A stretch of DNA of 64,000 bases from positions 900,856 through 964,855 of the forward strand of contig NZ_SAYT01000001.1 of assembly GCF_004296575.1 (NCBI RefSeq). Reading direction: 5' to 3'. Positions 1 to 64,000 of this stretch are shown piece by piece. Both the position numbers and the translations under genes were made by a program. Source of the DNA: Dyella amyloliquefaciens. GTDB taxonomy: Bacteria > Pseudomonadota > Gammaproteobacteria > Xanthomonadales > Rhodanobacteraceae. Position 1 is the first letter of the stretch; each line of letters starts with the position of its first letter. The notes below the pieces were generated by a model. It was given only the letters and a program-made list of their open reading frames with translations. It was not told the origin of the DNA and searched no databases.

Positions 1-1498
1 CAAAGCGCGGGTCCATCGCGTTGATGAAGCCGATGTCGGCCAGCAGCAACAGGCTCGCATCGAGGTGCTCGCCGTCATAAGCGTCTACGAACGTCCCTAG
101 CTTTTCGTTCCATGCGCGCTTTTCAATGCGTTCGTGCAACGCCACGGCCTCGTCGTGCCAATGCCGCGCGCGCTCGTCCAGGCCAAGCTCGGTGGCGATG
201 TGGGCGAGGCGGTCGCAGGCTGCCCAGCACATCGCGGCGGAATAGGTGTGCACCGCGGCGCGCCCACGAAATTCCCACAGGCCCGCATCGGGTTCTTCAG
301 CCATGCGCAGGGCCATGTCGCCCATGCGTTCGAGTCGACGGTAGGTGAGTTCGTCGCCGGGATGTTCCAGTCGCCGGTCGAAGAAGGTCTGCGCCGACGC
401 GAGCACCACCGAACCGTAGACGTCGTTCTGCCGCTGACGCCACGCGTCGTTGCCCACGCGTACCGGTCCCATGCCGCGGTAGCCGGCGAGGCTGTCCACC
501 TGGGTCTCGGTGAGTTCGTGTTCGAAGGTGATGCCGAATACCGGGCCGATCTCGTGCTCGCCGTCGGCGGCCACCAGGTTGAATACGTAGCGGATGTACT
601 CCTCCATGCTGCGCGTGGCTCCCAGCCGGTTGAGGGCGCGCACGGTGAAGGCGGCGTCGCGTAGCCAGCAGAAGCGATAGTCCCAGTTGCGTTGCGAATC
701 CGCAGATTCAGGGATGGACGTGGTGAGCGCCGCCACGATGGCACCGGTGGCTTCGTACTGGCACAGCTTGAGCGTGATCGCGGCACGTATCACCGGCTCC
801 TGCCACTCGTAAGGCACTGAGAGGTTGCGCACCCATTCGCGCCAGTAGGCGAGCGTGCGCTCCAGCGTGTGGTGGATGAAGTCGGCGGGGCTGTGCGTCA
901 ACGTTTCATCCGGGCCGAGCACGAAATGCGCGGGCTTTTCCAGGATGAAGGGCAGGGCACGTTCGATCATCGGCGAGGCGACGTCGCTGGTGAGTCGCTG
1001 GACCACGCCGGTCAACAGGAAGCGGATGTGATTGCTGCCCGAGGTGGTGTGCGGTTCGCTGGCGCCGTATTCGCACAAGGGTCGCAGCAGGACCCGTATG
1101 CGTGGCGACCCGCCGATGGGGCGAACGCGTCGTGCGATCAGGACAGGGTGGTAGACGCGGCCGCGCGAGCGGAAGCGCGGCATGTAGTCGACTATCTCGA
1201 CACCGCCGCCGTGCTTGTCGTACAGGCGGGTGACGAGTACCGCCGTGTTGGCCATGTAATGCTGCTCGGCGCGCTCGAAATCTTCGAGATGGATGGCCCA
1301 GTCGCCACCTTCACGTTGGGGCGACAACAGCGCGCAGAAGCTCGCGTCTCCATCGAAGCGGGGCAGGCAACACCAGACGATGCGGCCTCGCCCATCGATC
1401 AATGCGGCAACACTGCCGTTGCCGATGACACCCAATGCCAGGCTTGGCTGGGTGTCAGGCGCTTCCTCCTGAGGAATGGGCATGTGAGAGGGCTCCAT
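1..1498 (-). CDS. Glycoside hydrolase family 15 protein (trehalase/glucoamylase-like), 3' end cut by window edge
   Basis: About 499 residues are visible and the C-terminus lies beyond the left edge. The N-terminus has the GH15 signature of an LGVIGNGSVAALID stretch followed by WCCLPRFDGD. The catalytic-domain motif RNWDYRFCWLRDA starts near residue 269, and ASLLLLADIGFI lies close to the edge. GH15 enzymes of this bacterial type hydrolyse alpha-glucosidic bonds; several are trehalases. The chosen ATG overlaps the end of otsB by 44 bp; a second in-frame ATG five codons later (1483) is also possible. Overlap with otsB implies one transcript and a role in trehalose turnover. In related genomes otsA usually follows, but it would lie outside the window. 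Substrate is inferred, not shown. Confidence 0.88.
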   Translation of the reverse strand, partial: MEPSHMPIPQEEAPDTQPSLALGVIGNGSVAALIDGRGRIVWCCLPRFDGDASFCALLSPQREGGDWAIHLEDFERAEQHYMANTAVLVTRLYDKHGGGVEIVDYMPRFRSRGRVYHPVLIARRVRPIGGSPRIRVLLRPLCEYGASEPHTTSGSNHIRFLLTGVVQRLTSDVASPMIERALPFILEKPAHFVLGPDETLTHSPADFIHHTLERTLAYWREWVRNLSVPYEWQEPVIRAAITLKLCQYEATGAIVAALTTSIPESADSQRNWDYRFCWLRDAAFTVRALNRLGATRSMEEYIRYVFNLVAADGEHEIGPVFGITFEHELTETQVDSLAGYRGMGPVRVGNDAWRQRQNDVYGSVVLASAQTFFDRRLEHPGDELTYRRLERMGDMALRMAEEPDAGLWEFRGRAAVHTYSAAMCWAACDRLAHIATELGLDERARHWHDEAVALHERIEKRAWNEKLGTFVDAYDGEHLDASLLLLADIGFINAMDPRF

Positions 1499-2258
1499 GC
1501 TTGAGCGCGTGCAAGACGCGGAACAGCCAGGCCCGCGCAGCGGCGGGGTCGGGCAACGCATAGCGGGCAAGGCTGGGCTCGCGGCAACCCACGCGCACGC
1601 TCAATCCGCTTTCGAGATTGGCCATGGCGAAGCCGTGTTCGTCGGTGAGGTCGTCACCCACGTAGACCGGCTGGCGGCCGTGGAACGGCCACGTGCCGAG
1701 CAAGGTCGCCACCGCCTTGCCCTTGTCCATGCCTTCCGGCTTGAGTTCGATCACCTGGTTGCCGGGCTGGATTTCGTAACCCGCCAGTTTCGGCATCACG
1801 GCTTCCACGCTTTCGCGCAAGGCGTCGAATTGCCACGGCGCGGTCCGGCAATGCAAGGCGAACGCCATGCCCTTGTCTTCCAGCGTCACGCCCGGAAAGC
1901 GCGTGGCAATGGAGTCGGCGATTTCACGCACCAGGGTGCGGCGCGCCGAGCCGATATGCACGCCGCGATAGCGGCCGTCGGCACCACGCAGCTCGAGGCC
2001 GTGCAAACCGGCCATGGCCCATGGCGGATGGCCAAACAGGTCGTCCAGATCGTCCAGGCTGCGTCCGCTCACCAGGGCAAATGCCCCATCGAGCGTGGCA
2101 TGGAGGTCTTCGATCAGGTCGCGCAGGCGCGCGTCGACGTACACCTGGTGCGGCTGGTCCACGAAGTCCAGCAAGGTGCCGTCCACGTCCAGGAACATCG
2201 CCCAACGGTCGTCCACGCCAGGGAGTGGCGGGGCCGGGAGATGCGGCTGGGCGGGCAT
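1455..2258 (-). CDS. otsB: Trehalose-6-phosphate phosphatase
   Basis: The 267-residue cytoplasmic HAD-family phosphatase converts trehalose 6-phosphate to trehalose. HAD motif I LDVDGT gives the nucleophile D24 and acid D26. The ALVSGRS segment, the conserved AGLHGLELR stretch and motif IV VGDDLTDEHGF follow in the expected order. The frame stays open 49 codons further upstream, but those residues look non-coding, so the MPAQPH start is preferred; its length then fits OtsB. It is first in a minus-strand operon with the overlapping GH15 gene and is divergent from clpB. Together they suggest osmotic or stress-linked trehalose synthesis and turnover. Confidence 0.92.
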   Translation of the reverse strand: MPAQPHLPAPPLPGVDDRWAMFLDVDGTLLDFVDQPHQVYVDARLRDLIEDLHATLDGAFALVSGRSLDDLDDLFGHPPWAMAGLHGLELRGADGRYRGVHIGSARRTLVREIADSIATRFPGVTLEDKGMAFALHCRTAPWQFDALRESVEAVMPKLAGYEIQPGNQVIELKPEGMDKGKAVATLLGTWPFHGRQPVYVGDDLTDEHGFAMANLESGLSVRVGCREPSLARYALPDPAAARAWLFRVLHALKHGALSHAHSSGGSA

Positions 2259-2373
2259 GGCGGCGAGGGGGGAGGGCGATGACACGGAACGCAGACTACC
2301 AAGGCAAATGTGAAGGCGAGCTATGGACGGCAGCGCTGGCTGAAATGTCGCGGCGCTGTCGTCGCCGTGAACG

Positions 2374-2402
2374 CTTGAATCACATCGCCGTGAGCCGCAT
2401 CT
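2374..2402 (+). promoter_or_regulatory. Candidate sigma-32 (RpoH) heat-shock promoter of clpB
   Basis: A CTTGAAT box (2374-2380) is separated by 14 bp from CCGCATCT (2395-2402). The sigma-32 consensus is CTTGAAA, 13-15 bp, CCCCATNT, so both boxes match with one mismatch each. It ends about 54 bp before the clpB ATG on the correct strand, and clpB is a classical RpoH target. No transcription data are available here. Confidence 0.65.
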
Positions 2403-2455
2403 CACGGTGCAGTGGCGGCGGGGCCGCCAAATCCTTTTGATCGAGGGGGCAACCC

Positions 2456-5038
<2,583 letters not shown>

Positions 5039-5062
5039 TGATTGATCACTGAGGTGTCGGGA

Positions 5063-5100
5063 GTGCCCACGCGGTGATGCAGCGCGGGCACGTTCGTTTT
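5063..5100 (+). terminator. Probable terminator of clpB
   Basis: GTGCCC (5063-5068) pairs with GGGCAC (5086-5091); an inner CGC/GCG extends the stem across one mismatch, and GTTCGTTTT follows. A second small hairpin, CAGTGAT/ATCACTG, spans the stop codon just before it. The T-run is modest, so confidence is moderate. Confidence 0.5.
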
Positions 5101-5121
5101 CGCGGCACGATTTGTCTGCTC

Positions 5122-5147
5122 TTGTAGGAGCGCACCCTGTGCGCGAG
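5122..5147 (+). repeat. REP-like element, GTAGGAGCGCACCCAGTGCG family (variant copy)
   Basis: The core here reads GTAGGAGCGCACCCTGTGCG followed by CGAGG. The internal palindrome GCGCAC...GTGCGC can fold. Close copies occur at 56003, 61894 and 62362 (same strand) and 56061 and 62984 (opposite strand), all between genes. Elements like this are widespread in Xanthomonadales and pseudomonads. Confidence 0.8.
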
Positions 5148-5189
5148 GCCTTTCGCCCCGGTCTCCATGTCTTTCGTTCTTGTTGGAGC

Positions 5190-5960
5190 GGGACGTTGCC
5201 TTCGGTAGCGCCGTTCCCGCGAGGGTGCCGCCTACGCAGCGGGCGTTTCGACGTCCTGCCGGCCGCCGAGTCACTTTTCTTTTGCTGGCCCAAAAGAAAA
5301 GTAACCCAAAGAAAATGGCCTTCAGAGCCAAGGCTCATAGAAGTACGTGGGATAGAAGCGTCGGAGGACTGGGGCAAGCCGAATCAGGGACGTGCTACCT
5401 CATAGGGTGCGGCTACACCGCAACACGCCCATGCGCTGAGGACTTAAAGCAGCCTTGGCGCCCGGCAAATGAACGCCGCGAGCCACCCCACTTCTCCCTC
5501 TCTCCTCCGGGGAGAGGGCCGGGGTGAGGGGCCAATCTTGCGAAAGCACTCAAAGGCACCGAAGCCCGCTTTAAGTCCTCAACGCATGGGTGCGGCGTGT
5601 TGTAGCCACTCGCGAGCGGCGAAGGCGTTCGCCATCCGGGCTCCGATACCTTCAAGACTTTCCCCACATTGCACTACCAGCTCTTCAGGCCATTTTCTTC
5701 GGGTAACTTTTGACGCGAAGCTAATCCCACGGGACTTTGACCCCGGACATTCGCCCTCCGCCCGTCGGGCCGGTTTCGCCGTTAGCACGCAAAGAGCGCG
5801 TGCGTGGACCAGCAAAAGAAAGATGACTCGAGCTTCCTGGGGACTAGCCGCGTCGCCGGCAAGAGAACGAAACGCCCGCCGCGTCCCACGGGTACTTCCT
5901 ACGGTCTTAGGCGGCACCGTGGCGGCGCAGTCACCGACGATAGCCAAGCCCAAGAGGTCA
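5190..5960. repeat. Large imperfect inverted repeat with nested hairpins (gene-free region 5039-6066)
   Basis: The 1-kb gap after clpB shows no convincing gene. Its core is a mirrored structure. The clearest arms are 5411-5450 and 5569-5608, which read as near-complementary copies ending in GAGGACTTAAAGC. Outside them, the left element (5251-5320: perfect 12-bp hairpin ACTTTTCTTTTG/CAAAAGAAAAGT, then AAGAAAATGGCCTTCAGAGC) has a diverged inverted counterpart in about 5680-5830. The centre (5493-5532) is a CTCTCC...GGAGAGGG element of the type also found at 63083 and inside valS. Related hairpins lie at 62121-62148 and 62819-62852. Function is unknown; a dispersed non-autonomous repeat or decayed mobile unit is possible. 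Confidence 0.65.
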
Positions 5961-6068
5961 CCCCCTGATCGGCACGCCTCCAGCGACAGCCCTTTCGCCA
6001 CATCAAAAACCCCTCGCCTTGTCGCAAGTCACTCCCTCGCACCAACCCTCTGTTAACATCCCTCCCGC

Positions 6069-6282
6069 CTGAGGTGACCACCGGCCGCAATGCCGGTGGT
6101 TGAAACGGGAATCCGGTGCGGCGCGTGAGCGCCTAGTCCGGAGCTGCCCCCGCAACGGTAGGCGAACCGCGATCACCCTGATCGCTGGAACGACAGAAAG
6201 CCACTGTGCCAAGTGCATGGGAAGGCGTCGTTCTCAATGGACATGACGTCCTGGTTCGTGAGCCCGGAGACCGGCCTCGAGG
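6069..6282 (+). promoter_or_regulatory. Cobalamin (AdoCbl) riboswitch upstream of btuB
   Basis: Conserved elements appear in the correct order: AAACGGGAATCCGGTGCG, then CCGGAGCTGCCCCCGCAACG, a variable arm, the B12 box (6199-6227, with GCCACTG and GCATGGGAAGGCG), and the closing GTGAGCCCGGAGACCGG. This is the class I aptamer architecture that binds adenosylcobalamin and represses expression. It precedes btuB and probably sets expression of the whole uptake and synthesis cluster. Ends are approximate because P1 pairing was judged by eye. Confidence 0.95.
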
Positions 6283-6349
6283 TACGACCAGACAGGCGGT
6301 GGGCCATGTCATGGATGCCGTGCCTCCGCATGGCCGCCAAGCACCCCTC

Positions 6350-6399
6350 CGCCTGCCCTTTTTCCCTTGTGTTCCGCGCGGGCAGGCGCGGTTGAGGAG
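6350..6399 (+). promoter_or_regulatory. Probable translational expression platform and ribosome site of btuB
   Basis: A perfect 9-bp stem, CGCCTGCCC (6350-6358) with GGGCAGGCG (6380-6388), lies between the aptamer and the ribosome site GAGGAG (6394-6399). CCCCTCC at the left base can extend pairing toward GGAG, which would occlude the site. There is no T-run, so translational control is more likely than termination. The GAGGAG is 7 nt from a TTG codon and fixes the btuB start. Confidence 0.6.
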
Positions 6400-6406
6400 T
6401 AGTGTT

Positions 6407-8254
6407 TTGGCCATCCATTATTCATTGGTCCGTCGTTCCATTCTGGCGACGGCGCTCCTGACTGTTTTCTCTCCGGCGTTCGCCGATGACGCAACCGATC
6501 TCAGTGGCGTGGTGGTAACCGCCACGCGTACGGCGCAGACGCAGGACCAGACGCTGTCTGCGGTTACCGTGATCGATCGTGCCGATATCGAGCGCCTGCA
6601 GCCCGCATCGCTGGCGGACCTGTTGCGCGGCACGCCGGGCATGGTGCTGTCCAACAACGGCGGCCCGGGCAAGGCGACCAGTGCATTCCTGCGCGGCACC
6701 GAGTCCGATCACGTGCTGGTGCTGATCGACGGCATCAAGATCGGCTCCGCCACGCTGGGTAACGCTGCACTGCAGGACATCCCGGTCGAACAGATCGAGC
6801 GCATCGAGATCGTGCGCGGTCCGTTCTCCAGCCTCTACGGCTCGGAGGCGATCGGGGGCGTGATCCAGATTTTTACTCGCCGTCCCGAGGGTGCGTTCGT
6901 ACCAAGCTTCAGCCTGGGCGTCGGCAGCTACAACCATCTCGCCGGTTCGGCCGGCCTCGCCGGCAAGGTGGGCGATGGCTGGTACTCGCTGGAGGCGTCG
7001 CACGACCAGACGCACGGCATCAACGCGTGCCGCGTTGGTGCAGCCGAGGTAGGCGCCGCGTGTTTCGCCGACCAGCCCGACAAGGACGGTTACCGCAATA
7101 CCGCGGTGACCCTGCAGGCCGGCTATCGCTTCAGCGAGCAGTGGGATGCCGATGCCCGCCTGTTCCGCAGCGAAGGCCACAACTGGTACGACGGCACTTA
7201 CAGCGACTCCGACGAGAGCGCCACCCAGGTGGTGGGCGGCCGCGTGCACTACCGTCCGACCAAGGACGTGACCGTGACCCTTAGCGCCGGCACCAGCGGC
7301 GATTTCAGCAAGGATTTCCTGCACGGCGTGTACACCGATCGCTTCGACACGCATCGCGACATCGGTTCACTGCAGGCGGACGTTGGCGTGTGGAGTGGCC
7401 TGCTGACCGGCGGTTTCGACTGGCAGCGCGATGAAGTGGACAGCACCACGGCCTACGCGGTGGACAGCCGCATCAATCGCGGCCTGTTCGCACAGTGGCA
7501 GCAGACCTTCGGCCGCCAGTCGGTGCAGGCGAGCGTTCGCCGCGACGACAACAGCCAGTTCGGCGGCAAGAACACCGGCAGCTTGCTGTGGGGTTGGGAC
7601 TTCACCAATACCCTGCGCCTCACCGCGAGCTACGGTACCGCGTTCAAGGCGCCGACGTTCAACGAGCTGTATTACCCCGGTTATGGCAACGCCAACCTGC
7701 GTCCCGAGAAGTCGCAGAACGTCGAGCTCGGCCTGCGCGGCAATTACGGCTGGGGCTACTGGTCGCTCAACGCGTTTCGCAACAACGTCAGCGACCTGAT
7801 CACCTATGACGCCTCGATCGGCCTGCCGGGCAATGTGGAGAAGGCTCGTATCCGTGGTGCCGAGGGCGTGGTGAGCGGGCACGTGCTGGGCTGGCTGGTG
7901 ACGGGTACGGCCACCTGGCTGGATCCGCGCGACGAGTCGCAGAACTACGACGGCAACCTGCTGCCGCGCCGCGCCCGCCAGATGGCACGCGTCGACCTCG
8001 ATCGCAGCTTCGGCGACTTCAGCGTGGGTGGCAGCTGGTACGTGGCTGGCCGTCGTTACGACGATCTCGCCAATCGCCATCCGCTGGGTGGCTATGCCAT
8101 CACCGACCTGCGCGTGGCGTATGCACTCACGCGCGACCTGAAGGTGCAGCTGGCCCTCAATAACGCGTTCGGCAAGGACTACGAGACCGCCTGGTACTAC
8201 AACCAGCCGGGCCGCAACACCATGCTGACGCTGCGCTACCAGCCGGCCCAGTGA
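6407..8254 (+). CDS. btuB: TonB-dependent vitamin B12 outer-membrane receptor
   Basis: BtuB imports cobalamin across the outer membrane using TonB energy. From the TTG start the protein is 615 residues, close to E. coli BtuB (614). It has a signal peptide ending near SPAFA-DD, a TonB box around residues 31-38 (DLSGVVVT), a plug domain (ADLLRGTPGM, FLRGTESDHVLVLIDG, EIVRGPFSSLYGSEAIGG) and a 22-strand-type barrel ending in an aromatic-rich LTLRYQP. The open frame extends upstream to an ATG at 6206, but that stretch is the riboswitch. The ribosome site GAGGAG 7 nt before TTG, and the signal peptide, decide the start. It heads the cobalamin cluster. Confidence 0.95.
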   Translation: MAIHYSLVRRSILATALLTVFSPAFADDATDLSGVVVTATRTAQTQDQTLSAVTVIDRADIERLQPASLADLLRGTPGMVLSNNGGPGKATSAFLRGTESDHVLVLIDGIKIGSATLGNAALQDIPVEQIERIEIVRGPFSSLYGSEAIGGVIQIFTRRPEGAFVPSFSLGVGSYNHLAGSAGLAGKVGDGWYSLEASHDQTHGINACRVGAAEVGAACFADQPDKDGYRNTAVTLQAGYRFSEQWDADARLFRSEGHNWYDGTYSDSDESATQVVGGRVHYRPTKDVTVTLSAGTSGDFSKDFLHGVYTDRFDTHRDIGSLQADVGVWSGLLTGGFDWQRDEVDSTTAYAVDSRINRGLFAQWQQTFGRQSVQASVRRDDNSQFGGKNTGSLLWGWDFTNTLRLTASYGTAFKAPTFNELYYPGYGNANLRPEKSQNVELGLRGNYGWGYWSLNAFRNNVSDLITYDASIGLPGNVEKARIRGAEGVVSGHVLGWLVTGTATWLDPRDESQNYDGNLLPRRARQMARVDLDRSFGDFSVGGSWYVAGRRYDDLANRHPLGGYAITDLRVAYALTRDLKVQLALNNAFGKDYETAWYYNQPGRNTMLTLRYQPAQ

Positions 8255-8261
8255 TGCACGT

Positions 8262-8286
8262 GCGGGACCGGCCAGGCCGGTCCCGC
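8262..8286 (+). terminator. Strong hairpin between btuB and the btuM-like gene
   Basis: GCGGGACCGG and CCGGTCCCGC form a perfect 10-bp stem with a 5-nt loop, followed by CTTTCCCC. The weak T-run suggests partial termination or an mRNA-stability element. It would lower expression of the downstream genes relative to btuB. Confidence 0.5.
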
Positions 8287-8312
8287 CTTTCCCCCTGAGG
8301 AGGAGTGAAGAG

Positions 8313-8897
8313 ATGAAGATGCCTACCGGTCCACGTTTCGCCGTGCTGGCGCTGCTGCTCGTGCTGGTGATGATGGCCACGCGCTTCAAGCATTTCGGCG
8401 ACATGCTGCATCTGCCCGACGCATCGATGGCGGTGTTTTTCCTTGGCGGCGTCTATCTGCGCCGGCATTGGGCGTTCGTGGGCATGCTGCTGCTGGCCGT
8501 GGCGCTCGACTGGGTCTCGATCACCTATGCAGGCGTGGGCGATTTCTGCGTCACCGCCGCGTACGCATTCCTCCCACTGGCCTATGGCGTGCTGTGGTAC
8601 GCCGGCCGCGGGTATGCACCGAAGCTCACCGGGCAGTTCCACTCGCTGGCTGGCGCATTCGGTGTCGGCTTTGTGGCGGCGGCGCTGTCGTTCGCGATCT
8701 CCAACGGCTCGTTCTACTGGCTCGGCGGCCGTTACCCTGACCCGAATGTCGCGCAGTATCTTGCCCGCCTGTGGCAGTGGGGGCCGCTGTTCGTGCGCAC
8801 CACCTTGAGCTACATCGCCGCGGCCCTGATCGTGCACGCAGTGTGTGCACGGCTTGCGGCACACTCCGCATCGACGCACCACCACCAGGAAGCCTGA
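8313..8897 (+). CDS. btuM: Putative solitary ECF-type cobalamin transporter S-component (BtuM-like)
   Basis: The 194-residue protein is very hydrophobic, with about six predicted membrane segments. It shares the BtuM hallmarks: the N-terminal MATRFKHFGDMLHLPDAS segment and a lone Cys at residue 79 in GVGDFCVTAAYAF. In BtuM of Thiobacillus denitrificans a Cys at the matching position (Cys80) coordinates the cobalt of cobalamin; that family fact is recalled, not aligned here. It sits between the B12 receptor gene and cobO, starts 15 nt after the end of a GAGGAGGAG stretch, and ends 2 nt before cobO. No EcfT or ATPase gene is nearby, which fits a solitary S-component. It would carry corrinoid across the inner membrane. 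Confidence 0.75.
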   Translation: MKMPTGPRFAVLALLLVLVMMATRFKHFGDMLHLPDASMAVFFLGGVYLRRHWAFVGMLLLAVALDWVSITYAGVGDFCVTAAYAFLPLAYGVLWYAGRGYAPKLTGQFHSLAGAFGVGFVAAALSFAISNGSFYWLGGRYPDPNVAQYLARLWQWGPLFVRTTLSYIAAALIVHAVCARLAAHSASTHHHQEA

Positions 8898-8899
8898 GC

Positions 8900-9529
8900 A
8901 TGAACGACGCGGTGGAACCCGCTGGTGAGATGAGTGCCGAAGCGCGCCATCGCGAACGCATGCAGCGCAAGAAGGCGCTGGTCGATCGCAAGATCGCCCG
9001 CGCGACCATCGAGCGCGGCGTGCTGGTGGTGAACACCGGCAATGGCAAGGGCAAGAGTTCGTCAGGCTTCGGCATGCTGGCTCGCTCGCTCGGCCACGGC
9101 TTCCACTGCGGCGTCGTGCAGTTCATCAAGGGCAGTTTTTCCACCGGCGAGGAAGCGTTCTTCCGGCGCTTCCCCGACGAACTGGACTATCACGTGATGG
9201 GCGAGGGCTATACCTGGGAAACCCAGGACAAGACGCGCGACATCCGCACCGCCGAGGCGGCGTGGGCGATCGCGGCAGGCATGCTTGCCGATGCGCGTTA
9301 CGACTTCGTGCTGCTGGATGAACTCAACATCGCATTGGTGAAAGGCTACCTGGACGTGGCCAAGGTGTGCGATGCATTGAAATGCCGACCGGAACAACAG
9401 CATGTGGTCATCACCGGGCGAGGCGCGCCGGATGCGCTGGTGGAACTTGCCGACACCGTGACCGAGATGCGGGTGGTGAAGCATGCCTTCCAGGCGGGCA
9501 TCAAGGCGCAGAAAGGCATCGAGCTTTAA
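8900..9529 (+). CDS. cobO: Cob(I)yrinic acid a,c-diamide adenosyltransferase (CobO/BtuR)
   Basis: The 209-residue cytoplasmic enzyme transfers the 5'-deoxyadenosyl group of ATP to cob(I)alamin or its precursors. The P-loop GNGKGKSS lies at 47-54, and the family block VQFIKGSFSTGEE follows. LLDELNIAL, ITGRGAPDALVELADTVTEM and a C-terminal KAQKGIE segment complete the CobA/CobO fold. The N-terminal extension of about 40 residues with MQRKKALVD is usual in CobO. The ATG lies 2 nt after the upstream stop; the open frame extends upstream but only as a shadow of that gene. Confidence 0.96.
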   Translation: MNDAVEPAGEMSAEARHRERMQRKKALVDRKIARATIERGVLVVNTGNGKGKSSSGFGMLARSLGHGFHCGVVQFIKGSFSTGEEAFFRRFPDELDYHVMGEGYTWETQDKTRDIRTAEAAWAIAAGMLADARYDFVLLDELNIALVKGYLDVAKVCDALKCRPEQQHVVITGRGAPDALVELADTVTEMRVVKHAFQAGIKAQKGIEL

Positions 9530-9566
9530 GCATCGCGTTCCACCCCCAACCTGAGGCCTTCTGTTG

Positions 9567-10865
9567 ATGACCGACGCGGCACGCCATTGTCCCGCCCTCA
9601 TGATTTCCGCACCTGCGTCGGGGCAGGGCAAAACGTCGGTCACGGCCGCGCTGGCGCGCTGGCACGTCCGGCAGGGCCGGCTTGTTCGCGTGTTCAAGAC
9701 GGGGCCGGATTTTCTCGACCCGATGGTGCTGGAGCGCGCCAGCGGTGCGCCGGTCTATCAGCTCGACCTGTGGATGAATGGCGAGGACGACGTCCGTGCG
9801 CGCTTGCATGAAGCGGCGGGCGAGGCCGACCTGATCCTGGTGGAGGGCGTGATGGGGCTGTTCGATGGCGGCCTGTCCAGCGCCGACCTCGCCCAGCGTT
9901 TTGGCTTGCCCGTGCTGGCGGTGATCGACGGCTCGGCGATGGCGCAGACGTTCGGCGCGCTGGCCCTGGGCCTTGCCCGCTATCGCGATGGCCTGGATGT
10001 ATTCGGTGTGGCGGCCAATCGCGTGGGCAGCCCGTATCACGCGCAATTGTTGGCCGGCAGCGTGCCCGACGAGCTGCGCTGGCTTGGCGCCTTGCCCCGT
10101 GATGCGGCGATGGCCTTGCCCGAGCGACATCTCGGCCTGGTGGCGGCTGGCGAGCTGGGCGATATCGATGCGCGGCTCGATGCGCTGGCCGATGCGTGGG
10201 CCCATCATGCATCGGACGCGTTGCCACGCCCGGTCGCTTTTCCGCCGGCCTCGCGCGCCCCGGTGCCGACGAGCCTGCATGGTTGGCGCATCGCCGTCGC
10301 ACGGGATGCCGCTTTCTGTTTCCTGTATCCAGCCAACCTGGATGTGCTGCGCGACGCGGGAGCGGAGCTGCGCTTCTTCTCGCCATTGGCGGGCGATGGG
10401 CTGCCGTCCTGTGACGCGGTGTGGCTGCCCGGTGGCTATCCCGAGCTGCACCTGCAGGCCTTGTCGAGTAACGACATCCTGCGCAGCGACCTGCGTGCTC
10501 ACGTGGATGCCGGCCGTCCACTACTCGCCGAGTGCGGCGGCATGCTGTATGCGCTGGATTCGCTCGGCAATGCGGACGGCGATACGTTCGCCATGGCCGG
10601 TCTGCTGCCGGGACGGGCCGTCATGCAGAAGAAGCTCGGTGGCCTGGGCATGCAGGCTGCGGTGTTGCCGGAGGGCGAGTTGCGCGGGCACACCTTCCAC
10701 TACGCGCAAGCGGAGATTTCGCCGGCGCCGTTGGTGATGGCGACGAATCCGGATGGCGGCCCCAGTCGCGAAGGCATCTATCGGCGTCAGCGCATGACGG
10801 CGAGCTTCATGCACGCCTACTTTCCCTCGCATCCCGCTGCCGCCATCAACCTGTTCCTGCCATGA
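9567..10865 (+). CDS. cobB: Cobyrinic acid a,c-diamide synthase
   Basis: The 432-residue enzyme amidates the a and c side chains of the corrin ring using glutamine and ATP. The dethiobiotin-synthetase-like N-terminal domain begins with ASGQGKTS near 17-24. The C-terminal class I glutaminase has its nucleophile C323 in [32 protein letters not shown] closes the domain. A TTG one codon upstream (9564) has better ribosome-site spacing to GAGG than the ATG, so the true start may be either. Its stop overlaps the cbiB start in ATGA. It acts before CobQ, and its presence without corrin-ring genes suggests handling of imported under-amidated corrinoids. Confidence 0.95.
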
Positions 10866-11779
10866 GCACGGCAATCGCCATGCTGGCCGCCGTGCTGCTC
10901 GATGCGTGGTTGGGCGAGCCGCAACGGGCTCACCCACTGGTGCTGTTCGGACGGATGGTCCGCTGGATCGAGCGCCATGTGTACGCCGATCGTCGGTCGG
11001 CGGGCGTGCTTGCGTGGTGCCTGGCTGTGCTGCCCATCGTGCTGGTGATGTCCCTGAGCCTGGTGGCGCCCACCTGGTTGCGCTTCGTGCTTGATGTCGC
11101 GGTGCTCTATCTCGCGATCGGCCTGCGCAGCCTGGGTGAGCACGCGATACCGGTGGCACAGGCGTTGCGTGACGGCGACCTCGACGTCGCACGCATGGCC
11201 GTTGGCCGCATGGTGAGTCGCGATACCGAGGCACTCGATGCACCGCACGTTGCGGCCGCCGCGAGCGAGTCGGTGTTGGAGAACGGCAACGACGCCGTGT
11301 TCGGCGCGCTGTTCTGGTTCGTCCTGCTGGGCGCGCCAGGGGCCGTGCTGTATCGACTGGCCAATACGCTGGATGCGATGTGGGGTTATCGCACGGCCCG
11401 ATACGAGCGCTTCGGCTGGATGGCGGCACGCGCGGACGACGTGCTCAACTTCCTGCCGGCGCGACTGACTGCGCTGAGCTACGTGCTGCTCGGCGACGCA
11501 CAGCGAGCGTGGCGCTGCTGGCGCAACCAGGCTCCCGCGTGGGACAGCCCGAATGCCGGCCCCGTAATGGCGGCGGGTGCAGGCGCGCTGGGTGTGCAGC
11601 TCGGCGGTGCGGCGCCTTACGACGGCGTCTGGGAGCAGCGCCCGGCACTGGGCGAAGGCGATGCACCCGATGCCGATACCATCGTGCGCGCCTTGCGCCT
11701 GGTACGACGCGGCGTGGTGCTCTGGCTGGTGGTCGTCCTCGTGCTTGGCTGGCTATGGCCGGGAGGTCCGCATGCTTGA
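10862..11779 (+). CDS. cbiB: Adenosylcobinamide-phosphate synthase CbiB/CobD
   Basis: The 305-residue inner-membrane enzyme attaches aminopropanol, or its phosphate, to adenosylcobyric acid. Typical features are [20 protein letters not shown] at the start, the VSRDT motif, the [18 protein letters not shown] block and [10 protein letters not shown]. Several hydrophobic segments include residues about 49-70, 150-165 and 283-300. The ATG overlaps the cobB stop by 4 bp and the gene overlaps the next one by 8 bp, so translation is probably coupled. Confidence 0.95.
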
Positions 11780-12770
11780 GCACGGTGGTCGCCTGCTGCG
11801 TGCTGCGCGTCTCCATGGCATCCCCGTCGAGGACTGGCTGGATCTGTCCACCGGCATCAGTCCGTTCGCCTGGCCGGTGCCGGCGGTTCCGCCATCGGCT
11901 TGGGCGCGTCTGCCCGAAGACGATGATGGTCTCGCCGACATTGCTTGCAGCTACTACGGCGCTCCACGGGTGTTGCCGGTCGCCGGTTCGCAGGCGGCGA
12001 TACAGGCGTTGCCGACCTTGCGTCGCATGTCGCGTGTCGGCCTGATCTCTCCGGGGTACAACGAACATGCGCATGCATGGCGTCGTGCCGGCCATCAGGT
12101 CGAAGAGTTGCCCGCACCGGCCTTGCTGGCACAGGCAACCCGCCTGGACGTGGTTGTCCTGATTCACCCGAACAATCCGGGGGGCGAACGCTTTGATCGT
12201 CCCGACTTGCTCGCCTGTCACGAGCAACTCGCCGCGCGCGGCGGCTGGCTGGTGGTGGATGAGGCCTTCATGGACGCCACGCCATCGGAAAGCCTGTGCG
12301 CGGCTTCGTCGCGCGAAGGCCTGGTGGTGCTGCGATCCACCGGCAAGTTCTTTGGCTTGGCCGGTGCGCGTGCGGGCTTCGTGGCAGCAAGCCCCTCGCT
12401 GCTCGATGCCTTGCGCGAGCGCCTTGGTCCCTGGACGCTGAGCGGGCCGAGCCGATACGTGCTCCGGCAAGCACTGGCCGATCAGGCGTGGCAGGTCGAG
12501 GCGAGCGCACGGTTGCTCGCCTGCAGCGAGCGCCTCGCGGCGCTGCTGACCACGCATGGCCTCACGCCGACGGCGGGCTGTGCTTTCTTCCAGTGGTGGC
12601 GCGATGAGCGCGCCGATGGCGTGCATGAAGCGCTAGCGACGCAGGGCATCCTGACCCGCCGTTTCGAGGCGCCGGCCAGCCTGCGGTTTGGCTTGCCGGG
12701 CGACGAGGCCGCCTTTGCCCGCCTCGATGCCGCGCTTGCGAGTCTCGCGTTGCAGGCAGGCTCGCCGTGA
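11772..12770 (+). CDS. cobC: L-threonine-O-3-phosphate decarboxylase (CobC of Pseudomonas naming, CobD of Salmonella)
   Basis: The 332-residue PLP-dependent class I/II aminotransferase-fold enzyme supplies the aminopropanol phosphate used by Cbi[15 protein letters not shown] near the start and LIHPNNPGG are family hallmarks. The PLP lysine is K192 in [15 protein letters not shown], followed by an R-x-GLP segment near the C-terminus. The ribosome site GGGAGG is 5 nt before the ATG. The open frame continues upstream as a shadow of cbiB. The gene overlaps cobQ by 4 bp. The symbol cobC is also used for the phosphatase at 15797, so product names are safer than symbols. Confidence 0.93.
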
Positions 12771-14248
12771 GCGCACGCGTGCTGATGGTGCAGGGCTGCA
12801 CCTCCGATGCCGGCAAGAGCACGCTGGTCACCGCGCTATGCCGATGGCTGCGTCGTCGCGGCGTGCCAGTCGCGCCGTTCAAGCCGCAGAACATGGCGCT
12901 CAACTCGGCGGTCACCGTCGATGGCGGCGAAATCGGTCGCGCGCAGGCGGTGCAGGCGCAGGCGGCTGGGTTACCGCCGCATACCGATTTCAATCCCGTG
13001 CTGCTCAAGCCCAACAGTGATGTTGGCGCGCAGGTGATCGTGCATGGGCAGGCCATCGGCAGCATGGATGCGCGGCACTACCACGACTACAAACGCGTCG
13101 CGATGGATGCCGTGCTCACTTCGCATCGTCGCCTTGCCGCGCAGTACGAGGCGATCATCGTCGAAGGGGCGGGCAGTCCGGCCGAGATCAATCTGCGCGA
13201 TCGCGACATTGCCAACATGGGCTATGCGGAAGCCGTCGATTGCCCGGTGGTGCTGATTGCCGACATCGATCGCGGTGGTGTGTTCGCGCATCTGGTCGGT
13301 ACGCTCGCACTGTTGTCCGAAAGCGAGCAGGCACGCGTGGTCGGTTTCGTGATCAACCGCTTTCGCGGCGACATGGCGTTGCTGCAACCCGGACTGGACT
13401 GGCTTGCTCAAAAGACCGGCAAGCCCGTACTCGGCGTGCTGCCGTATCTGCACGGCCTGCAACTGGAGGCCGAAGACGCGTTGCCGCGTGATCCAGTGCA
13501 CAAAACGCACGCGCGCCTGCGTGTCGTCGTGCCGGCCTTGCCGCGCATCAGCAACCACACCGACTTCGATGCGCTGCGGACCCATCCCGAGGTGGATTGT
13601 CGCTTCATCGGGCCAGGCCAAACGCCGCCGTCCTGCGATCTGATCGTGTTGCCCGGTTCCAAGTCCACGCGCGCGGATCTCGCCTGGCTGCGCGAGCAGG
13701 GTTGGGACGATGCGATCGCCCGGCATCTGCGCTACGGCGGCAAGGTGATCGGCATCTGCGGAGGCTTCCAGATGCTGGGGCGATTCGTGCATGATCCCTT
13801 GGGTATCGAGAGCGAGCCGGGCTCTAGCCAGGGACTGTGTTGGCTGGATGTCGAAACGACACTTGAGGCGCGCAAAGTCCTGCGTCGCGTGGATGGAAGG
13901 CTGGCCCTGGGAGAGGCACGCGTGAGCGGCTACGAAATCCATTGCGGCGTGAGTCACGGTGCGGCGCTGGAGCAACCATCCAGCGTGCTCGACGGGCATC
14001 GTCGCGACGGCGCGCTGTCGCCGGATGGCCAGATCCTGGGTTCTTACGTGCACGGTTTGTTCGATCATCCGGAGGCGCTCGCTGCGTTGCTGGCGTGGTC
14101 GGGGTTACGCGAAGCTGTCGCCCTCGATCTGCCATCTCAACGTGAAGCTGCCATCGATCGCCTTGCCGATGCGGTGGAAGCCCACCTCGATACCGCCTTG
14201 CTGTCGCAACTGCTCGCTGTGCCGGGAGGGCAGGCATGCGCACGCTGA
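12767..14248 (+). CDS. cobQ: Cobyric acid synthase
   Basis: The 493-residue enzyme amidates side chains b, d, e and g of adenosylcobyrinic acid a,c-diamide with glutamine and ATP. The N-terminal P-loop-like [10 protein letters not shown] is at 10-19, followed by KPQNMALNS and [28 protein letters not shown] is the central conserved stretch. The glutaminase domain has nucleophile C331 in [10 protein letters not shown] and ends with [10 protein letters not shown]. The GTG start overlaps the previous stop. The C-terminus overlaps cobU by 13 bp. Confidence 0.97.
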
Positions 14249-14757
14249 TCCTTGGTGGTGCGCGCTCTGGCAAGAGTGCGTTGGCCGAGCGGTTGGCCAC
14301 GGGCTTCGGGCACGAGGTGGTCTACATCGCCACGGCGCAGGCGCGCGATGCCGAAATGGCCGCGCGCATCGAGCATCACCGTGCCCGTCGTCCCGGGCAT
14401 TGGCAAAGCGTCGAAGAACCGTTCGCGCTGGCAGCCACGCTCAAAGCGCAGGCGCGGCCCGGGCGTTGCGTACTGGTGGATTGCCTCACGCTGTGGTTGA
14501 GCAACCTGCTCGGCGACGAAGACCCGTCGCGCTTCGAGGCCGAGCGTGATGCGCTGATTGATGTGTTGCCGACGCTGACGGGCCAGGTGCTGCTGGTCAG
14601 CAACGAAGTGGGCTTGGGTGTCGTGCCGCTCGGTGAGCTGACGCGTCGCTTCGTGGACGAAGCGGGTCGGTTGCATCAGGCGCTCGCCGGCTCGTGTGAA
14701 ACGGTGTTGTTCGTTGCAGCGGGATTGCCGCTGGCCCTCAAAGGAAGTCTTGCATGA
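14236..14757 (+). CDS. cobU: Adenosylcobinamide kinase / adenosylcobinamide-phosphate guanylyltransferase
   Basis: The 173-residue bifunctional enzyme (CobU/CobP) phosphorylates adenosylcobinamide and then forms the GDP derivative. The P-loop GGARSGKS is at 7-14. The guanylylated histidine region [10 protein letters not shown] provides H47 and H48. [12 protein letters not shown] and [11 protein letters not shown] are strongly conserved blocks. Length matches the Salmonella enzyme (181). It overlaps both neighbours, cobQ by 13 bp and cobT by 4 bp. Confidence 0.97.
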
Positions 14758-15800
14758 GCCATGACTGGCTGGTTGAACCGTGTTTTGCCATCGACGTGGA
14801 GAGCAGGGAGCGCGCCCGCGAACATCAGGCACAACTGACCAAGCCGCCGGGCTCGCTCGGCACGCTGGAAACGCTGGCCATTCGCCTGGCCGGATTGCAG
14901 CACGCGACCTTGCCGTCGATGCAGCAGGTATGGATCACCGTGTTCGCCGGCGATCACGGCGTAGCCGCCGAGGGCGTGTCGGCGTTTCCCCAGGTCGTGA
15001 CCGGCGAGATGGTGCGCAACTTCGCCAACGGCGGCGCGGCCATCAGTGTGCTGGCGCGCACGCTGGGCGCGATGTTGGAAGTGGTGAACCTGGGTACGGT
15101 GAACGATCCCGGTGAACTACCGCAGGTGCGGCGCGCGATCATCGCGCCGCAGACGAACAATTTCTGCGAACGGCCGGCGATGAGCGCCGTGCAACTGGAA
15201 CGTGCGCTGCTGGCGGGCGCCGAAAGCGTTGCAGCTGCGCAGGCGGCAGGTGCCAAGCTTTTCATCGGCGGTGAAATGGGCATCGCCAATACCACGTCAG
15301 CGGCTGCCCTCGCGTGTGCGCTGCTGGACGAGTCGCCGTCGAGCCTCGCTGGCGCAGGCACCGGGCTGGATGCGGCCGGCGTGCAGCACAAGGCCATGGT
15401 GATCGAGCGTGCACTGGCCCAGTATCCCGTCGACAGCGATGCGTTGGCCTGGCTGGGGCGCGTGGGCGGCTTCGAGATCGCGGCCTTGTGTGGTGCCTAT
15501 ATCGCGGCCGCGCAGCGGGGGCTGCCGGTGCTGGTCGATGGATTCATCACGACAGCGGCGGCCTTGGCTGCCGTGCGCATCAACCCGGGCTGCCGCGAAT
15601 GGATGTTCTTCGCGCACCGTTCGCGCGAGCGCGGTCATGCGCGCCTGCTCGCCGCACTGGAAGCCGATCCCTTGCTCGATCTCGGCCTTCGCCTGGGTGA
15701 GGGCAGCGGTGCGGCGACCGCCGTGCCGCTGATGCGCCTCGCCTGCGAGCTGCATGCGCGGATGGCGACGTTTGCCCAGGCCGGCGTGAGCGGCGCATGA
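14754..15800 (+). CDS. cobT: Nicotinate-nucleotide:dimethylbenzimidazole phosphoribosyltransferase
   Basis: The 348-residue enzyme makes alpha-ribazole 5'-phosphate from nicotinate mononucleotide and a benzimidazole base. Conserved features are [12 protein letters not shown] near the N-terminus, [30 protein letters not shown] and [10 protein letters not shown]. The general base is E316 in [14 protein letters not shown], matching Glu317 of the Salmonella enzyme. No bluB gene is in the window, so the source of dimethylbenzimidazole is not shown. Start and stop overlap the adjacent genes by 4 bp each. Confidence 0.97.
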
Positions 15801-16363
15801 GTGGCAAGCACGTCGGTATCGATTTGTTGCGCCACGGCGACACCGGTCAGCGCAGTTATCGCGGGCAACTGGACGATGCGCTGAGCCCGCTGGGCTGGAC
15901 GCAGCTTCGCGCGGCGATCTTCGGACGCACCTGGGACGCCATCGTGACATCGCCGTTGATCCGCTGCTCGGAGTTCGCCCATGAACTCGCAGCGGCACGC
16001 CGCGTTCCCGTGCGCGTGGATCCGCGCCTGGCCGAATACCACTTCGGCGATTGGCAGGGCGTGCCCATCGAGACATTGGCGAAGGACCAGTCCGATGCCC
16101 TGGGCCGGTTCTGGTCCGATCCTGTGGCGTATCCGCCGCCTGGCGCCGAATCGTTCGCGGCATTTCGCGAGCGACTGTGCAGCGCGCTGCATGAAGTCGC
16201 CGCCGAGGCGGCTTCGCGGCGCGTGCTGGTCGTGACTCACGGCGGCGTGATCCGCCTGTTGCGGTGCGAAACCGAGGGTCGCGATTTTGCCGACATGGCG
16301 GGGATCGAGGTGCCGCACGCATCGCTGCATTCGCTCGAATGGGCGACCACGGCGGGAGGCTAG
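15797..16363 (+). CDS. cobC: Alpha-ribazole-5'-phosphate phosphatase (histidine phosphatase family)
   Basis: The 188-residue enzyme removes phosphate in nucleotide-loop assembly. The phospho-acceptor motif is LLRHGDT with R12, H13 and G14. Later elements are [14 protein letters not shown], the EYHFGDWQG segment typical of CobC-type phosphoglycerate mutase relatives, and [11 protein letters not shown] with the second catalytic His. Function follows from its place between cobT and cobS; on sequence alone it could be a generic histidine phosphatase. Confidence 0.9.
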
Positions 16364-16371
16364 GCGGGATC

Positions 16372-17094
16372 ATGCGCGCCCTGCTTGCTGCCATCGGTTT
16401 CCTCACCCGCCTGCCGGTGCCGGCGAAGGTCTTTGATGGCGCAACCTCGCCGTCCGCGCAGCTGGCGTGGTATCCCGTGGTGGGTGCGCTGATCGGTGCG
16501 CTGCTGTGGGCGATCGGCTGGCTGATGTCGGCGTCGTCGCCCATGCTGGCGGCGGCCCTGCTGCTGTTCGCATGGGTAGTGCTGACCGGCGGCCTGCACC
16601 TGGACGGCCTCGCCGACAGTGCGGATGCCTGGGTGGGCGGCCTCGGCGATCGCGACCGCACGCTTGCGATCATGAAGGACCCACGCAGCGGCCCCATGGG
16701 CGTGGCGGCGGTGGTGATGTTGCTGTTGCTGAAGTTCGCCGCCCTGGCCAGCCTGCCGCATCCCGGCGTCGCGCTGTGGCTGGCGCCGTTGCTGGGGCGC
16801 GCCGTGCTTACCGTCGCTTTCCTGTCCACACCCTACGTGCGCGGCGGGGGCATGGGCAGTTCGCTGGTGGGTGCCTCTCGTGCCGCCTGCGTTGCGGGGC
16901 TCGCCTTTGCCGTTCTGTTAGTCCTGGTCGCGGGTTGGCCAGGGATCCGCGCGTTGGTGGCTGCGGCCATGGTGTTCGTGCTCTGGCGGCTGGCCTGCAT
17001 GCACCGGCTGGGGGGCATGACCGGCGATACCTGTGGGGCGCTGACCGAGCTGGTCGAGGCCGCCGTGCTGGTCGTGCTCGCGCTGGCGGCCTGA
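16372..17094 (+). CDS. cobS: Adenosylcobinamide-GDP ribazoletransferase (cobalamin synthase)
   Basis: The 240-residue integral membrane enzyme joins adenosylcobinamide-GDP and alpha-ribazole (phosphate) to finish the coenzyme. FLTRLPVPA at the start, LDGLADSADAW, the acidic-motif region DRTLAIMKDPRSGPMG, and RLGGMTGDTCGALTELVE near the C-terminus are diagnostic. Six or more membrane segments are apparent. The ATG at 16372 sits 8 nt after the phosphatase gene. It is the last gene of the cobalamin run. Confidence 0.97.
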   Translation: MRALLAAIGFLTRLPVPAKVFDGATSPSAQLAWYPVVGALIGALLWAIGWLMSASSPMLAAALLLFAWVVLTGGLHLDGLADSADAWVGGLGDRDRTLAIMKDPRSGPMGVAAVVMLLLLKFAALASLPHPGVALWLAPLLGRAVLTVAFLSTPYVRGGGMGSSLVGASRAACVAGLAFAVLLVLVAGWPGIRALVAAAMVFVLWRLACMHRLGGMTGDTCGALTELVEAAVLVVLALAA

Positions 17095-17199
17095 GCGCGC
17101 TGCATTGAATTTGGCTCCCAGGCCTCGATAATGGAGGGCTGCCAGCGCGCGCGGCCGATCATGGCGACGCAGACCAGCTGGCCGTATTGCGGAGCTTTC

Positions 17200-17487
17200 A
17201 TGCCTATCTACGAATTCGAATGCAACAGCTGCGGCCATCGGTTCGACCGCCTGCAGAAGATGTCCGACCCCGATCCCTCGGTGTGCCCCGCCTGTGACGT
17301 GGCCGAAGTGAAGCGTCGCCTCAGCGCGCCCGGCTTCCGACTGGCGGGCAGCGGCTGGTACGAGACCGACTTCAAGAAGGACGGCGACAAGAAGCGCAAC
17401 CTGGCGGGCGACAGCAATGCTCCCGCGCCGGCCCCAGCGCCAGCGCCTGCCCCCAGCTCGTCCAGCTCGTCCAGCAGCGACAGCTGA
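17200..17487 (+). CDS. FmdB-type zinc-ribbon protein
   Basis: The 95-residue protein starts MPIYEFECNSCG, the hallmark of the FmdB/CxxC_CXXC_SSSS family. A zinc ribbon is formed by C8-x2-C11 and C29-x2-C32. The remainder has GFRLAGSGWYETDFK, then a low-complexity tail of alternating Ala-Pro (about 78-87) and a run of serines at the end. A GGAG site lies 5 nt before the ATG; an upstream in-frame ATG at 17131 is not supported. Family function is uncertain: members are called putative regulatory proteins from FmdB. It often lies near aspS in proteobacteria, as here. Confidence 0.88.
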   Translation: MPIYEFECNSCGHRFDRLQKMSDPDPSVCPACDVAEVKRRLSAPGFRLAGSGWYETDFKKDGDKKRNLAGDSNAPAPAPAPAPAPSSSSSSSSDS

Positions 17488-17613
17488 TCCGGCGCGATGC
17501 CTGAACGCCGCGTAGCCGGCGTGCAGGTTCCTGCGAAGAAGTCGCAAGATATTCAATTCCGGTTGATGATCTCCGCACTAGCGTGACGCCCAGTCACAGC
17601 AGGAGTGGAATGG

Positions 17614-18192
17614 ATGTTCCGGATACGAACGGGTTTGATGGGTGTGTTGGCGAGTCTCGCCATCGGCGTCGCGGCACTGGCGGGGCCGGCGGCGTACGCA
17701 CAGGGGCGCGACGTCGTCCGCTGCGGCAGCGACGATGGCCGCTTCACCCGCTGCCAGGTGCCCTGGCGAGACGCCGAGCTGATCCGTCAGGAATCCAATA
17801 GTCCGTGTACCCGCGGGCAGAGCTGGGGCGTGGATCGCGGCGGCTTGTGGGTCGACCGCGGGTGCCGCGGCCAATTCGTCGAGATGGGACGCGGCGGTGG
17901 CTACCGCCCGCCTAATGGTGGCGGCTACTACCCACCGCCGGGCAATCGACCGCCGGACAGCGGCTGGCGCCCGGGCCCGGACTGGGACCGCGAGATCCGC
18001 TTCTCCTGCGAAAGCAACGACAAGCGTTACCAGTTCTGCCAGGTGGACGTCGGCGGTCACGGGCGCGTGCGCCTGCTGCGCCAGATGTCGGGCACACCCT
18101 GCGAGGAAGGCTACAGCTGGGGCTGGAACCGCGCAGGCGTGTGGGTGAACCGGGGCTGCCGCGGCCTGTTCTCGGTTGATCGCCGCTGGTAA
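17614..18192 (+). CDS. Secreted DUF3011-family protein
   Basis: The 192-residue protein begins with a clear signal peptide ([10 protein letters not shown] ... AAYAQG). Two similar cysteine-containing repeats follow, about residues 35-92 and 125-190. Each has the pattern VRC-S-D-R--RC/FCQV, then a conserved C in SPC/TPC, GxSWGxxRxGxWVxRGCRGxF. A Gly/Pro/Tyr-rich linker separates them. This matches DUF3011, a periplasmic or secreted family of unknown function. AGGAG lies 8 nt before the ATG. It interrupts the usual FmdB-aspS proximity. Confidence 0.85.
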
Positions 18193-18322
18193 GCGGGTTG
18201 TCCGGAGCGTTGGGTGTGGCCATGCAGCCACCCCAACGCCCGCCACCGGGCGCACCGGTGTTAACATTCCGGGTCCTCTTGTCCACGCATCACGCCGCTA
18301 CGCGGCCCGGAGTTCCAAGCGC

Positions 18323-20092
<1,770 letters not shown>

Positions 20093-20235
20093 GTTACGGG
20101 CCGGTCGCATGGCCGGTTCAGCGCAGTCTGTCGCGGCCCCGAGACGGATTTATGTGCAGAATGGACTCCCGCAACGTCCGGGCTGGCAGCGCCGCCCGGA
20201 CGTTCGACCCTCGCTGATGGAAGTCCGCCTCTCCG

Positions 20236-20892
20236 ATGTCCGACCAAGTGATCCTGCTGCACGGCCTGTGGATGCGCGGTTTCGCGCTGCTGATGCTGCA
20301 CCGTCGCATGATGGAAGCCGGATTTCGCGTCCATCGCTTCGACTACATGAGCGTCGCGACCACTCCGGAGCGCATCCTGGGGCGACTGCAGACGCGCATG
20401 CATGAGCTGGCCGAGGACGGACATACCGTGCACCTCGTCGGCCATAGCCTGGGTGGGCTGCTGGCCCTGCGCACTTGCGCCGAAGTCGAGCAGCTGCCGC
20501 CCGGGCGCGTGGTCTGCCTGGGGTCCCCGCTGAAGGGCAGTGCCGCTGCGCGCCGTTTTGCCGGCATGGGCAAGGGCGGGGAAGTGCTGCTGGGGCATAA
20601 CCGTGCCCTGCTCGAACGCGGTTTCGAGCGATGGAGTGGCCCGCGCGACGTGGGCGTGGTGGCGGGGCGGATGTCACTGGGCCTGGGCGCGGTGATCGGT
20701 CAGTTCGACGGCGACAACGACGGCTGTGTGACCGTGGATGAGACGCGCCTGCCGGGCATCGCCGACCACTGCGTGGTGGAGACCAACCACACCGGCCTGT
20801 TGTTCGTGCCCGAAGCGGCCCGGCAGGTCACGCAGTTCCTCCAGAGCGGTCATTTCGACCACCCCACCACACAGGCCGGAACGGGCGGTTGA
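20236..20892 (+). CDS. Alpha/beta hydrolase (lipase/esterase-like)
   Basis: The 218-residue protein has the hydrolase opening VILLHGLWMRG and the nucleophile elbow GHSLGG with S71. A probable acid lies in the DGDNDGCVTVDET segment and a base His in the VVETNHTGLLF segment. No signal peptide is visible, so it is likely cytoplasmic. It resembles short proteobacterial PGAP1-like or triacylglycerol-lipase-like hydrolases of unassigned substrate. It lies between aspS and yebC on the same strand. Confidence 0.8.
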   Translation: MSDQVILLHGLWMRGFALLMLHRRMMEAGFRVHRFDYMSVATTPERILGRLQTRMHELAEDGHTVHLVGHSLGGLLALRTCAEVEQLPPGRVVCLGSPLKGSAAARRFAGMGKGGEVLLGHNRALLERGFERWSGPRDVGVVAGRMSLGLGAVIGQFDGDNDGCVTVDETRLPGIADHCVVETNHTGLLFVPEAARQVTQFLQSGHFDHPTTQAGTGG

Positions 20893-20970
20893 TCTGCCGG
20901 CTTGCTAGCCTCCCGCCCCAAGGCGATACAATTCGCGTCTTGTCCGTTAAGCCAGATTGCAGGAAATGCC

Positions 20971-21705
20971 ATGGGTAGAGGCCCGTCCATCGAAGGTCGC
21001 AAGAACGCCGAAGACGCCAAGCGCGCCAAGGTGTTCACCAAGCTGATCCGCGAAATCACCGTCGCCACGCGCGCCGGTGTGCCCGACCCTTCGCTCAATC
21101 CGCGCCTGCGTTCGGCGGTGGACAAGGCCCTGTCGGCCAACATGCCCAAGGACACCATCGAGCGCGCGATCAAGCGCGGCTCGGGTGCCGACGGCGGTGC
21201 CTCGATGGAAGAGCTGCGTTACGAAGGCTACGGTCCGGGTGGCGTCGCGCTCATCATCGACTGCTTCACCGACAATCCGACCCGAACCGTGGCCGACGTG
21301 CGTCACGCGCTGACCAAGCACGGCGGCAACCTGGGTACGTCCGGCTCGGTGGCGTTCCAGTTCTCTCGTCTGGGAGAGCTCGCGTTTGCCACCGGCGGCG
21401 ACGAAGCGGCCGAAGAGAAAGTGCTGGAAGCGGCACTCGAAGCCGGCGCGGACGACGTCGTCAACGAAAACGGCGAGAGCACCGTGCTGTGCGCGCCGGA
21501 GAATTTCGAAGCCGTGCAGCAGGCGCTCGCCGCTGCCGGTCTCCATGCGCTGCACGCCGGTGTAGGCATGCGCCCGACCAATCGCGTACCCGTGCCCGAG
21601 GAGGCGCTGGAGCCGCTGCTCGACCTGCTCGAGAAGCTCGATGGCCTCGACGACGTCAGCGATGTTTCGCACAACGCGCTGCTGCCCGCCGAGGCGGCGA
21701 GCTAA
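20971..21705 (+). CDS. yebC: YebC/PmpR family protein
   Basis: The 244-residue protein starts [20 protein letters not shown] and continues [31 protein letters not shown] and AIKRGSG, the classic YebC order. The middle has [18 protein letters not shown] and the C-terminal domain ends with a [17 protein letters not shown] block. Members are described as DNA-binding regulators and, more recently, as relievers of ribosome stalling. AGGAAA precedes the ATG at a good distance. It commonly precedes ruvC, as here. Confidence 0.96.
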
Positions 21706-21744
21706 CTCGTCCTATTGCTCGCCATGCCCGGCGACGCCATACCC

Positions 21745-22263
21745 ATGACACGCATCATAGGCATCGACCCGGGCAGCCAGCGCACCGGTGTCGGCATCAT
21801 CGATGTCGACGCCAGCGGCAAGCTGTCCCATGTCTTCCATGGCGCGCTGGCGGTAGCCGGCGAGGCCACCTTTCCCTTGCGCCTGAAACGCATATTTGAC
21901 GAGCTGTGTGCCATCATCGCCGCCCATCGACCGGATGAGTGCGGCGTGGAACGTGTGTTCATGGCGCGCAATGCCGATTCGGCACTGAAACTGGGGCAGG
22001 CGAGGGGAGCCGCGATCTGCGCGGTCGTCAGTCAGGGGATCGCGGTGCACGAATACGCAGCGACAGAAGTCAAACAGTCCGTAGTCGGCACTGGCCGAGG
22101 CGACAAGACCCAGGTACAGCACATGATCGGTGTCCTGCTCGGACTCAAGGGGCCGTTGCAGGCTGATGCCGCGGACGCGCTCGCCATCGCCGTGACGCAC
22201 GCCCATACGCGCGCCAGCCTGCAGCGCGTCGGCATCCCTCGCACCGCATGGAGGCGCCGATGA
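21745..22263 (+). CDS. ruvC: Holliday junction resolvase RuvC
   Basis: The 172-residue endonuclease cuts Holliday junctions together with RuvAB. The active-site acids visible are D8 in IIGIDPGSQ, the Glu in GVERVF, and D141 and D144 in [11 protein letters not shown]. Length equals the family norm (173 in E. coli). Earlier in-frame starts at 21715 and 21724 exist, but [10 protein letters not shown] fits the family. The stop overlaps the ruvA ATG by 4 bp. Confidence 0.97.
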
Positions 22264-22859
22264 TCGGTCGCCTTCGCGGCATTCTGGTTTCCAAGCAGCC
22301 GCCGTGGCTGCTGGTGGAGGTAGGTGGCGTGGGCTATGAGCTCGAAGCGCCGATGTCCACCATCTACGACCTGCCGCAGACCGGCAAGGAAGTCACGCTG
22401 CTCACGCACTACGCGGTGAAGGAAGACAGCGTGGCGCTGTATGGCTTCATGCACGAGGCCGAGCGCGCGCTGTTCCGCAACCTGCAGAAGGTCAGCGGCA
22501 TCGGCGCGAAAATCGCGCTGGCCGTGCTGTCGGGCGTGTCCACCAACGATTTCGCGCGGCTGGTGCAGGCGGGCGACGTGGTGGCGCTGACCAAGATCCC
22601 TGGCATCGGCAAGAAGACGGCCGAACGCATGGTGGTGGAACTGCGCGATCGCGTGGACGGCCTGGCCGTCACGCTGCCTGGCGCCGGCCCCGCCGTGAAT
22701 GGCGCGCCGCTCGACCCCGCCGGTGAGGCGACCGTCGCGCTGCAACAACTTGGTTACAAGCCGGCGGAAGTCACCCGCCTGGTGCAGAAGGTGGTCGCCG
22801 AGGGCGACACCGCTGAATCGATCATCCGCAAGGCGCTGCGCGCCGCACTAGGGAACTGA
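22260..22859 (+). CDS. ruvA: Holliday junction branch-migration protein RuvA
   Basis: The 199-residue protein has the N-terminal OB domain ([25 protein letters not shown]). Two helix-hairpin-helix motifs follow, [15 protein letters not shown] and [20 protein letters not shown] flexible linker leads to the C-terminal RuvB-binding domain ([12 protein letters not shown]). RuvA tetramers bind the junction and load RuvB. It is translationally coupled to ruvC; kup starts 3 nt after its stop. Confidence 0.97.
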
Positions 22860-22862
22860 CTT

Positions 22863-24764
22863 GTGACCCCAGATTCCACCCACGGCATGACCGACGCCGA
22901 CACCAAGCGCCGCCTGGCCGCGTTGGCGCTGGGCGCCATCGGCGTGGTCTACGGCGACATTGGTACCAGCCCGCTCTACACGCTGCAGACCACGCTCAGC
23001 CACGACGGCATGAAGCCGACGCCGGAAAGCATCTATGGCGTGCTGTCGCTGATCTTTTGGGCACAGATCATCGTGGTGTCGCTGAAGTACGTGGTCTTCA
23101 TCATGCGCGCCGACAACAAGGGCGAGGGCGGCATCATGGCCCTGCTTGCCCTGGCGTTGCGCAGCGTGGGCGGGCAACCCCGGCAGCGCTGGCTGCTCGC
23201 CATCATCGGTATTTTCGGCGCCTCGCTGTTCTACGGCGACGGCGTGATCACGCCGGCCATTTCGGTGCTGTCGGCGGTGGAAGGCGTGAAGGTTGCCGCG
23301 CCCAATCTTGGCCACTGGGTCGTGCCCATCACTGCGGTGATCCTGTTCCTGCTGTTCGCGCTGCAGCGGCACGGCACCGAGCGCGTGGGCAGGCTGTTCG
23401 GCCCGGTGATGGTGGTGTGGTTCATCGTCATCGCATTGCTCGGTGTCCACATGATTGCCCGCAATCCGCACGTGCTGTGGGCGCTCAATCCGTACTACGG
23501 GGTGAAGTTCTTCTTCACCCACGGCATGCAGGCCTTCATCGCACTGGGCGGCGTGGTGCTGGCGCTCACCGGTGCCGAGGCGCTGTATGCGGACATGGGC
23601 CACTTCGGCAAGCGTCCGATCCGCTACGCCTGGTTCAGCTTTGTGCTGCCGGCCCTGGTCCTCAACTACTTCGGCCAGGGTGCGCTGCTGCTCAACCATC
23701 CGGAAGCGATCGACAGTCCGTTCTTCAAGCTGACCCCGGAGCCGCTGCTGTACCCGATGATCGGCCTGGCCACCGTGGCCACGGTGATCGCTTCGCAGGC
23801 AGTGATTTCCGGTGCGTTCTCGATGACCCGCGAGGCCATGTCGCTGGGCTATTCCATGCGCATGCCGGTGGTGCATACCTCGCGCGAGATGTCCGGGCAG
23901 ATCTTCGTGCCGTGGGTGAACAACTTCCTGCTGGTGATGGTGCTGGTGGCGGTGCTCGGTTTCCGCAGCTCGGACAACCTGAGCGCGGCCTATGGCATCG
24001 CGGTGACCGGCACCATGACCATCACCACCATCCTTGCGCTGATCGTGGCCCGTCGGATGTGGCACTGGAGCCGCTTCGTCGTGGTGCTGGCGGGCATCCT
24101 GCTGCTCAGCATCGACCTGTCGTTCCTGGGCGCCAACCTGATCAAGATCGAGTACGGCGGCTGGTTCCCGCTGGTGCTGGGCGTGGGCGTGTTCGTCGTG
24201 ATGACCACGTGGCGTCGTGGCCGCGAGCTGGTGGTGCGCGAGATCAAGCAGTCGGGCCTCGCGCTGGACCCGTTCATCGAGAACATCGCCGAGCATCCGC
24301 CGCTGCGCGTGCCGGGTACCGCCGTGTTCCTGACCGCCAACCAGCACGCCGTGCCGCACGCGCTGCTGCACAACCTCAAGCACAACAAGGTGCTTCACGA
24401 GCGCAATGTGCTGTTGACGGTGGAAATGCTGGAAATCCCCACCGCTGATCCCGGCGAGCGCATCGAAATCAGCGAACTGGGTGGCGATTTCTACGGGCTG
24501 GAGCTGCGCTTCGGCTTCGCCGAGGATCCCAACATCCCGCTGGCCTTGTCCAAGTGCTCCAAGGTGGGCCTGCCGTTCGACATGATGGACACGACCTTCT
24601 TCCTGTCACGCGAAAACATCATCGCGGATGCCCGCCGTCCTGGCATGGCGCTGTGGCGTGACAAGCTGTTCGCCTTCATGGCACGCAATGCCTTGCCGGC
24701 CACGGCCTTCTTCCAGATTCCCGGCAATCGCCTGATCGAGCTGGGCGCGCAGGTCGAGATCTGA
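22863..24764 (+). CDS. kup: Kup-family low-affinity potassium uptake transporter
   Basis: The 633-residue protein has about twelve membrane segments followed by a cytoplasmic domain of about 180 residues. The opening ALGAIGVVYGDIGTSPLYT is the Kup signature, followed by ADNKGEGGIMALLAL and FYGDGVITPAISVLSAVEG. It carries out proton-coupled potassium uptake. A GTG at 22863 directly follows the ruvA stop; an ATG eight codons on (22887) is the alternative. Its place inside the ruv locus appears characteristic of this order and may tie its transcription to ruvCA. Confidence 0.95.
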   Translation: MTPDSTHGMTDADTKRRLAALALGAIGVVYGDIGTSPLYTLQTTLSHDGMKPTPESIYGVLSLIFWAQIIVVSLKYVVFIMRADNKGEGGIMALLALALRSVGGQPRQRWLLAIIGIFGASLFYGDGVITPAISVLSAVEGVKVAAPNLGHWVVPITAVILFLLFALQRHGTERVGRLFGPVMVVWFIVIALLGVHMIARNPHVLWALNPYYGVKFFFTHGMQAFIALGGVVLALTGAEALYADMGHFGKRPIRYAWFSFVLPALVLNYFGQGALLLNHPEAIDSPFFKLTPEPLLYPMIGLATVATVIASQAVISGAFSMTREAMSLGYSMRMPVVHTSREMSGQIFVPWVNNFLLVMVLVAVLGFRSSDNLSAAYGIAVTGTMTITTILALIVARRMWHWSRFVVVLAGILLLSIDLSFLGANLIKIEYGGWFPLVLGVGVFVVMTTWRRGRELVVREIKQSGLALDPFIENIAEHPPLRVPGTAVFLTANQHAVPHALLHNLKHNKVLHERNVLLTVEMLEIPTADPGERIEISELGGDFYGLELRFGFAEDPNIPLALSKCSKVGLPFDMMDTTFFLSRENIIADARRPGMALWRDKLFAFMARNALPATAFFQIPGNRLIELGAQVEI

Positions 24765-24775
24765 CGGACCGCATG

Positions 24776-24801
24776 CGGGACCCTGCGAGAGCGGGGTCCC
24801 G
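24776..24801 (+). terminator. Hairpin after kup, possible weak terminator
   Basis: CGGGACCC (24776-24783) pairs perfectly with GGGTCCCG (24794-24801). No T-run follows directly, though six T occur at 24823-24828. It could be a terminator remnant or an mRNA-processing stem between kup and ruvB. Confidence 0.4.
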
Positions 24802-24920
24802 GCGCGAAACGTGCCAATCCCCGTTTTTTGCCCGGATGAGGCTCGTTTTGAGCCCGCCAGGCCCGAATGCGTGCCCGTTGCCGCGCCGCTGCAACCCAAG
24901 CACTGCCATAATGCGCACCC

Positions 24921-25970
24921 ATGAGCGAACACCGCATCGTCACCGCCGCCGCCCATCTGGACGATGAGGCCCTCGAAGCCTCCATTCGTCCGAAACGGCT
25001 GGCCGAATACCTGGGCCAGCAGGCGGTGCGTGAGCAGCTGTCGATCTACATCGAGGCAGCCAAGAAGCGTGGCGGCGCGCTCGACCATGTGCTGATCTTT
25101 GGTCCCCCGGGCCTGGGCAAGACCACGTTGAGTCACGTGATCGCCAACGAGCTGGGCGTCAACGTGCGCTCTACCTCCGGCCCGGTGCTGGAGAGGGCCG
25201 GGGACCTGGCCGCTCTGCTCACCAATCTCGAGCCGCACGACGTGCTGTTCGTGGACGAGATCCATCGCCTCTCGCCCGTGGTGGAGGAAGTGCTCTATCC
25301 CGCGATGGAGGATTTCCAGATCGACATCATGATCGGCGAAGGCCCCGCGGCCCGCTCGATCAAGCTCGACCTGCCGCCCTTCACCCTGATCGGCGCCACC
25401 ACCCGTGCCGGCCTGCTCACCGCACCGCTGCGTGACCGCTTCGGCATCGTGCAGCGTTTGGAGTTCTATACGCCCGACGAACTCACCGCCATCGTGCGGC
25501 GCTCGGCCCGCATCCTGGGCATCGCCTGCGAGCCGGAAGGGGCGCAGGAGATCGCGCGCCGTTCGCGCGGCACGCCCCGCATAGCCAATCGCCTGCTGCG
25601 CCGCGTGCGCGACTACGCCGAAGTGCGTGCGAACGGGGAAATCACCCGTGAGGCCGCCCGCGCCGCGATGGACATGCTGAAGGTGGATGCCGAGGGCTTC
25701 GACGAGCTCGACCGGCGCATGCTGCTGACCATCATCGAGAGCTTCGATGGCGGCCCGGTGGGCGTGGAGTCGCTGGCCGCCGCGTTGAGCGAGGACCGCG
25801 GCACGCTGGAGGACGTGGTCGAGCCTTACCTGATCCAGCAGGGCTACCTGGTGCGCACCGCCCGCGGCCGGATGGCCAGCGCCAAGGCCTGGCGCCATCT
25901 CGGCCTGACCCCGCCGCCACGCCAGCCCAGCGCCGCCGACCTTTTCACTGCCGACAACGCCGATGTCTGA
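24921..25970 (+). CDS. ruvB: Holliday junction branch-migration ATPase RuvB
   Basis: The 349-residue AAA+ motor has [12 protein letters not shown] near the N-terminus, Walker [10 protein letters not shown] at 61-69 and Walker [11 protein letters not shown]. Sensor 1 GATTRAG and the arginine-finger region [14 protein letters not shown] follow. A winged-helix C-terminal domain ends with [13 protein letters not shown]. It forms hexameric rings on RuvA-bound junctions. It is separated from ruvA by kup and overlaps ybgC by 8 bp. Confidence 0.98.
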
Positions 25971-26394
25971 CAACGCGCCCATCCTTGCCACCGACCCGTT
26001 CCAGTGGCCGGTGCGTGTCTATTGGGAAGACACCGACGCGGGTGGCGTGGTCTACCACGCCAGCTACCTGCGTTTCATGGAGCGGGCCCGCTCCGAATGG
26101 CTCCGTGGCCTGGGTATCAGCCAGTCGGCCGTGAAGGAATCGACCGGGCTGGCCTTCCTGGTCCGCGACATGCAGATCGACTTCCTCAGGGCGGCCCTGC
26201 TGGATGATGAACTGTCGGTAAGCGTTGAAGTCAAAGAACGGCGCGCAGCCAGTATCCTTTTCGCCCAAACGATCCGCCGGGCGGACGGCGTGGAGCTGAT
26301 CCGCGCGAAGGTGCGAGTGGCGTGCGTCGACGTCAACCGCATGCGTCCGGTGCAGATTCCGGCCGATCTCATCCCCGGCCTTCCCCATCAATAA
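25963..26394 (+). CDS. ybgC: Acyl-CoA thioesterase YbgC (tol-pal associated)
   Basis: The 143-residue hotdog-fold thioesterase has the motif [21 protein letters not shown]25 corresponds to catalytic Asp18 of E. coli Ybg[13 protein letters not shown] is also typical. Such enzymes hydrolyse acyl-CoA and associate with phospholipid synthesis. It is the usual first gene of the tol-pal locus and overlaps the ruvB stop by 8 bp. Confidence 0.95.
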
Positions 26395-26424
26395 GAAGTA
26401 CGTGCGCTGGAGAACCTTCGAGCA

Positions 26425-27114
26425 ATGAACAGTGGAGTCAACATTTTCAAGCTGATCGCCGAGGCGAGCGTCCTTGTGCAGGCGGTCATGCTGGTGCTTC
26501 TCGTGTTCTCGTTCCTCTCGTGGGTGATCATCATCCGCAAGCACGCGCAGCTGAAATCCGCGATGGAAGAGGCCGAGGGCTTTGAAGAGCGCTTCTGGTC
26601 CGGCGCCGACCTCGCCCAGCTGTTCCGCGAGGTGAGCAACCGAGGCGCCGGCAACGGTGGCATGGAGACGGTGTTCGAATCCGGCTTCCGCGAGTTCGTG
26701 CGCCAGCGCCAGCGCAAGACGCATGACCTGCGCATCGTCATCGAAGGTTCCGAGCGCGCCATGCGCGTGGCCGGCACCCGCGAGATCGGTCGCCTCGAGC
26801 GCAACCTGGAATTCCTCGCCAACGTCGGCTCGATCAGCCCGTACGTCGGCCTGTTCGGCACGGTCATCGGCATCATGGGTGCCTTCCAGGGCCTGGGCGA
26901 GATGAAGGACGTCACCATTGCCGTGGTGGCCCCGCACATTTCCGAGGCGCTGATCGCCACCGCGATGGGCCTGTTCGCCGCGATTCCGGCCGTGTGGGCA
27001 TACAACCGCTTCGCCAACAAGGTCGAGCGCGTCGCCTCCCGCTACGAGGTGTTCCAGGAAGAGTTCTCCTCGGTGCTGCAGCGTCAGATCCAGACCGACG
27101 ATCCGACGGCTTGA
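26425..27114 (+). CDS. tolQ: Tol-Pal system protein TolQ
   Basis: The 229-residue inner-membrane protein of the MotA/TolQ/ExbB family forms the proton channel with TolR. Three membrane segments lie at about 15-37, 133-155 and 168-190. The diagnostic block is LEFLANVGSISPYVGLFGTVIGIMGAF. Together with TolR and TolA it energises outer-membrane constriction at division. It starts 30 nt after ybgC and precedes tolR by 11 nt. Confidence 0.98.
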   Translation: MNSGVNIFKLIAEASVLVQAVMLVLLVFSFLSWVIIIRKHAQLKSAMEEAEGFEERFWSGADLAQLFREVSNRGAGNGGMETVFESGFREFVRQRQRKTHDLRIVIEGSERAMRVAGTREIGRLERNLEFLANVGSISPYVGLFGTVIGIMGAFQGLGEMKDVTIAVVAPHISEALIATAMGLFAAIPAVWAYNRFANKVERVASRYEVFQEEFSSVLQRQIQTDDPTA

Positions 27115-27125
27115 GGAGCTGAGCC

Positions 27126-27563
27126 ATGCGTAGCTCTGCGCGTCACAAGCGCTTCAAGCTCAAGTCCGAGATCAACGTCGTTCCCTACATCGACGTGATG
27201 CTGGTGCTGCTGATCATCTTCATGGTCGCCACGCCCATGCTCAACGCCAACGTCGACGTGAACCTGCCGCAGGCCAACGCCAAGTCGCTGCAGGACAAGA
27301 AGGAACCGGTAATCGTCTCGGTCGACCACAACGGCCAGCTCTATCTCACGCTCGGTACCGAGAAGAAGCAGCCGATCGATGCACAGACCATGCAGGCCAA
27401 GGTGGGCGCCTTCGTGAAGGCGAACCCCGAGGTCAGCGTGCTCGTGGCCGGTGACCGCGACGGCAAGTACGACGGTGTGTACCAGGTGTTGGCCCAGCTG
27501 CAGCAGGCCGGCGTGGCCAAGGTGGGTCTGATGAGCGCGCCGGAGTCGAGCAGCAAGAAATGA
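27126..27563 (+). CDS. tolR: Tol-Pal system protein TolR
   Basis: The 145-residue ExbD/TolR protein has a basic cytoplasmic N-terminus, then a single membrane segment containing the channel aspartate D23 in VVPYIDVMLVLLIIFMVATP. The periplasmic domain follows, with VSVDHNGQLYL and VLVAGDRDGKYDGVYQVL. Length and the position of D23 match E. coli TolR. The stop overlaps the tolA start by 4 bp. Confidence 0.97.
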   Translation: MRSSARHKRFKLKSEINVVPYIDVMLVLLIIFMVATPMLNANVDVNLPQANAKSLQDKKEPVIVSVDHNGQLYLTLGTEKKQPIDAQTMQAKVGAFVKANPEVSVLVAGDRDGKYDGVYQVLAQLQQAGVAKVGLMSAPESSSKK

Positions 27564-28504
27564 GGGCCGACTCCCCCAAGGGCACATCCAAGGCGGTTGT
27601 TCTCTCCGCCATCCTGCATCTGGGCATCGTGGGCTTCCTGGCCCTCGCGGTGATCCCGTGCTCGTTCTACGAGGGCCTGTTCGAAACCCTGCACCTGCCG
27701 GCGAGCTGGAACCCGATCACCTGCGCCAAGCCGATCGAGCTGCCGGGCGAGATCATCGAGGCGACCCTGGTCGGCCCGACCGGTGCGCCGCCGCCGAAGG
27801 CCGTCAAGGCGAAGCCGGTGCCGGATACCGTACCGCCCCCGCCGACCGTGACGCCGCCGCCGGTACCCGAAGTGCCCAAGGTGAAGACCTTGCCGCCGCC
27901 GCCTGAGCATCCGGACACCAAGGATCAGGAGAAGGTCGTGGCCGATGCCTTGCAGAAGGCCGAGGACGCCAAGAAGGAGCAGGAAGAGAAGCAGCGCCAG
28001 CGCGCCGCCGAACTGGACGCTCAGGCCGCCAAGCAGAAGCAGGAAAAGCAGAAGCAGATCGATGAACTGTTCGCCAAGATGGACGCTGCTGACCAGCAGA
28101 CCAAGAAAGCGGACAACAAGGCCAAGCAGGCCAAGCAGCAGATGGAAGACTTGAAGAACGCCCAGGACAACGGCCTGGCCAACGTGCCCAATGCCGCCCA
28201 GCGGCAGACCGGCAACAACGGTCCCGATGCCGGCCTGCTGGCGCAATATCTCGCGTCGATTCAGAACGCGGTCACGCAGAATTGGCTACGCCCGGATAAC
28301 ATGCCGAACACGCCGTGCATCGTGCACATCGTGCAGCTGCCAGGCGGCGACGTGATGAGCGCCAAGGTCGACTCGAGTTGTCCATACGACGAGGCCGGCA
28401 AACGCTCCATCGAAAACGCCGTCCTGCGCGCGCAGCCCTTGCCCTACAAGGGTTTTGAGAGCGTGTTCCAGCGTCAGATCGATTTCACTTTCAGGCCGCA
28501 GTGA
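27560..28504 (+). CDS. tolA: Tol-Pal system protein TolA
   Basis: The 314-residue protein links the TolQR motor to Pal and TolB. A membrane anchor at about 11-34 carries the S16/H20 pattern (LSAILH) used to contact TolQ. Domain II starts with a Pro-rich stretch (about 75-118) and continues as a Lys/Glu/Gln-rich helix (about 120-205). The C-terminal domain (about 222-314) has AQYLASIQNAVTQNW and two or more cysteines. Domain II is short compared with E. coli TolA (421 residues in total). Confidence 0.95.
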   Translation: MRADSPKGTSKAVVLSAILHLGIVGFLALAVIPCSFYEGLFETLHLPASWNPITCAKPIELPGEIIEATLVGPTGAPPPKAVKAKPVPDTVPPPPTVTPPPVPEVPKVKTLPPPPEHPDTKDQEKVVADALQKAEDAKKEQEEKQRQRAAELDAQAAKQKQEKQKQIDELFAKMDAADQQTKKADNKAKQAKQQMEDLKNAQDNGLANVPNAAQRQTGNNGPDAGLLAQYLASIQNAVTQNWLRPDNMPNTPCIVHIVQLPGGDVMSAKVDSSCPYDEAGKRSIENAVLRAQPLPYKGFESVFQRQIDFTFRPQ

Positions 28505-29829
28505 TGAAGCCCATGCGTAAACTGAGCTCAAGCTTTGCCCTCGTCCTGCTCGTCGTGGCCGCGTTGATCGCCGGCCCCGCAGCAGCCCAGTCGCTCAATG
28601 TCGACATCGTCGGCGGCCTCAAGACCGCCACGCCGATCGCCGTGGTCCCGTTCGCCCAGGCGGGCGGCGCACCGCTGTCCACCGACGTGGCCGACGTGAT
28701 CCGCAACGACTTCAACCGCTCGGGCAAATTCCGCTCGCTGGCGAAGAGCGAGATCGTCGAGACCCCGTCCAAGGGCTCGGACGTCAACTTCGCCACCTGG
28801 CGCCTGCTCAAGCAGGACTACCTCACCATCGGCCGCATCAGCGACGCCGGCGGCGGCATGCTGCGGGTGGAATACGAACTGTGGGACGTCAACAAGCAGC
28901 AGAGCCTGCTGGCCCAGGCGTACACCGCCCCGGCCGGTGACCTGCGCGGCGTGGCCCACCAGATCGCCGATGCGATCTACGAGAAGATCACCGGCGTGCG
29001 TGGCGCGTTCTGGACCCGCATTGCCTATATCACCGCCGTAGGCCTGGGCAACAACACCACCTACTCGCTGATCGTGGCCGATTCGGACGGCTACAACCCG
29101 CAGGTCGTGGCGCGTTCGCGCGAGTCGCTGCTGTCGCCCTCGTGGTCGCCGGATGGGCGCAAGATCGCCTATGTGTCGTTCGAAAGCGGCAACTCGGCCA
29201 TCTATGTGCAAGACATCACGACCGGCTCGCGCCAGCTGATCTCGGCCCGGGCCAAGGGCATCAACGGTGCTCCGAACTGGTCGCCGGATGGCAGCAAGCT
29301 AGCGTTGGCGCTGTCCTACCAGGGCAATCCGGAGATCTACGTGATGGACGTGGCCTCCCGCCAGGAGACCCGCCTCACCAACAACCTTGCCATCGATACC
29401 GAGCCGCGCTGGACGCCGGATGGCCAGAGCATCATCTTCACCTCCGACCGCTCGGGTCGTCCGCAGCTCTACCAGATGCCCGCCACGGGCGGTGGGGCGG
29501 ACCGCATCACGTTCCAGGGGCAGTTCAACGCCAACGCCTCGATCAGCTATGACGGCAAGCAGATCGCCATGGTGCAGGGCAACGGGAACGTGTATCGTAT
29601 CGCCATTATGGATCGCAGTCTGGGTGGGCAGGTGCGCTTCATCTCGCCGGGTCCGATCGACGAAACCCCGAGTTTCGCGCCCAACGCCAGCATGCTGTTG
29701 TATGCCGCTTCCGAAGGTCGACGTGGCGTCCTTTACGCCGTATCGGCCGATGGTCTAGTCCGGCAACGCCTCGTGTTGGCCGATGGCGACGTTCGCGAGC
29801 CGGCCTGGGGTCCCTATCGTCAACGTTGA
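28504..29829 (+). CDS. tolB: Periplasmic Tol-Pal protein TolB
   Basis: The 441-residue protein has a signal peptide (MKPMRKLSSS ... GPAAAQS). An N-terminal TolB domain covers about 25-160, followed by a six-bladed beta-propeller with repeated SPDG/TPDGxx motifs (SPSWSPDGRKIAYVS, APNWSPDGSKLALAL, EPRWTPDGQSIIFTS). It binds Pal and colicin-type ligands. A GTG one codon upstream (28501) is also in frame; ATG 28504 overlaps the tolA stop by 1 nt. In this window a 254-bp gap separates it from pal. Confidence 0.97.
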   Translation: MKPMRKLSSSFALVLLVVAALIAGPAAAQSLNVDIVGGLKTATPIAVVPFAQAGGAPLSTDVADVIRNDFNRSGKFRSLAKSEIVETPSKGSDVNFATWRLLKQDYLTIGRISDAGGGMLRVEYELWDVNKQQSLLAQAYTAPAGDLRGVAHQIADAIYEKITGVRGAFWTRIAYITAVGLGNNTTYSLIVADSDGYNPQVVARSRESLLSPSWSPDGRKIAYVSFESGNSAIYVQDITTGSRQLISARAKGINGAPNWSPDGSKLALALSYQGNPEIYVMDVASRQETRLTNNLAIDTEPRWTPDGQSIIFTSDRSGRPQLYQMPATGGGADRITFQGQFNANASISYDGKQIAMVQGNGNVYRIAIMDRSLGGQVRFISPGPIDETPSFAPNASMLLYAASEGRRGVLYAVSADGLVRQRLVLADGDVREPAWGPYRQR

Positions 29830-29839
29830 CCAGTTCATG

Positions 29840-29861
29840 CCCTGGCGCGCGAGCGTCAGGG
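29840..29861 (+). other. Hairpin in the tolB-pal gap
   Basis: CCCTGGCGC pairs with GCGTCAGGG (one G-T pair) around a GCGA tetraloop, 10 nt after the tolB stop. There is no T-run. It may slow decay or give partial termination before pal. The rest of the 254-bp gap (to 30083) shows no gene. Confidence 0.4.
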
Positions 29862-30083
29862 TCATGTGATCCGGGCGTGAAACCGTAAAACGACACAATC
29901 CGGGTCAAAACAACTTGCCAGCCGCGGCAATCTGTCGCGGAGGGCGGGTCAGGTGGTTGCGAGACAGCGCACCGCCGGCAGCAAAAATGTCAAAATAACA
30001 GCCGGTTCACCGGCGAACACTGTCCCGAAACCGCAATCATTACTGACTGTCGGAACTCAAACCCGTTTGAAGGAACGTCCACC

Positions 30084-30590
30084 ATGAATAAGACCGTTCG
30101 CGTCGCTCTGGTCGCCCTGCTCTGCGTTGGCGCGGCCGCATGCTCGAAGAAGCAGGAAACCAAGCCGCAGGCTCCCGTGGAACAGGCTCCGGTGACCGCG
30201 CCGGCCTCCGGCCCGACCAAGTACACCCCGGCTGACCTCGACACCGACGCTTGCCTGCGCCAGCGCGTTGTGTACTTCGATTTCGACAAGGACGAAATCA
30301 AGCCGGAGTTCCAGCAGATCATGGCGTGCCACGCCAAGTACCTGCAGGACCGCCCGATGGCCCAGATCCGTCTGGAAGGCAATGCTGACGAGCGCGGCAC
30401 CCGCGAGTACAACCTCGGCCTCGGCGAGCGCCGCGGCAACGCCGTGTCCAGCGCCCTGCAGTCGAACGGCGGCTCGGCCAGCCAGATCAACGTGATCTCG
30501 TACGGCAAGGAAAAGCCGGTGTGCCGTGAGCACAACGAAGACTGCTGGAGCAAGAACCGTCGCGTCGAGATCGTCTACACGGCGAAGTAA
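30084..30590 (+). CDS. pal: Peptidoglycan-associated lipoprotein Pal
   Basis: The 168-residue outer-membrane lipoprotein has a lipoprotein signal peptide with lipidated C20 (GAAAC-SKK). A short Pro/Gln linker follows, then an OmpA-like peptidoglycan-binding domain (about 52-168). VYFDFDKDEI, EGNADERGTREYN and ERRGNAV are the conserved blocks, and NRRVEIVY closes the domain. It ties the outer membrane to the wall and to TolB/TolA. AAGGA precedes the ATG. The stop codon TAA shares its last A with the cpoB start. Confidence 0.97.
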   Translation: MNKTVRVALVALLCVGAAACSKKQETKPQAPVEQAPVTAPASGPTKYTPADLDTDACLRQRVVYFDFDKDEIKPEFQQIMACHAKYLQDRPMAQIRLEGNADERGTREYNLGLGERRGNAVSSALQSNGGSASQINVISYGKEKPVCREHNEDCWSKNRRVEIVYTAK

Positions 30591-31492
30591 TGAAGAAGCA
30601 ACTGGCTAACAGCTTCAAGGCCAGGATGGGCATGGCGGGCGCGTTCGCGTCCGCCATGCTTTTTGTTGTCCCGGCATTTGCGCAGGATTCCCGCCTGAGC
30701 CTCGCCGATCGCGTCTCGCGATTGGAGCAGCAGGCCCAGAACCAGAATCAGGGCGGTACGACCCTGGTCAACCAGGTCCAGGCGCTGCAGTCGCAGTTGC
30801 AGCAGATGCAGGGCCAGATCGAAGAACTGCAGCACCAGCTGCAGGAAGCGAACGACAAGAACAAGGCGCAAGCCACGGACTTCGATTCGCGCCTGGGCCG
30901 CCTTGAGGGCGGTGCCGGAGCAGCGGCGAACAACCCGGGCAATGCGGCCAACGCAAATACGCCTCCGCCGGCGGGCGATGTGCCCCAGGCGCCGGCCCCC
31001 GCGCCGGACGCGGGCAAGGGTGGCAAGGCGGCCGGTGCGGCTGCTGGCGCTGCTGCCGGCACGGCGGCGGCCACCAAGGGTGGTGCTGCGCCGGCCAATT
31101 CGGCCGGTGCGCAGGCGGTCTACGACGAAGCCTTCAAGTCGCTGCGTGCCGGCGACTACGTGGTGGCGTCGCGCGGCTTCCGTGGTTTCATCCAGCAGTA
31201 CCCCGACAGTCCGCTGCTGCCCAATGCCTATTACTGGCTGGGCGAGTCGTACTACGTCACCATGAATTATTCGGTGGCGCTCGAAGCCTTCCAGCGACTG
31301 CTGAGCCAGTTCCCGCAGAGCGAGAAGGCGCCCGACGCCATGCTCAAGGTGGGCTACAGCCAGATCGAACTGAAGCAGGTCGATGCCGGCAAGGCCACGC
31401 TGAAGAGCGTCACGGCGAAGTTCCCGGGCTCCAAGGCCGCTGGCCTGGCCCAGGAGCGCCTGCGTCGCCTGCAGGCTCAGCCGGCCAACTGA
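30590..31492 (+). CDS. cpoB: Cell division coordinator CpoB (YbgF)
   Basis: The 300-residue periplasmic protein has a signal peptide ending near PAFAQD and an N-terminal coiled coil with repeated Gln-rich heptads (about 34-90), the TolA-contacting trimer region. A long Ala/Gly/Pro linker (about 105-170) follows. Three TPR-like repeats form the C-terminus (YDEAFKSLRAGDYVVA, YYWLGESYYVTMNYSVAL, MLKVGYSQIELKQVD). It coordinates outer-membrane constriction with septal wall synthesis. The linker is longer and more Ala-rich than in E. coli. Confidence 0.95.
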   Translation: MKKQLANSFKARMGMAGAFASAMLFVVPAFAQDSRLSLADRVSRLEQQAQNQNQGGTTLVNQVQALQSQLQQMQGQIEELQHQLQEANDKNKAQATDFDSRLGRLEGGAGAAANNPGNAANANTPPPAGDVPQAPAPAPDAGKGGKAAGAAAGAAAGTAAATKGGAAPANSAGAQAVYDEAFKSLRAGDYVVASRGFRGFIQQYPDSPLLPNAYYWLGESYYVTMNYSVALEAFQRLLSQFPQSEKAPDAMLKVGYSQIELKQVDAGKATLKSVTAKFPGSKAAGLAQERLRRLQAQPAN

Positions 31493-31502
31493 GGTTGATG
31501 GT

Positions 31503-32195
31503 GTGAGCGCCAGCAGTACGAGCGTGGCATCCACCACGCCAGCACCGGCGCAGGCCGAACGGCTGCGCATTACCGAGATCTTCCACTCGATCCAGGGCGA
31601 GGCCGACGCGATCGGCTGGCGCACGGTATTCGTCCGCCTCACGGGCTGCCCGCTGCGTTGCGTGTGGTGCGATACCGAGTATTCGTTCTACGGCGGCAAC
31701 TGGCGCGACATAGACGACATCGTTGCCGAGGTGGCCTCGCATGGCGCCAGGCACGTCTGCGTGACGGGTGGCGAGCCGCTCGCGCAGAAGCGCTGCCTGA
31801 TCCTGCTGAAGCGCCTGTGCGATGCCGGCCATGATGTGTCGCTGGAAACCTCGGGCGCGCTGGATGTTTCCCTGGTCGATCCGCGCGTGCGCAAGGTGAT
31901 GGACCTGAAGGCCCCCGATTCGGGCGAGGCCAAGCGCAACCTGTGGTCGAACATCGACCGTCTGCTGCCGCACGACCAGGTAAAGATCGTCATCGCCAGC
32001 CGGGCCGACTACGAATGGGCGCGAGATGCGGTCGCCGAGCACAAGCTCAACGAACGCTGCATGGTGCTGTTCTCGCCGGTCCACGGGGCGATCAAGCCGC
32101 GCGAACTCGCGGAATGGATCATCGAGGACAAGCTCGACGTGCGTTTCCAGCTGCAGCTGCACAAGCTGTTGTGGAACGACGAACCGGGCCATTGA
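31503..32195 (+). CDS. queE: 7-carboxy-7-deazaguanine synthase
   Basis: The 230-residue radical SAM enzyme makes 7-carboxy-7-deazaguanine in queuosine synthesis. The cluster motif is C49-x3-C53-x2-C56 in CPLRCVWC. EIFHSIQGEAD at the start, VTGGEPLAQ and LETSGALD are family blocks. The GTG start has GAGG 7 nt upstream. It follows cpoB by 10 nt and precedes queC, so the last genes of the tol-pal transcript make a tRNA-modification precursor. Confidence 0.95.
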   Translation: MSASSTSVASTTPAPAQAERLRITEIFHSIQGEADAIGWRTVFVRLTGCPLRCVWCDTEYSFYGGNWRDIDDIVAEVASHGARHVCVTGGEPLAQKRCLILLKRLCDAGHDVSLETSGALDVSLVDPRVRKVMDLKAPDSGEAKRNLWSNIDRLLPHDQVKIVIASRADYEWARDAVAEHKLNERCMVLFSPVHGAIKPRELAEWIIEDKLDVRFQLQLHKLLWNDEPGH

Positions 32196-32376
32196 GCCCA
32201 GGTCGGGCGCCGGGTCGTTAGCCCAGCCCGTTAGAAGCACGCTTCATGCGGGGAGGGCACCTCGAACTTTCACGGTGCCGCCAAAGCTTCGACAGTAGAT
32301 TTCCGCGCGCCGGCCTGTGTTGCCGGTGGCGCTCTTCGGCCGGATCACCGGCATGAACCCAGGAGTGGATCCAACC

Positions 32377-33063
32377 ATGTCTCAATCGTCTCCCCGCAAG
32401 GCCGTCGTGCTCGTTTCCGGCGGCATGGATTCGGCGGTCACTATCGCCATCGCGCGCGAGCAGGGCTATCAGGTGCATGCGCTGAGCGTCGCCTATGGCC
32501 AGCGGCACAATGCGGAGCTCGCCGCTTCGGAGCGGGTCTCGCGCACGCTCGGTGCGGTGGAGCACAAGACCGTGCAGGTGGACCTGCGCTCCATCGGCGG
32601 CTCGGCGCTCACCGCGGATATCGATGTGCCGCTGGACCAGACGGGCGACACCGGCATTCCGGTGACCTACGTGCCAGCGCGCAACACCATCATGCTGTCC
32701 ATCGCGCTCGGTTGGGCCGAGGTGCTGGGTTCCACGGACATCTGGTGCGGCGTGAATGCGGTGGACTATTCCGGTTATCCCGATTGCCGCCCCGCCTTCA
32801 TCGAATCCTTCGAGCAACTGGCCAATGTCGCGACCAAGGCCGGTGTGGAAGGGGCGGGTATCCGCATCCACGCGCCCCTGATGCGCATGAGCAAGGCCGA
32901 TATCGCCCGCGAAGGGCAGCGCCTGGGCGTGGATTTCTCAGAGACGGTGAGCTGCTACCAGGCGGACGCCGAGGGGCGTGCATGCGGTCATTGCGACGCC
33001 TGCCTTTTGCGCGCACAGGGCTTCAAGGCGGCGGGGTTGCCGGATCCGACCCGCTATGTCTGA
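32377..33063 (+). CDS. queC: 7-cyano-7-deazaguanine synthase (preQ0 synthase)
   Basis: The 228-residue ATP-dependent ligase converts 7-carboxy-7-deazaguanine to preQ0. The PP-loop is SGGMDS at 14-19. A zinc site is formed by C193, C203, C206 and C209 ([10 protein letters not shown]), and [17 protein letters not shown] is conserved. The ATG at 32377 has AGGAG upstream at a rather long distance; an in-frame ATG at 32353 lacks one. The 181-nt space after queE shows no recognisable riboswitch. Confidence 0.96.
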
Positions 33064-33124
33064 ATCAGTCTGGCTTGTGCCATGGGCGGCTAGCCCATAA
33101 AATTACGGGCTTGCCTTTGGCGAT

Positions 33125-33200
33125 GGGTCGTTAGCTCAGTCGGTAGAGCAGTAGACTTTTAATCTATTGGTCCCGAGTTCGAATCTCGGACGACCCACCA
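33125..33200 (+). tRNA. tRNA-Lys (anticodon TTT)
   Basis: A 76-nt cloverleaf is complete: acceptor GGGTCGT with ACGACCC, D-stem GCTC/GAGC, anticodon stem GTAGA/TCTAT (one G-T pair) with loop CTTTTAA, T-stem CCGAG/CTCGG with loop TTCGAAT, discriminator A and encoded CCA. The anticodon TTT reads lysine codons. Confidence 0.98.
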
Positions 33201-33210
33201 AAGCATTCGA

Positions 33211-33240
33211 GGACTTGCCTGGCGGCAAGTCCTTTTTTTT
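33211..33240 (+). terminator. Rho-independent terminator after tRNA-Lys
   Basis: A perfect 9-bp stem GGACTTGCC/GGCAAGTCC with a TGGC loop is followed by eight T (33233-33240). It lies 10 nt after the tRNA and is the best terminator in the window. Confidence 0.95.
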
Positions 33241-33283
33241 ATGGGCGTGTGTCGCTGGTGTGCCGGGCGCGGAAGGGCGCGTG

Positions 33284-34720
33284 TCAGCTCGCTCGTCGCC
33301 ACGCGGGTGACGTGTGCTTGCGTGGCGTGGAATTGCGCTCCATCACCGGCATGCGCGGCAATTCGAACCAGAACGCGCTGCCGCGACCCGGTTCGGAGCG
33401 CAGGCCGATGCGCGTGCCCAGCAGGCGGGCGAGGCGTTCGGCAATGGCCAGGCCGAGGCCGTAGCCGCCTCGGCGTTCGCTCTCTCCGGCCTGCAACTGC
33501 ACGAACTCTTCGAAGATGCGCTGTTGGTGGATGACGGCGATGCCGGGACCGTTGTCGCGCACTTCGATGCGCACGGCCTGGCCACGCCGGCGCGCGGCGA
33601 TCAGCACGCGACCGTCGGGCGAGTTGATGATGGCGTTGCTGGCGAGCTGGTAAAGCAGGCTGGCCGCTACATCCGCATCGCCATGCAGTTCGTGATGGCT
33701 TCCGCGCCAGATCAGCGTGACGTGGTGTCGCGCCGCCTCATGGTTAAGCGAGGTGCGATCACGCATGAAGAGTTCGGCGGCGGAGAAGCCGGTGGGCTTC
33801 ACGGCGATCACGCCGGCGTCGAGTCGCGAGATCTCGAGCAGGGCATCCAGCAATCGCGTCATCGCGGCGATGCTGGTGCGCATCTGCTGGAACAGCAACT
33901 GCCGCTCCTCTTCGCTGCCGCTGTCCACGCCGGCGGCGAACAGCTCGAGCGCCTGCAGCGGCTGACGGAAGTGATGGCTGACCAGCGCGATGAACTGCGA
34001 TTTGCTGCGTGTGGCGGCTTGGCTCTGCCGCAAGCGATCGAGCGCCTCCACGGCGTTCTCCTGCTGCATGGTGCTCCAGTCGCGGCGCTGCTCTTCCAGC
34101 AATTCGGAGAGGCGTTCCAGCGCATGGCGAATATCGGAAAACTCCGGACCGACGGGCGTGTCGTCGATGGCCGGATGGCGTGCATTGACCATTTCATGCA
34201 GCGCGTCCTGCACGTGTGCCAGGGGTTCCAGCACGTGATGACGCAGGGTGACGCGCGCAAGCCACGCGAGCACGAGGATGCCGGCGGCGCACAGCCCGCC
34301 CAGCAACCACACGAGGCCCTGGGCGAGGCGCAGCGGGCGCGTGTCCACTTCCATGCTCAGCCATGAAGCCGGCACACCGGTACCGTGCAGCTCGCTTCGA
34401 TACGTGGTGCCTCCCCGCGGCAGCGCTTGGCCGCTGCTCCAGAGGCTGCCATCGGGGCGATGCAGTTCCACGCGTTGCAACTGGTCGATCTGTCCGTCCC
34501 GCAGTGCCCGATCGAGGGTGTCCTGGGGAGAGGCCGTGAAGCTGTTGCCAAGTTCGCCGGCGAGGCGCTCCAGACGCAAGGTCACCGAAGCTTCCGCGCG
34601 CTCGCCCATGGTGTGCGTCTGCTGCAGGCACAGCGCGAGCACGAGCGCGAGCGCGGCGATCGTGCTTGGCAGGATCACATCGATGAACAGGCGTGGAAGC
34701 AGTCGCTGGCGCGATTCCAT
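33284..34720 (-). CDS. Membrane sensor histidine kinase
   Basis: The 478-residue kinase has a membrane segment at about 12-30, a periplasmic sensor region of about 100 residues and a second membrane segment near 131-152. A HAMP-like or linker helix leads to the kinase core. The H-box SHHFRQPLQALELF places the phosphorylated His at 249 or 250. The N-box is QLASNAIINSPDG, G1 is DNGPGIA, and G2 is GGYGLGLAIAERLA. The cognate regulator is not adjacent; the NarL-type regulator at 36819 is the nearest candidate. The H-box closely resembles that of the hybrid kinase at 39562, so the two may be related paralogues. Confidence 0.92.
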   Translation of the reverse strand: MESRQRLLPRLFIDVILPSTIAALALVLALCLQQTHTMGERAEASVTLRLERLAGELGNSFTASPQDTLDRALRDGQIDQLQRVELHRPDGSLWSSGQALPRGGTTYRSELHGTGVPASWLSMEVDTRPLRLAQGLVWLLGGLCAAGILVLAWLARVTLRHHVLEPLAHVQDALHEMVNARHPAIDDTPVGPEFSDIRHALERLSELLEEQRRDWSTMQQENAVEALDRLRQSQAATRSKSQFIALVSHHFRQPLQALELFAAGVDSGSEEERQLLFQQMRTSIAAMTRLLDALLEISRLDAGVIAVKPTGFSAAELFMRDRTSLNHEAARHHVTLIWRGSHHELHGDADVAASLLYQLASNAIINSPDGRVLIAARRRGQAVRIEVRDNGPGIAVIHQQRIFEEFVQLQAGESERRGGYGLGLAIAERLARLLGTRIGLRSEPGRGSAFWFELPRMPVMERNSTPRKHTSPAWRRAS

Positions 34721-35092
34721 GCGTCAGGCTCCCATGGCCGGGCGGTGTTTAGTGATGCGGCCGGCACATCGCCCGGACGTCCTCAGGCACGGCATGGCTG
34801 GCGTGGGCTGCATGGATGTGGACTCGCGATTGGTCGGCGATGAAAACGGCCCCTTGGTTCGGGCACGTCATCTCCATGAAATGCCCTGTGAGGCACTCTA
34901 AAGAATTAGTCGTAGCCCAACGATAGCCACTTCGTTCTAGCGCAAGGCGCCATAGTTCGAACGGCCTATCCGCATGCATGTTGCAGCGCAAGAACGAGAA
35001 TGAACCGAAAGCGGTGCTCGTCGCATGACGCCGAAGCCTTTTGGCGCTAACTTGCACAACCGCAAGGCCCACCGGGCCTCCTGGAGATCCTC
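34721..35092. other. Gap of 372 bp with no supported gene
   Basis: This is the upstream region of two divergent genes, the sensor kinase (minus) and the DUF3617 gene (plus). One minus-strand open frame (34749-35072, 107 codons) has no recognisable domain, no ribosome site and runs into the upstream regulatory space, so it is not called. Promoters for both genes are expected here but none is clear enough to place. Confidence 0.5.
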
Positions 35093-35614
35093 ATGTCTGC
35101 ACCCCGCCGTCTGCTGCTCGCTTTCTCCCTGCTGGGCCTCGCCACCGTTGCCATCGCGCAGGACCTGCCGGCCAACATGCCCAAGCGCAAGCCGGGTCTG
35201 TGGGAAATGCAGACTTCCGGCATGAGTGGTCATCCGCAGGTGATGAAGCTTTGCCTGGACGCGGACACCGACCAGGCGATGTACAAGATGGGCTCGCAGA
35301 TGAGCGGCCACATGTGCAGCAAGTTCAACATCGATGTGCAGGGCAGCACCGTGGTGTCCGATGCGGTGTGCAAGCTCAACACCCCGAACGGCACGGTCAA
35401 CATGACCAGCCACAGCGAGACCAAGTTCGACGGTAATACCGCCTACCAGACCGAGGGCCACATGAAGTACGACCCGGCGGTGATGGGGCAGAGCGAGATG
35501 GCGATGAACAGCTCGGGCCATTGGGTCGGGGAGTGTCCGGCCGGCCAGAAGCCGGGCGACATGGTGATGCCCAACGGCAGCACCATGAACATCAAGGATA
35601 TGCAGCACCACTGA
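35093..35614 (+). CDS. Secreted DUF3617-family protein
   Basis: The 173-residue protein has a signal peptide (MSAPRRLLLA ... VAIAQD) and then the DUF3617 pattern: KPGLWEMQTS, an early LCLDADTD cysteine, CSKFNIDVQGSTVV, VCKLN and TSHSETKFDGNTAYQTEGH, ending GHWVGECPAGQKPGDM. Four conserved cysteines probably form disulfides in the periplasm. Family function is unknown. The C-terminus is Met- and His-rich. A CTCCTGGAGATCC stretch containing GGAG precedes the ATG. Confidence 0.88.
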   Translation: MSAPRRLLLAFSLLGLATVAIAQDLPANMPKRKPGLWEMQTSGMSGHPQVMKLCLDADTDQAMYKMGSQMSGHMCSKFNIDVQGSTVVSDAVCKLNTPNGTVNMTSHSETKFDGNTAYQTEGHMKYDPAVMGQSEMAMNSSGHWVGECPAGQKPGDMVMPNGSTMNIKDMQHH

Positions 35615-35629
35615 GTGCTGTGAGGTCAG

Positions 35630-35655
35630 GGCGGGCAGCCTAGGCTGAGCCCGCC
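35630..35655. terminator. Bidirectional hairpin between convergent genes
   Basis: GGCGGGC (35630-35636) pairs with GCCCGCC (35649-35655), with an inner AGCC/GGCT. It lies between the stops of the DUF3617 gene and the minus-strand binding-protein gene. No T-run is seen on either side. Confidence 0.45.
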
Positions 35656-35665
35656 TGGCTCCGGG

Positions 35666-36721
35666 TCAAGGTGTCGAAGGAGCCATCAGTTCGCGCACCA
35701 GCGCCTGGTGCTCATTGTCGATCTTGTGCAGTCGCGCCTGCATCGCGGCATCGCTGACCCATTGGGCGCTGTAGGCGCGGCGCCGGTCGAGGTTGAACTC
35801 GATATCGGCGAAGGGCACCAGCGTTTCATTGCCGGCAGGCGTGAATCCGCTGATGTCATGGATCAACTGCAGCCTGGCCAGCTCGGCCTGGGCGTTCTTG
35901 CCCTTGCCGTAGGAGGTCAGTGCAGTGGCCACGCGTTGGCGCAGGTCCGCGGGCAGGTCCGAACGGATCACTACCACCGCGTGCGGGATCAGGCTGGAGG
36001 TCCACAGGACGCGCAACCGGTCGTACTGGTCGGGAAACCGTTTGGCGAACCGCTCCAGGTCGGCGGTGTTGTTGGTGGCAACATCCACCTCGTTGTTCGC
36101 CACCGCCAGCGCGTTGTTCTGGTGGTTGTCCACGGTCACGCTGGCGAAGAAGGTGTCCGAGTCGAGCCGGCGATTGGCGAACACCTGCGTTTCGGGCACC
36201 AGGTAACCCGATACCGAGAGCACCTCGCCACGCGCATAGCGCAGGTGTCCTGGCTGGCGGAGCATGTCATCGACGCTGTGCAGTGGCGAATCCTTGGCCA
36301 CCAACAGGACCGAGTAGTAGCCGCGCGAGCCGTTGGTCCGCGTGAGCTGGGCGATCACCTGCATGCGGTCGTGGGTGACCGCGTCCAGGGCGAGGCGACC
36401 GGAGACGAAGGCAAAGTCGACACGCTCCTCGGCCATCGCCTGGGCCAGGCCTTCATAGGTGCTGACCGACAGGGAGTGGACGGGCAGTCCCAGGGTGTGG
36501 CTGAGGTCGTCCAGCATCGGCCGCCATGCCGCGAGCGACTCGGAGGGGCCACCGATGGGCAGGATGCCGAACGTGAGCGCGCTGATGTGCTTGGGATCAG
36601 GCGGTGCGCTGGCGGGCTGGGCCGCCTGGACAAGTGGGGCTGACAGACAGGCAAGGACGAGGCCAAAGGCGACCCACCGGCAGGACCGGAGCCTCAGGTT
36701 TGTCAGCCAGCCCTTCGGCAA
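35666..36721 (-). CDS. PhnD-like (phosphonate/phosphite-type) periplasmic binding protein
   Basis: The 351-residue protein has a signal peptide (VAFGLVLACLSAPLVQAAQ). A weak lipobox-like VLAC is present, but cleavage near VQAA is also possible. The fold is that of PhnD-type substrate-binding proteins: LTFGILPIGGPSESLAAWRPMLDDLS, STYEGLAQAMAEERVDFAFVSG and VDVATNNTADLERF. No transport permease or ATPase is nearby. Instead it sits between sensor kinases and directly upstream of neither, so it may deliver a ligand signal to a kinase rather than feed a transporter. The ligand is not predictable. Confidence 0.85.
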   Translation of the reverse strand: MPKGWLTNLRLRSCRWVAFGLVLACLSAPLVQAAQPASAPPDPKHISALTFGILPIGGPSESLAAWRPMLDDLSHTLGLPVHSLSVSTYEGLAQAMAEERVDFAFVSGRLALDAVTHDRMQVIAQLTRTNGSRGYYSVLLVAKDSPLHSVDDMLRQPGHLRYARGEVLSVSGYLVPETQVFANRRLDSDTFFASVTVDNHQNNALAVANNEVDVATNNTADLERFAKRFPDQYDRLRVLWTSSLIPHAVVVIRSDLPADLRQRVATALTSYGKGKNAQAELARLQLIHDISGFTPAGNETLVPFADIEFNLDRRRAYSAQWVSDAAMQARLHKIDNEHQALVRELMAPSTP

Positions 36722-36818
36722 GACGGTGTTCCCCCAGGAGCGTCAGGCGCGTTCGGCGGCCTATGGCGCCATCAGCATGCGGGCAGCATACGTGGCGTTC
36801 GTCACGGCGGAGTGAAGG

Positions 36819-37505
36819 TTACAGCCCGCTGATACGCCGGGAGGCGACCACGGCTTCCACACGGTTGCGAACGTTGAGCGCCCGGAAGATCGCGGCCAGA
36901 TGGATCTTCACCGTGCCTTCGCTGATACCCAGGTCGCGCGCGATCAGCTTGTTGGGCTTGCCCTGCGAGAGCAGGCGCAGCACGTCGATCTGGCGCTCTG
37001 TGAGCAGCTTGCGCAGGCGCTCTTCCAGCGAATCGGCCGGAGTTGGCGCCGGGGTGGCGGGTTGCGCCGCCATGGTCGCGCCATTGGCAACGCCATCGAC
37101 GCGTTCCTGCAGCATCAGGGGCGGCACGTACACGCCGCCCGACAGCACCAGCCGCACGGCGGACAGCATGACGTCGGGCGAATAGGCCTTGGGGATGAAG
37201 CCCTGCACGCCCATCGCGAGCAGGGTCTTCATCAGGGTGGGGTCTTCCACGCCCGATAGCACGATCACCGGCACTTCCGGCAACTGCTCGATCACCTCGG
37301 TCAGGTGCTCGCTGCCATGGACGCCCGGCATTGCCAGGTCGACGAGGGCCAGCGACATGGAGGCCGCGTCGGGGGCGTGGATGGCTTCGCGCAATTCCGC
37401 CATGTCCATGGCAGTGACGAAGTTGGTGTCCGGCCCAAGCTCGGCCAGCTTGAGCTTGACACCTTCGACGATCAGTCGATGGTCGTCAGCAATCAGTATG
37501 CGCAT
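36819..37505 (-). CDS. NarL/LuxR-type response regulator
   Basis: The 228-residue regulator has a receiver domain (MRILIADDHRLIVEG, phospho-acceptor D56 in LVDLAMPG, and a Lys in GFIPKAYSP). An Ala/Pro-rich linker lies at about 140-158. The C-terminal LuxR helix-turn-helix has LTERQIDVLRLLSQGKPNKLIARDLGISEGTVKIHLAAIF. It would bind DNA as a dimer when phosphorylated. It is transcribed toward the PhnD-like gene (97-nt gap) and could form a short operon with it. Its kinase is probably one of the two nearby. Confidence 0.95.
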   Translation of the reverse strand: MRILIADDHRLIVEGVKLKLAELGPDTNFVTAMDMAELREAIHAPDAASMSLALVDLAMPGVHGSEHLTEVIEQLPEVPVIVLSGVEDPTLMKTLLAMGVQGFIPKAYSPDVMLSAVRLVLSGGVYVPPLMLQERVDGVANGATMAAQPATPAPTPADSLEERLRKLLTERQIDVLRLLSQGKPNKLIARDLGISEGTVKIHLAAIFRALNVRNRVEAVVASRRISGL

Positions 37506-37810
37506 GTCGTTCCCCGTGACGCGCGCACGGCTCTCCCATCGCCGCGCATTCGCGCACGCAACATAGCCCCAGCACGCGCCTACAGCAACCGTAGGGAGCT
37601 TACGAACGGCCTAGTCACAAGGTCATATGGTCCGCTGGATGGGGCACCGTGAGAATCGCCCCGATGCGAGGGGGAGTCGCTCATGTGCACCACACGACAG
37701 GGGCGGCGGTGGCTGTATCGGCGCTGCGTATGGCTTGCTTTGAAGGGAGATGGTGCGATCGGGTCGGGTGATGGCGTGCAGGGTGGGCGTTTTGCCTGGA
37801 CACCGTAGCC
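37506..37810. other. Gap of 305 bp, divergent upstream region
   Basis: It lies between the start of the response-regulator gene (minus) and the DotU/IcmF-like fusion gene (plus). No gene, repeat or clear promoter was recognised. GC content drops slightly around 37590-37640, which would suit a promoter of the regulator or the fusion gene. Confidence 0.4.
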
Positions 37811-39553
37811 ATGGGTGTCATGCGGCTGCTGGAGTGCTACGCACCTTTGTTTTCCTTCGGCTTGCTCATCGACGAGCAGGCCGCGACCCCTGATGGCCCC
37901 GGCGAACTGGCGACCGTCCAGATGCGGGCGCGCGCTATCACCGATGATGCCCGCGGCAGGGCGCTCGGGGCAGGCAAGCCGCTGACCGACGTCGAGATGG
38001 CCGGCTTTGCGGCCGTGGCCTGGTTCGATGAAGTGGTCATGCGGCAGGATGCCTGGAAGCACCTGGCGAGTCCGTTGCAACTGGACCTGTTCGGCACGGC
38101 CAGTGCCGCCAGCGAATTCTTCGATCATCTCGCCCACCTGCCGCCCACTGCCGAAGAGGTCCGCGAGGTGTTCGGCATGGCGCTGTCGCTTGGCTACGTC
38201 GGGCAGTACTACTACGAGCAGGACGACAGCGGCGAATTGGGGCGCATCAAGGCGCTCTATTGCCGCCCCAGCGTGACGGCGCCGGTCGTGCTGCAAACCC
38301 TGCAACGCGAGCCCATCACGCCACAGCCCTATCTCGCGCCGGGATCGCCTCCGTTGCGCCTGCCGGCTTCATGGGTGGGGCGGCGCTCGATGCAATTCGT
38401 GGCCGGTGCCCTGGTGTTGCTGGTCCTGGTGGCGTTCGTGGCACCGGTGTTCAGTCACGTCGTCCCCATGCAGACCTGGTTACTGCTTGGCCTTGGCGTG
38501 GTCGCCGCGAGCACATTGGCCTGGGCTGCCACGTTGGCATGGCACCGCCTGGTGGTGATGCGCGCGCATACACGCGTAGCGGCACATCTTGAAGCAGGCT
38601 ACGGCATTGGCGATCTGTGGTCTGCGCTGGTCGATGCCGCGCGACACGTGCGCGGCGCGGTGCTGCATCCGTTTCGTCGCCGTGGCGAATGGCGAAAGCT
38701 GTCGCGGCACCCCTGGTTGATGTTCCTTGGCGACAGCCCCGCGGAAGTGCGCAGCCTGCTGCAGGCTGCCGCCCATGCACCGCACGCGCGCAACTCTCCG
38801 GCCAACGCGGCAGCGAGACCGTGGTACTGGTGGATCTTCCGTTCGGTGGTTGCGGTTGAGCCGGGCGGTCATCTGCTGCAGTCGCCGAACGAACCGCATG
38901 GACAGGCTTCGCCATGGTCACAGGCGCTTTCCCTGCTGGCGCGGGAGCGTCGCAAGCTGCCGCTGGATGGCATGGTGCTGTGCGTGTCGGCGCAGAGCCT
39001 GCTGGAATCGGCGGCACAGATCAGCGCGCGTGCCAGCCGCCTGCAGGACATGGCTTATGAAGCCACGCGGCATCTGCAGCTGCAGTTGCCGCTTTATGTC
39101 GTGGTGACGGGGCTCGAAGCATTGCCGGGCCATGCCGCCGTGCGGGCCACGTTGCCTTCGGCGGTGTTCAGGCGCGCCTTGGGTTGGCGAATATCGTCTG
39201 CACCCGGAGTGGCCTCATCCCACGGACGTATGGACGTCCGCAGCGAAGAAGTGGAGCGACGCTTGGGTGCGGCGGTGATGGCGGCGCTGGCGGTGCAGCG
39301 TCATGCGCGTGGGCGCCGTGAAGTGTTCGGCTTCCTGCAATCTTTGCCGCTGCTGCAGCGAGGCTTGCAGGTGTTTCTCGACCGACTGTCGGCGGGTGAG
39401 GGGGCTGGCGGACGCCGGTTGCTCTGGTGCGGGCTCTATCTAACCGGTGGAGCACGACCCAGTGCGCCCAGCGGCGATTTCGTCGATGACCTGTTCGCGC
39501 GTTTCCTGCCAGCCGATCGCCTGCTTGCGCGCCGCATCGCCCTGGAAAACTGA
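37811..39553 (+). CDS. DotU/TssL-like and IcmF/TssM-like fusion protein
   Basis: The 580-residue protein combines two secretion-system families. Residues 1-155 match DotU/TssL: LLECYAPLFSFGLLID, then FAAVAWFDEVVM, W82, SPLQLDLFG, EFFDHLAHL and ALSLGYVGQYY. Two membrane segments follow (about 194-212 and 221-245). Residues 297-460 follow the IcmF/TssM N-terminal pattern: WLMFLGDSPAEVRSLL, WWIFRSVVAVEPGGHLL, WSQALSLLARERRKLPLDGMVL and LPLYVVVTGLEALPGH. The IcmF P-loop and the DTAG motif are missing at the matching sites. No other type VI or IVB genes are near. It ends 8 bp from the convergent hybrid-kinase gene. The two-domain reading is inference from motif order. Confidence 0.75.
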   Translation: MGVMRLLECYAPLFSFGLLIDEQAATPDGPGELATVQMRARAITDDARGRALGAGKPLTDVEMAGFAAVAWFDEVVMRQDAWKHLASPLQLDLFGTASAASEFFDHLAHLPPTAEEVREVFGMALSLGYVGQYYYEQDDSGELGRIKALYCRPSVTAPVVLQTLQREPITPQPYLAPGSPPLRLPASWVGRRSMQFVAGALVLLVLVAFVAPVFSHVVPMQTWLLLGLGVVAASTLAWAATLAWHRLVVMRAHTRVAAHLEAGYGIGDLWSALVDAARHVRGAVLHPFRRRGEWRKLSRHPWLMFLGDSPAEVRSLLQAAAHAPHARNSPANAAARPWYWWIFRSVVAVEPGGHLLQSPNEPHGQASPWSQALSLLARERRKLPLDGMVLCVSAQSLLESAAQISARASRLQDMAYEATRHLQLQLPLYVVVTGLEALPGHAAVRATLPSAVFRRALGWRISSAPGVASSHGRMDVRSEEVERRLGAAVMAALAVQRHARGRREVFGFLQSLPLLQRGLQVFLDRLSAGEGAGGRRLLWCGLYLTGGARPSAPSGDFVDDLFARFLPADRLLARRIALEN

Positions 39554-39561
39554 CCGCCGCC

Positions 39562-41466
39562 TCAGGCCACCGTGACCCGGTTGGAGGTCCAGGCCGTCAT
39601 CATGGCCTCCCGCAGCTGTTCGGGTGACACCGGTTTGTAAAGTACCGGGATGCGGGCCGCCATGATTTCGCGGAGACGGTCGCTGCGCGTTTCGCCCGTG
39701 ATGAGCAGGCGCGAGAAGGGCGGGTTGCCGTCGCGCTGGTAATGCTGGTCGAGCGCGGCCAGTACGTCCAGGCCGCTTTCCCCGTCGCGCAGGCGCAAAT
39801 CGGAAATCACGATGTCGGGAGGCGTCGGCCATTCCTCGGCGGCGAGCAGGGCCTGCGTGCGGTCTTCCGCGACGGCCACTTCGCAACCCCAGCTGCGCAG
39901 CAGGTAACGAATGCCCGAGAGGATGGCGGGTTCGTCATCGATCACCAGCACGCGCATGCCCGACACATCCAGCGGAGCTTCCTCGCCCCCGCTGTGCGGT
40001 ACCTGCTGCGCCGGGACCTGCGGAAGATGAAAGGTGAACACGCTGCCGCGGCCCGGAGTGGACTTCAGCTGCACCTGCGTGTCGAGCAGCTCGGCCAGGC
40101 GCTGCACGGTGGCCAGTCCCAGGCCGAGGCCGCGTCGCGGTCCGGTGTCGTGCTCGTGGTTGCTGTGGCATTCCACGCGATAGAACTCGTCGAATACGCG
40201 CGCCTGGTGTTCGGGCGCGATGCCGGTGCCGGTATCCCATACGTCCAGCCTCACCGCGCCGTCGCCACGACGGCGCGCCACCACCAGCACGCCTCCCTTG
40301 TGCGTATAGCGCAGTGCATTGCTCACCAGGTTGTTGAGGATGCGTGCGAGCATCGTGCGATCGCTGCGCACCCAGACATCGGTGGCGCGCATGATCAGGC
40401 GAAGGCCGTGCTGCTCGGCGATCATGCGGAAATTGCGGCTGACTTCCTCCAGCACGTGGTCCAGCGGGAATTCGGTGATCTCGATCTGCATCGCGCCGGT
40501 TTCCAGCCGCGACAGGTCGAGCAGTTCGCTGAAAAGATGATCGAGGGCTTCCACGCATTCCTGGATGTGCGCGATGCGATCGAGCCGTACCGGGTCGCGT
40601 TCGTCCTCGGCCAGCGACGAGGAGAACAGGGTCAAGGCGTAAAGCGGCTGGCGCAGATCGTGCGAGGCGGCGGCAAGGAAGCGCGCCTTGGCGACGCTGG
40701 CGGCTTCGAGTGCCGCGTTCTTGCGCGCGAGTTCCACCGTTGCGTGCTCGATCTCCTTTTCCATGCTGCGCTGTACATCGAACAGTGCGAGCGCGGCGCT
40801 GTTGAAGCCGCGCTGCAGTTCGCCGATCTCGGTCTGGTCGGTGACCTCCACCTCCACCCGCCGATCACCGCGTCCCAGCTGGTGCACGGCGGATACGAGT
40901 CCGCGCAGGGGAGCGCTGATCCAGCGCGCGGCCTGCCAGCCGATGATGCCCGCGACGAGCACGCTCAGCGCCAGCGCGACGAGCGCGTTGCGCAGGCTGG
41001 CCTGCTGCGCCGCGATGGCGTCGTTGAGGCTGACATCCACCATCACCGAACCCAGCACCGGCCGGCCGGGTTGTTCGGTATCGACGACATCGCGAACAAC
41101 GGTCAGCGTTTCGGCATTGCCGCCACCGCTGCGACCGAGGTTGTCGGCAAGAATTTCTCCATCGGCTGCGCGGATCTGCACGCGCGCGACGTGGGGCAGG
41201 TCACCGATCGATTCGGCGATGCGCACCAGTTCGCGGCGTTGCATGTCCCGCAGGGCCGTGGTCGATACGGACGCGGCCTGGGTCGCGATGGCGTCGGCCG
41301 TGATCTGCGCCATGCCACGCAGGCTGGTGAGCTGGTGCTGGGTGAGGAGGGCGACCAGCAGCGTGGCCGTCACCAGCGTGGGGACGAGCGCCACCAGGGC
41401 AAGCCGCTGCATCAGCGACGTGCGCCGCCACCACCGCCCCGCTCGGGAGTTCGCCCCTGCACCCAT
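39562..41466 (-). CDS. Hybrid sensor histidine kinase with C-terminal receiver
   Basis: The 634-residue protein has membrane segments at about 22-42 and 158-180 around a periplasmic sensor, then a HAMP domain (RWISAPLRGLVSAVHQLGRGD). The kinase core has H269 in ASHDLRQPLYALTLF, N-box NNLVSNALRYTHKGG, G1 DTGTGIA and G2 GLGLGLATVQRLAE. A receiver at about 507-630 has acceptor D556 in VISDLRLRDG. The receiver would relay to an Hpt or a separate regulator not seen here. The core resembles the kinase at 33284. It lies convergent to the DotU/IcmF-like gene. Confidence 0.95.
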   Translation of the reverse strand: MGAGANSRAGRWWRRTSLMQRLALVALVPTLVTATLLVALLTQHQLTSLRGMAQITADAIATQAASVSTTALRDMQRRELVRIAESIGDLPHVARVQIRAADGEILADNLGRSGGGNAETLTVVRDVVDTEQPGRPVLGSVMVDVSLNDAIAAQQASLRNALVALALSVLVAGIIGWQAARWISAPLRGLVSAVHQLGRGDRRVEVEVTDQTEIGELQRGFNSAALALFDVQRSMEKEIEHATVELARKNAALEAASVAKARFLAAASHDLRQPLYALTLFSSSLAEDERDPVRLDRIAHIQECVEALDHLFSELLDLSRLETGAMQIEITEFPLDHVLEEVSRNFRMIAEQHGLRLIMRATDVWVRSDRTMLARILNNLVSNALRYTHKGGVLVVARRRGDGAVRLDVWDTGTGIAPEHQARVFDEFYRVECHSNHEHDTGPRRGLGLGLATVQRLAELLDTQVQLKSTPGRGSVFTFHLPQVPAQQVPHSGGEEAPLDVSGMRVLVIDDEPAILSGIRYLLRSWGCEVAVAEDRTQALLAAEEWPTPPDIVISDLRLRDGESGLDVLAALDQHYQRDGNPPFSRLLITGETRSDRLREIMAARIPVLYKPVSPEQLREAMMTAWTSNRVTVA

Positions 41467-41565
41467 TGGCCGTTAACCCCATCCGGCGGTCCATGCGCCA
41501 TCGGAAGTCAGACTAGCGCGATTCATGGAGTAGGGCAGCTAGCCCATTGGCCGAGGACTATGTCC

Positions 41566-42300
41566 TTAGTGTTCGTGAGAATTTGCCGACGCAGCGATAG
41601 TCTGCCGCCGACGACGGCTGAGGCGTTCGACCAGCAGCGGCAGCAGGGCCAGCAGTCCGATCGCGCTCAGCGGCATCCATATCGAACGTTGCATCAGCAG
41701 GCCCAGGCCAAAGTGGCCTTCGCTGTGGGCCAGGGCCTGTCCCAGGCCGGCGCCGATGCTGGTCTCGAAAATCAGGGAGACGGTGCCACCCAGCCAGCTG
41801 GCGCCGAGGAACAGCCACATCGGGCAACGCAACCACGCCAGCCCCACCGTGATGAGACCGAACGGCGCCACCGGTATGAAGCGAAGAAACATGGTGTAGG
41901 CCACCGGATGACGCTCGAAGCCGTGATGCAGCTTGTCCACGATGGCCGGCGGATGCTTGCTGCCGGCGCCAAAGGCGTAGCGGCTGGCGAGGAACAGGAT
42001 CAGCGTGCCCAGGGTCAGGCCGATGGAGCTGTAGATGCTTCCTTCGAGCACGCCAAAGGCGAATCCGCCGGCCATGATGATGATCACGGTGCCGGGGATG
42101 CCAGTCGACACGGCCAACGTAAGCAGGCCGATGAAGGTGACGCGGCTGAGCCAGGGCGAGCCGTCGATATCGGCGCGCAGCTGGGCCTGGTGCATCACGA
42201 GCTGTTCGGGATGCAGGCGATCGAGCGCGCCGGAGCTGAACATGACGATGCCGGCGATGACCAGCAGGATCAGCGGCAACGCAGCGCGCAGGCGGCTCAA
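41566..42300 (-). CDS. TVP38/TMEM64 (VTT-domain) membrane protein
   Basis: The 244-residue protein has about five or six membrane segments and the VTT-domain pattern: GIPGTVIIIMAGGFAFGVLEGSIYSSIG, then LASRYAFG, FLRFIPVAPFGLITVGLAWLR and a FLGASWLGGTVSLIFETSIGAGLG block. DedA/VTT proteins act in lipid flipping or membrane homeostasis; the substrate here is unknown. Its ATG overlaps the deaminase stop by 4 bp, so it belongs to the glnS-deaminase operon. Confidence 0.88.
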   Translation of the reverse strand: MSRLRAALPLILLVIAGIVMFSSGALDRLHPEQLVMHQAQLRADIDGSPWLSRVTFIGLLTLAVSTGIPGTVIIIMAGGFAFGVLEGSIYSSIGLTLGTLILFLASRYAFGAGSKHPPAIVDKLHHGFERHPVAYTMFLRFIPVAPFGLITVGLAWLRCPMWLFLGASWLGGTVSLIFETSIGAGLGQALAHSEGHFGLGLLMQRSIWMPLSAIGLLALLPLLVERLSRRRRQTIAASANSHEH

Positions 42301-42854
42301 TAGTGCTGACCGGTTTGACCGTAGGCGGCGAGCACGCTGCGCGCTTCGTCGCGCAGGATGTCGCGACGCACGGCGATGCCGCGGCGTTCGAGCTCGCCCA
42401 CCCAGTCCGCCGGCAGCGGGCCTTCATCGAACTCGGTGAGTGCTTCCACGTCTTCGGAACGCGCGCCGATCAGCAGTGCGTCCACGCCGGCCCACACGGT
42501 GGCGCCGTAGCACTGGCAGCACGGCTGTGCGCTGGTGGCGAGCGTATAGCTGCCACCGTCCTGGTTCAGGCGGAACGCGGCAAGGCGCTGCTGCGCGGTC
42601 ATGTAGGCCATCATTTCGGCGTGTGCGACCGAGCAGGTCTGCGGCACGACGCGGTTGACGCCCACCGACACGACACGGCCATCACCGTTGAACACGGCAG
42701 CGCCGAAGGGGCCGCCCTGTCCATGCTCGATGTTGCGTCGTGACAGCTCGATCGCCAAACCCACGCGCTCCTCGTCGGTCACGTAGCGCTTTCGCTCGTC
42801 GACCACTTCGCCGATCCACGGCGGGAGGGTCAGGTGAATCTGTACTGGTAGCAT
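42297..42854 (-). CDS. Nucleoside/nucleobase deaminase (CDA fold)
   Basis: The 185-residue zinc deaminase has H78-A-E80 in CSVAHAEMMAY as the zinc and proton-shuttle site. C112 and C115 in AQPCCQCYGA are the other zinc ligands. GGPFGAAVF is shared with guanine deaminase and tRNA adenosine deaminase relatives. The extra C-terminal stretch (about 140-185) and sequence style resemble GuaD-like proteins more than TadA. The substrate cannot be fixed. It follows glnS by 24 bp and overlaps the VTT gene. Confidence 0.85.
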   Translation of the reverse strand: MLPVQIHLTLPPWIGEVVDERKRYVTDEERVGLAIELSRRNIEHGQGGPFGAAVFNGDGRVVSVGVNRVVPQTCSVAHAEMMAYMTAQQRLAAFRLNQDGGSYTLATSAQPCCQCYGATVWAGVDALLIGARSEDVEALTEFDEGPLPADWVGELERRGIAVRRDILRDEARSVLAAYGQTGQHY

Positions 42855-42878
42855 GCAGTGGTCCCTGTGATGCCGATG

Positions 42879-44648
<1,770 letters not shown>

Positions 44649-44927
44649 CGGGACTCGAAGCTCGTACGAGGTAGCGGAACCACTAAGTTTACCTCGTCCT
44701 AGATGGGGGTGTTTCACCCGGTTTCAGGGGCCGGTCACAGGCCCGGGGGAAGGGCCGCTCCGGGCCCATGCGCAGGCGAACGCACGCTGTGCGTGGCATG
44801 GCGAAGAACCCTCGGGTACATCGCTGACAATGGCCATCCAAATCAGGTTTACTACCGGCATGCCGACGGATTTCAGCCCAATCGCCTTCTTGCCGCCCAT
44901 GACGGACCCGAAGCGGGTCTGCGCGTG

Positions 44928-46202
44928 ATGAATCATCCGGTCGTCCTCACGCCCCTGGCCACCGCGCCCCTGAATACCCGCATCGCCTTCCTGCTCGAGC
45001 TGGCGCGTCGCCTGCACCAGTACGGTACGGCGGCGCCGCGCCTGGAAGGAGCCATCGGCGGGGCGGCGCAGCGCTTGGGTCTGGTGGCCGATGTGTGGTC
45101 CAGCCCGACCGCGATCATCATTTCGTTCACCGACCTGACCCATGGCGAGGACGAGGTGGCGCAGGTCACCCAGGTGATGAGGCTGGCGCCCGGTGATGTG
45201 AACCTGGGGCGGCTCAGCGAGGCCGACGCCATTGCCGACAAGGTCATCGCCGGCGATATCGAATTGCGCGAGGGCTTCCGGCGGTTGCGGGAACTGGGTC
45301 GCCCGGATACCCGCCGCGCACAAGCCGGCGTGATCGCCAGTTACGGCCTCGCCGCGGCGAGTGTGGTGGCGCTGCTGTTGCACAGTTCCTGGGCGGACCT
45401 GATCACGGCGGCACTGATCGGGCTGATCATCGGCACCATTACCGTGCTGTCGGCCACGCGCCCGCGCCTGGCCGTGGCCAGCGAAGCGATCAGCGCGCTG
45501 GTGGCGACCGTCATCGCCATCGTGGTCAGCCAGTTCGTGGTGCCGCTGGCGATCAAGTCGGTGATCCTGGCGGGTTTGATCGTGCTTATGCCCGGCATGT
45601 CGCTCACCACGGCGGTGCGCGAGATTTCCAGCCAACACCTCGTCGCGGGCGTGGCACGCATGGGTGGTGCCATCGCCACGCTGATCAAGCTCACCTTCGG
45701 CACCGTGGCCGCGACGGAACTTTGCAACGCGTTCGGCATCGAGGGTCACGATTACGCGCTGACGCCCTTGCCGGCGTGGACCGACTACCCCGCCTTGCTG
45801 GTGGGCGCGTTCGCTTTCGCCGTGTCCTTCCGTGCGGCGCGGCGCGACTGGCTGGTGGTGATGGCGGCGGTGGTGCTCGGTTATCTGGCGACGCGCTGGG
45901 GCGGTGCTCTGGCCGGAAAACTGCCGGCGGCGCCGTTCGGTGTTTTCCTCGGCGGTTTGGCGTTGAGCAGCCTGGCCAACCTCTATGCGCGCTTCGTGCA
46001 TCGGCCGGGCGCGATCATTCGTGAGCCAGGCATTATCCTGCTGGTGCCGGGAAGCGTCGGGTTCCGCAGCGTTTCCTATTTGCTGGAGCGCGATACCACG
46101 CTGGGCATGGATACCGGCATGCTGCTGATTACCTTGTTGATCGCACTGGTAGCCGGGCTGCTGTTCGGCGACCTGCTGATTGCGCCGCGCCGTTCGCTTT
46201 GA
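44928..46202 (+). CDS. ThrE-family threonine/serine exporter, two domains in one chain
   Basis: The 424-residue membrane protein begins with a cytoplasmic domain (about 1-135) of the DUF1212 type (ELARRLHQYGTAAPRLEGAI, SPTAIIISF). About ten membrane segments follow, covering the rest of DUF1212 and a DUF3815 domain (LIVLMPGMSLTTAVREISSQHLVAG, ILLVPGSVGFRSVSYLL). ThrE of Corynebacterium exports threonine and serine; substrate here is inferred. Longer open frame upstream (to 44703) crosses the promoter region shared with glnS and is rejected. Confidence 0.87.
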   Translation: MNHPVVLTPLATAPLNTRIAFLLELARRLHQYGTAAPRLEGAIGGAAQRLGLVADVWSSPTAIIISFTDLTHGEDEVAQVTQVMRLAPGDVNLGRLSEADAIADKVIAGDIELREGFRRLRELGRPDTRRAQAGVIASYGLAAASVVALLLHSSWADLITAALIGLIIGTITVLSATRPRLAVASEAISALVATVIAIVVSQFVVPLAIKSVILAGLIVLMPGMSLTTAVREISSQHLVAGVARMGGAIATLIKLTFGTVAATELCNAFGIEGHDYALTPLPAWTDYPALLVGAFAFAVSFRAARRDWLVVMAAVVLGYLATRWGGALAGKLPAAPFGVFLGGLALSSLANLYARFVHRPGAIIREPGIILLVPGSVGFRSVSYLLERDTTLGMDTGMLLITLLIALVAGLLFGDLLIAPRRSL

Positions 46203-46224
46203 ATGGGATTATCCCCGCGCCATG

Positions 46225-46248
46225 AAAAACGCCGGCAATAGCCGGCGT
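46225..46248 (-). terminator. Terminator of the H-NS gene
   Basis: Stem ACGCCGGC/GCCGGCGT (46229-46236 with 46241-46248) encloses an AATA loop. On the minus strand the stem is followed by TTTTT. It lies between convergent genes, and the plus-strand side (GTATTCTTT) may weakly stop the ThrE-like transcript. Confidence 0.88.
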
Positions 46249-46275
46249 ATTCTTTGATAAGGATAAAGGCAGCGA

Positions 46276-46602
46276 TCAGATCGCCAGATCCTTTTCCTTC
46301 TTGCCTGCCTTCAGCGCATCGTTGAACCAGCGCGGGCGCTTGCCGCGGCCCGACCAGGTCTGTTCGGGATCGGCCGGATTGCGATACTTCGGTGCCACGG
46401 TAATACCGGTGCGGCGAGCCTTGCCGCCACGCGCCTGACCAAAAACATCTTCGAACGAAAATCCTTCGGCCTTGATGAGGGCGTGGATCTTGTCGCGCAG
46501 CTTGGCCACCTTTTCCTTGCGCAGCTCGTGCTGGCGCGACTGCGCCTTGCTGATCAGGTCATTGAGCTGATTGTGATTAAGGTTCTTGATGTCAACTGCC
46601 AT
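46276..46602 (-). CDS. H-NS family nucleoid-associated protein
   Basis: The 108-residue protein has an N-terminal coiled-coil dimerisation part (NHNQLNDLISKAQSRQHELRKEKVAKLRDKI). The C-terminal DNA-binding domain, about 73-93, is YRNPADPEQTWSGRGKRPRW; GRGKRP is the AT-hook-like core of this H-NS branch, also seen in Xanthomonas and Burkholderia. Such proteins silence AT-rich or horizontally acquired genes. GGGAG lies 7 nt before the ATG; 19 upstream codons in frame are not supported. The upstream DNA (about 46620-46780) is AT-rich for this genome, which would suit autoregulation. Confidence 0.95.
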   Translation of the reverse strand: MAVDIKNLNHNQLNDLISKAQSRQHELRKEKVAKLRDKIHALIKAEGFSFEDVFGQARGGKARRTGITVAPKYRNPADPEQTWSGRGKRPRWFNDALKAGKKEKDLAI

Positions 46603-46830
46603 AAGTAACTCCCGGGGGTGGGTATTGGCTAATGCATGGGCACGACGACATAAGGCCATGCCTCCATAAGAGTCCTTTGATTCTTACCGATTAAGCCTTG
46701 GCTTGCAAAGAAAAGGGATTATCTGGCGCTAATGGATGCGATTTAGGGCGAATATTAATCGGGGTATTAATGCCGGAAATGGCCGGTTCCATGGAGTGCA
46801 GCGGCCGGCAGGGCGCCCCTGGCGCCCCAA

Positions 46831-46858
46831 TGAAAAACGGCCGCTTTCGCGGCCGTTT
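46831..46858 (-). terminator. Terminator of proS
   Basis: AACGGCCGC and GCGGCCGTT form a 9-bp stem with a TTTC loop (read on plus). On the minus strand the stem is followed by a run of T (from the AAAAA at 46833-46837). It lies just after the proS stop. Confidence 0.85.
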
Positions 46859-46879
46859 TCCTCAGGCATCCCGGCGTTT

Positions 46880-48577
46880 TCAGCCGAGCAGTGCGAACAG
46901 CTCGTCCTGTGTGATGGCGCGGGCTTCCGCCTCGTTGCGCGCCCGGTATTCCAGCGTGCCGGCCGCCAGGCCGCGCTCGCTGATCACCACGCGGTGCGGG
47001 ATGCCGATCAGCTCCATGTCGGCGAACATGGCGCCGGGGCGCAGGCCGCGGTCGTCCAGTGCGACATCGACGCCGCGCTGCTGCAATTCGCGGTACAGCG
47101 CCTGCGCCGCCTCGGCGATCTCCGGCGAGTTCTTGGGATTGATCACGCACACGACGACGCGCCAGGGCGCCATCGGCTCCGGCCAGATGATGCCGGCGTC
47201 GTCATGGCGCTGCTCGATGGCGGCGGCCACGATGCGGCTGACGCCGATGCCGTAACAGCCCATCAGCATCACCTCGGCCTTGCCGTTCTCGTTCAGCACC
47301 GTGGCCTTGAGCGCCTCGGCGTACTTGTTGCCGAGCTGGAATACGTGGCCGACCTCGATGCCGCGCGCGATCTGCAGCGTGCCCTTGCCATCCGGCGAGA
47401 GGTCGCCGGCGACCACCTTGCGGATGTCCTCCACGCGGGTGACGCGCGCATCGCGCTCCCAGTTGGCGCCGGTGTAATGCGTGCCGTCCTGGTTGCCGCC
47501 GCAGACGAAGTCGGCCAGCACGGCCGCGCTACGGTCGACGATCACCGGGATTTCGGCGGGCAGGCCGGCCGGGCCGATGAAGCCGGGACGGGTGCCGGTC
47601 AGCGCGAGAATCTCTTCCTCGCTGGCCAGTACGGAGTCGCCCGGCATTTCGGCCAGCTTGCCGGCCTTCACTTCGTTGACCTCGTGGTCGCCACGCACGC
47701 ACAGGGCCACCAGGCCCTCGTTGCCGCGGACCAGGATGGTCTTGATGCACTGCTCGGGGCTGACCTTGAGGAAGGCCGCCACCTCGTCGATGGTCTTCTG
47801 CGTGGGCGTGTCCACGCGCTGGAGCTCGGCGGACGGGGCAGGGCGCGTCGTGGTGGGCGCCAGCGCCTCGGCCTTCTCGATATTGGCCGCGTAGTCCGAA
47901 CCGTCGGAGAAGATCAGCGCGTCCTCGCCCGAGTCGGCCAGCACCTGGAACTCGTGGCTGGCGTTGCCGCCGATGGCGCCGGTGTCGGCCTGCACCGCGC
48001 GGAACTTCAGGCCCAGGCGGGTGAAGATCGCGGAGTAGGCGCGATACATCGTGTCGTACGTCTGCTGCAGCGAATCCTGCGAAAGATGGAAGGAGTAGGC
48101 GTCCTTCATCAGGAATTCGCGCGCGCGCATCACGCCGAAGCGCGGACGGATCTCGTCGCGGAACTTGGTCTGGATCTGGTAGAAGTTCACCGGCAGCTGC
48201 TTGTAGCTCTTCAGCTCATTGCGCGCGAAGTCGGTGATCACTTCCTCGGCGGTGGGCGCGTAGCAGAACTCCTGCTCCTTGCGATCCTTGATCTTCAAGA
48301 GCTGCGGGCCGAACTTCGCCCAGCGGCCGCTTTCTTCCCACAGTTCCTGGGGCTGGATGGTCGGCATCAGCAGTTCGACGGCGCCGGCGCGATCCATTTC
48401 CTCGCGCACCACGTTTTCCACCTTGCGCAACACGCGCAGGCCCAGCGGCGACCAGGTGTACAGGCCCGCGGCGAGCTTGCGGATCATGCCGGCGCGCAGC
48501 ATCAGCTGATGGCTGGCGATTTCGGCGTCGGCAGGGACTTCCTTGACGGTGGCCAGGTGGAATTGGCTGAGGCGCAT
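46880..48577 (-). CDS. proS: Prolyl-tRNA synthetase (bacterial type with editing domain)
   Basis: The 565-residue class II enzyme charges tRNA-Pro. Opening [40 protein letters not shown] is split over motif 1. Motif 2 is [25 protein letters not shown]. The INS editing domain, about 230-390, has [12 protein letters not shown], and motif 3 contains [17 protein letters not shown]. The anticodon-binding domain ends at DELFALLG. Length is normal for the E. coli type (572). It is monocistronic with its own terminator. Confidence 0.98.
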
Positions 48578-48665
48578 GTGGCGGATCCGGCGGGTGAAAG
48601 ACGCCGATTATAGCGATCCGCGATGCTTCAGGCCGGGCCCGCGTTCGGACCCGGCCGGCCGGGGC

Positions 48666-49097
48666 TCAATTGCCCGAGCAGTACTGCTGGTACTGGGTTT
48701 CCGCGGTGGCCTGCTGCTCATGGCGCTGATCCGGGTCCAGCACTTTCTGCTGGCCGTTCTGCTGCATCACGATGGGGCCGCTGCTCTTGAGTGCATCGAG
48801 GTTGCTTTTGAGGCCGGCGCAGAGCTTGGCGCGGTTTTCCGGGGTATCCATCATCGGAAGCGACGACTGCGACGTCGACGATTTGGCTTCGGAAGAGCCT
48901 TCGGTGGGCTTCGAGGCTGCCGGTTCGGCGAGGGGCTCGACGGTTCCCGTCGTGGTGACCTTGCTGTATTTGGTGCCCTGCGCCGGCGGCGCATCGGAGT
49001 AGTGCACGGTGCCGTTGGCATCGGTCCACTTGTAGGCCTGGGCGGCGACCAGAGGCGCAGCAAGCAGCAGTGCGGTGGCGATCAGCAAGCGGCGCAT
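48666..49097 (-). CDS. Secreted DUF4124-domain protein
   Basis: The 143-residue protein has a signal peptide (MRRLLIATALLLAAPLVAAQ). A short DUF4124 motif, AYKWTDANGTVHYSDAPPAQG, at about 21-41 follows. The middle is Ser/Thr/Pro-rich, and the C-terminal part (about 85-143) has two cysteines (KLCAGLK, YQQYCSGN) and a Gln-rich helix. Family function is unknown. GGAG lies 8 nt before the chosen ATG; longer starts at 49112 and 49133 lack a ribosome site. Confidence 0.87.
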   Translation of the reverse strand: MRRLLIATALLLAAPLVAAQAYKWTDANGTVHYSDAPPAQGTKYSKVTTTGTVEPLAEPAASKPTEGSSEAKSSTSQSSLPMMDTPENRAKLCAGLKSNLDALKSSGPIVMQQNGQQKVLDPDQRHEQQATAETQYQQYCSGN

Positions 49098-49207
49098 CGG
49101 GGTACTCCGGGGCATAAGACGGAAGGTGCGCATTTGTTAACACCCCCTTGGGCCGGACTCAAGCGGAGGATGGTTTACACTGCGCGCATTCCGTCACGGA
49201 TTGATTC

Positions 49208-49984
49208 ATGAGCGAGAGCGTGCCCGTCCGCCCCCCGCGTCACCGGGGTATTTACCTGCTGCCGAACCTGTTCACAACCGGCGCCATGTTCGCCGGTTTT
49301 TACGCGATCGTGGCAAGTATCGGCGGGGACTTCAGCTCGGCGGCCATCGCCGTGTTCGTCGCCGCCTTGCTCGACGGCATGGACGGGCGGGTGGCCCGCC
49401 TGACTGGCACCCAGACCGAGTTCGGCGTGCAGTACGACTCCCTGTCCGACCTGATCAGCTTCGGCCTGGCGCCTTCGCTGGTGATGTACACCTGGTCGCT
49501 GTCCACGCTGAAGGCATACGGCCCCATCTGGGGCAAGATCGGCTGGGCGGCCGCCTTCATCTATGCCGCCTGCGCCGCGTTGCGCCTGGCCCGCTTCAAT
49601 ACCCAGGTCGGCGTGATCGACAAGCGCTACTTCCAGGGCCTGGCCAGCCCCGCGGCGGCCGCGGTGTGCATGTCCTTCGTCTGGAGCATGGACAAGTTCG
49701 GCATCATCGGCGAGGAGGTCTGCTTCGTGACCCCGGTAATCGCCGTGATCGTAGGCCTGCTGATGGTGAGTCGCTTCCGCTATTACAGCTTCAAGTCGCT
49801 GCCGACGAGCGGTGACGGGCGCGTGCCCTTCCTGTGGATCATCGTCGGCGTGCTGGTGCTGGTGCCGTTCTTCATCGATCCGCCGCGCGTGCTGTTCGTG
49901 GTGTTCACGCTTTACCTGCTGTCCGGTCCGGTGATGACCCTGTGGGGTCGCGCCACGCACCGGCGCCGGCGTGGAGTGGCCTGA
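49208..49984 (+). CDS. pssA: CDP-diacylglycerol-serine O-phosphatidyltransferase
   Basis: The 258-residue membrane enzyme makes phosphatidylserine, precursor of phosphatidylethanolamine. The CDP-alcohol phosphotransferase motif is exact: D59-G-x2-A63-R64-x8-G73-x3-D77-x3-D81. About seven or eight membrane segments are apparent, starting at YLLPNLFTTGAMFAGFYAI. This is the integral-membrane type II PssA, as in Bacillus, rather than the E. coli type. The putative holD gene starts 1 nt after its stop. Confidence 0.95.
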   Translation: MSESVPVRPPRHRGIYLLPNLFTTGAMFAGFYAIVASIGGDFSSAAIAVFVAALLDGMDGRVARLTGTQTEFGVQYDSLSDLISFGLAPSLVMYTWSLSTLKAYGPIWGKIGWAAAFIYAACAALRLARFNTQVGVIDKRYFQGLASPAAAAVCMSFVWSMDKFGIIGEEVCFVTPVIAVIVGLLMVSRFRYYSFKSLPTSGDGRVPFLWIIVGVLVLVPFFIDPPRVLFVVFTLYLLSGPVMTLWGRATHRRRRGVA

Positions 49985-49985
49985 C

Positions 49986-50459
49986 ATGGCCGCTGCCGCA
50001 CCGCTGCATCGGGGACGCGTCCTGCGGGCGCTCGGCATTACGCCGTGGGTGCGTCGCAACGTGGCGACCGCCGTTGTCGCCGAACCGGTGCCCATGGATA
50101 CGCCGCCAGCGATGGCGGCCGGCGACTGCGTGGTGCTGCTGCCGGCGGGCTGCTCGCCGCGTGAGCTGGATCTGGTGGGCCGCGCCTTGATGAGTTGCGG
50201 TCCGGTGGTGGCGAGGGCGCCCCGCATCGAGGTGAGCAACGGTCGCCTCCCTGCCGCGCCGGAGGCTCGCGCCTACCTCGTGTTCGGCGAAGCGCAGGCG
50301 CATGCGCTGGGACGGGAGCTACCTGCGGCCGCCCTGAGCCGCGCCCATATCGTGCTCGCGGACGAACCGGGTGGCGTATTGTCTTCGGGTGCTGGCAAGC
50401 GCCGTCTGTGGAATGCATTGCGCAGCCTGCGGCGCGCCTTGTCCTCATCGTCGGAGTGA
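49986..50459 (+). CDS. holD: Putative DNA polymerase III psi subunit (divergent HolD-like)
   Basis: The 157-residue protein has no strong named domain. Near the N-terminus LRALGITPWVRR resembles the LGITQW segment of E. coli HolD, which binds the chi subunit. The centre has VVLLPAGCSPRELDLVGRALMSCG, where HolD has its beta strands. The C-terminus ends in a helical KRRLWNALRSLRRAL. The gene lies directly upstream of rimI, as holD does in E. coli. Function is inferred from context and weak motif likeness; it could equally be an unrelated small protein. Confidence 0.55.
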   Translation: MAAAAPLHRGRVLRALGITPWVRRNVATAVVAEPVPMDTPPAMAAGDCVVLLPAGCSPRELDLVGRALMSCGPVVARAPRIEVSNGRLPAAPEARAYLVFGEAQAHALGRELPAAALSRAHIVLADEPGGVLSSGAGKRRLWNALRSLRRALSSSSE

Positions 50460-50465
50460 TCGTCC

Positions 50466-50939
50466 ATGGTCGCGGTGGCCCGTCCCCATGCTGAGATCCG
50501 CGCCATGCGGCGCGACGATGTACCCATCGTCGCAGCGATGGAGGCGGCTTCCTACGATTTTCCGTGGACGCCGGGCATCTTCACCGACTGCCTGAAGGCG
50601 GGCCACCCCAGCTGGACGATGTGGGTGGACGGCGTGATTGCCGGCTACGGCGTGTTGTCCGTGGCTGCCGGCGAGGCGCACGTGCTCAACGTCTGCGTGG
50701 GGCCCGATTACCGCGGCCTTGGCCTCGGCCGTTTCCTGATGCGGCGATTGCTGGATATCGCGCGCTGGAATGGTGCGGGTCGCGTCTTCCTGGAAGTGCG
50801 GCCTTCCAATCCGGTGGCGCAGAGCCTGTATCGCTCGATGGGATTCGAGGAGATTGGCCGGCGACCGAAGTATTACCCGGCCAAGGACGGGCGCGAGGAC
50901 GCCATCGTGATGGCGCGGGACCTGATCGAAGCGCCTTAG
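50466..50939 (+). CDS. rimI: Ribosomal protein S18-alanine N-acetyltransferase
   Basis: The 157-residue GNAT acetyltransferase adds an acetyl group to the N-terminus of S18. The acetyl-CoA loop is VGPDYRGLGLGRFLM. EVRPSNPVAQSLYRSMGFEEIGRRPKYY is the typical RimI C-terminal half, and EAASYDFPWTPGIFTDC the N-terminal half. The gene starts 6 nt after the putative holD. Convergent to valS. Confidence 0.94.
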   Translation: MVAVARPHAEIRAMRRDDVPIVAAMEAASYDFPWTPGIFTDCLKAGHPSWTMWVDGVIAGYGVLSVAAGEAHVLNVCVGPDYRGLGLGRFLMRRLLDIARWNGAGRVFLEVRPSNPVAQSLYRSMGFEEIGRRPKYYPAKDGREDAIVMARDLIEAP

Positions 50940-50950
50940 TCGAGTGAGCT

Positions 50951-50977
50951 CCCCGGACGCCGCTAGGGCGCCCGGGG
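50951..50977. terminator. Bidirectional hairpin between rimI and valS
   Basis: CCCCGG-A-CGCC pairs with GGCG-C-CCGGGG across one mismatch. It is centred between two convergent stops. No T-run is visible, so it is a hairpin terminator at best. Confidence 0.4.
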
Positions 50978-50985
50978 ATCCATCA

Positions 50986-53886
50986 TCAGCCGAGCTTCTG
51001 CGCCTGCTCGCGCAACGCGGTGAGCTGGATGCCCCAGTCGGTGATGCGCTGACGCTCCTGTGCCACCACTTCGGCCGGTGCATTGGCTACGAAGTTGGCG
51101 TTGCCCAGCTTGCCTTCGCACTTCTTGATCTCGACCTCGATACGGCTGATTTCCTTGCCCAGGCGCGCCTTCTCGGCGCCGAGGTCGATCAGGCCGGCGA
51201 GCGGGATCAGTACGCGCATCGAGCCCACCACCGCGGCTGCGGCAGCGGGTTCGTCCGCACCGGAGGCGATCCACTGCGGTGCTTCCACACGAGCGAGGAA
51301 GCTGATCTGCGCGGCGAACTTGGCGGCGCGCGCGCGATCGGTGGCGTCACCGTCAGCGAGCAGCAGCGGGATGGTCTTGCCCGGGGCGATGTTCATTTCC
51401 GCACGGATGCGGCGGATGCCACTCAGCACGTTCTTGAACCATTCGATCTCGGCGGTGGCGGCATCGTCGGCGACGATTTCGTCGGCGCGCGGCCACGGAC
51501 GCTCCAGCAGGAACTTGGCGTCAAGCGCGAGCTTCGGCGCCACCGAGTGCCAGATCTCCTCGCTGATGAACGGCACGATTGGATGCAGCGCGCGCAGGAT
51601 GGTTTCCAGCACCACCACCAGCGTGTGACGCGTGGAAGCGGCGGCCGCGGCGTCATCACCGTTGAGTGCAGGCTTGGACAGTTCCAGGAACCAGTCGCAG
51701 AACTCGTTCCAGGTGAACTCGTACAACTCCTGCGCCAGCAGGTCGAAGCGATAGCTGGCGAAGTGCTGCTCGACGTCGGTGAGCGTCTGCTTCAGGCGCG
51801 TGAGGATCCAGCGCTCCGCTTCCGTCACCGGTGCCGAGCCCCTCTCCCCCCGGGAGAGGGGTTGGGGTGAGGGTGCGGCCATAGCGACAGTCTGCGCGCT
51901 GGCCGAACCCTCACCCGGCGCCTGCGCGCCACCCTCTCCCGATGGGAGAGGGGATTCCAGGTTCATCAGCACGAAGCGCGCGGCGTTCCACAGCTTGTTG
52001 CAGAACGCCTTGTAGCCTTCGGCGCGCTTGATGTCGAAGTTGATGGTGCGGCTGTAGCTGGCCAGCGCGGCGAAGGTGAAGCGCAGCGCGTCGGTGCCGA
52101 TGGCGGGAATGCCGGCCGGGTAATCCTTGCGGATGCGCTTCTCCACTTTCTCGCGCACCTGCGGAATCAGCAGCGACTTGGTGGACTTGGCCACCAGCGG
52201 CTCCAGCTCGATGCCGTCGATCAGGTCCAGCGGGTCCAGCGTGTTGCCTTTGGACTTGGACATCTTCTGGCCTTCCGCATCACGCACGATGGCGTTGATG
52301 TAGACGTGCTTGAACGGCACGCGACCGGTGAAGTACTTGGTCGCCATCACCATGCGGGCGACCCAGAAGAAGATGATGTCGAAGCCCGTGACCAGCACGG
52401 CGCTGGGCAGGAAAATCTGGTCGTTTTCCCAGTTCGCGACGACGTTGCCGTGTTCGTCCTTGACCGGGCCATTCATCGGCCAGCCCAGGGTGGAGAACGG
52501 CCACAGCGCGGAGCTGAACCAGGTGTCGAGCACGTCCTCGTCCTGGCGCAGCGCGCCGACCGGCGCGACGGTGGCGTGCGCACGCGCATCGGCCTCGTCC
52601 TCGCCTACGAAGATGTTGCCCGCTTCGTCGTAGAACGCCGGGATGCGGTGGCCCCACCACAGCTGGCGGCTGATGCACCAGTCCTGGATGTTGTCCAGCC
52701 ACTGCGTGTAGGTGGTGCTCCAGTTTTCCGGGACGAACTTGATCTCTCCACCGCGCACCGCCTGCAGCGCCGGCTCGGTGATTTCCTTGCGGCCCTTCTC
52801 GCTGGTGAGGTCGAGGAACCACTGGTCGGTGAGCATCGGCTCGATCACGGCATCCGAACGCTGGCTCACCGGCACCTGCAGCTTGTGCGGCTTGGTTTCG
52901 ACCAGCAGGCCCTCGGCCTCGAGATCCGCCAGCACGGCCTTGCGTGCCTCGTAGCGGTCCATGCCGCGGTACTTCGCCGGCGCGTTCTCGTTGACCTTCG
53001 CGTCCAGCGTGAAGATGTTGATCGGTGCCAGGTTGTGGCGCTGGCCGATGGCGTAGTCGTTGAAGTCGTGCGCCGGGGTGATCTTCACGAAGCCGGTGCC
53101 GAACTCGCGGTCGACGTAATCGTCGGCGATCACCGGAATTTCGCGGCCCGACAGCGGCAGGCGCAGCATCTGGCCGATCAGGCGCGCGTGGCGCTCGTCT
53201 TCCGGATGCACGGCCACGGCGACGTCGCCCAGCATGGTTTCCGGACGCGTGGTGGCGACCACCACACTGTCCTTGCCGTCGGCGGTGAAGTAGCGGATCG
53301 ACCACATGTGGCCATCGCGCTCGACGTTGTTCACTTCAAGGTCGGACACCGCGGTACCCAGCGCCGGGTCCCAGTTCACCAGGCGGTTGCCACGGTAGAT
53401 CAGGCCCGCGCGGTACCACTCGACGAACACCTTGCGCACGGCCTCGGACAGGCCCGGGTCCATCGTGAAGCGTTCGCGCGACCAGTCGGCGGCGACGCCC
53501 AGGCGACGCATCTGGTTGGTGATGGTGGAGCCGGACTCTTCCTTCCACTGCCACACGCGCTCGATGAAGGCTTCGCGGCCCAGGTCGTGGCGCGTCTTGT
53601 TCTCGACCGCGAGCTGGTTCTCCACGATCTTCTGCGTGGCGATGCCGGCGTGGTCGGTGCCCACCTGCCACAGCGTGTTCATGCCGCGCATGCGCTGGTA
53701 GCGGATCAGCATGTCCATCACGGTCTGCTGGAACGCATGGCCCATGTGCAGGGTGCCGGTGACGTTCGGCGGCGGCAGCAGGATGCAGTACGGCTCGCCC
53801 TGGCCAGTGGGCTTGAAGTCGCCGCTGGATTCCCAGGCGGCATACCACTTCGATTCGATCTGGCCGGGCTCGAAACTCTTTTCCAT
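50986..53886 (-). CDS. valS: Valyl-tRNA synthetase carrying a repeat-encoded insertion
   Basis: The 966-residue class I synthetase charges tRNA-Val. HMGH is at 47-50 ([15 protein letters not shown]) and KMSKS at 541-545. The editing domain, anticodon domain and C-terminal coiled coil ([29 protein letters not shown]) are all present. Start MEKSFEPGQ is preferred over one 20 codons upstream. Residues about 644-683, between FVLMNLE and [10 protein letters not shown], are a Gly/Ser/Pro-rich insert not found in ordinary ValRS; its DNA is a repeat element that remains in frame. The enzyme is presumably functional as an essential gene. Confidence 0.97.
51838..51957. repeat. Intragenic palindromic repeat inside valS
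   Basis: Two CTCTCC-type palindromes, 51839-51880 and 51904-51955, face each other around a short spacer. The left has CCTCTCCCCCCGGGAGAGGG and then GGTTGGGGTGAGGG. The same element type appears between genes at 5493 and 63083. Here it is read through in frame on the minus strand, giving PLPSGEG and [12 protein letters not shown]. It adds about 40 residues to ValRS. Confidence 0.88.
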
Positions 53887-54004
53887 CGGGGGCTCGCAAC
53901 GGGCGCGCCGAGCGGCGCGCGTGGGTATGGGGCGTAAAAGAGCCATTGTACGGGCGGGGGGGCTGGGGTGCCATTTTCGAAGGCATTGCGGCCGCCTCCA
54001 ACCT

Positions 54005-54129
54005 CGTCATTCCCGCGAAAGCGGGAATCCAGTGCCTTAGCCGCCTTGCCACGCATCGTGACACTGGAAAGACGCTGGATGACCAGCTTCGCTGTTGTGA
54101 AGCATCTCCCGCCTTCGCGGGAATGACGG
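54005..54129. repeat. Paired inverted CGTCATTCCCGCGAAAGCGG repeats
   Basis: A palindromic unit TCATTCCCGCGAAAGCGGGA (54007-54026, extended to 54032) and an inverted partner CCGCCTTCGCGGGAATGACG (54109-54128) flank about 75 bp. A third copy, with GGGAG in place of GGGAA, is at 62929-62959. The ATTCCC...GGGAAT core is shared with the neisserial dRS3 repeat and others in proteobacteria. It sits between valS and the DUF3147 gene. Confidence 0.8.
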
Positions 54130-54191
54130 ATAGGAAAGGGGGCGTAACTGTGGCAGCTAGCCACGGTCGAGTGCGCTCCGCCCAGCTCTAC

Positions 54192-54545
54192 TCAGGGCAG
54201 CAGCTCGATCCCGAACCGCCTCACCAGCAGGGCGAACAGGCCAAAACAGGCCACGGTGATCACCAGGCAGGCCAGCAGGGTGGGCCAGAAGCCCAGGCGG
54301 GGCAGCAGCACCGGGAAGGCCAGGAACATCGGCAGCGTGGGCACCACGTACCAGAAGGTGTACCAGGCGTGGTTGGCGATCTTGGCCTGGGGCTGGTGCT
54401 CGACCTGCAGCCAGATCAGCACCAGCACCGTCACCAGGGGCAGGGCGGCCACGAAGCCGCCCAGGCGGTCACTGCGCCTGGCGAATTCCGACACCATGAC
54501 CACCACCGCGGCGGTGATCAGGTACTTGGTCACCAGCCAGGCCAT
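54192..54545 (-). CDS. DUF3147 small membrane protein
   Basis: The 117-residue protein has four membrane segments with little else. MAWLVTKYLITAAVVVMVSEFARR and FVAALPLVTVLVLIWL are typical of DUF3147, and FWYVVPTLPMFLAFPVLLPRLGFW follows. Function is unknown. It is the last gene after hemE, 9 bp downstream of its stop on the minus strand. Confidence 0.85.
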   Translation of the reverse strand: MAWLVTKYLITAAVVVMVSEFARRSDRLGGFVAALPLVTVLVLIWLQVEHQPQAKIANHAWYTFWYVVPTLPMFLAFPVLLPRLGFWPTLLACLVITVACFGLFALLVRRFGIELLP

Positions 54546-54554
54546 CGAAAGGGC

Positions 54555-55625
54555 TCACCCGCCGCGCAGCTGGCGGCTGTAGGCGTGGACCTCGTCGACC
54601 AGCACCTTCACGTTGTCGGGGTCGACTTCCGGAGTGATGCCGTGGCCCAGGTTGAACACATGGCCGGGGTGATTGCCGTAGCTGTCCAGCACGCGGCGTA
54701 CCTCGCGGCGGATCACCTCGGGGGTGGCCAGCAGGATGGCCGGGTCCAGGTTGCCCTGCAGCGCAACGCGGCCGTTCACCGCCTGGCGCGCGTCGGCCAG
54801 GTCGATGGTCCAGTCCACGCCGAGCCCGCTGCAGCCGGTGTCGGCCATGGCGGACAGGTGTCGGCCGGCGCCCTTGGAGAACAGGATCACCGGCAGGTCG
54901 CGGCTGGCGGCATCTGCCTTCAGGGCATCGACCACCTGGGCCATGTAACGCAGCGAGAACTCGCGGAACGGCGCTGGGCCGAGCAGGCCGCCCCAGGTGT
55001 CGAACACCATCAGCGCCTGCGCACCGGCGGCCGCCTGGGCAATCAGGTAGGCGGCCACGGACTGTGCCAGCGTGTCGAGCAGGCGGTGGGCAAGGGCGGG
55101 CTCGCTCCAGCACATCGCCTTGAGGCGCGCGAAGTCGCGCGAACCCTGGCCTTCCACCATGTAGCAGGCCAGCGTCCACGGGCTGCCGGAGAAGCCGATC
55201 AGCGGCACGCGGCCATGCAGCTCGCGACGGATCAGGCGCACCGCGTCCATCACGTAGCGCAGCTCGCTCTCCATGTCCGGCACGCCGAGGCGCTCGATAT
55301 CGGCCTTGGAACGCACCGGGTGCGCGAACTGCGGGCCTTCGCCTTGGGCGAAACTCAGGCCCAGGCCCATCGCATCGGGAATGGTGAGGATGTCGGAGAA
55401 CAGGATGGCGGCGTCCAGCTCGAACCGGTCGAGTGGCTGCAGCGTCACTTCGCAGGCCATCTCCGGGTTCTGCGCCAGGCCCATGAAATTGCCGGCGCGT
55501 GCGCGGGTGGCGCGATACTCCGGCAGGTAACGGCCAGCCTGGCGCATCACCCACACGGGCGTGGTGTCGGTAGCCTCACGGCGCAGGGCGCGCAGGAAGC
55601 GGTCGTTCTTCAGGATGTCACTCAT
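54555..55625 (-). CDS. hemE: Uroporphyrinogen decarboxylase
   Basis: The 356-residue enzyme removes four carboxyl groups from uroporphyrinogen III in heme synthesis. The N-terminal signature [16 protein letters not shown] includes substrate-binding R28 and R32. [17 protein letters not shown] is conserved, as are [16 protein letters not shown] and [15 protein letters not shown]. Length equals the E. coli enzyme (354). It follows the WGR gene by 1 nt on the minus strand. Confidence 0.97.
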
Positions 55626-55626
55626 C

Positions 55627-55887
55627 TCAGGATCCGTAAGGGCCGTCCAGGCCCTGGCTGAACATCACGCGGAAACCGCGCTTGATCTGTGCGTCGCGTG
55701 CCTTCTGGAACGCGGCGAGCGCATCGTCGCGTTCGAGGAATTGCTCACGCTTGAGCGTGGCCTTGCCACCCTGCACGCCCGACTCGCGATAGAGCGTCCA
55801 CCCGCCCAGCAGGTCCTGTTCCAGCGCGATCTGGACATAGCGCGGCGCCTCGGAGGTGGCGGGCATGGCTTGCAGGTAGAGGCGCAT
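55627..55887 (-). CDS. Small WGR-domain protein
   Basis: The 86-residue protein is almost entirely a WGR domain: [32 protein letters not shown] with the WTLYREWG-like core, [35 protein letters not shown] domains bind nucleic acid in MolR-type and PARP proteins. Standalone function is unknown. Longer in-frame starts (to 56085) run through the REP pair and are rejected. It is directly upstream of hemE. Confidence 0.82.
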
Positions 55888-56002
55888 GGAGGTCGATTCG
55901 GAGCAGGACGGCGAATGGCCTTGGAACCCGCATTCTAGAAGGCTTGGCACGCGGGAGCGAGCGCGACGATCAGCCGCGTTCCATTCGTGCGGCTTTTTCT
56001 TC

Positions 56003-56086
56003 CTGTAGGAGCGCACCCAGTGCGCGAAAAACCTACGGAGCGGAAACGCCGTCACTCTGCGGTCGCGCACTGGGTGCGCTCCCACA
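56003..56086. repeat. Inverted pair of REP-like elements between aroB and the WGR gene
   Basis: Forward copy at 56003-56027 (GTAGGAGCGCACCCAGTGCG) and reverse-complement copy at 56061-56086 (CGCACTGGGTGCGCTCCCAC). About 33 bp separate them. The paired arrangement resembles a BIME and can fold into a long cruciform or an mRNA stem. The 216-bp gap between aroB and the WGR gene holds nothing else. Confidence 0.85.
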
Positions 56087-56103
56087 AAGGGCGGCGGCGA
56101 CGA

Positions 56104-57207
56104 TCAGCGCGTGGCGGCTTCCAGCACGGCCAACACATCGTCCTCGCTCACGCCGCTGACGATTTCCGCGCGACCCACGCCACGCCACAGGATGAGTCGC
56201 AGCGTGCCGGCCAGGTTCTTCTTGTCCAGCCGCATCAGGGCGAGCAGTTGCGCCGGATCCATGCCCGCGGGAATCGCGGTGGGCAGGCCCAGCGTTTCCA
56301 GCAGGCGATGCATGCGCGCCGTGTCGCCGGCCTCGCTCATGCCCAGGCGCTCGGACAGCTTGGCGGCGAGCAACATGCCGATGGCGACGCCTTCGCCATG
56401 CAGCAGCACGGTGTACTTGCCTGCGGTCTCCAGCGCGTGGCCGAACGTGTGGCCGAGATTGAGCAGGGCGCGTTCGCCTTGTTCGGTTTCGTCACGCGCC
56501 ACCACGCCGGCCTTGTATTGCACCTTGCGTGCGATGGCTTCGATCAGCGGCGCGGTCTCGCGCGCGTTCAACGCGGCTGCATGTTGCTCCAGCCACGTGA
56601 AGAAGGCCGGGTCGCCGATGGCCGCGCCCTTCACCACCTCGGCGAGGCCTGCGCGATATTCGCGATCGGGCAGCGTGGCGAGGGTGTCGATGTCCGCTAC
56701 GACGGCGCGCGGCTGGTGGAACGCACCCACCAGATTCTTGCCGGCAGGGAGGTTCACGCCCGTCTTGCCGCCCACCGAGGAGTCGACCATCGACAGCAGC
56801 GTGGTCGGCATCTGGATGAAATCGATGCCGCGCATCCAGCACGCGGCGCTAAAGCCGGCGAGGTCGCCGACCACGCCGCCACCAAGCGCCACCACGCAGG
56901 CATCGCGCGTGGCACCCAGCTGGGCCAGTGCTTCCAGTGCGCGACCCACGTTGGCGAAGGTCTTGTGCGCCTCGCCATCGTCGATCAGAAAGGACGACCA
57001 ATGCAGTCCGTCCAATCCTGCTGCCACGCGATCGAGATAAAGCGGAGCTACCGTGGTGTTGCTGATTACCAGCGCATGACGGCCGCGCAGCATGGCGCGC
57101 CAGCGCGACGTGTCGGTGAGCAGGCCGGGGCCGATCCAGACCGGATAGCTGCGCGACCCAAGGGCGACGTCGATGGTGCGAATGGAGCTGGAAGTAGGTG
57201 TGCTCAT
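56104..57207 (-). CDS. aroB: 3-dehydroquinate synthase
   Basis: The 367-residue NAD- and metal-dependent enzyme makes 3-dehydroquinate in the shikimate pathway. [20 protein letters not shown] and [18 protein letters not shown] are the conserved central blocks. [11 protein letters not shown] and HGEGVAIGM carry metal-binding His residues. The chosen start MSTPTSSS overlaps the aroK stop by 4 bp. In-frame codons upstream to 57441 are shadows of aroK. Confidence 0.97.
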
Positions 57208-57743
57208 GCGGCGTGCTGTCGTTGCCAGTGCTGGTCGATCAGGACAATGCTGCGTTCGCTGGCAGCGTGGACGTGTTCGTGCTCGCCGGGAATCACCAGG
57301 TCGGCGATTTCCTCGTAGAACGGCGTGCGCATCTTTGCCATGGCGCTGAGCCGTTCGGCGCGATCGCCACTGGCCAGCAGCGGGCGCTGCTTGTCGTGAG
57401 CCAGGCGCTCGAGCTGCTGTTCCAGCGTGGCCTGCAGCCACAGCACGAAGCCGCGTTCGACCAGGAGGCGACGATTGGCCGGATCGAGCACCGCGCCCGC
57501 GCCGGTGGCCATGAGCACGCCGCCGCTACGGCTGCATTCGTCCAGCAGCGCACTTTCGCGGCGGCGGAAGCCGGTCTCGCCTTCGATCTCGAACACCGCG
57601 CTGACCGGTACACCACACTGCCGCTCGATCTCCTGGTCGAGATCAAGGAAGTTCAGCCCATAATGCTCGGCCAGCCGACGTCCGATGGACGTCTTGCCGG
57701 CGCCGGTCGGGCCGACGATGAACAGGTTGCACGATGGATTCAT
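57204..57743 (-). CDS. aroK: Shikimate kinase
   Basis: The 179-residue NMP-kinase-fold enzyme phosphorylates shikimate. The P-loop is GPTGAGKT at 11-18. [13 protein letters not shown] contains the shikimate-binding acid, [10 protein letters not shown] the Arg-rich motif, and MATGAGAVL replaces the usual GGG motif with [16 protein letters not shown] is the lid. It is translationally coupled to aroB, a very common arrangement. Confidence 0.95.
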
Positions 57744-57801
57744 GGGTGAATGCTAACAGGCGCGAAAGCGCATGGCTGCGCTGCAGCATGGGAGTTTCCG
57801 C

Positions 57802-58644
57802 ATGAGCGCCCGCGTGCTGATCGCCGGCTGCGGGGACGTGGGGCTGCGCGTGGCGCATCGACTCCTGGCCCGTGGCGACGAGGTGTGGGCACTGCGCCGC
57901 CGCGGGACGCTGGATGGCAGCGGCATCCACTGGTTGCAGGGCGATCTGACCCAGCCCGCCACGCTGCGCGCTCTGCCCGAGCGCATCGAGCAACTGGTCT
58001 ACCTGCCGGCACCGGACGCGCGGGATGGGCAGGTGTATCGCGCGTTGTTCGTCGACGGCCTGCGCCATCTGCTCGACGTGCTCGATCCCGGCATGCTCCA
58101 GCGCGTGCTGCTGGTGTCCTCCAGCGCGATCTACGGCGAGCACGGCGAGGCCTGGGTGGATGAGGAGACGCCAGCCGATCCGCCGGGCTTCAACGGTGAG
58201 GTGCTGCTGGAAGCGGAACGCTGGCTGGCGGCACAGCCGGTGGCATCCGTGGTGCTGCGCCTGGCCGGGCTCTATGGCCCCGACCGCCTGCAACTGATCG
58301 AGCGCTTGCGCGCGGGTGGGGTAAGGGTGCCGCGGCAGCATGTGCACTGGGCGAACCGCATCCATGTCGACGATGCGGCCGGCGCCATCGCGCATCTCCT
58401 GGCCATGAAGGATCCGATGCCGCTTTACCTTGGCGTGGACAACACACCGCTGCCGCTGGACGTGTTGTACGACCACCTGGCCGCGCTGGCCGGTGTCCCC
58501 CTGCCAGCCGAGGGCGCGGCCCCGGCGGGGGTAGGCAGCAAGCGCCTCAGCAACGCGCGCCTGCGCGCCAGCGGTTTCGTTCCGCAATGGCCGGATGCGC
58601 GACAGGGCTACGCCGCGCTGTTGCGCGATGAACGCCTGGGCTGA
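57802..58644 (+). CDS. NAD(P)-binding SDR/epimerase-like protein (YeeZ type)
   Basis: The 280-residue protein has a Rossmann opening VLIAGCGDVGLRVAHRL (GxGxxG from G9). VSSSAIYGEHGEAWVDEETP and RLAGLYGPDR follow, as in extended SDR epimerases. The catalytic YxxxK is degenerate: the matching site reads GFNGEVLLEAE. It resembles E. coli YeeZ (274 residues), whose role is unknown. An upstream ATG ten codons earlier is possible. Divergent from aroK with 58 bp between. Confidence 0.82.
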   Translation: MSARVLIAGCGDVGLRVAHRLLARGDEVWALRRRGTLDGSGIHWLQGDLTQPATLRALPERIEQLVYLPAPDARDGQVYRALFVDGLRHLLDVLDPGMLQRVLLVSSSAIYGEHGEAWVDEETPADPPGFNGEVLLEAERWLAAQPVASVVLRLAGLYGPDRLQLIERLRAGGVRVPRQHVHWANRIHVDDAAGAIAHLLAMKDPMPLYLGVDNTPLPLDVLYDHLAALAGVPLPAEGAAPAGVGSKRLSNARLRASGFVPQWPDARQGYAALLRDERLG

Positions 58645-58727
58645 AAGGGATAGTGAGCAACGGCACTGGAAGGCCGCTCGCGGCGGGTTGACCATGCCTG
58701 CAGTGATACAGCCCCGGAGGAATTGTC

Positions 58728-59072
58728 ATGCCCGCCAATATCGCGCTTCACATGGTCAGTACCAGCAACGAGCTTCCCGGTTATCGCGTGGTTCGCCCGA
58801 TGGGCATCGTGCGCGGCATCACGGTGCGTTCACGCAGTGTCATCGGCAACTTCGGCGCCGCGCTGCAGACCCTGGTGGGTGGCAACATCTCGATCTACAC
58901 GGAGCTGTGCGAGAAGGCGCGCGAGGAGGCCTTCGAGCTGATGATGCGCCATGCCGGCGAACGTGGAGCCAACGCGGTGATTGCCATGCGCTACGACGCG
59001 AACGATATCGCCGAAGGCGTCACCGAAGTGCTTGCCTACGGCACGGCCGTGCAGGTGGAGCCGCTGGCCTGA
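58728..59072 (+). CDS. ybjQ: YbjQ/UPF0145 family protein
   Basis: The 114-residue protein matches the heavy-metal-binding-domain-like YbjQ family: [23 protein letters not shown], then [40 protein letters not shown] and a final EVLAYGTAV. Members form pentamer-like rings; function unknown. GGAGG precedes the ATG. It abuts the convergent kinase gene with no gap. Confidence 0.9.
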
Positions 59073-59912
59073 TCAGCTGTGGTTGAGTGCGATGACGTGG
59101 CGGTTGTCGTCGTACTCGACCGTGGTATCGGCAAGGTCGGGCAGGGTGGCCAGCGCATGCCGGCTCAATCGCTCGAAATGCGCGAGGAAGCGCAGCATGG
59201 TTTCGGCATCCATGGCCAGCGGTGCGTGGCGGGCAAGGAGTTCCTCCTCCTGCTCGCTACGCCACTTGCGCACGATTTCCCAGTTGGGTGCCTGCAGCAC
59301 GATCAGGACATCCAGCTTGCGCCATAGCGGCTGGTACGCGCGCAACTGCTTGTTGACCCAGTGACGCCACACGCCATCGGGGTCTTCATCACGTTCGAGC
59401 GTGTTGACGGGTTCTTCCAGCGCGGCCTGGGTCTGCGGGCGCAGGCCGATGGCCCAGCCCTCCAGGATCACCAGCTTCGGCGGCCTTGTCACATTCGGCC
59501 ACTTCGACGGTGGCATGCGTGTATCCCGACCCTTGTCGAAGCGCGGGTGGCTTACCGGCAGCTTGTCCGAGGCATGCGGCAGGGCCGCCAGCACGGACAG
59601 CAGCAGCTCGATTTCATGCGTGCCCGGTACCCCGCGGGTTCGCAGCAGCGGGTGGATCTGGTGGGCCAGCACCTCGCGCTCGCTGCGTGAATAGTAGAAG
59701 TCGTCCAGCGACAGCACCTCGGTGGGCCAGCCGCGGGCCTCGGCCTGCGCCTTCATCTCCCGGGCGAGCGTGCTCTTGCCGCTGCCCTGCAGGCCGGACA
59801 GGCCCAGCAGGTAAGGGCGGCGGGAGCGGGCGATGCGACCGGCGAACTGGTCGAGCAGGTGCCCGGCCAGGGTCGAATTCTGCGTGCTAGCATCTGGTGA
59901 CATGCCGGCCAT
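59073..59912 (-). CDS. P-loop kinase, D-glycerate 3-kinase-like (plant GLYK/Tda10 type)
   Basis: The 279-residue protein has Walker A GLQGSGKST at about 40-48. LSLDDFYYSRSEREVLA, with the DDFY motif, is shared with GLYK, Tda10 and uridine-kinase relatives. HPLLRTRGVPGTHEIELL, RFDKGRDTRMP and VILEGWAIGLRPQ continue the match, ending with a C-terminal helical region. Role could be glycerate 3-phosphorylation. Start is uncertain between 59912 and 59903 because no ribosome site is clear. Divergent from pdxH with a 32-bp gap. Confidence 0.8.
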   Translation of the reverse strand: MAGMSPDASTQNSTLAGHLLDQFAGRIARSRRPYLLGLSGLQGSGKSTLAREMKAQAEARGWPTEVLSLDDFYYSRSEREVLAHQIHPLLRTRGVPGTHEIELLLSVLAALPHASDKLPVSHPRFDKGRDTRMPPSKWPNVTRPPKLVILEGWAIGLRPQTQAALEEPVNTLERDEDPDGVWRHWVNKQLRAYQPLWRKLDVLIVLQAPNWEIVRKWRSEQEEELLARHAPLAMDAETMLRFLAHFERLSRHALATLPDLADTTVEYDDNRHVIALNHS

Positions 59913-59944
59913 GATGGCGCGCGGCGGCCACGATTCAAGACCCC

Positions 59945-60532
59945 ATGTTGAAACAAGAGATCCTTGACACCTTCCTTCAGTTGCTGGACGAGGCCGCGGC
60001 GGGAGGTGACCCCGAAGCCACGGCGATGAATCTGGCCACGGTGGATGCCGCCGGACGCGTGAGTTCGCGCATCGTGCTGCTGAAGGGCGCCGACGAACGC
60101 GGCTTCCGCTTCTACACCAACTACGAAAGCGACAAGGGCGCGCAGCTCAATGCGCACCACCAGGTCGCGTTGTGCTTCCACTGGAAGCAGCTGCGCCAGG
60201 GTGTGCAGGTGCGCGTGGAAGGCGCGGCGCGAAAACTGCTGGACGAAGAGTCCGACGTCTACTTCGCCACGCGTCCGCGCGCCAGCCAGATCGGCGCATG
60301 GGCCTCGCTGCAATCGCAGACCCTGCCTGACCGCGATACCTTCGAGCAGCGCTTCTCGCGCTACGAGAAGGAATTCGAAGGCCATGACGTGCCGCGGCCG
60401 CCGCATTGGGGCGGCTACGTGATCGAGCCCGACATGGTCGAGTTCTGGTACGGCGCCGAGTACCGCTTGCACGAGCGCGTGCGCTGGAGTCGCCACGGCC
60501 AGACCTGGACCAATCGCCTGCTCTATCCTTGA
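59945..60532 (+). CDS. pdxH: Pyridoxine/pyridoxamine 5'-phosphate oxidase
   Basis: The 195-residue FMN enzyme makes pyridoxal 5'-phosphate. NLATVDAAGRVSSRIVLLKGADERGFRFYTNYESDKG is the FMN- and substrate-binding core. VEGAARKL, RPRASQIGAWASLQSQ and PPHWGGYVIEPDMVEFWYG complete the family, ending in NRLLYP. It is shorter at the N-terminus than E. coli PdxH (218). YjbQ follows after 29 bp. Confidence 0.96.
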   Translation: MLKQEILDTFLQLLDEAAAGGDPEATAMNLATVDAAGRVSSRIVLLKGADERGFRFYTNYESDKGAQLNAHHQVALCFHWKQLRQGVQVRVEGAARKLLDEESDVYFATRPRASQIGAWASLQSQTLPDRDTFEQRFSRYEKEFEGHDVPRPPHWGGYVIEPDMVEFWYGAEYRLHERVRWSRHGQTWTNRLLYP

Positions 60533-60561
60533 AGACCGCTCGCCATTCGGAGACCTGAAGC

Positions 60562-60999
60562 ATGCGTGCCACGCCCGCCGATCACGTCGCCCAGAATGGC
60601 TTCACCGTGCATACGCGCGGCCGTGGCTTCACCGAGATCACCGAGAAGGTGGGCGAGGTGGTGGCGGCCAGCGGCGTGCACACCGGCATCGCCAACCTCT
60701 TCAGCCTGCACACCAGTTGCTCGCTGCTGATCAGCGAGAACGCCGACCCCACCGTGCGCGACGATCTGGAACGCTGGTTCACGCGCGCGGTGCCGGATGG
60801 CGATGCCATCTTCCGCCATGACGAAGAAGGCCCCGACGACATGCCCGCCCACGTGCGCGCCATCCTCACCAGCGTGAGCCTGGTGGTGCCGGTGCACGCG
60901 GGCAAGGTGCAGCTGGGCACCTGGCAAGGTATCTACCTGTGGGAGCACCGCCTCGATCCGCACCAGCGCAAGGTGGTGGTGACGGTGCTGGGACATTGA
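60562..60999 (+). CDS. yjbQ: YjbQ/UPF0047 family protein
   Basis: The 145-residue protein has TRGRGFTEITEKV, SGVHTGIANLFSLHTSCSLLISENAD and a DDMPAHVRAILTSVSL stretch. GTWQGIYLWEHR is the conserved C-terminal block. Family members show weak thiamine phosphate synthase activity; the true role is unclear. The His and Glu residues near IANLFSLHTS suggest a metal site. It lies 4 nt before the BtuF-like gene and is probably co-transcribed. Confidence 0.9.
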   Translation: MRATPADHVAQNGFTVHTRGRGFTEITEKVGEVVAASGVHTGIANLFSLHTSCSLLISENADPTVRDDLERWFTRAVPDGDAIFRHDEEGPDDMPAHVRAILTSVSLVVPVHAGKVQLGTWQGIYLWEHRLDPHQRKVVVTVLGH

Positions 61000-61003
61000 A
61001 CAC

Positions 61004-61828
61004 GTGACCGACGTAGTGCCGACCATCGACCGTTATCCGCAACGCATCGTCTGCCTGACCGAAGAGCCCACCGAAGTGCTGTATGCACTCGGTGAGCAGG
61101 ATCGCATCGTGGGCATCTCGGGTTTCACCGTGCGGCCGCCGAAGGCGCGCAAGGAGAAGCCGAAGGTTTCAGCGTTCACCAGCGCGAAGATCGACGAGAT
61201 CCTCAAGCTGCAACCGGACTTCGTGGTGGGTTTCTCCGACATCCAGGCCGACATCGCGCGCGAGCTGATCAAGGCGGGCGTGGAGGTGTGGATCAGCAAC
61301 CATCGCAGTGTCGACGGCATTCTTGGCTATATCCGTCGCCTGGGTGCGATGGTTGGCGCGGCGGAGAAGGCCGAGGCTTATGCGCAGCGGGCCGAACGGC
61401 ATATCGCCGCGATTGAAGCGGCGGCTGCGACCTTCTCCAGTCGTCCGAAGGTTTATTTCGAAGAGTGGGATGACCCGCTGATCACTGGCATCCGTTGGGT
61501 GGCAGAGCTGGTTCGTCTTGCCGGTGGCGATGATGTGTTTCCGCAAATGTCAGGCGAGTCGCTCGCGAAGCATCGCATCCTCGCCGATCCCGGCGAGGTA
61601 GTGCAGCAAGCGCCGGACATCATCCTGGGGTCGTGGTGCGGCAAGCGCTTTCGGCCGGACAAGGTGGCTGCGCGCGAGGGGTGGGATGCGATTCCTGCGG
61701 TGCGCAACGGTGATCTTTACGAGATCAAGTCACCGATCATCCTGCAGCCCGGGCCGGCGGCGTTGTTTGATGGGTTGGAGGCGATGCATAAGATTTTTGC
61801 CGAGTGGGAGAGTCGGCAGCGTAGCTAG
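61004..61828 (+). CDS. BtuF-like cobalamin/ferrichrome-type binding protein without signal peptide
   Basis: The 274-residue protein has the helical-backbone periplasmic-binding fold of BtuF/FhuD: RIVCLTEEPTEVLYALGEQDRIVGIS, FTSAKIDEILKLQPDFVVGFSDIQADIARELIKAG, the linking helix AEKAEAYAQRAERHIAAIEA, and VYFEEWDDPLITGIRWVAELVRLAGG. The GTG start gives MTDVVPTIDRYP with no signal peptide, and no upstream in-frame start adds one. That implies a cytoplasmic or unusually exported protein. No BtuC/BtuD genes are nearby. Ligand identity is inferred. Confidence 0.85.
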   Translation: MTDVVPTIDRYPQRIVCLTEEPTEVLYALGEQDRIVGISGFTVRPPKARKEKPKVSAFTSAKIDEILKLQPDFVVGFSDIQADIARELIKAGVEVWISNHRSVDGILGYIRRLGAMVGAAEKAEAYAQRAERHIAAIEAAAATFSSRPKVYFEEWDDPLITGIRWVAELVRLAGGDDVFPQMSGESLAKHRILADPGEVVQQAPDIILGSWCGKRFRPDKVAAREGWDAIPAVRNGDLYEIKSPIILQPGPAALFDGLEAMHKIFAEWESRQRS

Positions 61829-61893
61829 ACTCAGGTGATCCTGGGTGCGTTTGCTAGCGCAACGCGAGTCTGCACTTCTCTCTCTGGCTGCCA

Positions 61894-61919
61894 CTGTAGG
61901 AGCGCACCCAGTGCGCGAC
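61894..61919 (+). repeat. REP-like element copy
   Basis: This copy contains GTAGGAGCGCACCCAGTGCG followed by CGAC, the family consensus. It marks the start of a gene-free repeat island (61829-63126) that shows no supported coding region. Confidence 0.85.
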
Positions 61920-62097
61920 CGCCGTTCGCCTCTGTCTTCACTGTTCGTCATCCCAGCAAGAGGCTGGACAAACGCAAAGCGCGCAGAACGCCCGTAGGGC
62001 GGCCCCGAAGGGGCGAGCGTAGCGAGTCATCCAGCGCTTGGGTTTCTGCTTCCTGACGTGACGTTCCCGCCAGCTTGCTCGCCTGCCGCGGGCTTCC

Positions 62098-62165
62098 GAC
62101 GGCCTGCCGGCCGCCGGGTCACTTCTCTTTGCGTGGCCAAAGAGAAGTAACCAAGAGAAAGGCCA
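62098..62165. repeat. Hairpin repeat related to the one after clpB
   Basis: Perfect 11-bp stem ACTTCTCTTTG/CAAAGAGAAGT (62121-62131 with 62138-62148), flanked by GGCCTGCCGGCCGCCGGGTC on the left and GTAACCAAGAGAAAGGCC on the right. The same layout occurs at 5251-5320, sharing CCTGCCGGCCGCCG and AAGTAACC. Confidence 0.85.
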
Positions 62166-62361
62166 CCCCGATGCCGCGCCTTCCGGGCTATCGCCCGGAA
62201 GGTTCGCGGGCGGGCTCCGGGGTTTGTCGACAGGGCGTCCTGCCCTGACGACAAACTGGCCGGCGTCCTGCCGGCCACCCTTCGGGCTGTTCCTCCACCC
62301 GCCCGCCGCGTCATAGGGGAGGGGAGGTCAAAAGCCAGAGCGAAGAGCCGACTCCTCTCCC

Positions 62362-62388
62362 CTGTAGGAGCGCACCCAGTGCGCGACC
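62362..62388 (+). repeat. REP-like element copy
   Basis: Another consensus copy, GTAGGAGCGCACCCAGTGCG then CGACC, in the same orientation as 61894. Confidence 0.85.
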
Positions 62389-62511
62389 GCCTTGCGCCTC
62401 GGTCTCGGAGATCAAAAGCTAGAAGCAAAGGCTAGAGCCAATCTCAAAGCTGGGCCGAGGATCGTGTGCGTGCGCGACCCGCAAACAAACATCGGGCAGC
62501 ACACACCAATG

Positions 62512-62557
62512 TTTTCCACAGCCCGTGTGGAAGCCTATGGGCGAAGCCTGTGGATAG
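62512..62557. other. Cluster of three DnaA-box-like sequences
   Basis: TTTTCCACA (62512-62520) and TGTGGAAGC (62526-62534) form an inverted pair TTCCACA/TGTGGAA around GCCCG. TGTGGATAG (62549-62557) differs from the DnaA box (TTATCCACA, complement TGTGGATAA) at one base. The cluster is within a repeat-rich gap and no origin features such as dnaA or dnaN are near, so meaning is uncertain. Confidence 0.3.
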
Positions 62558-62653
62558 GTGCCCTAAACGCTTGATGCCAAAGAAGGCCGTCACGCACTGC
62601 TACTTCTTTGCCCATCACGATGTGCCGCGCAGCGGCACGAGCCTTTAAACCTC

Positions 62654-62804
62654 CCCCGTGTGGCGGTGAGGGGAGGACGATCAGGCCCCGCAGGGGTGCC
62701 CGACAAGGATGTCGGGCACTTTTCGTCCGGGCAGGAGCCCGGTCGAAAAGCCCGGTCGCCCCTCACGGACTGGCTGGGCGCAGCCCAGACAGCGCCACAC
62801 GGGG
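62654..62804. repeat. Nested palindrome of 150 bp
   Basis: Outer arms CCCCGTGTGGCG (62654-62665) and CGCCACACGGGG (62793-62804) are perfectly complementary. Inside, GTGCCCGACA/TGTCGGGCAC (62696-62705 with 62710-62719) forms a 10-bp stem with an AGGA loop followed by TTTT. A GGTCGAAAAG segment mirrors CTTTTCG further in. It looks like a structured repeat rather than a terminator of any visible gene. Confidence 0.7.
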
Positions 62805-62818
62805 TGCTCTTTCTTTTG

Positions 62819-62852
62819 GTTACTTTTCTTTGAGCAAGCAAAGAAAAGTAAC
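62819..62852. repeat. Hairpin repeat, third copy of the ACTTTTCTTT family
   Basis: Perfect 14-bp stem: GTTACTTTTCTTTG (62819-62832) with CAAAGAAAAGTAAC (62839-62852), loop 6 nt. Its arms match the hairpins at 5273-5302 and 62121-62148. Confidence 0.85.
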
Positions 62853-62928
62853 CCGGGCCGCGGCAGCGGCTCGGAAGCCCGCGGCAGGCGAGCCCGCCGG
62901 CGACAGCGCCAGATCAAAGACGAAAGTC

Positions 62929-62959
62929 ACTGGACTCCCGCCTTCGCGGGAGTGACGGG
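62929..62959. repeat. Copy of the TGACTCCCGC...GCGGGAG repeat
   Basis: ACTCCCGCCTTCGCGGGAGT followed by GACGGGTAGG, the third member of the family at 54005-54129. Confidence 0.75.
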
Positions 62960-62983
62960 TAGGATGGATCGCGGCGAAGGGCG

Positions 62984-63010
62984 ATCGCGCACTGGGTGCG
63001 CTCCTACAGG
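62984..63010 (-). repeat. REP-like element copy, reverse orientation
   Basis: CGCGCACTGGGTGCGCTCCT then ACAGG, the complement of the family consensus. Its opposite orientation pairs it with the forward copy at 62362. Confidence 0.85.
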
Positions 63011-63082
63011 GAAACGCCAGCGTTGCAACGAGCCTCGAGGCGAGGTCGGCCCCTCACCACCTTAAAGGTGGCAATGCCCCGA

Positions 63083-63106
63083 CCCTCTCCCCGGCGGGGA
63101 GAGGGA
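63083..63106. repeat. CTCTCCCC/GGGGAGAG palindrome near the 3' end of the peptidase gene
   Basis: CCCTCTCCCC GG CGGGGAGAGGG is a near-perfect stem 20 nt after the stop of the M13 gene (minus strand). It belongs to the element family seen at 5493 and in valS, and could also act as that gene's terminator stem, though no T-run follows. Confidence 0.65.
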
Positions 63107-63126
63107 GCAAAGGCGGCGTGCAACGC

Positions 63127-64000
63127 TTACCAGATCTTCACCCGCTGGTTCTCCAGCCGCCACATCGGCTGCCCCGGCTTCACGCCGAACGCCTCATAGA
63201 AATCCGGCACATTCGACAGCGGACCATTGACGCGATACTTCGCCGGCGCATGCACATCCGCCAGCAGCGAATTGCGCAGGCGTGCTTCGCGCTCCTGCGA
63301 AAGCCAGCCCAGCGCGTAGCCCAGGAAGAAGCGCTGCAGTGGCGAATAACCGGCGACCTTCTCGCCCTTCTGGTACTGCGCGGTCTTCTTGAACGCATCC
63401 AGGCCGATCATGATGCCGCCGAAGTCGGCGATGTTTTCGCCCAGGCTGGCCTGTCCGTTGATGTGCAGGCCGGGCAGTGGTTCGAACGCGTTGAATTGCT
63501 TCACCATCACCTGCGCACGCTGGGTGAAACGATCCGCGTCCTGCTTGGTCCACCAGTCTTGAAGGTTACCGTTGGCGTCGTACTGGCGGCCTTCGTCGTC
63601 AAAGCCATGGGTGATCTCATGGCCGATGGTGGAGGCGGCGACATAGCCGTACACCACGGCATCATCGATGTCTCCATCCGCGAACCCCGGGATCATGAAC
63701 TGCGCGGCGGGCAGCACGATCTCGTTGTTGGACGGGTTGTAGTACGCGTTGTAGGTCTGTGGCGTCATGTCCCATTCGGCGCGATCGACCGGCTTGCCGT
63801 ACTTGGACAGCATGTCGTCGAAGGCCCAGCGCTGCGCGCGCATCATGTTCTGCGCATACGAATCGCGGCCGATGGTCAGCTTGGAATAGTCCTTCCACTT
63901 ATCCGGGTAGCCCACCTTCCTGGTCACGGCGGCGAGCTTCTCGTGCGCCTTGGCCTTGGTCGCGGGGCTCATCCAGTCGAGCTTGTCGATGCGCTCGCCG
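63127..64000 (-). CDS. M13-family metallopeptidase (neprilysin/PepO-like), 5' end cut by window edge
   Basis: Only the C-terminal 291 residues are visible; the frame continues past the right edge. The zinc motif HEITH lies in STIGHEITHGFDDEGRQYD. The third ligand Glu is in LGENIADFGGIMIGLDAF. NAYYNPSNNEIVLPAAQF, YVAASTIGHE and FFLGYALGWLSQERE match the M13 core, and it ends with PMWRLENQRVKIW in place of the usual C-terminal CxVW. M13 enzymes cleave peptides in the periplasm or outside the cell; a signal peptide would lie outside the window. Confidence 0.93.
   Translation of the reverse strand, partial: GERIDKLDWMSPATKAKAHEKLAAVTRKVGYPDKWKDYSKLTIGRDSYAQNMMRAQRWAFDDMLSKYGKPVDRAEWDMTPQTYNAYYNPSNNEIVLPAAQFMIPGFADGDIDDAVVYGYVAASTIGHEITHGFDDEGRQYDANGNLQDWWTKQDADRFTQRAQVMVKQFNAFEPLPGLHINGQASLGENIADFGGIMIGLDAFKKTAQYQKGEKVAGYSPLQRFFLGYALGWLSQEREARLRNSLLADVHAPAKYRVNGPLSNVPDFYEAFGVKPGQPMWRLENQRVKIW

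Follow-up and report, generated by a model that had tools for sequence, protein, structure and literature searches.

The window analysed here is a stretch of 64,000 nucleotides from Dyella amyloliquefaciens, which carries at 37811..39553, on the forward strand, a single open frame of 580 amino acids with no internal stop, in which the cytoplasmic domain of the type VI secretion system (T6SS) protein TssL is joined to the N-terminal part of TssM. The gene is flanked by a LuxR-type response regulator (36819..37505) and a hybrid histidine kinase (39562..41466), and a PhnD-type periplasmic binding protein is encoded beyond the regulator (35666..36721), all three on the reverse strand and used here as markers of the site. 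Farther out than the PhnD gene, a tRNA-Lys (TTT) is found at 33125-33200, with queC on one side of it and the first histidine kinase on the other. The likely start of the fusion protein is Met4 (37820), the first methionine common to all 20 copies from the genus.

Alignment, Pfam matches and hydrophobicity divide the protein, along the forward strand, into the TssL/DotU cytoplasmic domain (residues 4-158, 37820..38284), a linker inherited from TssL, with which it shares T-P-Q-P-Y (residues 159-191, 38285..38383), a transmembrane (TM) hairpin aligned to TM1-TM2 of TssM (residues about 192-243, 38384..38539), a basic segment (residues 278-303, 38642..38719) and the GTPase-like cytoplasmic domain of TssM, IcmF-related_N (residues 301-566, 38711..39508). 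Two Pfam domains, DotU at residues 6-210 (E 7.7e-21) and IcmF-related_N at residues 365-562 (E 5.2e-29), scored above their curated cut-offs in this intact frame, bearing out the initial annotation, which had read the 580 residues as a DotU/TssL-IcmF/TssM fusion and had proposed a profile match of the C-terminal half as a check; hydrophobic stretches at about 191-222 and 222-243 account for the two membrane segments that it had also described. Both domains were matched at E 0.001 or better in the fusions of all 20 genomes of the genus. The TssM model TIGR03348 aligns with residues 200-557 through its positions 6-375 of 1168, with a score of 102 bits, short of the equivalog cut-off of 388, and the NCBIfam TssL/DotU models likewise stay below their cut-offs (53.5 bits where 89.95 are required, and 21.6 where 180 are). 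Such scores, with the right regions matched, are what is expected for a partial TssL and a partial TssM.

The joint lies near the end of the linker: the fusion tracks TssL through the cytoplasmic domain and the T-P-Q-P-Y linker and switches to TssM at TM1. The single C-terminal TM anchor of TssL is replaced by the hairpin that aligns with TM1-TM2 of TssM, the periplasmic DUF4384 domain of TssL is missing, and the C-terminus follows TssM up to residues just short of TM3, where it ends. The protein is composed of the portions of TssL and TssM that, by analogy, would face the cytoplasm, together with a TM hairpin. When sequences of solved structures were searched, the first half matched the TssL/DotU chains 3u66 and 6y4r (E 4.5e-5 and 2.2e-4); five further matches (four to tumour necrosis factor, one to enoyl-CoA hydratase) had E values of 0.2-0.5 and were dismissed as chance. 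This search supported only the TssL half. The structure model was too weak to rely on (mean pLDDT 63.6): blocks within residues 1-130 reached 74-94 and those within 371-450 reached 67-85, but the value was about 42 for 281-300, within the basic segment.

The fusion was present in all 20 genomes of the genus searched, where it was also recovered by the TssM profile, and the ten loci with the gene that carry a name all belong to Dyella. Its position is constant: at each of the 19 other genus loci fetched it lies between the LuxR-type regulator and the hybrid kinase, with the PhnD and GlnRS genes farther out (locus L040 is without the more distant pal-queC part). The survey of carriers proposed in the initial annotation thus found the kinase next to the fusion in 20 of 20 cases.

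The genome of the window (4.83 Mb, 17 contigs, completeness 100) was searched as a whole for TssC, TssK, TssF, Hcp, VgrG and TssM. It gave zero matches to the first five families and no full TssM, the sole TssM match being the fusion itself; for the families searched, the sheath, baseplate, tube and spike genes of a functional T6SS are therefore lacking, and the orphan status assigned to the gene from its surroundings extends to the whole genome. A Clp-type ORF at 2456-5038 resembles ClpB by eye. No clear remnants of other T6SS genes were found in the two intergenic gaps of the 20 Dyella loci; two weak GumN matches in these gaps (E 0.04-0.05, over 20 and 39 amino acids) were put down to chance.

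At the same site, T6SS genes are carried by six genomes that belong to the same family but to two other genera (G164, G170, G171 and G188 of genus g22; G083 and G084 of genus g8). There the regulator is followed by a GumN-type gene, tssK, tssL, tssM and tssA, in the orientation of the fusion, and the same PhnD gene is present. The tssL and tssM genes are separated by 5-13 nt. TssF was found in all six genomes, and Pfam assigned TssA, TssB, TssC, TssE (gp25), TssF, TssG, TssK, TssL, TssM, Hcp, a Clp ATPase and VgrG in G188, as well as a C-terminal DUF4384 domain on TssL and a GumN family protein (GumN/TraB) preceding tssK. The hybrid kinase stands at the far end of three of the six loci; on the kinase side, the stretch from G164 ends earlier and the two g8 loci have no kinase within 20 kb. 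The g22 island (L057/L096 in G188, L060/L095 in G170) encloses the response regulator, the PhnD gene and a gene that is MltA-like by eye, with TssE-Hcp-TssC-B-A-M-L-K-GumN on one side and TssF-TssG-Clp-VgrG on the other, these Pfam labels being those of G188 only. The initial annotation had raised the possibility that the gene belongs to a complete type VI cluster in related genomes; its separate parents do occur in the same-site T6SS, but the fusion itself was not found inside any T6SS cluster.

The same-site TssL shares with the fusion its site, its orientation, the linker and a cytoplasmic domain of 47-54% identity, but it is 447-451 amino acids long and has its own TM and, in the one protein scanned, DUF4384. 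With the same-site TssM the fusion has in common TM1-TM2 and the cytoplasmic domain, at 35-40% identity; this TssM differs by its length of 1165-1176 amino acids, with a third TM, a long C-terminal part and a less basic linker.

The two also agree in what they lack. A P-loop (GPPGSGKST or near variants) and a DTAG motif are carried by six TssM that belong to other T6SS of the family; aligned with these, the fusion has GDSPAEVRS and VEPGG, respectively. On the forward strand the position of the lost P-loop is 38723..38761 (FLGDSPAEVRSLL) and that of the lost DTAG is 38855..38869 (VEPGG), as had been noticed from the sequence alone. With Walker A and DTAG both replaced, the protein does not qualify as a P-loop GTPase. 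However, the same-site TssM reads GDADANVHG or nearly so at the P-loop, all six being without Walker A, and IETSP at DTAG in the three rows displayed, so the loss is older than the fusion and is no mark of repurposing. The motifs are absent, as the initial annotation said, but their "decay" predates the fusion. An account of Vibrio fischeri, in the part consulted, notes that TssM has NTPase activity in vitro of unknown biological relevance (PMC8508121).

In phylogenetic trees, the TssL and TssM halves of the fusion group with the six same-site proteins, as sister or nested, and these are the closest relatives found; the split from nine other TssM rows and three other TssL rows had an SH-aLRT of 100 in each case, in quick trees made without bootstrap; some branches were very long, which in the TssM tree was flagged. 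A tree of the flanking genes was built on 41 rows (41, 39, 38, 32 and 33 per gene) from matches with an identity of 50% or more and a coverage of 60% or more; three rows were less than half filled, and long outgroup branches were flagged. It placed Dyella beside its sister genus g9, whose site is empty (support 99), and then g14, whose site is empty as well (85). Genus g22 is mixed, with the T6SS or an empty site, and the place of g8, which has the T6SS, was left open by this tree. The empty site of g9 implies either that the island was lost in place several times or that it moved. It would also fit the arrival of a ready-made fusion by horizontal transfer, in which case the T6SS islands at the same site would be a coincidence. 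We regard this as very improbable, given that site and orientation are identical and that the same-site genes are the closest relatives found. Moreover, no match spanning both parts was seen among the best five candidates from each of the other 213 family genomes, and among the best three candidates from each of 369 class and 398 phylum genomes the only whole-length match was that of the window's own genome, which both of these partly overlapping sets contain (leaving 368 and 397 others). Of 72,556 plasmid records, 42 gave a match, in every case over less than 80% of the query.

Some members of the genus do have T6SS genes, with TssC matched in 6 of the 20 genomes, TssK in 5, VgrG above cut-off in 8 and any VgrG at E 0.001 in 15. 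A fusion that has kept both docking domains might serve a T6SS encoded elsewhere, be it the cell's own or an incoming one, or interfere with it by acting as a decoy that binds baseplate proteins. This has very little probability in our view, as the fusion is kept in the 14 genomes without a TssC match, that of the window included, and as the five TssM from Dyella T6SS in the tree belong to other lineages, the two that were checked carrying a P-loop. In one Dyella genome, a second TssF with one in-frame TGA (G055:C1:3998921-4000633) perhaps belongs to a decaying second T6SS, and in another a VgrG-like gene (G047:C1:1717946-1719364) lies about 16 kb from the fusion and remote from the T6SS genes of that genome at 3.2 Mb.

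The constant company of a regulator and a kinase, which flank the fusion in all 20 genomes, together with the presence of the regulator and the PhnD gene inside the T6SS island of g22, could suggest that the fusion became a scaffold or modulator of the PhnD, hybrid kinase and response regulator module, as an added signalling part. Of the 233 genomes of the family, however, 46 have a match to the regulator with an E value no higher than 1e-70, namely the 20 of the genus, the six bearing the T6SS and 20 others, and 15 of the latter loci were fetched. In 14 of these 15, regulator and kinase are adjacent without any fusion, the gap between the matches being 101-207 bp. Empty sites are thus common, and the signalling genes are maintained where the fusion is lacking, so that its adjacency to them is inherited and is no proof of a signalling role. 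Furthermore, in the 20 aligned genus loci the conserved blocks of the intergenic region shared by regulator and fusion (window 37510-37632) lie on the regulator's side, away from the fusion, and are probably the regulator's promoter. We therefore consider a role in the flanking module unlikely. Of the proposal in the initial annotation that this is a repurposed membrane complex acting as scaffold or sensor, the sensor role cannot be read from the neighbours, while repurposing is probable for an intact gene under selection.

In eight genus loci the regulator-fusion intergenic region is longer by about 250 bp, the additional sequence lying towards the fusion. The only exception among the 15 loci is L067 (6025-8868, genus g15), in which 2.8 kb between regulator and kinase, a stretch that includes masked bases, holds by eye an NhaP/antiporter-like and a small lipoprotein-like ORF; the site may be insertion-prone. 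A TssC-like match in this gap (E 0.003, 26% over 156 amino acids) falls where the antiporter-like ORF sits and was rejected as chance.

The fusion could also be a passive relic, a T6SS leftover without function on its way to becoming a pseudogene. The other T6SS genes searched for are gone from the window's genome, the gaps of the site hold no clear remnants of them, and the fusion is the fastest evolving of the 10 genes compared, with a mean amino-acid distance of 0.505 against 0.080-0.326. Nevertheless, no broken copy was found among the 20 genomes, in which every frame is open. The dN/dS ratio of the fusion by the NG86 method was 0.080 for the four genomes around the window (median of six pairs) and 0.146, 0.127 and 0.066 for three close pairs, within the range of its functional neighbours in the same comparisons (0.006-0.183); residues 1-190 of the same-site TssL and 1-375 of TssM gave 0.040-0.115 in three T6SS pairs. 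Across the 14 closest fusion pairs, NG86 gave 0.066-0.410 and YN00 0.041-0.132, the one pair at 0.41 having a YN00 value of 0.10, and the median of 0.27 by NG86 over all 190 pairs is probably inflated by saturation of dS. The reading as a passive relic is largely refuted by these ratios and we give it very little weight, the more so since many positions that are invariant in the six T6SS parents, 61 in the TssL half and 74 in the TssM half, are kept in at least 19 of the 20 fusions. Throughout the sampled genus, the gene has stayed intact and is subject to purifying selection.

How its speed of change is distributed can be judged against the parents. Between one g22 genome and two g8 genomes, TssL, TssK, TssM and TssA are 70-91% identical, and the regulator and PhnD 70-77%; the Dyella fusion at L031, compared with the same g22 proteins, has 51% identity in its TssL part and 38% in its TssM part, with 73% for the regulator and 71% for PhnD. 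Judged from these identities, the sequence seems to have changed fast on the branch to Dyella and to have been constrained afterwards.

Conversely, the fusions have invariant residues that the parents, which come from two genera only, do not show, at six positions in the TssL half and 26 in the TssM half; several of these are conservative K/R changes. Nine of them, R281, G282, L285, H286, P287, R289, R290, W294 and R295, invariant in the 20 fusions and absent in the six same-site TssM, cluster at 281-295, in the basic segment that separates the TM hairpin from the TssM domain. The linker, taken as the 56 residues that precede the PW motif, has a net charge of +6 to +11 in the 20 fusions, as against +1 to +4 in 12 TssM. 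Other TssM have a shorter LRK.RR-like basic stretch near the place of the segment, which is therefore only partly new, and opposite R381-K382 they are basic as well. The six same-site TssM do not have the segment's H, P and W at these positions, and in six other-site TssM, read by eye, the three residues were not seen in the stretch that directly precedes the PW motif.

The presence in relatives of a T6SS at the same site, with separate and adjacent tssL and tssM genes, makes the fusion most simply a relic that was formed in place and then kept. Taken together, we consider it probable that the fusion is an exapted remnant of a T6SS from this very site, now serving as a membrane-anchored docking scaffold. 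Its parts differ in strength: origin from the same-site T6SS and maintenance by selection are very likely, and the scaffold mechanism is a tentative proposal. Several observations weigh against this reading: the fast evolution of the gene, the pairwise dN/dS of 0.41 and the median of 0.27, the weak structure model, a basic segment that is only partly new, a scan upstream of the fusion that found no sigma-70-like promoter, the hybrid kinase seen at the far end of only three of the six T6SS loci, and the empty site of g9. The simplest origin would be an in-frame deletion in the adjacent tssL-tssM pair that gave one chain, after which the T6SS island would have been lost around the fused gene. 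An old T6SS at the site, with repeated losses and one piece retained in Dyella, would be the simplest history, and movement of the island together with its flanks would be the alternative.

As for the mechanism, the N-terminal domain of TssL and the loop of TssM, with the hairpin between them, would by analogy be displayed on the inner face of the membrane, and these would be the two domains that dock the baseplate in a T6SS. In enteroaggregative E. coli (EAEC), TssM residues 82-360 are reported to bind TssG, and the TssM loop to recruit TssF and TssG to the membrane, in the section consulted of PMC4604203. The fusion might thus act as a nucleotide-independent membrane scaffold for another cytoplasmic partner, perhaps aided by the basic segment on the membrane side.

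The nearest known case that we met of a TssL/TssM-type pair outside a T6SS is that of DotU and IcmF in the Dot/Icm T4BSS of Legionella, which localise to the pole and stabilise the type IV machine, according to the portion seen of PMC7029142. Those, however, are two separate proteins, unlike the one truncated chain described here, and the IcmF_IVB model gave the fusion 13.4 of 1000 bits, far under its equivalog cut-off. A shortened TssM is also known from Citrobacter rodentium, where, in the accessible part of PMC4256274, truncated TssM1 is required; it spans residues 1-807, is unfused and stands beside a full-length TssM in a working T6SS. Searches of the literature by phrase or by the start of title or abstract found no TssL-TssM fusion and no orphan TssM among the matches listed. 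A survey of T6SS in Xanthomonadales covers those of D. japonica and D. thiooxydans and, in the part available, has no such fusion (PMC6653060). The clusters retained by Boyer et al. had at least five T6SS genes, as stated in the extract consulted of PMC2660368, and a survey with that minimum would miss the fusion gene. It may be, though with less than even odds, that the fusion represents a new stand-alone family, the docking face of a T6SS in one chain, free of the machine, with a new partner, perhaps bound by way of the strongly basic segment, and spread over the whole genus.

If this is true, nature would have provided in the fusion a minimal TssL-TssM unit, and an exaptation of the anchor of a contractile injection machine; among the matches listed, the literature searches showed no precise piece of a T6SS retained by selection after loss of the machine. 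One and the same place allows comparison of the island, the empty site and the fusion, and the cytoplasmic domains of TssL and TssM in a single chain would be useful for studying the contact between them. The finding also raises a testable question, that of what the anchor of a T6SS does without the T6SS.
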